From: a virus
Reading direction: 5' to 3' (one strand)
Virus record (IMG/VR): IMGVR_UViG_3300009093_000088
Span: 1-36,016 of that record
Length of the DNA: 36,016 bases
Shown here: positions 1 to 36,016 of the stretch, one piece after another
Layout of the letters: each line of letters opens with the position of its first letter
Position numbering within the stretch: position 1 is the stretch's first letter
Notes under the pieces: generated by a model
Databases searched by the model: none
Told to the model about the DNA's origin: nothing
What the model saw: only the letters and a program-made list of their open reading frames with translations
Made by a program: the position numbers and the translations under genes

Positions 1-1722
1 TATCACGTTGCTTCCTGATTGCGTCATATTAGTTATCTGCATAGCGCGAGCATTACGGCTTTCATCGGGATCACATATGAATGTGTAGCCTTGTTGGTTG
101 CCGGCAATCACTTGTCGGAAATTGGCATCAAGAGTACCGCTCACCCATTGCATATTAGCTTGTTCCCAGGTCAAAGTAGTAGAAGCCCATGTGAGAGAAG
201 TATTCTGATTTTGCTGTTCGAAATACCCAAAAGCAGTAATACAATCAGTGTTTAGCGCCCACGAATCATTACGATAGTTATAGATCAGAATCTGAGTTGG
301 ATAAACAGACGCGCCAGCTCCAGACTGGTAATCAGTCGAAGGGAAGGTCCAATAAACTAACTCAGTGAAATAGTCACGAATGCCGTATACTCGCTGTACG
401 CCAAGATTTCTGTTTTGGATCTCAAATACTTGGTCAGGTATTTTCGTGTCTATACGTTCAACGTTGGAGCCTGAACAGGCATGAACGCCTGTTGTGCCCA
501 TGGTGAGTATGACTGTATCAAACGGAACAGTGCTGAACTGCGCCTCTGATCCAAGTTCAGTGTTGATCTTTTGCCAGACGAATGGGATCACGTAGTTACC
601 GGTGTAGGCAAGTTCCCAGGTAGAGCGCTCAAAGTATACAATCAAACGGTCTTTGATAAATTCGGCGGATATAATCTGTTCTTCTGTGGTAGCGTCAATG
701 AACCCTGCACCGGCGGCTATGTTGTTATTATTAACGACGCCACCTGACGTATCTTTCTGGTTCGGTTCGTACCAAGCGTTACGAGCAAAGGGGGATCCAT
801 TAAATGAATAACGACATCGGTTTGCATAAGCAGTATTTGTACCGAGTCCACCACCATTGTCATTTTCTATCGTGCTTAAAAGAAGCAATCGATTCTTGAA
901 TGACACTATAAGTCGAGATGTTACAACAAATGGCCCTGTATGAATTGCACCGCCTGCTGGAGCAAAATAAAACGCATTGGCACCAGTTGCAGCAGTCCAT
1001 GTGGTTCCGTCTTGGGTATACCATATTGGGTCATCGGTAGCAGTACCTGCTCCGTTTGGATTGGTAACTTGGTAATTGGATATAAATAAAGTTGGAGCTC
1101 CTCCTGGAGTTACCCCGCGATAGTTTTCAGTCCATACAAAGTTCAGATTGGTACCGTGTAGTAGTACCGTTCCAGATCGTTGCCAGAAACCACCTGCAAA
1201 TAGATAAGCAAACTGTGTATCGAATCCGTAAGTTGGTTGATTATTGATAGGGCCATTCTGGTACACAGTGAGACCCATAACTGGTTCACCAGGATAAAAC
1301 CATATTGGTGTCCCTGCTCCAAGACCAGTTGCTGCTAATGCAAAGGCTCCTGTAGTGGTACTATAGGTTCCTGTTCCAGGACCAGTAGCCAACATGGCAG
1401 CAGGATTACCTGTTTGATATACCGTAAATATCTGATCACCAGCAGAGAACATTTGACCTACTTTAAAGATAGAACCAGGTACTGGGCTTACCGGAGCTCC
1501 GATAGTTCCCACCTGTATTCGCAGCCGAGAAAAGAGTGGTTCAGTAACTGCACTAGACCAACCAGTTCCCATAAGACGTTCGCCAAATCGTTTTCTCACG
1601 CGACCACGAAACACGTATGCGTTTTGTAGTTTCTCAAAAGCATCATCGTTAATGAGAAATGGACGCAGATTCTTCTGCAAGCCTGTTTGTAGTGGTCCAA
1701 TAAAAAAACGATCAAATGGCAT
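1..1722 (-). CDS. Tail stabilisation/propeller protein, N-terminal part (cut by left edge)
   Basis: The frame is open from ATG at 1722 to the window edge (574 codons, no stop), so this gene is partial. It starts MPFDRFFIGPLQTG and continues as a long run of beta-strand-rich blocks containing many W, Y and G residues, as expected for a large beta-propeller virion protein. By family resemblance it is like the P22 gp10-type tail stabilisation proteins, which plug the portal/adaptor and carry the tail tip. This assignment is inference from architecture and from its place next to the adaptor gene. The ribosome site is AGGAGCTACA just before the ATG. The fragment 35433-36016 at the other end of the window is most likely its C-terminus. 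Confidence 0.75.
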   Translation of the reverse strand, partial: MPFDRFFIGPLQTGLQKNLRPFLINDDAFEKLQNAYVFRGRVRKRFGERLMGTGWSSAVTEPLFSRLRIQVGTIGAPVSPVPGSIFKVGQMFSAGDQIFTVYQTGNPAAMLATGPGTGTYSTTTGAFALAATGLGAGTPIWFYPGEPVMGLTVYQNGPINNQPTYGFDTQFAYLFAGGFWQRSGTVLLHGTNLNFVWTENYRGVTPGGAPTLFISNYQVTNPNGAGTATDDPIWYTQDGTTWTAATGANAFYFAPAGGAIHTGPFVVTSRLIVSFKNRLLLLSTIENDNGGGLGTNTAYANRCRYSFNGSPFARNAWYEPNQKDTSGGVVNNNNIAAGAGFIDATTEEQIISAEFIKDRLIVYFERSTWELAYTGNYVIPFVWQKINTELGSEAQFSTVPFDTVILTMGTTGVHACSGSNVERIDTKIPDQVFEIQNRNLGVQRVYGIRDYFTELVYWTFPSTDYQSGAGASVYPTQILIYNYRNDSWALNTDCITAFGYFEQQNQNTSLTWASTTLTWEQANMQWVSGTLDANFRQVIAGNQQGYTFICDPDESRNARAMQITNMTQSGSNVI

Positions 1723-1730
1723 TGTAGCTC

Positions 1731-2327
1731 CTATCTTCCTATTGTCATCCAGGCAAATTGGACATTGTTTCCATTATTAGAACTAAATGCCCTAAATCCT
1801 AATAAATCAGCAGGCGATTTAGGCGCTACTGACACAAAGTTTGTGGTTGTCGCAGAAGAAGACATTCGTGTCAATTGCGGCAACATTACTGCAGTCGTAA
1901 ATCCAGGAAATCCAGAAACGCTTGAATACGAAACGGTGATTGTTCCCCCTGCTACTATAGTCGCCTGTCCCCATACCATTTTCATTCCTGAAGCCAGATA
2001 GGTCCAACCTGCTGTAGCTGTCGGTGCCCCTGTTGTTTGCGCTGCTGAGATAGGGTACGAAGTTCCTGAAGAATTGGTGTAATAAAGCTCATTTTGCGCT
2101 GTTGTACCATTGAGTAGGTTATAAAGACCAACTTCTCCTGCAGCAAATACAGGAGCTCCTACTTGAACCGGGAATGTTATAAATTTATGCTTCCCTTGAT
2201 CGGCAGAGGCAAAGTCAACGTGATTCACATTCACGAATGTTGAGATTGCTGCAAAGTTGTTGAGAATATCTGACTGCGATTGCGAGAGCGCGTCAGTCGC
2301 CTGGGGAATGTTATTCTGATACGCCAT
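1731..2327 (-). CDS. Tail fibre / receptor-binding tip protein (gp53-like C-terminal domain)
   Basis: I start this at the internal ATG at 2327 (MAYQNNIPQ, 198 residues) because TTGGAGAAAATA lies just upstream and the ATG overlaps the stop of the preceding gene (TAATG). The N-terminal 60 residues look helical. The C-terminal half has the pattern of phage fibre-tip domains of the gp53-like type: a GMKMVWGQ strand, an FPGFTTAV block, and the ending QFAWMTIGR, which matches the family's W-x-x-IG ending. It probably forms the trimeric tip of a short tail spike that contacts the cell surface. The longer frame back to 2357 has no ribosome site. Confidence 0.65.
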   Translation of the reverse strand: MAYQNNIPQATDALSQSQSDILNNFAAISTFVNVNHVDFASADQGKHKFITFPVQVGAPVFAAGEVGLYNLLNGTTAQNELYYTNSSGTSYPISAAQTTGAPTATAGWTYLASGMKMVWGQATIVAGGTITVSYSSVSGFPGFTTAVMLPQLTRMSSSATTTNFVSVAPKSPADLLGFRAFSSNNGNNVQFAWMTIGR

Positions 2328-2521
2328 TATTTTCTCCAATAATAAATATGCGTGCACAACGTGAATATAATAAGCAGAACCACCAATACGCAGAGGAAGC
2401 TAACCATAAACTGCTGATCCTGGATTGCAGCTTCTTGGCGAGCCACAAGTTTCTGGAATATTCTGAATGTTTCCATTGCGAATTGATCTTGATCATCCGC
2501 GTATAAAGTTAATTCACACAT
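2327..2521 (-). CDS. Small single-pass membrane protein in the tail cluster
   Basis: A 64-residue protein. Residues 1-37 are polar and probably helical, and residues 38-60 form one strongly hydrophobic segment (FMVSFLCVLVVLLIIFTLC) followed by HIYYWRK. It overlaps both neighbours with TAATG junctions: its ATG uses the last base of the adaptor stop, and its stop shares a base with the fibre-tip start. Translation is therefore coupled, which supports it as a real gene. A holin, a membrane-anchored virion protein or an ejection accessory all fit. Nothing in the sequence decides between them. Confidence 0.6.
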   Translation of the reverse strand: MCELTLYADDQDQFAMETFRIFQKLVARQEAAIQDQQFMVSFLCVLVVLLIIFTLCTHIYYWRK

Positions 2522-3660
2522 TAAAAAGGCCCTCCAGACCAGCCCCAGAAACCAGAACCAGAATAGCCAGAGGTCTGCTCCGTGTAGATCGTTGCCGTAC
2601 GTTCATTGGTGTTTTGGACTATTGTTCTGCGTAACACTAATTGCTCTTGCTTTTGATACTCAGGAAGTATGAGAGCTACGCTATCTAGATCCATACGATC
2701 TTCAAATATCTTCTTTGCAGCACCATAAGCAATGTACTGCCACCATTCTTCAAGCTGTGGTGTTTGCCCTGTGCTCATCAAGAACGTTGGCCGCATGTAC
2801 GCCTCGAACTGTATTCTGTACGGTTGATCAGGAAGTGGGCGTACAAAGAATGTATTGTCGTAATAGAGTAATGCTTGTGGCAGTGACAACACTTGGAATA
2901 CTGTTTGGCTATTGATTGGCTGATTTGCCGCTGGAGGCGTTGTGAAACTTATATTGAACTGTCCTGTATTGTAGTTAATGAATCCTGTGCCAGGGGCGAG
3001 TGGTCCTATAAAGGGAACTGTCGGAGGAGTGGCAAGATCTGTTTTATATAAAGCGCTGTTAGGATCATATAGGTTACCAATCTGAGTGTTGTTTCCTGTT
3101 GCTGGATCTACGACAGGGATGTCTACCAAAGCTAATCCTTGCCCATTGGCATCTATAGAATCGAAGAGCACCTCGAATTGGAGTATGCCAGCAGCTTGGT
3201 TAGATTGGCCTGGAACAAGGCTAGATTGAGCGGTATTAACAACGCCACTGAATTGGGTATTTATACCATCGCCGGTAGCACCTGTGGCAGCAATACTATT
3301 AGTTTTCGGATAGATACCAAAGAACTGCTCACGCGACTGGGTGAAGAATGAGTTATAACCTGCCATGTACACAGGTGCATGAATGGTAAGAAATTTGTTC
3401 TGGAAGTTATATAGCGGGTTGTTTATGGCCCCTGCAAATGATACTTCATCAGTTGGATAGCGATCTTGTCCTGGATTAGTGTAGAACGTAAAAGTCGTAC
3501 GGTTATTGAACATCCGTAGATGTTCTGGAAAGTCGTACACCACAAAGGTATTGATGTAGTTCTGAAGATCGGGAGTCGTGAGTTGTGCTTCCGACGGACT
3601 GCGTGTAATGCGACGGACTTTCGTCTGTATTGCTTGTAAGGTTGCATCAGGTGCTGGCAT
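2521..3660 (-). CDS. Tail adaptor / head-to-tail connector protein
   Basis: A 379-residue protein starting MPAPDATLQAIQTKVRRITRSPS. The N-terminal 60 residues (RRITRSPSEAQLTTPDLQNYINTFVVYDFPEH) have the helical pattern of phage head-tail connector proteins, which dock under the portal ring. The middle is beta-rich. The C-terminal third (LEEWWQYIAYGAAKKIFEDRMD) returns to helix and ends in a Gly/Trp-rich tail. Its position between capsid/structural genes and the tail propeller agrees with a gp4 (P22) or gp11 (T7)-like role. The exact family is inferred. It has an AGGAG ribosome site and is coupled to the next gene by TAATG. Confidence 0.65.
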   Translation of the reverse strand: MPAPDATLQAIQTKVRRITRSPSEAQLTTPDLQNYINTFVVYDFPEHLRMFNNRTTFTFYTNPGQDRYPTDEVSFAGAINNPLYNFQNKFLTIHAPVYMAGYNSFFTQSREQFFGIYPKTNSIAATGATGDGINTQFSGVVNTAQSSLVPGQSNQAAGILQFEVLFDSIDANGQGLALVDIPVVDPATGNNTQIGNLYDPNSALYKTDLATPPTVPFIGPLAPGTGFINYNTGQFNISFTTPPAANQPINSQTVFQVLSLPQALLYYDNTFFVRPLPDQPYRIQFEAYMRPTFLMSTGQTPQLEEWWQYIAYGAAKKIFEDRMDLDSVALILPEYQKQEQLVLRRTIVQNTNERTATIYTEQTSGYSGSGFWGWSGGPF

Positions 3661-3671
3661 AGGCTCTCCTT

Positions 3672-4046
3672 TTATGATGGATTGAGTGCGTTAACCACCG
3701 CAGCGGTTAAAATGTCGTTATCTTCCCCAATCGGAACTACTTGCGAATCATTATACGGCGGGGGAAACACGGAAGGTACTGTGAATGCATCAAAAAGTGT
3801 CGTATTTAAATCCATCACAAAAGTAGTAGGTGTCGGAACTGCAATAATACTGCCAGTCTGCTGGTTTGCCTGAAGCATTCCTCCAGTAGGAGCAATATCT
3901 AGGCGCACTATGGTTCCCACAATATAGCCATGAGGAACAGTTGTAGTAACTGTGCATTGGGGTGCCTGAGTGATTCCCGCTATGACACGCATAGCGGGTT
4001 TGTAGACAGGATTGGTAAACGAGAACGAAGGAACGTAAGAAGGCAT
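3672..4046 (-). CDS. Stand-alone FCCH-like beta-domain structural protein
   Basis: A 124-residue protein. Residues 15-106 are clearly related to residues 213-313 of the 400-residue protein at 4571-5773. Both share ITQA, a V-HG-x-x-VG turn, a GM-x-x-x-N block, a strand pair with F-x-x-x-x-NTT-x-F-x-AFT, and then PVGED. This H-G/GM-x-LN layout is the one often labelled ubiquitin-activating E1 FCCH domain in phage proteins. It is a small beta-barrel with no enzymatic role implied. It is probably a virion surface or decoration component made by domain duplication. It sits in the operon two bases after its upstream neighbour. Confidence 0.65.
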   Translation of the reverse strand: MPSYVPSFSFTNPVYKPAMRVIAGITQAPQCTVTTTVPHGYIVGTIVRLDIAPTGGMLQANQQTGSIIAVPTPTTFVMDLNTTLFDAFTVPSVFPPPYNDSQVVPIGEDNDILTAAVVNALNPS

Positions 4047-4047
4047 G

Positions 4048-4470
4048 TTACACTCCTACTAATGCCGGTCTTTCTACGGTTGCTAGTGGTTCACCTTCTT
4101 GAGACAGATCATCGATGTCGACGAACTCTAAGCTTTGGAACCCAAACCGACGGTGTTTTATACCTATGACGGCAATTGAACGACCATATTCATCAGTGGC
4201 GTGCTTATGCTCTGGGTACCAGCCATTTTTGTTGAGGTGCTTGGCTACCCCGAGAGGAATGGAATACACTTTGCCATCTTCAAAATCATAACGCTCAGTG
4301 GTATCGCCTTTATAAATAGGACCATATACAAAAGAGAATGTTCCCCCGGGAACCTCATAGTATTTGAATATTCCTCTGACTTTTTCTTTATCTTTGTCTC
4401 GCAAGTATTGATAGTTTGCTCTTGTTTTTTTTTCTGCTGGCTTGGCAGTTGATTCTTTTTCAGTTGTCAT
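4048..4470 (-). CDS. Conserved phage structural-region protein, function unknown
   Basis: A 140-residue protein with a charged, probably disordered N-terminus (residues 1-20, rich in K, E and A). A compact domain follows with GIFKYYEVPGGTFSFVYGPIYKGD and YSIPLGVAKHLNKNGWYPEHKH. That second stretch resembles small phage proteins that sit next to capsid genes. I do not recognise a catalytic motif. It is the first gene after the hairpin at 4520-4564 and directly precedes the 124-residue FCCH-like gene, so a head or tail accessory role is likely but unproved. Confidence 0.6.
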   Translation of the reverse strand: MTTEKESTAKPAEKKTRANYQYLRDKDKEKVRGIFKYYEVPGGTFSFVYGPIYKGDTTERYDFEDGKVYSIPLGVAKHLNKNGWYPEHKHATDEYGRSIAVIGIKHRRFGFQSLEFVDIDDLSQEGEPLATVERPALVGV

Positions 4471-4519
4471 AGCACTTCCTTAATAAGAGTGGTATAGTAC
4501 GTACCGTTTCATAGATACA

Positions 4520-4564
4520 GAAGGTAGGAGAGCCGTTTGTAGCAGACACGACTCTCCTGCCTTC
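4520..4564. terminator. Strong hairpin after the 400-residue structural gene
   Basis: Arms 4520-4535 and 4549-4564 form a 16-bp stem with one mismatch and one G.T pair, enclosing a 13-base loop. It starts seven bases beyond the stop of the 4571-5773 gene. TTTT follows it on the plus strand. On the minus strand the tail is weak, so for the structural transcript it may act as a partial terminator or an mRNA-stabilising 3' end that lowers expression of the following genes. Confidence 0.6.
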
Positions 4565-4570
4565 TTTTAG

Positions 4571-5773
4571 TTACAGTCCACCGTACGTAGATTTACCAGC
4601 ACGCCAGTACATCGTATCGCCAGTTGCAACGTTTGCTGAAGACCAAGAAATTCCACCAGCAGGTCCTATGATTGGTGTAGTTAACGCCCTACCATTACCG
4701 CCAGCACCGAGAACCATTCCCAAGAATCCTGTATTGACTGTAGAGTCAGCCAAGATACCTGTATTGGTATTGAAGATCTGAACTCCACCAATAGAAGGAG
4801 TTTGGGCAGCAGTCGAAGAAAGCGCTGTCGCAGTATCTTCGCCTACTGGAGTTACTTCTGGGAATGAGCTTGGTTGTTGTGCAATTGTTGGCCATGTGAA
4901 CGCAGTGAATCCAGTCGTATTGATGTTGATCGTAAAGTTATAATCATCAACAACACTCAAGATTATTGCAGGCTGATAATTGTTCTGAGTTGTACCATTG
5001 AGTTGTACCATTCCAGAAACAGCAGGTATGTTGAAGCGTACTTCTTGACCGACGGTTAACCCGTGAGCGACGGAAGTAGACACTTGAGCATTCGCTGCTT
5101 GTGTAATGTTTACCACATAACGTGAGCGTGGATAGAAGAGTGGATTAACGTTAATCACTCTGTAGAATCCAGCACCACCAATAGCGCCTGGTGCAGTTGC
5201 CAATGGATTAGTTGCAGTAAGTAATGTGAATTGCGTTGAGCTGGTTACTGTTCCAACAACCATATCAATGCCATTGACATCAGTTTGAGCAGTTCTGCTT
5301 AAGCGAACAACTGATCCCACTACAACTGACGCATCAGCTGTATGAGTGACCACAGGTCGTGTCGCGTTAGTTACTGCACTTATTGCCACAGCAGCTCCTA
5401 CAAGAGGCAATGCAGAGCTATCTTGTCCTGATGGATCATACAGAGTGAATCCGCCAGATACAAAAGTATCGCTCGATATTACTTCAGTTGCAGCAGCATG
5501 ATATTTGGCAAGTCCTGTACCAACTGCCATTCCGCGTTGCCAGTAGAACTCCACTCCTTCGCTACCATTGGCAGTACCATTGAAGTAAGCACCAGCGGCG
5601 CTTCCAACAGTACCGAATTGGGTATAGTTGTACACATACACCCAGTCAGCGCCAGAAGGTATTTGGATAATTGCAGGCACTGCATTGCTATATGATGCAA
5701 CGCCTGGATTTGGGTTTGACAACCCTGAAGATGAAGCGACAAAAGTACCTTGTCCTATAATAGTTCCGTCCAT
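4571..5773 (-). CDS. Virion protein with two FCCH-like beta-domains (decoration or head protein)
   Basis: A 400-residue protein directly after the capsid gene, with ribosome site AGGAGAGAAC. Residues 1-125 form a beta-rich N-terminal region. Residues 128-210 and 218-313 look like two successive FCCH-like modules: the first has VVVGSVVRLSR and QFTLLTATNP, the second AHGLTVGQEVRFNIP, GMVQLNG and FTININTTGFTAF. The C-terminal 85 residues are Gly/Ser/Ala-rich and end TMYWRAGKSTYGGL. The second module is closely related to the separate gene at 3672-4046. Placement suggests an abundant capsid-associated protein such as a decoration protein, but that role is inference. Confidence 0.65.
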   Translation of the reverse strand: MDGTIIGQGTFVASSSGLSNPNPGVASYSNAVPAIIQIPSGADWVYVYNYTQFGTVGSAAGAYFNGTANGSEGVEFYWQRGMAVGTGLAKYHAAATEVISSDTFVSGGFTLYDPSGQDSSALPLVGAAVAISAVTNATRPVVTHTADASVVVGSVVRLSRTAQTDVNGIDMVVGTVTSSTQFTLLTATNPLATAPGAIGGAGFYRVINVNPLFYPRSRYVVNITQAANAQVSTSVAHGLTVGQEVRFNIPAVSGMVQLNGTTQNNYQPAIILSVVDDYNFTININTTGFTAFTWPTIAQQPSSFPEVTPVGEDTATALSSTAAQTPSIGGVQIFNTNTGILADSTVNTGFLGMVLGAGGNGRALTTPIIGPAGGISWSSANVATGDTMYWRAGKSTYGGL

Positions 5774-5782
5774 GTTCTCTCC

Positions 5783-6301
5783 TTAAACTGCTAAAGTAGC
5801 GCGAAGGTTGATGACCCAAAGGTCATTTGTGATACGCGGGACTTCAGCGAATTTGTAGCCTACTGAGGCGTTAAGAGCCAATGGACCATCATATATAGGT
5901 GGTCTATAGATAAAGCTTGCGCTGTATCCATCTTGCTCTACGCATGCATAGGCTTCCATACCAACACAGAAGATGTTGTATACGGTGTTACCTAATGAAG
6001 ATGCATTAGCTACTTGTGAACCGATTGATGAAATAAGGAAACGAAGGTTTCCAACTGCACCCCATTCACTTCTCAACGCGTTCATTGGAGCTGGGTACTG
6101 GTTCTTTTGTGTGAATCCAGCAATGTTCTCCAAGTTTCCGGTTAAGTTAGTGCTGCAAAGTGCGAAGTACGCATCACGTACTGGCGCTGTACCGAACTTA
6201 TCTTCACCTTCGATGTTGTCCATGATCGTGTATGCGTTGTTGTTCAACAATGCACGCACTACAGTGTCAACATCTGAGCGAGTAATTTCAGTCGGGACGT
6301 C
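5783..6301 (-). CDS. Major capsid protein, exon 3 (N4-gp56 family)
   Basis: This is the C-terminal 172 residues of the major capsid protein. It begins DVPTEITRSDVDTVVRALL after the second intron and contains the family's typical RDAYFALCSTNL, EWGAVGNLRFLISS and C-terminal beta-rich part, which form the HK97-like capsid fold. Reading the genome without splicing gives an ORF that starts at an ATG at 6302-6304. That ATG is made only by the last three bases of the intron (ATG) and has no ribosome site. Joined to exons 1 and 2 the protein is 316 residues, normal for this family. Confidence 0.88.
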   Translation of the reverse strand, partial: DVPTEITRSDVDTVVRALLNNNAYTIMDNIEGEDKFGTAPVRDAYFALCSTNLTGNLENIAGFTQKNQYPAPMNALRSEWGAVGNLRFLISSIGSQVANASSLGNTVYNIFCVGMEAYACVEQDGYSASFIYRPPIYDGPLALNASVGYKFAEVPRITNDLWVINLRATLAV

Positions 6302-6676
6302 CATTCTGTTACTTTATGACCTATTGCTAGGCGGAGGCTTTCTCTACTTACCTCTCATGATCTTATCGACCATGCTCAGAGCACCGCATCTCTAATTCTG
6401 TTAATTATTTTCCTAACAAAACTAGAGTCTTCTCGCTTGCTACGTTCAGGCTGAATTTCACTTTGCAGTTTGGTCATGTGCGATTGCAGGATTACTTTCA
6501 ATTCTTCAGTTTGTCTTCTAACTTCTTCACAGCGACGATCATGACAACCTTCGCAACTGCATTCTTTATCATAACCACTACAAATTTCCATTCTTGCCCC
6601 TTGTTGTCGGTTAGCTAATTGCCACTTCGAGTTTCAAGTCTATCAGAGAAGATTTAACGACGGCAATGTCCAATCT
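6302..6676 (-). ncRNA. Group I intron 2 in the major capsid gene (375 nt)
   Basis: P1: exon bases GACGGT (6682-6677) pair with the internal guide GCCGTC (6664-6659), and the last exon U pairs with G, which fixes the 5' splice site after 6677. P7: GTAGCA (6443-6438) pairs with TGCTC (6383-6379) with one bulged U. The 5' strand follows CCTGAAC, a typical core R-segment context. P8 is the long stem between the P7 strands. Near the 3' end CCTA-GCAA-TAGG (6331-6320) is a GNRA-capped hairpin. The intron ends in G at 6302. Splicing joins VDG to DVP in frame. The subgroup cannot be decided by eye. Confidence 0.88.
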
Positions 6677-6871
6677 ACCGTCCACACCACCAACACAGTT
6701 AATGAAGGAAGCTGTCGCAGCCAACATATCGCGTGTTAGCTGATCTTCTGTTTGACGAAGTGACACGCCGAGACGTGCTGCACATTCGTTCAAAACAGGA
6801 TCTTGGTTTTGCAATGTAACTTGTTCATTCAATTGAACATATGTTCCGTAAAACGAAATCTTAGCATCAAT
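6677..6871 (-). CDS. Major capsid protein, exon 2 (N4-gp56 family)
   Basis: Exactly 65 codons with both boundaries between codons: IDAKISFYGTYVQLNEQ at the start and ASFINCVGGVDG at the end. The block VTLQNQDPVLNECAARLG followed by QTEDQLTRDMLAA is the conserved middle of N4-gp56-type capsid proteins (the long spine helix region). There is no ribosome site or proper start codon for it. Translated alone it would begin at an internal TTG and then run into intron sequence, so it makes sense only as an exon. Confidence 0.88.
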
Positions 6872-7329
6872 CGATTCTGTTACTTTTGTGACCTATTACT
6901 AGGCGGGGAACTTCTTCGAGATTCCCTCACGAGGTTTCCTCTCGTGTTCAGACTGTCGCATACCCTTTTTCAGTAATGGAGTCACTGAAAAAAAGTCCTT
7001 CTCACTCAGTCGTTCAGGCTGACATGCTCTATGTGCATTATTATTTAGGGCTATACGTAGAGACCCATGGGTTGAATATTGCTTTCCCGATTCGTATAAA
7101 TATTTCATTATCCGAGATTGTATTAATCGAACTGAAGTCAAATTCATTGGTTGTTTATTGCCTTCCATATCTAGAAAACAACAATTCTCTCCGCATGAGG
7201 TGGTATTATTATTATAAAACCTGCTAAAAATTCTATGCACATCAAACATTGCCTTGCCCCTTGTCACCGTTAACTTAATAGTGCGGCTTCCAAGTCTATC
7301 AGAGAAGATTTAACGTGGACATTGAGTTT
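6872..7329 (-). ncRNA. Group I intron 1 in the major capsid gene (458 nt)
   Basis: P1: exon bases GTGGAT (7335-7330) pair with the guide GTCCAC (7320-7315), giving a terminal U.G pair and a splice after 7330. P7: GACTG (7011-7007) pairs with CAGTC (6955-6951). The 5' strand sits in the context CCTGAACGACTGAG, close to the conserved R segment of group I cores. P8: TTTTTCAGT (6992-6984) pairs with ACTGAAAAA (6974-6966). CCTA-GTAA-TAGG (6903-6892) is a GNRA-capped hairpin, and the last base is G (6872). Splicing joins AVD to IDA in frame. It is longer than intron 2 mainly in its peripheral loops. Confidence 0.9.
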
Positions 7330-7566
7330 ATCCACTGCCGTTAGATTCTGCGCAGGGGGAGTGACACCACTATTTCCAAGTGGAACCATTGCTGTATTGA
7401 GCGCATTGTACCTACGCATACGTAAAGTTGTACCACCATTGCGTGGCATGTTCTTGCGCATCGCAGGGATCTTGTGGATCATGTTGGGCACTGGCACGGC
7501 CAGTAATTTGTAACTAAAACTTTGCTGGACTGGCGCCGGCAAAGTTGAAGTTGTAGTTATAGCCAT
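7330..7566 (-). CDS. Major capsid protein, exon 1 (N4-gp56 family)
   Basis: The 79 N-terminal residues of the capsid protein, MAITTTSTLPAPVQQSFSYK through PAQNLTAVD. FSYKLLAVPVPNMIHKIPAM and the Arg-rich RKNMPRNGGTTLRMRRYN are the usual N-arm of the N4-gp56 family. The start has a strong ribosome site (TTAGGAGCCAATT before ATG at 7566). Without splicing the frame reads 19 more codons into the intron and stops at 7270. It lies downstream of the scaffold gene in the usual head-gene order, separated from it by an HNH gene on the other strand. Confidence 0.88.
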
Positions 7567-7650
7567 AATTGGCTCCTAAGTTATAGGATATCATTAAGAT
7601 CTTTTGTGGATCATGTAATGTATGTTATACTTAAGTTTGACGAGAACTTT

Positions 7651-7738
7651 GTACGTCTGGGGTGGCGAGTCCCGTACGCCGACTCCGTTTTAACCTTTGG
7701 CCGAAGGCTTGGACGGAAAGTTTGGAGATGCGAGCTCC
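7651..7738 (+). ncRNA. Structured segment upstream of the HNH gene (three consecutive hairpins)
   Basis: Three compact stems follow one another: GTACG 7651-7655 with CGTAC 7673-7677; TCCG 7684-7687 with CGGA 7714-7717, enclosing CCTT/AAGG (7694-7697/7704-7707); and GGAG 7724-7727 with CTCC 7735-7738. The stretch is visibly richer in G and C than what surrounds it, and the reading frame through it is unlike the rest of the HNH protein. It could be a leader RNA of the HNH gene or, on the other strand, the region upstream of the capsid gene. No known RNA family is recognised. Confidence 0.35.
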
Positions 7739-7773
7739 GAGTACGCAGCAAAATAAATTTACCTGAGGGAATT

Positions 7774-8415
7774 GTGGAAACAAAACAATTTGGAAAATGG
7801 ACTGTCATAAAACAAGTGGAAACGGGAAAACCTGGAAAATGGTACGAATGCATATGCGATTGTGGGAACATACGCATAAAAGCCGGAACAGAATTAAGAG
7901 CTGGAAAAGGTAAACAATGTCGGGATTGCCAATATGACGAACTTTATAATCCAGCAAAGTTCATTGGAAAACGCTATGGCAAATGGACTATCGTAAAATT
8001 CTTAGGAATCCATAGGCGTCTTCACCAATATGAAACTCAGTGTGATTGCGGAACGAGCGGCAAACACTTAATTTCTGAATTGAGGGCTGGAAAGTCTAAG
8101 CAATGTACTACGTGTCATAATACGAAAAATGCTGAGAATCTTATAACTCATGGAATGCATGGATCACCAATATATAAAGTTTGGATATCCATGATTCAAA
8201 GATGCGAAAATCCCAATGCTCAATTCTACTATCGATATGGAGGAAGAGGGATAAAGGTTTGCGAAAGATGGCATTCATTTGAGAACTTCATAGCAGATAT
8301 GGGTGAAAGGCCTGAAAATATGACCATAGATCGTATAAATAACGATGGGGATTATGAACCATCAAATTGTCGATGGGTAAGCCATAAGGAAAACTGTAAT
8401 AATCGTACCAAATAA
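7774..8415 (+). CDS. Free-standing HNH/AP2-type homing endonuclease-like protein
   Basis: The protein has two tandem copies of a DNA-binding/zinc module. Each begins FGKWTVIK or YGKWTIVK and carries CDCG, then LRAGK-K-QC-x-x-C. A C-terminal HNH/AP2-like domain follows with IYKVWISMIQRCENPNA, YGGRGIKVCERW and IDRINNDGDYEPSNCRW. This is the usual layout of phage free-standing homing proteins, and it is related to the gene at 17055-17540, which has only one module. The frame is open back to a GTG at 7606, but I prefer GTG at 7774 (213 residues). It has GAGGG four bases upstream and starts just before the first module, as in the paralogue. It runs opposite to its neighbours and sits beside the intron-split capsid gene. 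Confidence 0.75.
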   Translation: METKQFGKWTVIKQVETGKPGKWYECICDCGNIRIKAGTELRAGKGKQCRDCQYDELYNPAKFIGKRYGKWTIVKFLGIHRRLHQYETQCDCGTSGKHLISELRAGKSKQCTTCHNTKNAENLITHGMHGSPIYKVWISMIQRCENPNAQFYYRYGGRGIKVCERWHSFENFIADMGERPENMTIDRINNDGDYEPSNCRWVSHKENCNNRTK

Positions 8416-8462
8416 TACCTCATCCATGAAGCCGTGCAATTATAACTTCACAGATGAGGTAT
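8415..8462 (-). terminator. Terminator hairpin between the scaffold and HNH genes
   Basis: ATACCTCATC (8415-8424) and GATGAGGTAT (8453-8462) form a perfect 10-bp stem, with an inner TGAAG/CTTCA stem. On the minus strand it is followed by a T-rich run (TATTATTT), so it should end transcripts from the scaffold side before the capsid gene. It also overlaps the end of the plus-strand HNH gene. Confidence 0.6.
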
Positions 8463-8496
8463 ACACGAGAGTAAAAGAGAAAGAAGCAGTCTTATG

Positions 8497-9300
8497 TTAT
8501 CTATTTTTCATAGCGTCGAACATCTCTTTGCGTAACTGTTTGGCAAGCTCATCAGTCATACCATTGGCAAATGCGTTGGCATGAGACAATGGAGTATCAC
8601 CTTTTTGAGGAGAGATACTGGTAAGAGGACGAGGCTTGGCAGCGTTAGTAGCAGCAATCTTCTTATCCTGTGAATAGTCTTCTGCGTAGATACCAAGATT
8701 CTTTATGACGGTATATGCAGTAACTGCTTGGCTGTAGAGATCGTTAGATGTGCCGATAGTCTTGGCGATGTCAGGATACATTTCCGACAGCGATGCAATG
8801 TTCGACGGAGACACGACTTTATCAAAATCTGGGTACTTACTGCGTAGACGGGCTTCTGCTTGCATCTGGTTCAATTGTTGTTGCATCTGAACAAAATGCT
8901 TACCCTCTACCAGATCGTCGGGTGCAAGTGAGGGTGAAGATTCGGATTGGCGGTCTAACTTTTCTTGGTAGGCTTTGAGTTGCCTTGCGAGCGCTTCGCG
9001 TTCAGCTTCTGCTTTGCGCGCGCGGTCTCGTAAGAGAGCAAGATTTTCTTCTTTTGAATACGTACCTGGTTTATTGTTGGGAACAGGTTGCGCTTGATTC
9101 TCTTGGGGAGATTCTTGCACAGATACTTCAGCCTCAGCAGAGATATCCGTAGGTGCTTCCTCAGACGCTTCAGCTTGTTGTTCAACTGGCACTTCAGGTG
9201 TAGGAACTGGATCATCCGTTACTCCGTATTTTTCTCGGGCTATCTTATTCATAGCATTTATCTGTTCTTGTGAGGCAATCGGCAATGAGTCTATAGACAT
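8497..9300 (-). CDS. Capsid scaffolding protein
   Basis: A 267-residue protein just upstream of the capsid gene in transcription order. It is typical of scaffolds: an acidic, Pro/Glu-rich disordered N-terminus (residues 28-75), charged helices likely to form coiled coil at about 83-118 and 134-153, and a basic C-terminal helix (ELAKQLRKEMFDAMKNR) of the kind that binds the inner face of capsid subunits. No sequence family is certain from reading alone. The role rests on composition, length and position. The start is ATG at 9300 with AGGAG upstream. Confidence 0.7.
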   Translation of the reverse strand: MSIDSLPIASQEQINAMNKIAREKYGVTDDPVPTPEVPVEQQAEASEEAPTDISAEAEVSVQESPQENQAQPVPNNKPGTYSKEENLALLRDRARKAEAEREALARQLKAYQEKLDRQSESSPSLAPDDLVEGKHFVQMQQQLNQMQAEARLRSKYPDFDKVVSPSNIASLSEMYPDIAKTIGTSNDLYSQAVTAYTVIKNLGIYAEDYSQDKKIAATNAAKPRPLTSISPQKGDTPLSHANAFANGMTDELAKQLRKEMFDAMKNR

Positions 9301-9309
9301 AATACTCCT

Positions 9310-9792
9310 TTAAGTATCAATCAATGGTGATGCTTCTTGTTCGCGATTTAATTTTTTTGCGACGGTGAATAGGCTTCCGTCTTCGAATTGCAATACAAAG
9401 TTCAGGAGCTGCTTCTCTTCATGCGATACATTCAAAGCATGCATGCGCAGATAGGCACACGTTTCTTTAGAGGGTATTACCCACATAAAGTCTATGCTGT
9501 CAGATGAGCGGCGATAATGATACACAGCCTGATCCCATTCTGGCGTAGGACATGTTTGTCGAGCAAAGAAATAATTGCGAAAGACATTGGGCATCAGTCT
9601 TTCTCTCTTTGTGATAACAACCACATAGAAGTCTTTTGGATAGGTGGACTTGGAGGATTGGACGCACTGATGAAGATTGGCATCATACTCCGTGTGCATC
9701 TCTCGTTCTAGTTCGATAGGAGAATTCGTCGGAGCGTCTTTGGTGAGCAGTTCCGACGAGATCTTTCCTACCGTATCTCTCGTTTCATTCAT
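9310..9792 (-). CDS. Head-region protein of unknown function
   Basis: A 160-residue protein between the small basic proteins and the scaffold, nine bases from the scaffold start. Residues 50-150 form a compact domain (DFYVVVITKRERLMPNVFRNYFFARQTCPTP and DSIDFMWVIPSKETCAYL, followed by FEDGSLFTVAKKLNRE). The last block looks like a small protein that occurs beside portal and scaffold genes in related phages. No motif reveals an activity. Ribosome site GGAGTAAGT is upstream. Confidence 0.55.
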   Translation of the reverse strand: MNETRDTVGKISSELLTKDAPTNSPIELEREMHTEYDANLHQCVQSSKSTYPKDFYVVVITKRERLMPNVFRNYFFARQTCPTPEWDQAVYHYRRSSDSIDFMWVIPSKETCAYLRMHALNVSHEEKQLLNFVLQFEDGSLFTVAKKLNREQEASPLIDT

Positions 9793-9804
9793 ACTTACTC
9801 CAAG

Positions 9805-10059
9805 CTACTTCTTTTTCTTGGAAGACTTTCTCTTAGGCTTAACTTTTTCGCCAGCTTTGCGCGCTTCGCTTAAGGCAATAGCAATAGCCTGTTTACGAGA
9901 CCTTACTTGAGGTCCTTTCTTGGAGCCTGAGTGAAGCTCACCTTCTTTGTACTCGTGCATTACTTTAGAAACTTTATTCTCTTTCTTGGCCACTTTGACC
10001 ATTTTCTTTAGTTTACGGCCGGCTTTCTTACCAGCTTTTACCATCTTCTTAGAAGCCAT
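9805..10059 (-). CDS. Small lysine-rich protein (DUF6496-like)
   Basis: An 84-residue, very basic protein. The core KVMHEYKEGELHSGSKKGP followed by RKQAIAIALSEARKAG matches the short phage/bacterial family usually labelled DUF6496. N- and C-terminal tails are almost pure Lys/Ala/Arg. A DNA-binding or DNA-condensing virion role is plausible but not shown. Its ATG at 10059 overlaps the stop of the gene before it. Confidence 0.65.
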   Translation of the reverse strand: MASKKMVKAGKKAGRKLKKMVKVAKKENKVSKVMHEYKEGELHSGSKKGPQVRSRKQAIAIALSEARKAGEKVKPKRKSSKKKK

Positions 10060-10259
10060 TATTTACCCTTTTTATTACGAAGACTTTTAGCAATTTCAAT
10101 AACCCATTCTAAACGCTCAAAAGATTCCTGGGGGAGATCTTCTATCATCCCTATAAGATCCTGGTTACTCATACATTCAAGAGGATGCTTACGCAAATAT
10201 TCATCCATCTCTTTTTCTACCCGTTTAAAACCGAAATAGTTTCGAATAGCACAAAACAT
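10059..10259 (-). CDS. Small protein of unknown function
   Basis: A 66-residue protein, MFCAIRNYFGFKRVEKEM, rich in charged residues and predicted mostly helical (QDLIGMIEDLPQESFERLEWVIEIAKSL). It fits tightly between two basic small genes: its stop overlaps the next start, and its own start lies three bases from the previous stop. No family is recognised. Tight packing and a good frame are the only support. Confidence 0.5.
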   Translation of the reverse strand: MFCAIRNYFGFKRVEKEMDEYLRKHPLECMSNQDLIGMIEDLPQESFERLEWVIEIAKSLRNKKGK

Positions 10260-10261
10260 TC

Positions 10262-10561
10262 TTATTTACCCTTTCTCTTCTCATGGCGCTTCCTAAGCTC
10301 TGGATACATTCTGTAAACTTTGGCTCTTATGCCAGCGGGATTGGGAGCGAAATGTGCTCGGGCGAGAGCATTACGAGCATGGGCCAAGTCTGGGATTGGA
10401 AAACTATAAGGTGACGTCCCACCGCTTTTACCTGCAAATTTACCAGGAGCAACATCCTTATACTTTCCAGTTGATCCACCGCCTGGTCTTTTACGTTCTT
10501 GTGATTCTTTGCCACGAGGGAGCTTTACTCCTTTTGCGACAGTTACTTTCTTTTTTGCCAT
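10262..10561 (-). CDS. Small basic phage protein (DUF6582-like)
   Basis: A 99-residue protein. A Lys/Gly-rich N-terminus precedes YSFPIPDLAHARNALARAH and a basic ending (YRMYPELRKRHEKRKGK). The P-I-P-D-x-x-H-A-R-N-A-L-A-R motif is typical of short phage proteins encoded near portal and capsid genes, often labelled DUF6582. In other phages the motif is also found fused to prohead proteins, so a head-related role is reasonable. It follows the peptidase gene by 10 bases with ribosome site AAGGAG. Confidence 0.6.
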   Translation of the reverse strand: MAKKKVTVAKGVKLPRGKESQERKRPGGGSTGKYKDVAPGKFAGKSGGTSPYSFPIPDLAHARNALARAHFAPNPAGIRAKVYRMYPELRKRHEKRKGK

Positions 10562-10571
10562 TGCTTCTCCT

Positions 10572-11390
10572 TCAGTTACTATCCCATATCACAGAGAATG
10601 ATTTACCATCAACAGACAATGGCGATGCGACGGACTTCGGTGCTCCGGACGGACTTACCATATTCATACTATCGTTCTGCCATGACGGATTATTGATGGC
10701 GCCGGATACTCCATTTACTTCTGCTATGCATTCGAACAGGGAGATATTGGAGAAATGCGTCAACGGTTCAGTTCCATTAAGGAAAGGAGCTTCGACAATC
10801 CATTCTGCTGATAAGCGTTTTACGTCAACAGTAAGGATTGAAGGCACAACGGTGTACATACGCTTGGTATGATTAGTTATCTTCAAAACAAAGAGACTTC
10901 CAGGTCCCGGAACGAGACTGACTGGAACGTACCAAACATCTGCACTGATACTGTCACCCACTTCTACCGGAAATCCTATCAAGTTATGAGATCCCTGAGG
11001 AAACATCTCAAACCATGCGTAATGGTTAGCTACTCCATTAGTTACATCGTGCGAGGTGCCTATCTGCTCAACCGATGGGCTTCCTGATCCATCAATGCCA
11101 ACCCAGATTGCACAGGCTGTATTTACGGCTGATGGCAGTACGCTTGGTACAATCCATGATCCAGATACTTTAGTTACTGAATACGGTGCTGGATTGGAGA
11201 GATTGGTTTGAGCAACATAACCGCACCAGTTACCACTGAATTGAGTATTTGAACCCATTCGGGCATGAGGAAAGTTATGCGATACGCGATCTCGAGGACT
11301 GAGAGAGCATTTAATGAATGTATAATCTTGGGCCGCAACAAGCATTCTTCCAAAGCAAAATGCCAGCGCTATTGCTTTCAACATAGCCAT
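10572..11390 (-). CDS. Secreted glutamic peptidase, eqolisin (G1) family
   Basis: A 272-residue protein with a signal peptide (residues 1-20, MAMLKAIALAFCFGRMLVAA, cleavage likely before Q21). The mature part has the eqolisin pattern: GNWCGYVA, a GSWIVPSV strand, AIWVGIDG with W96, EQIGT with the catalytic Gln at Q109, YAWFEMFP with E128, and SAEWIVEAPF with the catalytic Glu at E196. These match W39, Q53, E69 and E136 of scytalidoglutamic peptidase. Family members are acid-active endopeptidases with a beta-sandwich fold. The gene sits inside the head operon, so it may be packaged or exported to digest surface, periplasmic or vacuolar proteins. Confidence 0.85.
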   Translation of the reverse strand: MAMLKAIALAFCFGRMLVAAQDYTFIKCSLSPRDRVSHNFPHARMGSNTQFSGNWCGYVAQTNLSNPAPYSVTKVSGSWIVPSVLPSAVNTACAIWVGIDGSGSPSVEQIGTSHDVTNGVANHYAWFEMFPQGSHNLIGFPVEVGDSISADVWYVPVSLVPGPGSLFVLKITNHTKRMYTVVPSILTVDVKRLSAEWIVEAPFLNGTEPLTHFSNISLFECIAEVNGVSGAINNPSWQNDSMNMVSPSGAPKSVASPLSVDGKSFSVIWDSN

Positions 11391-11392
11391 AT

Positions 11393-11698
11393 CTACTCAC
11401 TTTGTGTGTCAAAAAGCTGATTAGTTCCGAATCCATACGAGTTAAGAGATCTGTTAGGATATTCACGATGAATTGGCGTCTCTGACAAGTTTGCCATTGC
11501 GCGTTGATCTTCGCGCACCATACCACCTTCAGCCATCTCAATACGACGGCGTGGATCTACACCCTTCCAAAAGAAGTTGTCTAATTGCTGTGCGCGATGG
11601 AAGTCTCTTTCATCCATTCTGCGTTCCCATAGGGACATTTCTGCGTACTCTTTTTCAGATCCTGAACGAGGCATAGCTTTGTGATTTTTATTTTTCAT
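11393..11698 (-). CDS. Small charged head-operon protein, paralogue of 11926-12300
   Basis: A 101-residue protein. Residues 40-80 (FFWKGVDPRRRIEMAEGGM, then VREDQRAMANL and EYP) align with FREYYAGMEPRRRQELEDAGM, IHEDHRAIANL and EYP of the gene at 11926-12300. It belongs to a short polar family that occurs next to portal genes in related phages, function unknown. It lies directly before the peptidase gene with a two-base gap and after a terminator hairpin. Confidence 0.6.
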   Translation of the reverse strand: MKNKNHKAMPRSGSEKEYAEMSLWERRMDERDFHRAQQLDNFFWKGVDPRRRIEMAEGGMVREDQRAMANLSETPIHREYPNRSLNSYGFGTNQLFDTQSE

Positions 11699-11716
11699 AT
11701 CTGTACTCCTTATAAA

Positions 11717-11768
11717 ATCCTACTGAAGGAGAATGAAGGCAAGGAAACCCAAACTCCCCCAGTAGGAT
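11717..11768 (-). terminator. Rho-independent terminator after the 49-residue gene
   Basis: On the minus strand ATCCTACTG (11768-11760) pairs perfectly with CAGTAGGAT (11725-11717), with a further GGAG/CTCC helix inside, followed by TTTTAT. It stands directly after the stop at 11775, so it divides the portal transcript from the peptidase/scaffold group. Confidence 0.7.
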
Positions 11769-11774
11769 ATATTT

Positions 11775-11924
11775 CTAACGAACCCGAACTGTTTCCTCAA
11801 AGATCAAACGCTGGTTGATCTTTTGCTGCTCTGGTGTGCGTTGAGATTGGATATTAGGTGGCACTCCCAATATCTTGTATGCAATCTTTTTAGCACGACC
11901 AGGGATGCGAGGCATGCCAGGCAT
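11775..11924 (-). CDS. Very small basic protein
   Basis: A 49-residue protein, MPGMPRIPGRAKKIAYKILG, ending LIFEETVRVR. I use the ATG at 11924, one base beyond the stop of the preceding gene (TAACATG), instead of a longer frame that runs backwards through that gene. The short Pro/Arg-rich start and helical tail give no clue to function. It belongs to the group of small basic proteins between portal and scaffold. Confidence 0.5.
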   Translation of the reverse strand: MPGMPRIPGRAKKIAYKILGVPPNIQSQRTPEQQKINQRLIFEETVRVR

Positions 11925-11925
11925 G

Positions 11926-12300
11926 TTATACCTTCTTCGGATAGAAATGCTCACGACGTTTGTTATCGTCATAATCCATTTGACGATCCACGCCAGCAAT
12001 TGTGTCATCAATAACTTCAGGGATGTATGGTCCAGGTTTTGGATATTCCTTGATCATTACATTCTGAGGGAGATTGGCGATTGCTCGGTGATCTTCATGG
12101 ATCATTCCTGCATCTTCAAGTTCTTGTCTGCGACGAGGCTCCATACCAGCATAGTATTCACGTCCGCGCATCTCTTCAGAGCGAGGTTCATCACCACGAC
12201 GCGCTTTTTTGTAGCGTTCTGGATCCATCTTTCCGCCGTGTGACTCATTGAGGCTTATGCTGCCTCCGCCTGCCCCGCGATGAAATCTTTTTTTTGCCAT
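11926..12300 (-). CDS. Small charged head-operon protein, paralogue of 11393-11698
   Basis: A 124-residue polar protein. The N-terminus (MAKKRFHRGAGGGSISLNES) is basic and Gly-rich. The core REYYAGMEPRRRQELEDAGM with HEDHRAIANL is shared with the gene at 11393-11698. The tail ends YDDNKRREHFYPKKV. It is the first gene after the portal with an AAGGAAACCCA ribosome site. Function unknown; a portal- or capsid-associated peptide is a guess from position. Confidence 0.6.
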   Translation of the reverse strand: MAKKRFHRGAGGGSISLNESHGGKMDPERYKKARRGDEPRSEEMRGREYYAGMEPRRRQELEDAGMIHEDHRAIANLPQNVMIKEYPKPGPYIPEVIDDTIAGVDRQMDYDDNKRREHFYPKKV

Positions 12301-12373
12301 TGGGTTTCCTTTCGGTAGAAACTGCGCTAAGAAAGGTTAGATATCTAAAGTTTCCTAGCACAACGTTATACGT

Positions 12374-14431
12374 CTAACTACCTGTAACAGAACCATTCTG
12401 TTCAGGGCGTATTTCTGGTTTATTCTCTCTGATAACAGATTGGGAACCAAGAGTTTGTTGTTCTCGTAGTCCGCGCTCTAAGGCCATTAGTTTTTCCACA
12501 TGCTCTAAGTCGACAGTGTCGATCTCTTTTAGAGCCTTCACAAGATTCAATAGCCCAATTTCTTGATCCTTCACTGCAGCCGCACGACGTTCAACGGCAA
12601 GCGCTTGATTCTCTTGTACCCGACTAGTACGTTCAACCCCAAGGCCGCGATCAGCCTCAGCGCGAGCTTGTGCAAGTTCTGTGCGTGCCGCCTGCTCCTG
12701 AAGAGCTGCCTGCATTTGCTGTTGCTGCATCTGAGCTTGTTGCTGCTGTTGTTGCTGCATGCTTTCAACAATCTGTTTCTTATTCTGCATTGTTGAAGAC
12801 TCGATAAGATCTTCATTGGATATAGGAACACCAGCTTCACGAAGCATAAGCATCTGCGCCATCTGCATTTGGCGTTGTGTAGACGTATTGAGGCCTTCTT
12901 CGACGACGCAGTGGTATTTACCAAATGCTTTAGAATAGAACTGTGGTTGCGGCTCTTCACCTTCGAGAATCTTTTTAACTTTGCCGGGAGTGAAGTTGGC
13001 CTGGATAAGTTCAATCATCTTTTTACCCAAAAGCTTTTGAGACTTATCCAGTAAGTCGAACACGCATTGAAGCGTCGTAGTTGAGGCAGATTGCTTTAAC
13101 ATTGCATGGTAGCCGGAAAGGGTGTCCTTGTTGTCGAACCCTAATAGTTCGTCGGATACTCCGGCAACTTCTTGGATCTCTTTAGCTAATAATTCAGACA
13201 ATTGGATCATTGACGGAGGTATTTGGGGAGCTTGGATTTGGATTACATCACCCATATTGGCGTCAGATTTCAGCGCCAAGCCTTTACCTTGCCCAGAAAG
13301 GAATACATCTCGAGGATTGACCAGCGCGTTTTCTTTGTAGATGTACCCGCTGTTGATTTGAGACTCGAGTATGTCGAGTTCTACAACTCTGCGACGGTTA
13401 TATAAATACTGACTATCACGCAGACCGCGTACCATACCTTGAACGCGGAACGGCCAGTATGGCGACTCCGGATGGTAATAAGTAAGGACTGGCACGAAGG
13501 GATAAGAGTCTATTCCCATTGGTTGTGGACCGTCATACATAACCTTTGCCTGCACTACGATTGCAAGTCGTACTGTAGGTATCTCTTGATCGATTACGGT
13601 GACTGACGGATAGGCTTGAAGGAACTGCTTGAGCCCCTCTTCGTTAGATGAGCGCCATTCCATCGACTCGCCCGTTTGGGTATCGACCAGCATCTTTTGA
13701 GTGCGATAATCGCGGTAATAATATTCGTCGTATGTGAGAAGATTCTTGAGTCCGTAATTGTAAGATTCTGGCATGTACTGGAACTTACCATCACGATTGT
13801 CATGACCCCATAAAGACATAACTTCTTCGGTGTATTCTGGAAGGAGCGCGATACACTCACGCTTGGTGAGATATGAGCGCTTCCATATATAGTTACAATC
13901 ACTCATGTCCTGCTTACGCATGTAGGGATCTACAAGGAATGAGTTGTATGAGCAGTTATCAACTTTGATATTGCCAGAGATAGGATCCTCTCGGTAATCC
14001 ATCCATAACTGCAGGAAGTTCATGCCCGTGATCAGAGAACCCTGAAATGCCTCAGATATAGTATCTAAAACGCCTTCTTGATTGTTAATCCACATAAGGA
14101 TCTTCGTGAACTGGTCAGCTGTTTGCGCGTCGCCATTTTCCACTGGTGTGCAGATGGTGGATTTACGATTGCGGCGCTGATGTCCAGACACCATGTCGAC
14201 AACGCGGCGAATTCTATTGAAATTGAAGTTTCTGCGTCTATTGGCAGGGAGGTTCCCATACAGATCATTCCACATGGTCTGATCGCCAGTATAAAAGCGA
14301 AGATCAGTATCAGCCTCTGCCCATTGAGATTGGTTAATGGTGATAGATTCAGCATATGCAGCTTCCATGCGGGATAATATTCCCTTGTGACGTTCATCGT
14401 AATATTGGGGACCAAGTTGGGGAAATAGCAC
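12374..14431 (-). CDS. Portal protein (P22-type)
   Basis: A 685-residue protein that forms the dodecameric ring through which DNA enters and leaves the head. P22-type features are the N-terminal WAEADTDLRFYTGDQTMW, the conserved RRRNFNFNRIRRVVDMVSGH and RRNRKSTICTPV, the EAFQGSLITGMNFLQLWMDY clip/stem region and the helical core. The C-terminus (from about residue 558) is a long Gln-rich coiled coil with runs of Q, like the barrel of P22-type portals, and then a short polar tail. The start at ATG 14431 has AAGGAG. A promoter lies just upstream and a terminator separates it from the block before. Confidence 0.85.
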   Translation of the reverse strand: MLFPQLGPQYYDERHKGILSRMEAAYAESITINQSQWAEADTDLRFYTGDQTMWNDLYGNLPANRRRNFNFNRIRRVVDMVSGHQRRNRKSTICTPVENGDAQTADQFTKILMWINNQEGVLDTISEAFQGSLITGMNFLQLWMDYREDPISGNIKVDNCSYNSFLVDPYMRKQDMSDCNYIWKRSYLTKRECIALLPEYTEEVMSLWGHDNRDGKFQYMPESYNYGLKNLLTYDEYYYRDYRTQKMLVDTQTGESMEWRSSNEEGLKQFLQAYPSVTVIDQEIPTVRLAIVVQAKVMYDGPQPMGIDSYPFVPVLTYYHPESPYWPFRVQGMVRGLRDSQYLYNRRRVVELDILESQINSGYIYKENALVNPRDVFLSGQGKGLALKSDANMGDVIQIQAPQIPPSMIQLSELLAKEIQEVAGVSDELLGFDNKDTLSGYHAMLKQSASTTTLQCVFDLLDKSQKLLGKKMIELIQANFTPGKVKKILEGEEPQPQFYSKAFGKYHCVVEEGLNTSTQRQMQMAQMLMLREAGVPISNEDLIESSTMQNKKQIVESMQQQQQQQAQMQQQQMQAALQEQAARTELAQARAEADRGLGVERTSRVQENQALAVERRAAAVKDQEIGLLNLVKALKEIDTVDLEHVEKLMALERGLREQQTLGSQSVIRENKPEIRPEQNGSVTGS

Positions 14432-14475
14432 GTGTTCTCCTTAGAATTCGAATAGTCGCCAATTGGAATGTCGAA

Positions 14476-14504
14476 ATTCTAAAAAGGGGAATCACGGGAA
14501 ACAA
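14476..14504 (-). promoter_or_regulatory. Promoter for the portal/head operon
   Basis: On the minus strand TTGTTT (14504-14499), a 17-base spacer and TAGAAT (14481-14476) form a sigma70-like promoter. It lies between the terminator at 14519-14548 and the portal start at 14431, where a fresh start of transcription is needed. Confidence 0.5.
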
Positions 14505-14518
14505 GAAACAAAATAAAA

Positions 14519-14548
14519 CGGGATAAGGAACGCTAAAACCCTATCCCG
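14519..14548 (-). terminator. Terminator upstream of the portal gene
   Basis: Minus-strand stem CGGGATA (14548-14542) with TATCCCG (14525-14519) plus an inner GG/CC step, followed by TTTTATTTTG. It should end the packaging-gene transcript (TerL and small genes) before the portal. The rest of 14432-14617 holds the portal promoter and nothing else I can identify. Confidence 0.7.
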
Positions 14549-14617
14549 AAAAAATGAGTAGATAATGAAGTAACACAAGTGTAGCATTTTAACATAACGA
14601 ACTGTAGTTATGCGACT

Positions 14618-14905
14618 TTATTCCAACGGATTAAGCCAACCCTTTTTAACCATCCATTCACGTACAGTGCGACAGAATATCTTACTTTCATTAGCTTCTT
14701 TATGAGTGGAATTCGTTGATTGCTGTAAGTTATTTATCTTATCTAGATGAACATCCAGTGTCTTATTCGTTAACTCAATGAAGAGATTGATACCTCTTTC
14801 CATACTCTTTATCTTACTGGATAGGTTAGCTATCTGCTTACACTGACACTCGACGACCTTCTTATATCCGACGGGTCTACCACGCTTCTTAGAAACTTCT
14901 TTCAT
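14618..14905 (-). CDS. Small coiled-coil protein with an AT-hook-like N-terminus
   Basis: A 95-residue protein. KKRGRPVGYKK near the start has the R-G-R-P core of an AT-hook. Residues 25-70 are a heptad-rich helix (LSSKIKSMERGINLFIELTN), and the end TVREWMVKKGWLNPLE may be a small helix-turn-helix. A DNA-binding accessory role is suggested, nothing firmer. It lies at the end of the packaging transcript. Confidence 0.5.
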   Translation of the reverse strand: MKEVSKKRGRPVGYKKVVECQCKQIANLSSKIKSMERGINLFIELTNKTLDVHLDKINNLQQSTNSTHKEANESKIFCRTVREWMVKKGWLNPLE

Positions 14906-14914
14906 TCAGCACCT

Positions 14915-15100
14915 TTATGATCCAAAATGCGCTTCTATCTTGCGCTCTATCTTGCCAAAAGAAGTACGTATCTTCTCTACCAACTCCTCGTTATCACCGC
15001 AGATTTCTTTCTCTGTAAATGACATTGCGTAATCTATGTTGCTCACTTTGCAACTTATTACGTATTTATGTTCGGTAATATTTTCAATCATCGTCTTCAT
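14915..15100 (-). CDS. Small protein of unknown function
   Basis: A 61-residue protein, MKTMIENITEHKYVISCKVS, with a short beta-rich start and a helical end (ELVEKIRTSFGKIERKIEAHF). The frame is open back to 15172, but the region before 15100 is covered by the 59-residue gene at 15084-15263 in another frame. The ATGs at 15100 or 15091 follow GAAGAGG. The gene overlaps its neighbour by 17 bases, so translation is probably coupled. No family is recognised. Confidence 0.45.
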   Translation of the reverse strand: MKTMIENITEHKYVISCKVSNIDYAMSFTEKEICGDNEELVEKIRTSFGKIERKIEAHFGS

Positions 15101-15263
15101 CCTCTTCTTCGTCATCGGGTGTATAAACGCCGATGGTAGCCCTATATATTTTATTACGATAGGATACCTCAAGGGTATCTTCCCGTTTCCATCCTAATTC
15201 TTTTAGCTTCCTGTCGAGCTTTTCTACAATCTCAACCACTTCCTCTATAGAAAGTTTTTCCAT
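15084..15263 (-). CDS. Small acidic-tailed protein
   Basis: A 59-residue protein, MEKLSIEEVVEIVEKLDRKL, then KELGWKREDTLEVSYRNKIY and an acidic tail of nine D/E residues. An N-terminal helix plus a beta-hairpin is likely. ATG at 15263 has AAGGAGAAATA and overlaps the stop of the preceding gene (TAATG). An acidic tail can mimic DNA or bind basic proteins, but no target is visible. Confidence 0.55.
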   Translation of the reverse strand: MEKLSIEEVVEIVEKLDRKLKELGWKREDTLEVSYRNKIYRATIGVYTPDDEEEDEDDD

Positions 15264-15529
15264 TATTTCTCCTTATGCTTTAGTTCTTGCAAGTAATAGT
15301 ACTCTTTCCTGTCAAGAATACAGTTTTCAAACCAATCATCATCCCAATTAATAGCGCTCAGTCGACTCATATAACTACCATCTTCAAAAAAGATATTATA
15401 GTCAGTTAAGTGCTTGTATTTATTGAAAGTAATTATGTAACCTTCATATACTTCCCATTTAAACCAACCATATTTTAGATCGAGTTTGTACAGTCTCCAG
15501 TAAGCACGAACCAGGTAATGTAAAATCAT
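15263..15529 (-). CDS. Small aromatic-rich protein of unknown function
   Basis: An 88-residue protein unusually rich in Tyr, Trp and Phe (MILHYLVRAYWRLYKLDLKY; KWEVYEGYIITFNKY; WDDDWFENCILDRKEYYYLQ). Probably a small soluble alpha/beta domain. Its ATG overlaps the stop of the 51-residue zinc-ribbon gene (ATGA). Its stop overlaps the next ATG. No family is recognised. Confidence 0.5.
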   Translation of the reverse strand: MILHYLVRAYWRLYKLDLKYGWFKWEVYEGYIITFNKYKHLTDYNIFFEDGSYMSRLSAINWDDDWFENCILDRKEYYYLQELKHKEK

Positions 15530-15681
15530 CTCATCTCCGGTAGGTCATCTTTTACTATATCCTCAGATGCCTTAGCAACTCCATCTTCACCTATTCCCAA
15601 ACAGTCGTAACAAATAGCAGCCCCATCGGTCATCTTAACGTATACAGTCAGAGCACCGCATTGATAACAATAGAACGTCAT
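15526..15681 (-). CDS. 51-residue zinc-ribbon protein inserted after TerL
   Basis: MTFYCYQCGALTVYVKMTDG followed by ICYDCLG: two CxxC pairs (C5/C8 and C24/C27) make a zinc ribbon. It overlaps the TerL stop (ATGA at its start) and the next gene (ATGA at its end). Its last seven residues, DDLPEMR, are identical to the last seven of TerL, because the junction sequence is duplicated in the DNA. It is probably a small regulator or adapter. No family can be named. Confidence 0.6.
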   Translation of the reverse strand: MTFYCYQCGALTVYVKMTDGAAICYDCLGIGEDGVAKASEDIVKDDLPEMR

Positions 15682-15701
15682 CTCATCTCCGGTAAGTCAT
15701 C
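15526..15701. repeat. Duplicated gene junction flanking the zinc-ribbon gene
   Basis: Positions 15526-15549 and 15678-15701 are direct repeats, 23 of 24 bases identical. Each copy holds the end of a coding frame (DDLPEMR and stop) plus the overlapping ATG of the next gene. The 51-residue gene lies exactly between the two copies. Confidence 0.85.
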
Positions 15702-17036
15702 GCGGAATACCGCAGGAATGTTGTAATTACTTCCATACATTGCTTCATTATATCGCCTATCGATGTCTGCTGGAGACGCCCCATCTGATAGCTTGGGTAG
15801 CGATATACACAGATATCGCATTGCATCAGAAAAATGTGAAGACCAATCATGGAGTGGATGTGAGGCATACACTTTACGCTTGTGGTCATATTCTTGTCGG
15901 TAGTTCTCCAAAGCCTTAATTAAGGGTGAGCAGGCTTTCTCGTCGATCCAGATCTTGCTTAAAGCTGCCCGTACTGCTTCTATGCCATCTTCAATGCCAA
16001 CGTCAGGCGCTATAGTAAAGTTAATGCCAAGCTGCTTAGCTTTCTCCAAGCGTGTCATGCCAGAGCCAAACTCTTTCACGCGGATGTCGTGAGGAGCTAT
16101 ATGCTTTCCCCATACGTACGGTTTTTGCTCGAGGACTTTAACGTAATGCTCGAGGCCTACTTTAGAGTTCTCGTAGCAGTCTATGATACGTATTGACTGG
16201 CCAATTATCTGAAACATGATAATGGTTGTACTATCACGCACTCCGAGATCCCACACTGAGTGAACCTTGAAGCCATTCTCCCATGGAACCATACCGATTT
16301 GCCCCTTGATCCGAATACGATCGATGTACTTGGCGTAATATGATCCCTCAACGCCAAGATCGAATGAGCAGTAATACTCCTGTTGAATCAAGTCGTCTGA
16401 CATTTCACCGAGGGCTTTCTCGCGTTCTATAGAGTAAAGAGACACAACTCGCGTATCTGATACTGTGAGCCGCTGACAATACCAATCAGAAGAGTTGGAT
16501 GCAACTTGGTAGAGATCCCATAAATGATTGCGTCCCCGTGGAGTGGATAGGAATACAGCAACTCCGTCATTGGAGGTGAGGATTGGACGGATAAACATAT
16601 AAGCTCTTGGATCTTGGAGGGCATACTCCGAAAAGATACAGAGCTGTGGGTTAGTCCCCATCAAAGAATCGTAGTTATCCGAGCCAACAACTTGGATTAT
16701 GGATCCATTGATCAGGCGTATCTTAAGTTCTTGGTTATTGGTAGAGTCAATTAATTCTTTTGGAATAAAATCTATCATTCTTTGAGAGTCATTTGTCAAA
16801 GTGTCAAAAATAACTTTTCTTCCCTGGCTGTAAGTGGGGAAGATATAGTAGATAACCTGAGGTTTTTTGAGAGCCGCACGTATGGCTAAATTAAACGCAG
16901 CCACATCTTTGCCTGCTCGACGGTGCCACACAAGCATGACGCGCTTATACCCCTTGTTTTCAACAGCATCAAAGAGGGCAAGTTGGTAGGGTCGTGGCTT
17001 AAACTTATTGAGGTGTATTTGTGCTTCTATTTTCAC
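15678..17036 (-). CDS. terL: Terminase large subunit
   Basis: A 452-residue packaging motor and nuclease. ATPase part: HRRAGKD (residues 38-44) is the Walker A loop, LCIFSE (132-137) is the Walker B strand with its catalytic Glu, and FLSTPRG (162-168) is the coupling motif. Nuclease part: VWDLGVRDST with D263, a second acidic site near D317 (PHDIRV) and D404 in HFSDAMRYL give the RNase H-like metal site. The start is a GTG at 17036. It overlaps the zinc-ribbon gene by four bases. Layout with a P22-type portal suggests headful packaging, which fits a permuted genome. Confidence 0.9.
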   Translation of the reverse strand: MKIEAQIHLNKFKPRPYQLALFDAVENKGYKRVMLVWHRRAGKDVAAFNLAIRAALKKPQVIYYIFPTYSQGRKVIFDTLTNDSQRMIDFIPKELIDSTNNQELKIRLINGSIIQVVGSDNYDSLMGTNPQLCIFSEYALQDPRAYMFIRPILTSNDGVAVFLSTPRGRNHLWDLYQVASNSSDWYCQRLTVSDTRVVSLYSIEREKALGEMSDDLIQQEYYCSFDLGVEGSYYAKYIDRIRIKGQIGMVPWENGFKVHSVWDLGVRDSTTIIMFQIIGQSIRIIDCYENSKVGLEHYVKVLEQKPYVWGKHIAPHDIRVKEFGSGMTRLEKAKQLGINFTIAPDVGIEDGIEAVRAALSKIWIDEKACSPLIKALENYRQEYDHKRKVYASHPLHDWSSHFSDAMRYLCISLPKLSDGASPADIDRRYNEAMYGSNYNIPAVFRDDLPEMR

Positions 17037-17054
17037 TGGTGTCTTTCTTTGACA

Positions 17055-17540
17055 TCATAATGGTCCTTCTTTTTTGTTCTTTAGAGGCAATCCCCATCGA
17101 CAATTGTCTTTTGAATAAGACTTCTTTATATCGAGACGACAAAGCGTCTTTCCTTCGGGCCTATTACCCATATCCTCGTAGAATTTCTTGAACTTTTTCC
17201 AGCTATCACACACGGTTATTCCGACTCCACCGTAAAGATGCCAAGAAGGGTTAGCGGGATTCCTGCAGCGACTGAGCATATTCGACCACGAATTGTATAC
17301 ACGGTTATAGCACTTTCCATGAACGAATTTCTTTTTACCTTTCTCTTTATGGCCACATTCGACACAGCGCATAGATTTTCCAGATCTTAATGCGTGACCC
17401 TCTACGGTAGACTCTTTTCCACAAGAACACCTACACTTAAAGTATGGAGATTTGGTAGCGTCAGAATGGCTGTAACTCAGAACAGTCCACTGACCGAATT
17501 TCTTGTGTGGCATTTCGATTTTTGATTTATAGCGGATCAT
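17055..17540 (-). CDS. HNH/AP2-type homing endonuclease-like protein next to terminase
   Basis: A 161-residue protein with one DNA-binding/zinc module (KKFGQWTVLSYSH; CRCSCGKES; LRSGKSMRCVECGH). A C-terminal domain follows (YNRVYNSWSNMLSRCRNPAN; LYGGVGITVCDSWKKF; LCRLDIKKSYSKDNCRW). It is related to the two-module protein at 7774-8415. The last motif is more diverged here (LDIKKSY in place of DRINNDG), so cleavage activity is doubtful. It overlaps the stop of the upstream gene (ATGA) and splits a putative small terminase from TerL, a common landing place for homing genes. Confidence 0.75.
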   Translation of the reverse strand: MIRYKSKIEMPHKKFGQWTVLSYSHSDATKSPYFKCRCSCGKESTVEGHALRSGKSMRCVECGHKEKGKKKFVHGKCYNRVYNSWSNMLSRCRNPANPSWHLYGGVGITVCDSWKKFKKFYEDMGNRPEGKTLCRLDIKKSYSKDNCRWGLPLKNKKEGPL

Positions 17541-18067
17541 TCTTGATCCTTAACGATTGCTTTAACCTCAGCCACATCTGGCATCTTTTCAAGCACCACT
17601 ACTCTCTGCACCTTGTCTTCATTGTCTTTCTGAAGTGACGCCTCAAACTGACGTGCCTTTCTATATTCACTATCAAATGCAGCTTGCGTTCGTGCAGCCC
17701 ACGAAGCATCAAACTTTTTAGTGAGCGCTCCCTTATCTCGACGAGTTGCCAAACGAATCATCGTAGCCGAATGAGACTCCCTCAGCTCTTCACATCTCTC
17801 TATAAAACGGTAAAAATCCTCAGACCGAATACCACAGTCTGTATAAAAATCTTCTATACGAAGAGAAGTATCCTTCATAGACCATGCCCATAAATCTTCT
17901 GCAAGGCGCTGAAGAAATGCATATGGGATTGGCTTTTGCTTGAAAAAAAACAAATCGAAATAAGTATCAAATACACAACCACGCTTCTTTGCTCCGGTAA
18001 CCACTTCGTGCTTTACTTTAAGTTTGTCGCCATTCAGACAGACTCTTTTTCCTGTGGATTTTGTCAT
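17537..18067 (-). CDS. Putative terminase small subunit / packaging protein
   Basis: A 176-residue, mostly helical protein. Residues 40-110 are a helical domain (AFLQRLAEDLWAWSMKDT; IEDFYTDCGIRSEDFYRFIE) of the sort that could bind DNA. The C-terminus has VQRVVVLEKMPDVAEVKAI, like the short beta-strand tails of small terminases. It precedes TerL, interrupted only by an HNH gene, and follows rusA with an ATGA-type overlap. The assignment comes mainly from position. Confidence 0.5.
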   Translation of the reverse strand: MTKSTGKRVCLNGDKLKVKHEVVTGAKKRGCVFDTYFDLFFFKQKPIPYAFLQRLAEDLWAWSMKDTSLRIEDFYTDCGIRSEDFYRFIERCEELRESHSATMIRLATRRDKGALTKKFDASWAARTQAAFDSEYRKARQFEASLQKDNEDKVQRVVVLEKMPDVAEVKAIVKDQE

Positions 18068-18507
18068 CTTATTTCACTTAGTGTTAACTCAGTACGGGAA
18101 GGGTTTCCGAGAATCTTTTTGGCAGTGATACGTGCCACCTGGCAATCATCCTGAAATATAGCTTGAGTATCATTCATAGCATCGAGAATAAACTTGAGAT
18201 AGTTATCGAGGTCTGGCCTGAAGACGTGTAATCGCTCATTGTTTATCTCAGGAGGCAACGGGTTCTTTTTGCGTCGACAGTGAGCGGTGTTTATAGGCAA
18301 GTAAAATACAATATCGAGGTGTAATGGCCCAGACAACTTTCGTTCTCCTGCGTGCTGCCTGGCTAGCTCTATTCCATACACGAGCTTATCCTGGCGCTGC
18401 TGATCGAAAAAGACTCGCTTGGACAGGTTGGCTCCTGCCCGTTTCCACGGCACTGGTTCCCATGGCAAGCGGTAGTGCATTACCAAGGGTTGGTTGAGGG
18501 GTGTCAT
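18064..18507 (-). CDS. rusA: RusA-family Holliday junction resolvase
   Basis: A 147-residue protein with the RusA signature: WEPVPWKRAG near the start, KLSGPLHLDIVFYLP, HVFRPDLDNYLKFILDAMND with acidic residues D99 and D101, and FQDDCQVARITAKK with D120/D121. These acids bind the metal ions that cut branched DNA. Phage RusA proteins resolve recombination and replication intermediates before packaging. Its 5' end overlaps the upstream 602-residue gene by 122 bases in another frame. A start at codon 10 (MHYRLPW) would shorten the overlap to 95 bases but not remove it. Confidence 0.85.
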   Translation of the reverse strand: MTPLNQPLVMHYRLPWEPVPWKRAGANLSKRVFFDQQRQDKLVYGIELARQHAGERKLSGPLHLDIVFYLPINTAHCRRKKNPLPPEINNERLHVFRPDLDNYLKFILDAMNDTQAIFQDDCQVARITAKKILGNPSRTELTLSEIR

Positions 18508-20194
18508 AACTGCTCCTTAACGGTTCGTGAGGTGCTTCTAAGAGTCTGCTGAGGTTAGCATCGTCTATCTCATCGATTGGAGCACATTCTATAACAGCTG
18601 GCGGATTTGTCACGGGGATCGTAGCGTTAGGTAATTCGTGGGGCTTTGTCATAATCTTCCTGAGAAGCGCGAGGCCTTCTTTGAGCGCGGTGGCACCAGG
18701 AGCGTCGGGTCCAAGCTCAATTTCAGCGAGCCACTTGTCGTACTGAGGCTTGGTAAACTTGGTAGCAGTCTCAGTCAGGAATGGTACAGCCCAATCCATG
18801 AGCTCTTTGTCCTCCGCCGACCAGGTAGGATTCCCGTCCTCTAAGTCGATGATCCAGCGATCGACGATCTTGAACTTGGATTTGGCTTCTTCGATTTGGA
18901 CCTGGAAGTTATGGACTAGGATCTTCTCGAAATCATTCAATTCCCCCTTTTTAAGGAGCTTTCTTAGTCCCTGGAAGCGATCATCAATCCACGCAAGTTC
19001 AGCAGGGCTGATGGTCTCCTGGTTGACGTCTGTTGGTTTGGTGACTGGAAGGACGTTGTCTGGCACTGAAGGCGCTGAAGAGAAGAGACGTGATTTGACG
19101 AGAGAGGATATGTCTTGAGTAGCTCCGAACTTGTCCATCATACTTTCAACAACAGGAAACACTTGCTGGTAACTTTCTTGCAGTTGCGCTGGAGTCTTGG
19201 ATGCTTCCCACTTACGCTGCTTCTCTGCAAGCTTTTCTTTCTCACGAGCCATGTAGTATGCCCGTCTCTCTTCGATAGTCTGGATCTTTTGCGGATCGAC
19301 GATCGCTTGTTGTTGACGGATACTACGACCTGAAAAAAGAGAAGCATGGGAAATCTTGACCGTCGTAAACGAGTCGTGCTTCTGTGCCAGTCCCATCTCT
19401 ATCGCTTTGTAGTATCCCTGCCACGAGAGGGGCTCATTGTTAGCCTTGGCTATGGCAACGCAGTCTTCGATAAGCGTTCGGAATACATCTTTGCTTCCCT
19501 TGGCATGCTTCAGGTTAGCCATACCTTGCTTGATCGTCGATTCTGAAAACGGTGAAAGTTTTAACTTGCCGTGGACCGTCAATCTCAGTTGATCCGACAA
19601 TTCCTCGATGTGAGACGGTATATTCATTGCTTCCTCTGCCTTTTTTCTGGTTGAAAAGTCTGGTGGTAGCCCGTCGCACGCGTACGCGCCGGCGCACGCT
19701 GTTTGACGCTCTCTATAACACGACGGTTTTTTTAAAAAAACCAACTCCCGGTTTGTAGATTGACTATCTCTCTCGGGTTGACTATTACTCGTAGTACTAA
19801 GTCCTCTGTTCTTCCCATTAGGTGGGAAGTCAGGTATGGCCGCAGGATACAAAAGACTGATAGAAAAGAATGTAGTTTTTAATGTCTTAAGAAAATGGCG
19901 CAAGCGACCCTCCAGGCGCATAACTTCTGGGGGCACCTCATAACGGCATGTTCTATATTTGTTATCGAAACGCGTCTTAGTAATAATGCCATCATCGTGC
20001 AACTTATCAGTGTGATGACCCACCGTCTTTTCACTCAGTTTCTCATTAATCATGCTTCGAGCGGGACATAAGTCTCCCCTTTTGTTGTAGGCAATAAGAG
20101 ATAACAAGGTTTCCACAAGAGAAGGGTAGTAAGAAATAATTTTAGAAAGTGCTTGAAATTCAGGATTAGTATGGTATTCTTGTCTTATTGACAT
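18386..20194 (-). CDS. Large winged-helix protein, probable replication initiator
   Basis: A 602-residue protein. Residues 10-88 look like a winged helix-turn-helix (ARSMINEKLSEKTVGHHTDKL is the helix-turn-helix, the wing ends at TCRYEVPPE). A linker rich in S, T, N and P follows, then a long charged helical region (about 210-480) including EERRAYYMAREKEKLAEKQ. The Pro-rich C-terminus carries QASLFRS near the end, loosely like a clamp-binding motif. The domain order resembles plasmid/phage initiators. No helicase or polymerase motif is present. ATG 20194 has AGGAGGATTTTTC, duplicated upstream (see 20219-20248). Confidence 0.5.
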   Translation of the reverse strand: MSIRQEYHTNPEFQALSKIISYYPSLVETLLSLIAYNKRGDLCPARSMINEKLSEKTVGHHTDKLHDDGIITKTRFDNKYRTCRYEVPPEVMRLEGRLRHFLKTLKTTFFSISLLYPAAIPDFPPNGKNRGLSTTSNSQPERDSQSTNRELVFLKKPSCYRERQTACAGAYACDGLPPDFSTRKKAEEAMNIPSHIEELSDQLRLTVHGKLKLSPFSESTIKQGMANLKHAKGSKDVFRTLIEDCVAIAKANNEPLSWQGYYKAIEMGLAQKHDSFTTVKISHASLFSGRSIRQQQAIVDPQKIQTIEERRAYYMAREKEKLAEKQRKWEASKTPAQLQESYQQVFPVVESMMDKFGATQDISSLVKSRLFSSAPSVPDNVLPVTKPTDVNQETISPAELAWIDDRFQGLRKLLKKGELNDFEKILVHNFQVQIEEAKSKFKIVDRWIIDLEDGNPTWSAEDKELMDWAVPFLTETATKFTKPQYDKWLAEIELGPDAPGATALKEGLALLRKIMTKPHELPNATIPVTNPPAVIECAPIDEIDDANLSRLLEAPHEPLRSSYDTPQPTLGNALPLAMGTSAVETGRSQPVQASLFRSAAPG

Positions 20195-20262
20195 GAAAAA
20201 TCCTCCTGGTAGCGATACCTAGAGACATGATCGTGTGAATATTGACATGAAAAATCCCTCCT
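20186..20262. repeat. Duplicated ribosome site and start codon
   Basis: Positions 20186-20207 and 20240-20262 carry the same AGGAGG-GATTTTTC-ATGTCAATA start region (minus strand), differing by one inserted G. The distal copy starts a nine-codon ORF, the proximal copy the 602-residue protein. Confidence 0.8.
20219..20248 (-). CDS. Nine-residue leader peptide (MSIFTRSCL)
   Basis: ATG at 20248 has a perfect AGGAGGG ribosome site, and the frame stops at TAG after nine codons, 24 bases before the ATG of the 602-residue gene. Its first three codons are the same as that gene's because the start region is duplicated. It may tune translation of the initiator-like protein through re-initiation, or be a remnant. 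Confidence 0.45.
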   Translation of the reverse strand: MSIFTRSCL

Positions 20263-20413
20263 TGGAGTCAGGTAACAGACTTGAAAAACTCTTTGGATTG
20301 ACACTTTCATGCGACTTTCAGTTAGCAGTAACGTTCAGTGCTGGGAAGCCAAAGAAGCGTTCTGTTGATTGGTTAGGTAAAATAAATAAGAGAAGATTAA
20401 TGATCAGCACAGA

Positions 20414-20434
20414 AAAAGCAAGTATATTGCTTTT
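20414..20434. promoter_or_regulatory. Palindromic operator-like site
   Basis: AAAAGCAA, five central bases, TTGCTTTT: a perfect 8-bp inverted repeat in the non-coding gap upstream of the 602-residue gene. Its AT-rich arms suit a dimeric repressor or initiator site better than a terminator. Confidence 0.4.
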
Positions 20435-20474
20435 ATTTTCTGTTATGATCGGTGAATGAAAGCTAAAAAGATTA

Positions 20475-20506
20475 AAAAGGTGTTGGTTTAAAAGCCAATG
20501 CCTTTT
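20475..20506. terminator. Bidirectional terminator
   Basis: AAAAGG-TG-TTGG (20475-20486) pairs with CCAA-TG-CCTTTT (20495-20506) with two G.T steps. It is followed by T-rich runs in both directions (TCTTTTG on plus; TTTTTAATCTTTTT on minus). It ends the minus-strand gene at 20515. Confidence 0.65.
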
Positions 20507-20514
20507 CTTTTGAA

Positions 20515-20928
20515 TCACTTATCTTGGCTATCAAAGTGATTAAATAATTCTTTCTCCACGAAGCTACTGCGGCTCATAAATTCTTCAGTAAGATCCTGTA
20601 AACACTCTTCTAAAAGCATATTCTCCTTGTGATTGCTTGCTTTTTGTAGGCCCTTATTTATTTCCTTAAAACGTCTCGTAATATAGCCTAGATTAATCAT
20701 GTCTTTGGCGCCTCTTAAGGCAGAAGGCCGCTTCTCATCGTGATTGTCAAATTGACCAAGTTTTTTCCCACTTTCAATTATATTTTCCATGTGGATTCGG
20801 ATGAGACATTCCAATTCCTGAAATAGCTTGGATGACTTTTCTAACGCAGTGACAAGTTCTTTCCTTAAAGTATCATCCTTCATAACCTGAGAAACTATGG
20901 GCAGAAACTTTCTTTTATCGACCTTCAT
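20515..20928 (-). CDS. Helical protein of unknown function
   Basis: A 137-residue protein when started at ATG 20928 (MKVDKRKFLPIVSQVMKDD), which has AAGGAAC five bases upstream. The frame is open to 20952. Almost entirely charged helix (LRKELVTALEKSSKLFQELE; RGAKDMINLGYITRRFKEIN). It overlaps the preceding gene by 14 bases. No motif suggests an enzyme. With its neighbour it forms a small minus-strand operon divergent from the Erf operon. Confidence 0.5.
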   Translation of the reverse strand: MKVDKRKFLPIVSQVMKDDTLRKELVTALEKSSKLFQELECLIRIHMENIIESGKKLGQFDNHDEKRPSALRGAKDMINLGYITRRFKEINKGLQKASNHKENMLLEECLQDLTEEFMSRSSFVEKELFNHFDSQDK

Positions 20929-21334
20929 TTTGTTCCTTGGATTCTTTTTCATAAAACTGAACTACTGATTCGTATACTTTCTGAGCGAATTCCTTAGCAT
21001 CAACCATGGTAAAATCTTCTAGACATCCTTGCCCACATTCTGAATCTTTACCTGATTCATACTTATCCTTATGGTTTTGATGATAGTGCTCATGAAATCT
21101 GCGCAATTCACTCCAGGCAAACCAGAAAGAGTCTGCTGCCTTTTCTATATATTTAAAATAAGTATGCGAGTACGGCAGCTTGTCTTCCATATACTCATCC
21201 ATTACCTTTTTCACATCAGATTTGTAATCATCCGATGTGGATTGATTTAATTTATCCTCTCTTCTTTTCTTCCTAAAAGCATATATATCTTTTCTTTCCT
21301 GCGCACTTACTTCAACTTTTGATTCTTTTTCCAT
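20915..21334 (-). CDS. Charged helical protein, first gene of the short minus-strand operon
   Basis: A 139-residue protein, very rich in Lys, Glu, Asp, His and Tyr (RKDIYAFRKKRREDKLNQST; ELRRFHEHYHQNHKDKYESG; DSECGQGCLEDF). Predicted helical. The CGQGC may bind metal but stands alone. The gene starts 280 bases from the divergent ribbon-helix-helix gene, so the operator array between them probably controls it. Function unknown. Confidence 0.5.
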   Translation of the reverse strand: MEKESKVEVSAQERKDIYAFRKKRREDKLNQSTSDDYKSDVKKVMDEYMEDKLPYSHTYFKYIEKAADSFWFAWSELRRFHEHYHQNHKDKYESGKDSECGQGCLEDFTMVDAKEFAQKVYESVVQFYEKESKEQNEGR

Positions 21335-21402
21335 ATTATTTCATCTCTTTTATGTATTTATTTTCAACTGTCTACATTCCGTCGGCATTTGAATTCAGTC
21401 GA

Positions 21403-21469
21403 GGACATTTTGTCGGCAACTGGCAGTCCGTGACGATTTGTCCCAAACTGACCCGTGACAATCAGTCAC
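21403..21469. promoter_or_regulatory. Array of three GAC-N5-GTC operator-like sites
   Basis: Sites: GGAC-ATTTT-GTC (21403-21414), GTGAC-GATTT-GTC (21430-21442) and GTGAC-AATCA-GTCAC (21455-21469). The last is a perfect 5-bp inverted repeat. Centres are 28 and 25 bases apart. The array is upstream of the plus promoter and within reach of the divergent minus gene. The adjacent ribbon-helix-helix protein is the obvious candidate binder. Confidence 0.5.
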
Positions 21470-21550
21470 ACGTTCCCAAACCATTGATCCAATCATTCTA
21501 TTCAGCATTCTGTTCCCTAATTCTACGGAAAACACTTTTTGTGGTAAGCG

Positions 21551-21579
21551 TTGTCTTTTCGATGATAATAATATATAAT
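21551..21579 (+). promoter_or_regulatory. Promoter of the Erf operon
   Basis: TTGTCT (21551-21556), a 17-base spacer and a perfect TATAAT (21574-21579). Transcription would begin near 21586, about 29 bases before the ATG at 21615. Confidence 0.6.
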
Positions 21580-21614
21580 TATTTATGTAAATGTTACTAT
21601 AAAGAGAGGGATTA

Positions 21615-21962
21615 ATGAGTAAAACACCACTATCAAGTTTGACGATTCACTTACCTGTAAATCTTCATAAAGAACTGAAGATAGCCGCAGTTAAGTGTGA
21701 TGAGAATATACGATCTCTGGTCATAGAGGCTATTGAAGAAAAGTTGGATTCATTAAAGAGCGATCAACTAAAAGTATCTCCCGAAGAACACAACTTTATT
21801 TTTGTTAAATTACGAGAATCTTCTAATAGAAAAGAACTATATGCGCACATAATGAAAGAATACAGTATAACAAATATACATGAACTCAAAGCTTCTTGCT
21901 TTGAATCAGTAAGAGAATACCTAGAGAATAATAGCAAGGAGGAGATTCATGGAACAGAATGA
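21615..21962 (+). CDS. Ribbon-helix-helix transcription regulator
   Basis: A 115-residue protein. Residues 7-45 (LSSLTIHLPVNLHKELKIAA, then DENIRSLVIEAIEEKL) have the beta-strand/helix/helix pattern of Arc/CopG-type repressors, with alternating T-I-H as the DNA-reading strand. Residues 50-110 form an additional helical part for oligomerisation. It is the first gene after the operator array and promoter, so autoregulation and control of the divergent transcript are likely. The ribosome site is GAGAGGG. Its end overlaps the next gene by 14 bases. Confidence 0.75.
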   Translation: MSKTPLSSLTIHLPVNLHKELKIAAVKCDENIRSLVIEAIEEKLDSLKSDQLKVSPEEHNFIFVKLRESSNRKELYAHIMKEYSITNIHELKASCFESVREYLENNSKEEIHGTE

Positions 21963-22173
21963 CATTTTATTAAATTTAATACAGATTCAATCATTTCTAT
22001 TGGAATCGCAGGCATGTCTTTCTAATATAGAAAACGAAAAAATATCACACGAAGCATACTGTCACGTAGTAAAATCATTGGATTCGGCTACCGATATTAT
22101 GGAAAAACTATCAAATATACGTATAAACTTCTTGATAAGAGAAACAAAGAGGATTGTAAATGGAACAGAATGA
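21949..22173 (+). CDS. Small helical protein between the regulator and Erf
   Basis: A 74-residue protein, MEQNDILLNLIQIQSFLLES, with three probable helices. Its first residues MEQNDI and its last GTE equal the start of the Erf protein and the end of the regulator, because the gene lies between two copies of the junction sequence. Ribosome site AAGGAGGAG. Function unknown. The structure suggests a later insertion into an operon in which the regulator and Erf were once directly overlapped. Confidence 0.6.
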   Translation: MEQNDILLNLIQIQSFLLESQACLSNIENEKISHEAYCHVVKSLDSATDIMEKLSNIRINFLIRETKRIVNGTE

Positions 22174-22176
22174 TAT
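21949..22176. repeat. Duplicated junction flanking the 74-residue gene
   Basis: Positions 21949-21965 and 22160-22176 share 16 of 17 bases. Each encodes the GTE-stop end of one gene and, in another frame, the MEQND start of the next. Confidence 0.85.
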
Positions 22177-22915
22177 AACGAAGATGCTACAAGCGTTTGG
22201 TGAATTTTTTAACATGAAGCTCAATCAGCGCATAGAAGAGCTCATTAAGCCCCAAGTATTGCCAGACCCCTACGACTCAGGTGTCATCAACGAGATAGCT
22301 GCAGCATTATCTAAGTCACAGGGAGAGTTTCCTAGAATAGGGCACAATAGAGATAACTCTTTCTTTAAGTCCAGCTATGCAGACTTGGACGCCATTATAC
22401 AGACCATCAAACCTACACTCTCTAAGCATGGCCTGAGCATCACTCAGTTCACACGAATTGGCACCACAGGAGAAATAGTTTTACATACGCGACTCATACA
22501 CGCCAGTGGACAATGGATGGAAACTAGGAGCAGAATTATACCGGAGAAGGGTGATGTACAATCTTACGGACGCGCCGTATCTTATCACAAGCGGTACGCA
22601 CTTATGGGTCTACTTGGTGTTACTGCTAGTGGTGATACTAATGATGATGATGCCGAAGGTTTGATGGAGAAGCATAGACAGTTATCTCCAAGTCCCGCTC
22701 ACCATTATAATCCTCAGAAACAACAGCCTACGACTATAACCACAGATCAGTTGGAGGAGTTGGAGATGGAGTTGGATGGGTATCCAGACTTGGCTTTGGC
22801 ATTAAAGAATGCTATGAAAATAGAACAGTTGTGCGATATGCCTAAGAGTATGTTCTTGGACACCATTAAGAGAGTTCGTGAAAGAAAAGTCGCTATCAAT
22901 AGCACAAAGAAATAA
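22160..22915 (+). CDS. erf: Erf-family single-strand annealing recombinase
   Basis: A 251-residue protein. Family pattern: EIAAALSKSQGEFPRIGHNR, then SSYADLDAIIQTIKPTLSKH (residues 71-90), LHTRLIHASGQWMET, the highly conserved YGRAVSYHKRYALMGLLGV (136-154) and an acidic DDDAEG. Erf proteins form rings that anneal complementary single strands and let phages circularise or concatenate DNA for headful packaging. The C-terminal third is a Pro/Gln linker plus a small helical domain. Together with RusA it makes up the phage's recombination set. Confidence 0.9.
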   Translation: MEQNDITKMLQAFGEFFNMKLNQRIEELIKPQVLPDPYDSGVINEIAAALSKSQGEFPRIGHNRDNSFFKSSYADLDAIIQTIKPTLSKHGLSITQFTRIGTTGEIVLHTRLIHASGQWMETRSRIIPEKGDVQSYGRAVSYHKRYALMGLLGVTASGDTNDDDAEGLMEKHRQLSPSPAHHYNPQKQQPTTITTDQLEELEMELDGYPDLALALKNAMKIEQLCDMPKSMFLDTIKRVRERKVAINSTKK

Positions 22916-22925
22916 GGCGATCACA

Positions 22926-23132
22926 ATGACTTTGCAAGACTATATCCAACAAGCAGTGCAGCAAATCAAAGCAGGAGTTGCTGACTTCAATAAAGATAGT
23001 AACTCCGTAAAGGTTTCTTATCCCGAAAAAGTATCTTTCGAAGTGTATGTTGATAATGAAGGGTTCGTAGGCGGCAACCATAAAGTAGTTATGGAGGTCT
23101 TTCTTGCTCATTATCCATGGGTCAAAGATTAG
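22926..23132 (+). CDS. Small protein of unknown function
   Basis: A 68-residue protein started at ATG 22926 (MTLQDYIQQAVQQIKAGVAD), which has AAGG eight bases upstream. The longer frame overlaps erf without a ribosome site. An N-terminal helix is followed by beta strands (SVKVSYPEKVSFEVYVDNEG). It looks like a small folded domain. No family is recognised. Confidence 0.5.
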   Translation: MTLQDYIQQAVQQIKAGVADFNKDSNSVKVSYPEKVSFEVYVDNEGFVGGNHKVVMEVFLAHYPWVKD

Positions 23133-23151
23133 AAAACAACGAAGGAAGCAT

Positions 23152-23382
23152 ATGCAGAAGTATGTTGCTCCGACGCGTCTTGATTTCGCTCCCTGTGGCA
23201 GTGTATGGGAACACCTGACTGACTTCCCCCAGGGAACCTTATATATTCAGATATCTGACAACCCAGAGCAGCCTGAATGGTTGTCTCTGGGTGATTTACT
23301 TGCGACGACTTTTAGAGAAAAAGTGACGGATACGAACTTTATAAAGACACAGATTAAGCAATACAGAGACAAGAAAGTATGA
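23152..23382 (+). CDS. Small protein, paralogue of 23379-23741
   Basis: A 76-residue protein started at ATG 23152 (MQKYVAPTRLDFAPCGSVWE) after AAGGAAGC. The part TLYIQISDNPEQPEWLSLGD, then LLATTFREKV, aligns with YYVQISEDGDRPEWVPWRDI, LACSYDQKI in the following gene. The two genes overlap by four bases (ATGA) and probably arose by tandem duplication. Function unknown. Confidence 0.55.
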   Translation: MQKYVAPTRLDFAPCGSVWEHLTDFPQGTLYIQISDNPEQPEWLSLGDLLATTFREKVTDTNFIKTQIKQYRDKKV

Positions 23383-23741
23383 ATCCTGAAAGAATAAATC
23401 GCATGAATGAAATGCATCCAGAAGGAAAGATGCTTACTGGTTACGGATTCCCTCAATTCCCTGTCGTAATACCTCCCGTTCCCTTTGGAACTATTTATGG
23501 ACGTAAATTGGATGTGTATCGATGGAGATACTATGTTCAAATAAGTGAAGATGGTGATAGGCCAGAATGGGTACCATGGAGAGATATTCTTGCGTGCTCT
23601 TATGATCAGAAGATTAGAGAAACCGAGATCCGTCATGAGCTTATAAAAAATTACATAGAAAACGAAAAAAGAATGAATCACTTGTTCCTTCATTACAAAT
23701 TAGTTAGTGAAGGACTTGAAAAGAAGAAAGAGAAGTCATGA
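23379..23741 (+). CDS. Small protein, paralogue of 23152-23382
   Basis: A 120-residue protein. After a Pro-rich part (GFPQFPVVIPPVPFGTIYG) comes the shared strand-turn-strand block YYVQISEDGDRPEWVPWRDI and a long charged helix ending EGLEKKKEKS. It shares the overlapping ATGA start with its paralogue and overlaps the next gene the same way. No activity can be inferred. Confidence 0.55.
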   Translation: MNPERINRMNEMHPEGKMLTGYGFPQFPVVIPPVPFGTIYGRKLDVYRWRYYVQISEDGDRPEWVPWRDILACSYDQKIRETEIRHELIKNYIENEKRMNHLFLHYKLVSEGLEKKKEKS

Positions 23742-23944
23742 AATGGCACCATTCATTAGATCAACAGCCAGAAAATAACAAAGTTATTGTACAACTTGAT
23801 ATGCCTCATGATGGAGTCTATCCAGGAGAGACCATTAAACATTATTGTATGGGCATGCGTAAATACAAAGCTTCTGATTATGCAGGTTGTCCCTTACAAT
23901 CATTCTGGTGGTGCTATGCCCAAGACTTCCCCTTTCCAAAGTAG
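23738..23944 (+). CDS. DUF551-like small protein
   Basis: A 68-residue protein, MKWHHSLDQQPENNKVIVQL, ending FWWCYAQDFPFPK. The W-x(6)-P-x-x-x-x-x-V-x-V start and the aromatic W-W-x-x-x-x-x-P-x-P end follow the pattern of the DUF551-type proteins common in phage early regions. Function unknown. It overlaps its upstream neighbour (ATGA). Confidence 0.6.
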   Translation: MKWHHSLDQQPENNKVIVQLDMPHDGVYPGETIKHYCMGMRKYKASDYAGCPLQSFWWCYAQDFPFPK

Positions 23945-23956
23945 GAGGATCTATCT

Positions 23957-24217
23957 ATGAAGATCTATGCCTTGTTGTTAATGACGAGCCTGTGTTACGC
24001 CTCTGAAAAGGATGACGCTGTACACGACGGTAAAAAGAGCGGCGTTTCCATTAATAACGTAGTTACTCTTAACGTTAATACCCAACCTGTTCACCATCAT
24101 CGACCTGGACCTAAGCATCAATCAGTTATAGAAGCGCATGAAAGATTGCGTAGACAACAGGCTGAAGATGACGCGGTCACCTGTTGCTGTTTCTTTAAGA
24201 TCAAAAAGAAAATCTAA
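23957..24217 (+). CDS. Small exported protein
   Basis: An 86-residue protein with a signal peptide (MKIYALLLMTSLCYA, cleavage before SEKDD). A mature polar part contains VHHHRPGPKH and a charged helix (VIEAHERLRRQQAEDD), then CCCFFKIKKKI at the end. The three consecutive Cys followed by a basic tail could anchor or cross-link it. Ribosome site GTAGGAGG. It is the last gene of the Erf operon. A role at the cell envelope, such as exclusion of other phages, is speculation. Confidence 0.55.
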   Translation: MKIYALLLMTSLCYASEKDDAVHDGKKSGVSINNVVTLNVNTQPVHHHRPGPKHQSVIEAHERLRRQQAEDDAVTCCCFFKIKKKI

Positions 24218-24226
24218 AAAACACCA

Positions 24227-24251
24227 GGCAGAGAAGAAGCGCAACTCTGCC
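24227..24251 (-). terminator. Terminator of the fibre transcript
   Basis: GGCAGAG (24227-24233) pairs with CTCTGCC (24245-24251). On the minus strand TGGTGTTTTTTAG follows. It stands after the stop of the fibre gene at 24285. Two convergent operons meet here. Confidence 0.65.
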
Positions 24252-24284
24252 CAGTGAAGGAGTAGTGAATGAAAGAAGCCACAG

Positions 24285-25991
24285 TTAACTTATATATTCA
24301 GTAACAATTACAATTCCAGTAACACCATTGCCACCTGCAGCTGCTGCCCCTACGATTGTTGCAGCTCCGGAACCACCACCACCATACGAAGTACCATTAG
24401 TTCCAGCGGTTGATCCTGCAGACGTAACACCAGGTGATCCTCCACCAAAGAAGGATGATCCACCTCCTCCAAATGATCCTATGCCGACGACAGCCATGCC
24501 AGGACCTCCTGGGGTACCGGTCGTATTAAAGTCGCCACTTGATCCTGCACCACCGGCCGTTCCAGAGTTAAACCCTCCTGCATTCGCCGCAGCTCCATTG
24601 CCGCCGGCACCGCCGGTTGCAGATAAAAGAGCACCAAAAGTAACAGATCCACCGGCTGCTCCTGGATTATTTCCAGCCGATCCGCCGCCACCACCTGAGT
24701 TAATAGTAACCGCTTGAGAAACCCCAATAGTTGCAGCAGTGAATGTTTTGCGAGCGTATCCACCGCCTCCACCACCACTGGCATTGGATACTTGACCAGC
24801 TCCTGTGACGTCTGCACCTCCGCCCCCTCCTCCACCACCGACTACTTCTACAACACAGTACAGCATTCCTGAAGTAGGGGTGTAGGTCCCTGAAGAAGTA
24901 AACACTTGAGTAGCAACCGTTTGTATATTGCCGCCTGATGCACCTGTTGTACCAAGTTGTCCATTAGAATTGATAACAACTGTTAGTGGAGATCCAGAAG
25001 GCGCTACGCCGTAAATACCGTTTATAAAACATTTTGTCTGGTTAGTTGTAGTGACTCCGTCAGAACCAATACGAATAACGTTGCTCTCTCCGACGACTCC
25101 TACGTTACGCCCCACAATGACGTTGTTACTTTCAGAAGTGGTATATGCAGCACCACCTGAACGACCAAGAATTACGTTATTAGATCCAGTTACCAGCAAG
25201 TTAGCCGAACTGTCTGCAAGAAGAAGGTTGTTATCTCCAGTAGTAAGAGATGATCCCGAAGAAGCTCCTCCCAAGACATTATTCGATCCTGTAGTTATAT
25301 GGCTACCGCTGCCTGTTCCCCAGGCGTGGTTACTTGAACCTGACGTTAATGCTATTAAGGTATTTGATCCGAACCCACTATTAAATTGACCCGTAGCGGT
25401 TAGATTGCCGGCCGTAGACCCTATAAAAGTACTCGTGTTTGAATCAGTCACACTCAACTGAACCGTATTGCCTGATCCCGAAAACAAAACCGAAGAGCCA
25501 CAATGCTTTGTTGAGTTTCCGGCATTGATATTAAGAACGCCAGAACCATTAGGCGTAGCCGTTCCAGAATCCGTCGGAAATGATTGTGCGGCTACACCAC
25601 CACCAACTAACGAAATCGTTAACGTAGACGTTCCTGGATTGCCTGCGACGGTAACTGTGGTGCCATCGCCGACCACATTGATGTTGTTGGCAGTAGGCGG
25701 GACAGCACCGCCAGTGTTTCCTGTTAGGAATTGTAAATCTCCAGAAGAGAAAGGAAGCCAGGTGGCTATCCCTGCTGCCAATGATACTAATACATAGAGA
25801 TCATTAATAGTAGGAGGCGTATGGGTTCCGTTATCGAGCCATAACGTACCAATGTAGACGTTTTTGGAATCGTATTGGGTTGGAGGAAAAGATCTTTGGA
25901 CGAAATTTGGTGGAGTTCTTGGATTAACACCTAAGTACGATAAAGGGTTCAAGCCATTAAGCGCTTGGTTATTTGTTGGATCTGACATCAC
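24285..25991 (-). CDS. Tail fibre with beta-helical shaft and Gly-rich tip
   Basis: A 568-residue protein. Residues 1-85 are a virion-anchor region (VYIGTLWLDNGTHTPP; GIATWLPFSSG) shared in pattern with the fibre at 29488-30675. Then comes LTGNTGGAVPPTANNINVVG and a repeated GSNNV-x-x-G shaft like YadA-type left-handed rolls (TTGDNNLLL; VTGSNNVILG; TSESNNVIVG), and ESNVIRIGSDG with KCFINGIYGV. From about residue 365 the tip is glycine-rich (runs of G up to eight), ending GVTGIVIVTEYIS. Such Gly-rich, adhesin-like tips recognise receptors in many phages. The start could be M1 or M2. Confidence 0.75.
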   Translation of the reverse strand: MMSDPTNNQALNGLNPLSYLGVNPRTPPNFVQRSFPPTQYDSKNVYIGTLWLDNGTHTPPTINDLYVLVSLAAGIATWLPFSSGDLQFLTGNTGGAVPPTANNINVVGDGTTVTVAGNPGTSTLTISLVGGGVAAQSFPTDSGTATPNGSGVLNINAGNSTKHCGSSVLFSGSGNTVQLSVTDSNTSTFIGSTAGNLTATGQFNSGFGSNTLIALTSGSSNHAWGTGSGSHITTGSNNVLGGASSGSSLTTGDNNLLLADSSANLLVTGSNNVILGRSGGAAYTTSESNNVIVGRNVGVVGESNVIRIGSDGVTTTNQTKCFINGIYGVAPSGSPLTVVINSNGQLGTTGASGGNIQTVATQVFTSSGTYTPTSGMLYCVVEVVGGGGGGGGADVTGAGQVSNASGGGGGGYARKTFTAATIGVSQAVTINSGGGGGSAGNNPGAAGGSVTFGALLSATGGAGGNGAAANAGGFNSGTAGGAGSSGDFNTTGTPGGPGMAVVGIGSFGGGGSSFFGGGSPGVTSAGSTAGTNGTSYGGGGSGAATIVGAAAAGGNGVTGIVIVTEYIS

Positions 25992-26014
25992 TACATCCTT
26001 TTTAAAAAGTCTCT

Positions 26015-26683
26015 CTAAATCGACACAATCTTGTAGAGAATCTGGAAGTTAATTGTGTTATTGCCCGCAGCGTTACCCGATATCTCAGTGGCGTTGGTAT
26101 TATAGAACTGCAAATCAGCATTCTCATATTGCGTAGCGGCCGCAGCAGATATCGTATAGGTAGTATTTATATTGTACTGATTACTATTCGCCACAAGCTG
26201 CGCATTAAGAAGACAGTTGAGTGGCCTATTGTTATTGGATACAGGGGCATACATAAGGGCTATGAATTGACCCGCACCTGCAGTAAAGACGTTACTGCCT
26301 CCATAGACCAGTTTTGCTATAACCGCTATTGGCCATAAAACTGTCCCTACTCCTGCCGCAGCAATCGCCTGAATTGGAGTGCCATGCAAGTTTTTTACTT
26401 GTGATGAAGTAAGGGTAGGGGAAGCCAATAACAGCCCAGAAGAAGCAGCAACGGTAATCGATCCTGCTCCGTTAGTTACGCTGATCCCACTGCCCGCACT
26501 AATTGCTGCCAATACTGGATCAGCACCCGTAGAGCCAATGGCAATTTGGCCATTGGTTGCAGCACCTAATGCAGTCACTGCACTAGTTCCCTGTCCTAAA
26601 AGAAGGCTGTGAGCAGTGAACGTTTGTGCGCCGGTTCCACCTTCTACAACCGGCTGCGGACTAATTCTTTTATATGCACACAT
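26015..26683 (-). CDS. Tail fibre distal subunit
   Basis: A 222-residue protein, MCAYKRISPQPVVEGGTGAQ. It has the fibre-type blocks HSLLLGQGTSAVTALGAATN, GQIAIGSTGADPVLAAI and GSGISVTNGAGSITVAAS, then a compact C-terminal beta domain (IQAIAAAGVGTVLWPIAVIA and after). Its ATG overlaps the stop of the fibre gene before it (TAATG), so it is probably co-translated with it and forms the tip of the same or a neighbouring fibre. Confidence 0.65.
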   Translation of the reverse strand: MCAYKRISPQPVVEGGTGAQTFTAHSLLLGQGTSAVTALGAATNGQIAIGSTGADPVLAAISAGSGISVTNGAGSITVAASSGLLLASPTLTSSQVKNLHGTPIQAIAAAGVGTVLWPIAVIAKLVYGGSNVFTAGAGQFIALMYAPVSNNNRPLNCLLNAQLVANSNQYNINTTYTISAAAATQYENADLQFYNTNATEISGNAAGNNTINFQILYKIVSI

Positions 26684-27834
26684 TAGAATACCTCATATGT
26701 AGACGAATTACCCATAACATTGATCGACTCATACGCCGTATTCATCACAAATGTTGCGGCTCCGTCGATATTTACAGCTCCGCCAACAGTTGTGACGGTT
26801 ATGTTATTCGTGGAAGCAGATCCTGTTCTATCTTTGATAATGAGAAATCTTCCTGATGTTGCTGCATTGGCAAGCTGTACTGTTATCGGGCCTCCAGAAG
26901 AATCAACGCTTAGATATACATCAGTAGACAGAACCACATACGGAGACGAATTAACATTCGTATATGCATAAGTTCCACTAGGAGTTGAAGATGCGATCGT
27001 TATTGTGTTAGCTCCTGCTGTTACCGATATCCCAGTACCTGCCGTGATAACAGCAGTGCCAAGTTGGTCACTTGCCTCAACTACCACATTAGCAGTCGCT
27101 AGGTTAACGCCATCGATACCTGCTATATAACATTTGTTCTGTCGTTGAGAGATGCCTCCGGTAGTTCCGATACGAATCGTGTTGGATTCGGAAGCAACTC
27201 CTATATGACCGATTATGATGTTACTGTCTTCACCACCGGTCCAGTTATTGGCCGCTTGGAAACCCGCCACGATATTAAAGCTACCGGGATTCCCGTTCTG
27301 GAGAGCAAAGGCACCAAATGCGCAATTACTAGCTCCTGCGGTAATGTCGCCGCCTGCTAATTCACCAATACAGGTGTTAAAACTTCCAGAAAGACCTGTA
27401 GGGTTGCTATTCAAAGATGCATAACCCAGGCCGGTATTACCGGTACCCGAACTTAAAAATTGACCAGAATTGAGTCCTATAAGGGTGTTATGCGCATTGC
27501 CCGTACCTGAAACATGGAGCTCAACGGTATTGCCAGATCCCGTAAATTCTACGGTAGCTCCACAGTTAAAGGTTGATAGTCCGGCTATGATATTGAGTAC
27601 ACCACCAGATGGGGTTGCTGTTCCCGAATCCGTCGGAAATGAATCTGCGACGGTTCCTGAAACTGAAATAGTAAGAGTACTAGTTCCTGGATTGCCGGCC
27701 ACTGATACAACGCCAGTACCTACGACATTTATATTCCCACCGGTAGGAGGTACAGCACCGCCGGTGTTTCCTGTTAACGTTTGTACGAATCCACCTGGAC
27801 CGCTATTAGTAAAATATCCGGCTGCTTGACTCAC
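26683..27834 (-). CDS. Tail fibre, paralogue of 24285-25991
   Basis: A 383-residue protein. It shares LTGNTGGAVPPTGGNINVVG, AGNPGTSTLTIS, DSFPTDSGTATP, TGSGNTVELHV, ESNTIRIGTTGG and KCYIAGIDGV with the larger fibre, but has a different C-terminus (SGRFLIIKDRTGSASTNNIT, then a beta-rich end) in place of the Gly-rich tip. The N-terminus is short and lacks the anchor domain. It looks like a duplicated shaft that received another tip. Confidence 0.7.
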   Translation of the reverse strand: MSQAAGYFTNSGPGGFVQTLTGNTGGAVPPTGGNINVVGTGVVSVAGNPGTSTLTISVSGTVADSFPTDSGTATPSGGVLNIIAGLSTFNCGATVEFTGSGNTVELHVSGTGNAHNTLIGLNSGQFLSSGTGNTGLGYASLNSNPTGLSGSFNTCIGELAGGDITAGASNCAFGAFALQNGNPGSFNIVAGFQAANNWTGGEDSNIIIGHIGVASESNTIRIGTTGGISQRQNKCYIAGIDGVNLATANVVVEASDQLGTAVITAGTGISVTAGANTITIASSTPSGTYAYTNVNSSPYVVLSTDVYLSVDSSGGPITVQLANAATSGRFLIIKDRTGSASTNNITVTTVGGAVNIDGAATFVMNTAYESINVMGNSSTYEVF

Positions 27835-27843
27835 GGTATCTCC

Positions 27844-28185
27844 TTAAACTGTTGCGTACCAGACGGTTAAATAGACAGAACCAAGCGTAGGCGCACCTTT
27901 CACATAGACCCGTGTTCCTGCTGCTATAGAAGCCGCTCCACCTTGTGCAGTCGCATTAGCTGTAAGGTCGATAATCTTATAAGACTTAGGCCCTACGACC
28001 CAATAATCACTAACGCCATCGATGCTGAATGTAAGTAATGCGTCAGTATCATTCGTTATATCCAATATGCGATCAGCATTGAGAAATGGAGTTCCCAGTC
28101 CTGCATATGTACCTGATATTGAACCAAATGCCAGAGATCTGAGTACTTCAGGTAGAATTCTAATTGCAGTAGCTAAGTTTGACAT
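27844..28185 (-). CDS. Small beta-rich virion protein, paralogue of 28194-28535
   Basis: A 113-residue protein of predicted beta strands (GVSDYWVVGPKSYKIIDLTA; RVYVKGAPTLGSVYLTVWYA). The block RILDITNDTDALLTFSIDGV aligns with RLLRIINQSNVPVIISYDGT of the neighbour. Likely a jelly-roll-like tail or head component, judged from fold pattern and fibre-cluster location. Confidence 0.55.
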   Translation of the reverse strand: MSNLATAIRILPEVLRSLAFGSISGTYAGLGTPFLNADRILDITNDTDALLTFSIDGVSDYWVVGPKSYKIIDLTANATAQGGAASIAAGTRVYVKGAPTLGSVYLTVWYATV

Positions 28186-28193
28186 GATGCTCC

Positions 28194-28535
28194 CTATGGA
28201 TTGATAGGTTGATAGTAGGCAGCGAATATTATGTTGCCTGTCCCAGCCGACCCTGTTACATATATATTGGTATTAGCAGCCATGGAAGCACTGTAGTTTC
28301 CAGCAAGTCCTAATGCCGCAAAGGGAAGCTGCATAACTGAGTTTGCAAGTATCACGTCATGAGCATTTGTGCCATCGTAGCTAATGATGACCGGAACATT
28401 GGATTGATTGATAATGCGCAATAGACGTGTAGGGAAATCCAATGTAGCGGCAAGTTTTAATGTTCCATCCAATCCCGCAGAATTGAATGAGTCTATTGTC
28501 TGAGCTAAAATCTTATTTGAAGAGGATGTCCCCAT
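28194..28535 (-). CDS. Small beta-rich virion protein, paralogue of 27844-28185
   Basis: A 113-residue protein with the same order of strands as its neighbour (RLLRIINQSNVPVIISYDGT; NTNIYVTGSAGTGNIIFAAY) and the same length, hence probably a tandem duplication. The start at ATG 28535 has AGGGAGAGTAGA. It may be a fibre-attachment or baseplate subunit. No family is certain. Confidence 0.55.
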   Translation of the reverse strand: MGTSSSNKILAQTIDSFNSAGLDGTLKLAATLDFPTRLLRIINQSNVPVIISYDGTNAHDVILANSVMQLPFAALGLAGNYSASMAANTNIYVTGSAGTGNIIFAAYYQPINP

Positions 28536-28552
28536 TCTACTCTCCCTGTTTT

Positions 28553-28786
28553 TTAAGAATCAGTAGGTTCTACAGCTACTTGTTCAGAGTCCTTTTTAGC
28601 CTGCTCTTGAGCTAATGCAGTTTTCTGCATCTCAACTATTGCGTCCTTGAATTCATCACAGACATCGATAGCCTCTTGCCAGCTGCTGCCTAATGGTACA
28701 GTCATCTGGTATCGAACCTTATTGTCCTTTTTGAATATCTCGATACTGATCAACCCTAAATGGTAGATCTTGTTTTGCTCTTCCAC
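28553..28786 (-). CDS. Small protein between HNH gene and fibre accessory genes
   Basis: A 77-residue protein, MEEQNKIYHLGLISIEIFKK, with a short strand-rich start and a helix (WQEAIDVCDEFKDAIVEMQK), ending in a polar acidic tail. It could assist fibre folding, but no such family is recognised. The ribosome site is AAGGAGGAACC. Confidence 0.5.
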   Translation of the reverse strand: MEEQNKIYHLGLISIEIFKKDNKVRYQMTVPLGSSWQEAIDVCDEFKDAIVEMQKTALAQEQAKKDSEQVAVEPTDS

Positions 28787-28808
28787 GGTTCCTCCTTCAA
28801 GGAAATAA

Positions 28809-29426
28809 CTATACTGTTTTCCAAGTTTTGCCGTACTTTATGCTCGCTATGGTGTTTTTGTTAACCTTAAAGTCTGTTGCAATTCTATTCATATTGACTC
28901 CCATTTTTAATAGATTTTTTATTTCGATAACCTTTTCATTGGTAAGCACCGAAGCAGGATTACTTTCACCAAGCAAAACACCAGTTCTTCCTTTGAATGC
29001 CATATCACGCATGTTATCGGTTTGGTCACCTAGAAACAAATGTTTTGGGTTGGAACAATTTCGGGTATCGCATTTATGCAAAACGAACATACCATTAGGT
29101 ATTTCTCCATTATGTATGATCCAGCTTGCTCTATGCGCTTTCATTATTTTCCCTCTATGATGAAAATTCGCATAACCTTGCATAATACAACCATTCCAGC
29201 CCCAACACCCTTCTTCATTTTTTATCGCAAACTTCTCATAATGCTCTTTAAGCCATAACAGTTTTTGTTCATTTGTTTCCTCTTTCAGATACTCAAAATG
29301 CTTTTTAAGTTGGCCTTTTCTGAGCAACTTACGGGTGCATTCTCTAGAGCAAAACCTCCCCTTTTGTTTCTTTCTCTTAACTTCAAATGACTTTTGGCAA
29401 GCTTCACATATTCTTTCTGGTTCCAT
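28809..29426 (-). CDS. HNH homing endonuclease with zinc finger and helix-turn-helix
   Basis: A 205-residue protein. Residues 1-35 hold a zinc finger (ICEACQKSF, then FCSRECTRKL). Residues 60-140 hold the HNH domain of the HNH_3 type (CWGWNGCIMQGYANFH; KAHRASWIIHNGEIPNG; VLHKCDTRNCSNPKHLFLGD) with its H-x(n)-N-x-x-H pattern intact. The C-terminus has a helix-turn-helix DNA-reader (VLTNEKVIEIKNLLKMGVNM; NKNTIASIKYGK). All key residues look present, so it is probably active. It lies within the fibre cluster. A hairpin covers its ribosome site. Confidence 0.85.
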   Translation of the reverse strand: MEPERICEACQKSFEVKRKKQKGRFCSRECTRKLLRKGQLKKHFEYLKEETNEQKLLWLKEHYEKFAIKNEEGCWGWNGCIMQGYANFHHRGKIMKAHRASWIIHNGEIPNGMFVLHKCDTRNCSNPKHLFLGDQTDNMRDMAFKGRTGVLLGESNPASVLTNEKVIEIKNLLKMGVNMNRIATDFKVNKNTIASIKYGKTWKTV

Positions 29427-29461
29427 AATCCTCCTACATAAATATTACATAGGAGGATTAT
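29425..29461 (-). promoter_or_regulatory. Hairpin sequestering the HNH ribosome site
   Basis: Arms 29425-29436 and 29450-29461 are a perfect 12-bp inverted repeat with a 13-base AT-rich loop. On the mRNA the 3' arm contains the GGAGG ribosome site and the first two bases of the ATG. The loop contains TAATAT. A long transcript would fold and silence translation. A transcript starting inside or beyond the loop would not. Confidence 0.7.
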
Positions 29462-29487
29462 ATCATTGCGTATGTATAAAATCTACT

Positions 29488-30675
29488 TTACGCTGCGCAA
29501 GTCACGTTAGTCCACGCACCAACACCCGTAGCTACAAAAATACGATCCGTAGCCCCTGTTGGAGCCGTGTTCCAATATGTATCGCCTGCATGAAGAGCAA
29601 GACCATTTCCTGGAGCTCCTGCACCTGTGTAGAAATAGACAGGTCCAGGCAATGCCAAGAATGGAGCTGAAATGTTGACGCCACCTGTACCACCTTGAAG
29701 GGTAGTTAATGCTGCGCCTGTTGTGGATCCGATTACGACACTATTAGCTGCCGCTCCGGAAGCAATACTCACAGATCCCGCTTGGCCACCAGAAGCCATC
29801 AAGTTAAACGTTTGAGCTCCTGCTGTGGCAACACCATTAAGAATGTTAACAACGCTGTTAGCGCCTGAGTTTCCACTGGCAATATTGATAGTTTGAGCAC
29901 CAACGTTGACACCGTTACCAACGTTAATAATTTGGCCAGCTGTTGAAAGACCTAGGGTAATAGCACCTGTCATTGCTGCTGAGCCGACGGTGATTGTACC
30001 CGTTGCTGACGTAGAGGCTGACATATTGCCTGTACCGGCAAGAAGAGACAACGAAGTAAGTGCTGTAACATTACCTATCGTGATTACGTCTGCACCTGCC
30101 GCTGCACCGATATTGATTGCCTGACCTGCAGTAGAACTACCAAGAGTCAAAGTACCTGTCATGGTAGCAGCACCAACAGTTATTGTTCCTGTTGCTGACG
30201 TTGACAAAGCCATGTTGCCGGTACCAGCCTGCAAAGTAAGAGAAGCTGCTCCACTTGTAGAGCCGACGGTTACTAAGTTTGCGGCGGCATCGTTGGCTAT
30301 TCCGACGGTATGCCCTGCGCCAACGAGAGAGAAGTTACCACTACCAGCCGTAATGGTTATTGCGCCGGTATTTGATGAATTGCCGATACTTACAGCACCA
30401 TTACCTACAGTAGAAAGATTGGTTGGCCCTGGATTGACGGTCAATGAACTAAAGACACCCGCTCCTCCAGAGATATCTGACCACGTAGCAGCATTGGCTA
30501 CAATAGAGGTCAAGATAAATGCAGAGTTGGTTGATTTATTGATCCATATGGTACCAATCTGAGCAAGATTGGATGATGTTGGATCTGAAGCATTGGAAAC
30601 TATTGGAGCTGGAAAGATTCCAATAAGAGCTTGGCTCAAACCATACGCGGTCTGATTATATTGTGGCGATGACAT
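29488..30675 (-). CDS. Tail fibre with anchor domain and repeated shaft
   Basis: A 395-residue protein. Residues 1-75 contain an anchor (IGTIWINKSTNSAFILTSIV, NAATWSDISGG) that matches the N-terminus of the 24285-25991 fibre. The shaft is made of repeats of about 18-40 residues (GNMALSTSATGTITVGAATM; GNMSASTSATGTITVGSAAM; LTLGSSTAGQAINIG; ITLGLSTAGQIINVG). It ends with a small domain (YTGAGAPGNGLALHAGDTYW; ATGVGAWTNVTCAA) that looks like a capping unit. It is the first gene of the fibre transcript, with ribosome site AGGAGAG. Confidence 0.75.
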   Translation of the reverse strand: MSSPQYNQTAYGLSQALIGIFPAPIVSNASDPTSSNLAQIGTIWINKSTNSAFILTSIVANAATWSDISGGAGVFSSLTVNPGPTNLSTVGNGAVSIGNSSNTGAITITAGSGNFSLVGAGHTVGIANDAAANLVTVGSTSGAASLTLQAGTGNMALSTSATGTITVGAATMTGTLTLGSSTAGQAINIGAAAGADVITIGNVTALTSLSLLAGTGNMSASTSATGTITVGSAAMTGAITLGLSTAGQIINVGNGVNVGAQTINIASGNSGANSVVNILNGVATAGAQTFNLMASGGQAGSVSIASGAAANSVVIGSTTGAALTTLQGGTGGVNISAPFLALPGPVYFYTGAGAPGNGLALHAGDTYWNTAPTGATDRIFVATGVGAWTNVTCAA

Positions 30676-30707
30676 AATTTCTCTCCTATAAATGAAGTTA
30701 TGCCTCA

Positions 30708-30736
30708 GTTATAAACCTGGGAATGCTGGTACACAA
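30708..30736 (-). promoter_or_regulatory. Candidate promoter of the fibre operon
   Basis: Minus strand TTGTGT (30736-30731), 17 bases, TATAAC (30713-30708), about 30 bases before the ATG at 30675. It is back to back with the plus-strand promoter at 30757. Confidence 0.4.
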
Positions 30737-30756
30737 AAGAAATGTAAAGATATATA

Positions 30757-30784
30757 TTGACGATATATACCGAAGTGCTAGTAT
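30757..30784 (+). promoter_or_regulatory. Promoter of the accessory cassette
   Basis: TTGACG (30757-30762), 16 bases, TAGTAT (30779-30784). The ATG of the ribbon-helix-helix gene follows 26 bases later. GATATATA units stand beside the -35 and after the -10. Confidence 0.5.
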
Positions 30785-30797
30785 TGATATATATCAA
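30784..30797. promoter_or_regulatory. Palindromic operator at the accessory promoter
   Basis: TTGATATATATCAA, a perfect 14-base palindrome placed at the expected transcription start. Related GATATATA units occur near 30749 and 30762. The protein encoded next is a ribbon-helix-helix type, so this is probably its own operator. Confidence 0.5.
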
Positions 30798-30810
30798 GGG
30801 AGTAATAAAA

Positions 30811-30990
30811 ATGAAAAATGTTCTAACTGGACATAAGAAAATTAGGTACAGAAAGAGGTTATTGCTGAATATACCTGACGAAATCCATATGACGATCGTC
30901 CATATGGCAGATCATAAGGGTATTACAATAACCAAATATGTATTACAGGCTGTAGCGGAGCAGATACTAAAGGACAAGATGTATGAATAA
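30811..30990 (+). CDS. Arc/CopG-like ribbon-helix-helix protein
   Basis: A 59-residue protein started at ATG 30811, with AAGGGAG upstream. The open frame back to 30757 includes the promoter, so I do not use it. KKIRYRKRLLLNIPDEIHMT is the DNA-reading strand and turn. IVHMADHKGITITKYVLQAV is the second helix pair. Size and pattern fit a dimeric Arc-type repressor, probably acting on the palindrome just upstream. Confidence 0.65.
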   Translation: MKNVLTGHKKIRYRKRLLLNIPDEIHMTIVHMADHKGITITKYVLQAVAEQILKDKMYE

Positions 30991-31087
30991 AATTACGCGT
31001 TGTGTTACTTGTAGCATAGGAACAAATGGAACTGACTATTGCTACTTATGTTATTGCAAGAGGAGGGAATACAAGAAAAACAGCTAG
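30983..31087 (+). CDS. 34-residue zinc-ribbon peptide
   Basis: MNKITRCVTCSIGTNGTDYC followed by YLCYCKRREYKKNS. C7/C10 and C20/C23 form two CxxC knuckles, and the tail is basic. It overlaps the stop of the preceding gene by eight bases and has AAGGA eight bases upstream. It could bind nucleic acid together with the repressor. Too short for confident family assignment. Confidence 0.5.
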   Translation: MNKITRCVTCSIGTNGTDYCYLCYCKRREYKKNS

Positions 31088-31146
31088 CCACATCCATAAT
31101 GATTAATTAATTACACTCTATATTTCGAATTTATTAAGGATAACTT

Positions 31147-31452
31147 ATGAATCACACTCATGTAGCCCTAATGGCCATTCTTGTATCTTTTTCTCCCCTC
31201 ATCGCATCTGAAAGCAACGGTAAAATTAGCACTTCCCTTGCGGCATTACAAGCGGGTGGTTCAACAGCTGGTATTGTTGCGGGTGAACCAACAGTGACAT
31301 CGATTCTTATTGGAAAAGGAATGATTATTGCCAAGGGAGCAGGAACAGTTCTTCTTTTTTCTCCTTTTGGTGCAGCGGCAGGAGCAGCAGCCCTTGTGTA
31401 CTATTCCTCTCGAAACTGGAAACCAATCACAGAAACTAAAGAAAATAACTAA
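31147..31452 (+). CDS. Exported or membrane protein of the accessory cassette
   Basis: A 101-residue protein with a signal peptide (MNHTHVALMAILVSFSPLIA, cleavage near SES). The mature part is dominated by small hydrophobic residues (IIAKGAGTVLLFSPFGAAAG, then AAALVYYSSRNW), which suggests one membrane-inserting hairpin. Ribosome site AAGGATAACTT. The neighbouring gene has the same type, so the pair may act at the envelope. Possible roles are superinfection exclusion or lysis. Neither is shown. Confidence 0.55.
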   Translation: MNHTHVALMAILVSFSPLIASESNGKISTSLAALQAGGSTAGIVAGEPTVTSILIGKGMIIAKGAGTVLLFSPFGAAAGAAALVYYSSRNWKPITETKENN

Positions 31453-31460
31453 GGATCACT

Positions 31461-32012
31461 GTGTTTAAACAACTTACTATCGCACTAGTGTGCGCATCAT
31501 CGCTAGCAGTAGCCTGTGAAAACGAAGAGAAGAAAGACACTCTTTTGCACAAGCAACAAAGTTTCTTCCGAAGACCAAGATGTAACGGTTACGAAACGCA
31601 TAAAGGCCCTATCTTAGGATGGATTGCGTATCATGTAACTAAAGCGGTGTGTTATGGCGTAGCAGGAGCATTCGTCAATAAAGCTGCCAAAACTGTTATA
31701 AGTGGTGCATCTTCTACAGGAGTGGTACCACAACCCATTATAGATACAGCAGTAGCGGCAGCATCAACATCTGCTACTTTTGGATTTGTTGTTCCCACCG
31801 GCATGGTAGAAAGAGGCGGCGTTGTTGTTAACACGTTCGTAGAATCTTATGGAGTCACCAATCCAGCATTCCATGAGGCTATGTGTAATGCGGGAGCTGT
31901 TGGATCTGCGGCGCTCGTAGGGCAAACAGGATCGGTAGCGGGAGCATGTTCAGCCATAGAATCAGCTGCATTAGCCGCTAAAGCAATAGGCGACTCACTT
32001 CCTACATGGTAA
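31461..32012 (+). CDS. Exported Ala/Gly/Val-rich protein
   Basis: A 183-residue protein with a GTG start at 31461 after AAGGATCACT. The signal peptide MFKQLTIALVCASSLAVAC ends at a Cys, a weak lipobox (LAVAC, with Ala at -3 where Leu is preferred). Then comes a charged part (NEEKKDTLLHKQQSFFRRPR) and a long, mostly apolar region with repeated small residues (GAVGSAALVGQTGSVAGACS). It may insert in a membrane from the outside. No family is recognised. Confidence 0.55.
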   Translation: MFKQLTIALVCASSLAVACENEEKKDTLLHKQQSFFRRPRCNGYETHKGPILGWIAYHVTKAVCYGVAGAFVNKAAKTVISGASSTGVVPQPIIDTAVAAASTSATFGFVVPTGMVERGGVVVNTFVESYGVTNPAFHEAMCNAGAVGSAALVGQTGSVAGACSAIESAALAAKAIGDSLPTW

Positions 32013-32022
32013 GGAATCAGTA

Positions 32023-32244
32023 ATGGAAGCACCGTATGGATATGAAAAAGTAGTCAATAAGCTCTTTTCTGTTATAGGCGCATATAGCGTGGGAAGATAT
32101 GGATTCCAAGCAATCGCGTATTATTTCCAGTGCGAAACGCCGCAGCGAGAGATCTTAGATACGTTGTTCATATACGATTTATGTCTAATCGCGATAGGGA
32201 TGTTCATAGTAGGAGCGTACTATAAACAGTATCTAAAGCCGTAA
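32023..32244 (+). CDS. Small two-helix membrane protein (holin-like topology)
   Basis: A 73-residue protein with two hydrophobic segments, about residues 12-33 (LFSVIGAYSVGRYGFQAIAY) and 46-66 (FIYDLCLIAIGMFIVGAYY), separated by QCETPQREI. Size and topology suit a small holin, but many phage membrane proteins look alike. It follows two exported proteins with short gaps, which makes an envelope-active cassette likely. Confidence 0.5.
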   Translation: MEAPYGYEKVVNKLFSVIGAYSVGRYGFQAIAYYFQCETPQREILDTLFIYDLCLIAIGMFIVGAYYKQYLKP

Positions 32245-32274
32245 ATGGTTGAACACTGCTTTACTTTGAGGAAC

Positions 32275-32296
32275 GGAGGGCTTTCTAGGGCCCTCC
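32275..32296 (+). terminator. GC-rich hairpin after the membrane-protein gene
   Basis: GGAGGGC (32275-32281) pairs with GCCCTCC (32290-32296), with an eight-base loop. The tail (TCCTCTAAACC) is poor in T, so termination may be partial and the next two small genes may be read through. Confidence 0.5.
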
Positions 32297-32321
32297 TCCT
32301 CTAAACCAAAAGGATAATGAG

Positions 32322-32516
32322 TTGGAATCAAGAATACATGAATATCAACTTCAAATACTAGAGCGAGAGACAGAGAGATATCCTGACATCGTTCCTATAG
32401 CACTAAAGAAAATTAGGGCTAAAACGGTTGTAGAGGTTTCTCGGGAAAGATTCCCACGGTTCATGAGAGAAATGAATAGAGAAAAATTAAAGAAGTACGT
32501 AACAAATAAGGGATAA
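32322..32516 (+). CDS. Small basic helical protein
   Basis: A 64-residue protein with a TTG start at 32322, which has AAAGGA at good distance. The ATG at 32317 is too close and in another frame. ESRIHEYQLQILERETERYP and SRERFPRFMREMNREKLKKY are charged helices. Function unknown. Confidence 0.45.
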   Translation: MESRIHEYQLQILERETERYPDIVPIALKKIRAKTVVEVSRERFPRFMREMNREKLKKYVTNKG

Positions 32517-32517
32517 T

Positions 32518-32676
32518 ATGGAAAGTGAAAAACGCTATATAGAAATGCCAAAGTGGATACAAAAAGAGATAGATCTTTATAACAGTCGTGGACCTTTTAT
32601 GAAGGCGATAACAAGAGCATCGCTTGTATATCTTGTTATCCTCCTTCTTTCACATATTCGAATTATTGGCCTATAA
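32518..32676 (+). CDS. 52-residue membrane-anchored peptide
   Basis: MESEKRYIEMPKWIQKEIDL, then YNSRGPFMKAITRA and a hydrophobic C-terminal segment (SLVYLVILLLSHIRIIGL). A cytoplasmic amphipathic helix with one tail anchor is likely. It starts two bases after the stop before it. Its 3' end overlaps the convergent ejection-protein gene by 14 bases. It may be a small lysis regulator, but this is speculation. Confidence 0.45.
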   Translation: MESEKRYIEMPKWIQKEIDLYNSRGPFMKAITRASLVYLVILLLSHIRIIGL

Positions 32677-33904
32677 ATCTCTTCGCTACTTTATCCACTT
32701 CATCAGATATCCTGTCTTTGACTTGCTGTTCTACGTCGAACGGAGGGATTCCTCTATTCTCTCTAATGATATCTCGCGCAGCCTTCGATTCAATCTCCGC
32801 CAATTCATTAAGAGATCTGAGATTCTCTATAACCTTCTTCTTGCCCGCGTCAGTTTGCATTAAAGTAGGCAAAGTTTGCATAAAGACTCGAAGATCTGCG
32901 TCTGTCAAACGTGGACCAAAGAACTGTTTAGCGTTTTTAACAAAATCAGCCGAGAGCTTTTCAAACTCTTCCACATCAGGACTTCCTGCTCTGATGATGG
33001 ATTTAGCGGCCCCAGCGAGTGGTGAACTTAATGCGCCAGCTAAACCTCCAAGACCAGCCCCTATTGCTGTCCCAACTCCAGGAAACAATGCTGTCCCGAG
33101 TACAGCTCCAGCCCCAGCAATTGCTAAAGGAGCTTCTTCTATTTTAGTTAAAAACGACCATAGGCCTGCATTAGGAAGTTTTCCTTTTTCTATGAGCTTA
33201 ACCATTCTATTTAGTCTTAAATCGCTTTCCTTGGCAGCCTTTTCCTGATTCTTAAGAGTTTCTACGTACTGTTTAGTTTCTTTTAATGTAGAAAGCTTTT
33301 CTTGAGAGGCAAGCTGTCTTTCCTTAAGAGCCAACTTATGTCTTTCTCTCTTTTCCTGAGGAGAAGTGAAAATATCTTCCACAAGTTTTGCTTGGTCTTG
33401 AGCTGAGCGCTGTTGTTTGCCAGAAGCTTGGGATGCTGGTGGATACAATGGATTCTGCTGACCAACTTGAGATTGCTGTTGTAGTGGAGCTTTGGATAAA
33501 GCTTGTTGGATTAAAGGATTAACTTGGTTTGGATTGGACAGGAAATCAGCAGCTGATAAACCTTGGAGAGATCCAACTCCTGATTGTGATGGCATTTGTT
33601 GAGATTGCTGTCCTTGTTGACCTCCCAATTGCATTAAAGCACCAAGATTTTGCAATGGATATTTACGTTCTTCTGGGCTGAGAGCCGCTAAGAACTGAGC
33701 AATTTGGGGAGTAACTCCTGGTAATTGTTGAAAAGCATTAGCTGTTTGTTGGGCCTGTTGTCTTTGTGCAAATTGATTTAGTTTCATATTGGCAAGATTC
33801 TGGAGTGCTCCTCCAAACCCCTCACCAACACCTGAAAGTCCTTGACCCAAGCTTTGACCCAGGACATCTCCTAGACCACGATATTCATTTATTATTTGTG
33901 CCAT
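32663..33904 (-). CDS. Ejection (internal virion) protein-like
   Basis: A 413-residue protein. The N-terminus (LGQSLGQGLSGVGEGFGGAL) is Gly-rich, followed by a long Gln-rich part and a charged coiled coil (about 180-235). A hydrophobic Gly/Ala segment comes next (APLAIAGAGAVLGTALFPGV, GTAIGAGLGGLAGALSSPLA) and then a helical C-terminus. This membrane-penetrating pattern is typical of proteins that leave the head with the DNA and form a channel in the envelope (compare P22 gp16/gp20). The role is inferred from composition and position with 33914-34534. Confidence 0.6.
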   Translation of the reverse strand: MAQIINEYRGLGDVLGQSLGQGLSGVGEGFGGALQNLANMKLNQFAQRQQAQQTANAFQQLPGVTPQIAQFLAALSPEERKYPLQNLGALMQLGGQQGQQSQQMPSQSGVGSLQGLSAADFLSNPNQVNPLIQQALSKAPLQQQSQVGQQNPLYPPASQASGKQQRSAQDQAKLVEDIFTSPQEKRERHKLALKERQLASQEKLSTLKETKQYVETLKNQEKAAKESDLRLNRMVKLIEKGKLPNAGLWSFLTKIEEAPLAIAGAGAVLGTALFPGVGTAIGAGLGGLAGALSSPLAGAAKSIIRAGSPDVEEFEKLSADFVKNAKQFFGPRLTDADLRVFMQTLPTLMQTDAGKKKVIENLRSLNELAEIESKAARDIIRENRGIPPFDVEQQVKDRISDEVDKVAKRFIGQ

Positions 33905-33913
33905 TTGTTTCCC

Positions 33914-34534
33914 CTAAAATCCTATGCCATAAGCAGCGCCAAGACCTTTACCTGCAGCATTAAGTCCTGCGCCTATATTGTTAGCTATATGACCAAATAA
34001 TCCGCCGGTAGCAGGTAGATATTGCGTTTCAAACTGAGGTTGGAATGCAAACCGCAAGAGATTCAAGAGGTAGTTCTGGTCCAATTGTTGTTGATTCTGT
34101 CCAAACTGAGCGCCCATACCGGCCAATGTGCTTTCTAAACCTGCACCTGCTTGCCCTAGAGCTCCTTGGAAAGCAGATGAATTCTGTCCGCCACCAAGAG
34201 CAGTGAACCTCTCTGCTAATCCTGGAATAGTTTGAGAAGCGAACTGCTCGCGCGCATTCTGGGCAATAGGAGCAAATGCATTCTGATATTGCTGAGGGCC
34301 ACCCATTCCCTGAGAAAGCATTTGCATGAGGTTTTGAATCGTTAAGCCTTGCAGTTGCTGCTGTGGACCTGTTTGGGTTGGCAGGAATTGAGGCTGACCG
34401 GGTTTTCCAGCGAAAAACTGTTTAATCTTGGTGCCGGTTGACCTATTTTGTTGCGGATTCATCATTGCAAACTGTTGCTGTGGGCTCATTCCCATGCCTT
34501 GATTCATCTGCATTGGCTGAAAATTCTTTGCCAT
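33914..34534 (-). CDS. Gln/Gly-rich internal virion protein
   Basis: A 206-residue protein with a Met/Gln-rich start (MQMNQGMGMSPQQQFAMMNP). A middle with LAERFTALGGGQNSSAFQGA, LGQAGAGLESTLAGMG follows, and the C-terminus is Gly/Ala-rich (IANNIGAGLNAAGKGLGAAY). Such low-complexity, amphipathic proteins pair with ejection proteins in P22-like phages. It precedes the 413-residue protein by nine bases. Confidence 0.6.
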   Translation of the reverse strand: MAKNFQPMQMNQGMGMSPQQQFAMMNPQQNRSTGTKIKQFFAGKPGQPQFLPTQTGPQQQLQGLTIQNLMQMLSQGMGGPQQYQNAFAPIAQNAREQFASQTIPGLAERFTALGGGQNSSAFQGALGQAGAGLESTLAGMGAQFGQNQQQLDQNYLLNLLRFAFQPQFETQYLPATGGLFGHIANNIGAGLNAAGKGLGAAYGIGF

Positions 34535-34578
34535 AACTCTCTCCCTTTAGTCCGACGTAGCCGTGAGGCGTAGACGGA

Positions 34579-35133
34579 TCATATTTGTATATATTCCAGT
34601 ACTACGTAGCATATGGTAAACGCACTTCTATCCACTCCGACAGTTATATTAACGTTGATAGCATCTACGCTCAACTCTATATTATTCGCGAGAACAGGCG
34701 ACGCATAGGGGATTGGAATATAGTTGAGACCAACAGGATCCGTTGCAGTTGCGTATATTCTTACGAATGAAGTCGCAGCGGTGCAGACTATATTATGTGG
34801 AACTGAGGTAGTTCCAGCTGCTGGAAGAGCACCAAAGTTTATGACGGTCCTATATACAAGTCGATATTCCGGAGTATTCGCAGTTCCGGAGTTGAAGTTA
34901 GGCTGCGGGAAGTACTGCTCAGATGTAATGAACTCACGCGCATTATCATAGATGCCGGTCTCTTTTGTATTGACGGCCAAGTTAATACGGTTCACGATTA
35001 AAGCAAGACGAACGATAAGCTCTTTGAACTGATCGCTGCCGGGATTAGCAGTCGACAGTTCCTGGATAACCTGCCAGATCTCCGTGGTGGGTACATATTC
35101 ACCTAGATACTGCAGGATATTATCTGCTGCCAT
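34579..35133 (-). CDS. Tail structural protein
   Basis: A 184-residue protein. Residues 1-85 are helical (MAADNILQYLGEYVPTTEIW; LIVRLALIVNRINLAVNTKE). The second half is beta (YRLVYRTVINFGALPAAGTT, SVPHNIVCTAATSFVRIYAT), as in small fibre/baseplate adapters whose second domain reads SVPHNI. The ATG overlaps the stop of the preceding gene. It lies between the propeller C-terminus and the ejection proteins, so a tail-attached role is likely. Confidence 0.6.
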   Translation of the reverse strand: MAADNILQYLGEYVPTTEIWQVIQELSTANPGSDQFKELIVRLALIVNRINLAVNTKETGIYDNAREFITSEQYFPQPNFNSGTANTPEYRLVYRTVINFGALPAAGTTSVPHNIVCTAATSFVRIYATATDPVGLNYIPIPYASPVLANNIELSVDAINVNITVGVDRSAFTICYVVLEYIQI

Positions 35134-35423
35134 TACATATCCTTCTGTTCATTATCCAATTGTTCGTAATACTTCTTAGCAAGTCGATTATCGATATGTT
35201 TCAGTATCCAACGTGGTGGTTCATAGTTCTGATTGATGATTACTCCTGTATAGGTATCAGATTGTGGTTCGTAGGTAACGCTACACAGCAGATGGCCACT
35301 TAGACTGGAGGAAACTATACCAGCTCGGGTAGTAGAGACTGAAGGACGGGGAGATCTGTTTTTATTGCCGGCGAAGATTGTACACATTACCCCTGCGGCA
35401 AAAACTAACCAAAACATTTTCAT
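35133..35423 (-). CDS. Small exported or membrane-anchored protein in the tail cluster
   Basis: A 96-residue protein. MKMFWLVFAAGVMCTIFAGN is a signal peptide or anchor. The rest is polar (LLCSVTYEPQSDTYTGVIIN; WILKHIDNRLAKKYYEQLDN). A spanin-like envelope protein or a virion protein is possible. Neither pattern is clear. Nine bases after the propeller gene, coupled to the following gene. Confidence 0.5.
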   Translation of the reverse strand: MKMFWLVFAAGVMCTIFAGNKNRSPRPSVSTTRAGIVSSSLSGHLLCSVTYEPQSDTYTGVIINQNYEPPRWILKHIDNRLAKKYYEQLDNEQKDM

Positions 35424-35432
35424 ATCCCCCCT

Positions 35433-36016
35433 TTATTGCAGCCTATCGCTTGATTTATTAGTAAACAGAACCATTCCGTCTAATTCAAAATCAGAAAATG
35501 CAATTGTAAGGGTGGTGATTTGGGTTGGATTTAAGTAGAGCAAGATTTGGATGCATTCGCCGGTGGTTTGGAAATATATTGGGTGCCAGAGGCGATCTTG
35601 GAACTGCTCTAATGGATAGAATGTCACGGAGTATGGATGAGTTTCTAGAACGCCGGTTCCCATATTTGCGCCGGTCCCTGTTGAACCTCCTGCATTTAAC
35701 ATGGAAACATGAGATGCTGAAGGGAAATAATCCACAGTTATTTCACCTGCTGATGTCTTCTCTACACCAAAATCTATCTTTTGCAGGAATACGTTACGTC
35801 CTTGATCAAGGTATGGATTCCACTGCTTAGAGAGAATATTGATGTTGGACACTCGCGATACAGTACCGCCACCAGTATAGGTTCCCGTCAATGTGGCCGA
35901 TGGAATTATGAATTGATTTATCGGATCAACTCCTAATGCAAACACTGGGAATATTTTGTCAGGGTAGAGCGTTGCAGGAGTACTGACAAGCGTAACTCCT
36001 TGGAAGTTTTCCAGAA
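35433..36016 (-). CDS. Tail propeller protein, C-terminal part (cut by right edge)
   Basis: The frame is open from the right edge (top codon 36012-36014) to the stop at 35433, 193 residues, with no ribosome site at the internal ATG 35945. It begins LENFQGVTLVSTPATLYPDK, continues WNPYLDQGRNVFLQKIDFGV and SAGEITVDYFPSAS, a C-terminal domain that I associate with large phage propeller/stabilisation proteins. Its partner is very probably the N-terminal piece at 1-1722. Joining the two window ends directly shifts the frame, so some bases are missing between them. Confidence 0.65.
   Translation of the reverse strand, partial: LENFQGVTLVSTPATLYPDKIFPVFALGVDPINQFIIPSATLTGTYTGGGTVSRVSNINILSKQWNPYLDQGRNVFLQKIDFGVEKTSAGEITVDYFPSASHVSMLNAGGSTGTGANMGTGVLETHPYSVTFYPLEQFQDRLWHPIYFQTTGECIQILLYLNPTQITTLTIAFSDFELDGMVLFTNKSSDRLQ

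What the first reader, a model, noticed from the sequence alone, without database searches (positions are those of the whole stretch)
5783..7566. Major capsid gene interrupted by two group I introns
Three capsid fragments lie in order in the same strand but different frames. For each gap the exon end pairs with a guide sequence to make a P1 helix with a terminal U.G pair. P7 strands are complementary in both (GACTG/CAGTC and GTAGCA/TGCTC, a set of compensatory changes). P8 is present, both have a GNRA-capped hairpin near the 3' end, and both end in G. The predicted cuts fall exactly between codons and give a 316-residue protein with no gap or extra residue (AVD|IDA, VDG|DVP). A capsid gene with two introns is unusual.
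Basis: partly seen in the sequence, partly recalled or inferred. Interest (0 to 1): 0.85.

Follow-up and report, generated by a model that had tools for sequence, protein, structure and literature searches.

The report
Capsid gene crowded with self-splicing introns
The coat-protein gene of this uncultured virus is broken up by two self-splicing RNA introns, and in its relatives the same gene carries up to five, including tiny 28-41-base introns that have no catalytic part and appear to be cut out by the ribozyme of the neighbouring intron.

Summary
Three minus-strand exons (7566-7330, 6871-6677, 6301-5783) join into a 316-aa major head protein. The gaps (7329-6872, 458 nt; 6676-6302, 375 nt) are group I introns: P1 with U.G, a covarying P3/P7 pseudoknot, P4, P6, P8, P9, and a terminal G. 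Intronless homologues show the empty sites. Rfam's group I model misses them; profiles built from relatives without the window do not.

Capsid introns are known. What surrounds this case is new. In 64 distinct complete relatives the gene holds 0-5 insertions at 19 sites. At codon 88 many carry a 28-41 nt insert that is only a guide: P1 with U.G, a P10 that covaries with the 3' exon (53/53), and a terminal G, with no room for a core. Its 3' half pairs with the exon just upstream of the next intron's P1. In the capsid gene it was never seen without a core-bearing intron 26-86 nt downstream (about 62 distinct cases, several truncated at contig ends), whereas that intron exists without it (4 of 51). 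I infer that one ribozyme core splices two introns, mini first. The window itself lacks the mini. No RNA data exist; all splicing is inferred.

The parts
7330..7566 (-). major capsid gene exon 1 (codons 1-79); last six bases GTGGAT (7335-7330) are the P1 exon strand
   Evidence: spliced product matches phrog_1357
6872..7329 (-). group I intron 1, 458 nt, insertion site codon 79|80, ends in G (6872)
   Evidence: half-profile hits 7320-7253 and 7021-6875; empty site in intronless homologues
7315..7320 (-). intron 1 internal guide sequence GTCCAC, pairs with exon GTGGAT (terminal U.G); the bases 5' of it (CAAT) pair with the 3' exon ATTG (P10)
   Evidence: sequence
7302..7308 (-). intron 1 P3 5' strand TCTTCTC (3' strand 7003-6997 GAGAAGG)
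   Evidence: sequence; P3 covaries at all 7 bp in 76 relatives
7007..7011 (-). intron 1 P7 5' strand GACTG (3' strand 6955-6951 CAGTC)
   Evidence: sequence
6966..6992 (-). intron 1 P8 hairpin TTTTTCAGT/ACTGAAAAA
   Evidence: sequence; P8 covariation
6892..6903 (-). intron 1 P9.2 hairpin CCTA-GTAA-TAGG (GNRA)
   Evidence: sequence
6899..7267 (-). 122-aa ORF in the P6 loop of intron 1, running on through P7-P9; no known domain
   Evidence: ORF position between half-profile hits
6677..6871 (-). major capsid gene exon 2 (codons 80-144)
6302..6676 (-). group I intron 2, 375 nt, insertion site codon 144|145, ends in G (6302)
6659..6664 (-). intron 2 internal guide sequence GCCGTC, pairs with exon GACGGT (6682-6677), terminal U.G
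   Evidence: sequence
6646..6652 (-). intron 2 P3 5' strand TCTTCTC (3' strand 6434-6428 GAGAAGA)
   Evidence: sequence
6438..6443 (-). intron 2 P7 5' strand GTAGCA (3' strand 6383-6379 TGCTC)
   Evidence: sequence
6392..6425 (-). intron 2 P8 hairpin CTAGTTTTGTTA/TAACAGAATTAG
   Evidence: sequence
6320..6331 (-). intron 2 P9.2 hairpin CCTA-GCAA-TAGG (GNRA)
   Evidence: sequence
6376..6591 (-). 71-aa ORF in the P6 loop of intron 2, ending just after P7; no known domain
5783..6301 (-). major capsid gene exon 3 (codons 145-316 and stop)

Best explanation
The window's capsid gene is interrupted by two independently inserted group I ribozyme introns of one family. The family has no P2 and no P7.1/7.2, carries its ORF in the P6 loop, and has a 3' end of the form AGTAACAGAnnG. 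Shown by sequence: each intron has its own guide that pairs with the exon end (P1, U.G at the cut), a P3-P8/P4-P6 core with P7, and a terminal G, and removing both leaves an unbroken major head protein identical in layout to intronless relatives. Inferred: the transcript folds, guanosine attacks after 7330 and after 6677, the exons join at 7330^6871 and 6677^6301, and full-length coat protein is made. The introns are mobile residents of a hot spot: 19 insertion sites in this gene among 64 distinct relatives, many introns with LAGLIDADG-like homing-endonuclease ORFs. In relatives a further stage is seen. A 28-41 nt guide-only intron at codon 88 is most likely spliced by the core of the next intron (site 96.2, 104.0, 104.2 or 116.2). 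Its 3' half pairs (helix H) with the exon directly upstream of that intron's P1, so that P1a, a 3-nt joint, the H/P1b stack and P3 form one junction and one core can act first on the mini, then on its own ends. (The confidence given is for the window's two introns; the mini-intron mechanism is scored in the section on the most novel reading.)
For: Exact 316-aa splice product and capsid family match. Intronless homologues give the empty sites (23 of 64 distinct complete genes). Covariation in 76 distinct cores: P3 97% paired with double changes at all 7 bp, P6 98%, P8 95%, P9 93%, P9.2 97%, P1 100%, P7 80%, all well above slid controls. Window introns hit by profiles built without them. P1 62/65 against 2% cross-site. 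Relatives of the core split ribonucleotide reductase in Roseobacter phage CRP-118 and a P22-like coat gene in MW202674. LAGLIDADG-like ORFs in sister introns (read from the translations). For the mini: P10 perfect Watson-Crick in 53/53 against shuffle mean 27.5, max 35, four pair types; P1a covaries TACGGT/GCCGTA to TATGGT/GCCATA in L188 and L191; H paired fraction 0.914 against shuffle max 0.796 at a fixed place 8 nt before the downstream 5' site; one H base pair shows five pair types; all 54 end in G and 53 contain an in-frame stop; mini never seen without the downstream intron, which occurs alone in 4 of 51; exon-3 sister pairs L052/L063 and L057/L078 differ in downstream site and carry the matching mini; P1a, H and P1b can form together.
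Against: No RNA or protein data; splicing is inferred. Rfam's RF00028 does not reach E<=10 on these introns, although it finds staphylococcal phage introns, so the family is divergent from that model. P5 is poorly supported in my alignment (49% paired), and P7 suffers from a bulge misalignment. P10 of window intron 2 is only two pairs. For the mini: catalysis by the neighbour's core is inferred from association and pairing only. No P9.0-like contact for its 3' end was identified. The counts of association come from related phages, although the tree shows repeated gain or loss. Several of the 62 minis lie at contig ends where the downstream intron is seen only in part.
Confidence: 0.93

Rival explanations
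1. The three ORFs are fragments of a decayed or frameshifted capsid gene, or assembly errors, and are not spliced.
For: The frames differ and no RNA evidence is available.
Against: Exact codon-precise junctions, no missing residue, identical DNA in other metagenomes (L003, L001 100%), about 100 sister introns with a covarying core and P1/terminal-G boundaries, and an essential gene under evident constraint.
Confidence: 0.02
2. The elements are group I in ancestry but no longer self-splice alone; they need a host or phage protein (maturase or splicing factor) or a trans-acting partner.
For: Small cores of 195-260 nt without P2 and with weak P5; many phage introns need or profit from proteins in vivo (general knowledge).
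Against: All core helices are kept with compensatory change.
Confidence: 0.15
3. The 28-41 nt insert in relatives is a translational bypass (hop) element, as in T4 gene 60, not an intron.
For: Short, non-triplet length, in-frame stop soon after a glycine codon, hairpin next to the take-off site.
Against: The triplet before the resume point is not a glycine codon in the listed elements (ends such as AAG, ATG, TTG, TAG), so take-off and landing do not match. Pairing with both exons across the junction (P1+P10) with covariation, terminal G in 54/54, and dependence on a downstream ribozyme are unexplained by bypassing.
Confidence: 0.04
4. The mini-intron is removed in trans, by excised copies of this or other introns in the cell, rather than by the adjacent core in cis.
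For: Group I cores can excise segments in trans in engineered systems (PMC6155759, PMC4094466).
Against: The mini is found only with a core 26-86 nt downstream and its helix H is tailored to the exon next to that intron's P1, at fixed spacing for each site.
Confidence: 0.12

Closest known systems
Capsid-gene group I intron of mycobacteriophage LittleE (Cluster J; PMC3706429), and the lactococcal phage Tuc2009 capsid intron cited there
   Same: Intron in a major capsid gene; exon 1 ends in U, intron ends in G; homing endonuclease ORF in the intron; splicing shown there by RT-PCR and protein sequence.
   Different: One intron per gene there; here two in the window, up to five in relatives, at 19 sites, plus coreless minis. 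No splicing data here.
Multi-intron virion genes of Twort-like staphylococcal phages (for example SapYZU04, OP432864, capsid-annotated region)
   Same: Several group I introns in tandem beside a virion gene: four RF00028 matches in about 1.15 kb; a short stretch around P7-P9 is 88.6% identical over 35 nt.
   Different: All four are full-length matches to the Rfam model; no guide-only intron was seen; different gene and intron subgroup.
Introns splitting ribonucleotide reductase in Roseobacter phage CRP-118 and the P22-like coat gene in MW202674
   Same: About 79-80% DNA identity over 100-118 nt of core.
   Different: Not annotated as introns in the records shown; other genes and hosts; no mini was looked for there.
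Engineered trans excision-splicing ribozymes and spliceozymes (reviewed in PMC6155759; PMC4094466)
   Same: A group I core removes a short internal segment, using P1 and P10 contacts, and joins its flanks: the reaction proposed here for the mini-intron.
   Different: Those are designed and act in trans. Here the guide lies inside the excised segment, the core is in the next intron of the same transcript, and helix H links the two.

Membership tests
group I intron (window introns) | P1 helix between 5' exon end and internal guide, U.G at the cut | tested here: met
   GTGGAT/GTCCAC and GACGGT/GCCGTC; 62/65 relatives against 2% cross-site
group I intron (window introns) | P3/P7 pseudoknot with P8 and the G-binding P7 | tested here: met
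   both helices present in the window; covariation in 76 cores
group I intron (window introns) | P4-P6 domain | tested here: met
   P4 98% and P6 98% paired with compensatory changes; P5 weak at 49%
group I intron (window introns) | terminal G of the intron and precise exon joining | tested here: met
   G at 6872 and 6302; joined ORF matches intronless homologues
group I intron (window introns) | guanosine-initiated self-splicing | not testable with these tools
   needs RNA
subgroup IA | P7.1/P7.2 insertion between P7 and P3 | tested here: not met
   only a few nt between P7 5' strand and P3 3' strand
group I intron (28-41 nt mini of relatives) | P1 with U.G, P10, terminal G | tested here: met
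group I intron (28-41 nt mini of relatives) | own catalytic core P3-P9 | tested here: not met
   no room in 28-41 nt; hence filed as works like a group I intron, spliced by the neighbour's core (inference), not as a complete group I intron
translational bypass element | matching take-off and landing codons | tested here: not met
   take-off GGU; triplet before the resume point never GGN in the listed minis
twintron | intron nested inside another intron | tested here: not met
   the mini is flanked by capsid exon on both sides, 26-86 nt from the next intron

The most novel reading that the evidence does not exclude
In relatives of this phage, a natural group I intron has been reduced to a guide. 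The 28-41 nt element at capsid codon 88 keeps only P1, P10 and the terminal G, and is spliced by the single catalytic core of a second intron 26-86 nt downstream. Helix H between the mini and the intervening exon puts the two in register, and because H vanishes once the mini is out, it may also enforce the order mini first, core-bearing intron second. One ribozyme serving two introns would be a natural counterpart of engineered trans excision-splicing and an RNA-only parallel to the step from self-splicing introns to introns served by a separate catalyst.
Probability: 0.78. Interest if true: 0.92.

Novelty: new variant of a known kind. Interest (0 to 1): 0.8.

Why it matters
The window alone adds a well-supported, Rfam-invisible group I intron family and a capsid gene with two introns. 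Its relatives turn that gene into a natural series of intron gain and loss (0-5 per gene). They also show introns that have lost their catalyst and, by inference, borrow the next intron's. Loss of catalysis with reliance on an external core is the step proposed for the origin of spliceosomal introns from group II introns. A group I case, compact enough (about 250 nt in all) to transcribe in a tube, would make that kind of step directly testable.

Tried and rejected
Rfam at relaxed thresholds on the window, the region, ten loci and the whole record gave no group I hit, so I used comparative alignment instead. Pfam and PHROG searches of the two intron ORFs found nothing. Their shared QPER peptide comes from the conserved core RNA (CAGCCTGAACG) read as protein, so I do not take it as homology. 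Exon skipping of the 26/50/86-nt exon in relatives was considered and set aside: it would break the frame and remove residues present in all intronless homologues. Minis at other capsid codons were sought by spliced alignment with an 18-nt minimum gap, and none with P1 boundaries was found outside codon 88; other genes were not searched for minis. The non-capsid hits of the mini pattern (for example L085, L088) are probably chance matches; L162 looks like an ordinary intron of another gene. Six literature searches and text look-ups in four papers found designed, but no natural, coreless group I introns. This library lacks many subscription papers, so novelty is not proven. One paper look-up failed on a term rule, one genome search on a handle rule and one pattern on its form. 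Subgroup assignment beyond not-IA was not attempted.

Full report
WHAT IS THERE. On the minus strand, exon 1 (7566-7330), exon 2 (6871-6677) and exon 3 (6301-5783) lie in order, separated by 458 nt (7329-6872) and 375 nt (6676-6302). Joined, they give 316 residues with no extra or missing residue. The product matches PHROG 1357, major head protein, at E=3.6e-30, and P22-type portal and terminase genes lie on the same strand. The window is a 36,016-base IMG/VR virus record. The same capsid region is present at 100% identity in two other metagenomes (L001, L003).

EMPTY SITES. A scan of viral contigs with exon 3 found 381 relatives; the best 80 were kept. A spliced protein-to-DNA alignment written for this purpose, with boundaries set by exon-final T and intron-final G, gave 64 distinct complete capsid genes: 23 with no insertion, 14 with one, 14 with two, 9 with three, 3 with four and 1 with five (minis counted). 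There are 19 distinct sites (codon.phase 8.2, 12.0, 12.2, 27.0, 31.0, 51.0, 52.1, 55.1, 70.0, 79.0, 88.0, 96.2, 98.2, 104.0, 104.2, 116.2, 118.0, 124.0, 144.0), and further insertions are suggested in the 3' half of the gene in other loci. The window has 79.0 and 144.0.

GROUP I IDENTITY. In 65 full introns 62 have a P1 of at least five pairs plus U.G; pairing exons with introns from other sites gives 2%. Two profile halves, from guide to P6 and from P6 to the 3' end, were built from 22 compact relatives without the window. They hit nearly every full intron, with the ORF lying between the halves in the P6 loop in most; the window introns score 1.6e-14 / 2.2e-23 and 7e-12 / 4.8e-11. On 76 distinct cores the hand-named helices covary well above slid controls: P1 100% of cells paired, P3 97% with double changes at all seven pairs, P4 98%, P6 98%, P7 80% (a bulge misaligns a third of the rows), P8 95%, P9 93%, P9.1 85%, P9.2 97%; P5 is not well supported (49%). 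This is a group I core with the P3/P7 pseudoknot. There is no P2, and no P7.1/7.2, so it is not IA. Rfam's RF00028 misses all of them at E<=10 while finding four introns in a staphylococcal phage; it also misses the CRP-118 intron whose core is about 79% identical to this family. By profile, the window holds only these two introns, and in 196 sequences only two further introns lie clearly outside capsid genes, in L098 and L120.

MOBILITY. Larger sister introns carry ORFs with LAGLIDADG-like motifs (LAGIIDGEGS), often antisense (read from the translations, not scanned). L002 is 99.8% identical to the window over 3.9 kb but has a third intron at codon 12.2 (726 nt) and lacks the antisense HNH gene that lies beside the capsid gene in the window (7606-8415), as expected if homing replaced the flank. 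The two window ORFs (122 and 71 aa) have no recognised domain.

THE GUIDE-ONLY INTRON IN RELATIVES. At codon 88|89 many relatives carry 28-41 nt (one of about 53 nt in L187). A few nt into the insert lies a guide GGU-GCCGUA. GCCGUA pairs with exon UACGGU (U.G at the cut) and the three bases before it pair with the first three of the 3' exon: GGT/ACC 37, TGT/ACA 6, AGT/ACT 6, CGT/ACG 4, that is 53 of 53 against a shuffle mean of 27.5 and maximum of 35. In L188 and L191 the exon is TATGGT and the guide GCCATA. All 54 tested inserts end in G, their lengths are of all three residues modulo 3, and 53 contain an in-frame stop. There is no room for P3-P9. An independent search with the mini pattern returned 97 contigs and gave 62 distinct minis in capsid genes; wherever the contig reaches far enough, a core-bearing intron follows at 96.2, 104.2 or 116.2, and in L099 at 104.0. 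A search by the core of the downstream introns, blind to the mini, gave 51 distinct introns, of which 47 have the mini and 4 (L185, L186, L190, L192) do not (nine of them classified by eye). So the mini needs the large intron and not the reverse.

HELIX H. The 3' half of the mini pairs, over 9-12 bp in most, with the exon stretch that ends 8 nt before the downstream 5' site, immediately upstream of that intron's P1 strand, whether the intervening exon is 26, 50 or 86 nt. True pairs are far better than pairs swapped among loci (96.2: -9.5 against -4.1 kcal/mol; 104.2: -14.3 against -9.1). At fixed register 91.4% of cells pair in the 96.2 set against a shuffle maximum of 79.6%, and one position shows five pair types. 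For 116.2 only three distinct exon segments were available and the contrast is weak. In 12 compact units RNAfold gives P1a, H and P1b together with probabilities near 1 in most (P1a fails in L126; P1b is low in L123 and L126), with H starting 3 nt after the guide.

MECHANISM (inferred). P1a, a 3-nt joint, H stacked on P1b, then J1/3 and P3 make one junction: the H/P1b stack would stand where P2 stands in other group I introns. The core can take P1a first and excise the mini; H then ceases to exist and the core takes P1b and excises itself. If the large intron left first, the core would be lost and the frame broken. Joining the exon that ends at codon 88 directly to the last exon would also break the frame for 26, 50 or 86 nt. 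The exon-3 tree shows patchy gain and loss (12 changes for mini+96.2, at least 6 forced by supported branches) and close relatives that differ in downstream site but each carry a matching mini (L052/L063, L057/L078).

HOST. Of 84,980 species genomes scanned, only two gave confirmed relatives of exon 3, both Chlamydiota bins (L081, which itself has an intron at 144.0, and L082). Among 234 genomes of that phylum 8 have relatives; three of the contigs were checked and are 16-40 kb long. Binned phage contigs are weak evidence, but they point to environmental chlamydiae.

KNOWN OR NEW. Capsid introns are known (LittleE and Tuc2009, PMC3706429) and tandem introns beside a virion gene are seen in staphylococcal phages. 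Removal of a short segment by a group I core is known from engineered ribozymes (PMC6155759, PMC4094466). I found no report of a natural coreless group I intron in the library held, which is incomplete. I therefore file the window introns as members of group I and the whole arrangement as a new variant.

Noticed in passing
L009 3024-3052, L084, L029, L188 and about 60 other IMG/VR loci (codon 88 of the capsid gene): 28-41 nt guide-only introns with P1, covarying P10, terminal G and a helix to the next exon, always with a core-bearing intron downstream; described in full in the report.
   Followed up: yes
window 7606-8415 (+): Antisense HNH endonuclease gene (phrog_374, E=3.2e-65) between the gene at 8497-9300 and the capsid gene; absent in the 99.8% identical L002, which has a codon-12.2 intron with a LAGLIDADG-like ORF instead.
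   Followed up: partly
window 17055-17540 (-) and 28809-29426 (-): Two further free-standing HNH endonuclease genes, one directly upstream of the terminase large subunit gene.
   Followed up: no
L081 (Parachlamydiaceae MAG), L082 (Simkaniaceae MAG), G037, G092, G124, G144, G165, G217: Relatives of this capsid gene turn up in Chlamydiota genome bins on phage-sized contigs: a hint that these tailed phages infect environmental chlamydiae.
   Followed up: partly
L208 (Staphylococcus phage SapYZU04) 359-1507: Four Rfam group I intron matches in tandem next to a capsid-annotated ORF, not annotated in the record.
   Followed up: no
L209 (Roseobacter phage CRP-118) about 1482-1881; L210 about 1495-1711: Unannotated introns of this family probably split ribonucleotide reductase and a P22-like coat gene, each annotated as two CDSs.
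   Followed up: partly
L004 and L033, intron at codon 104.0: The core-bearing half starts about 1 kb into these introns, with a two-motif LAGLIDADG-like ORF ahead of it, so the ORF seems to sit in the P1 loop rather than in P6.
   Followed up: no
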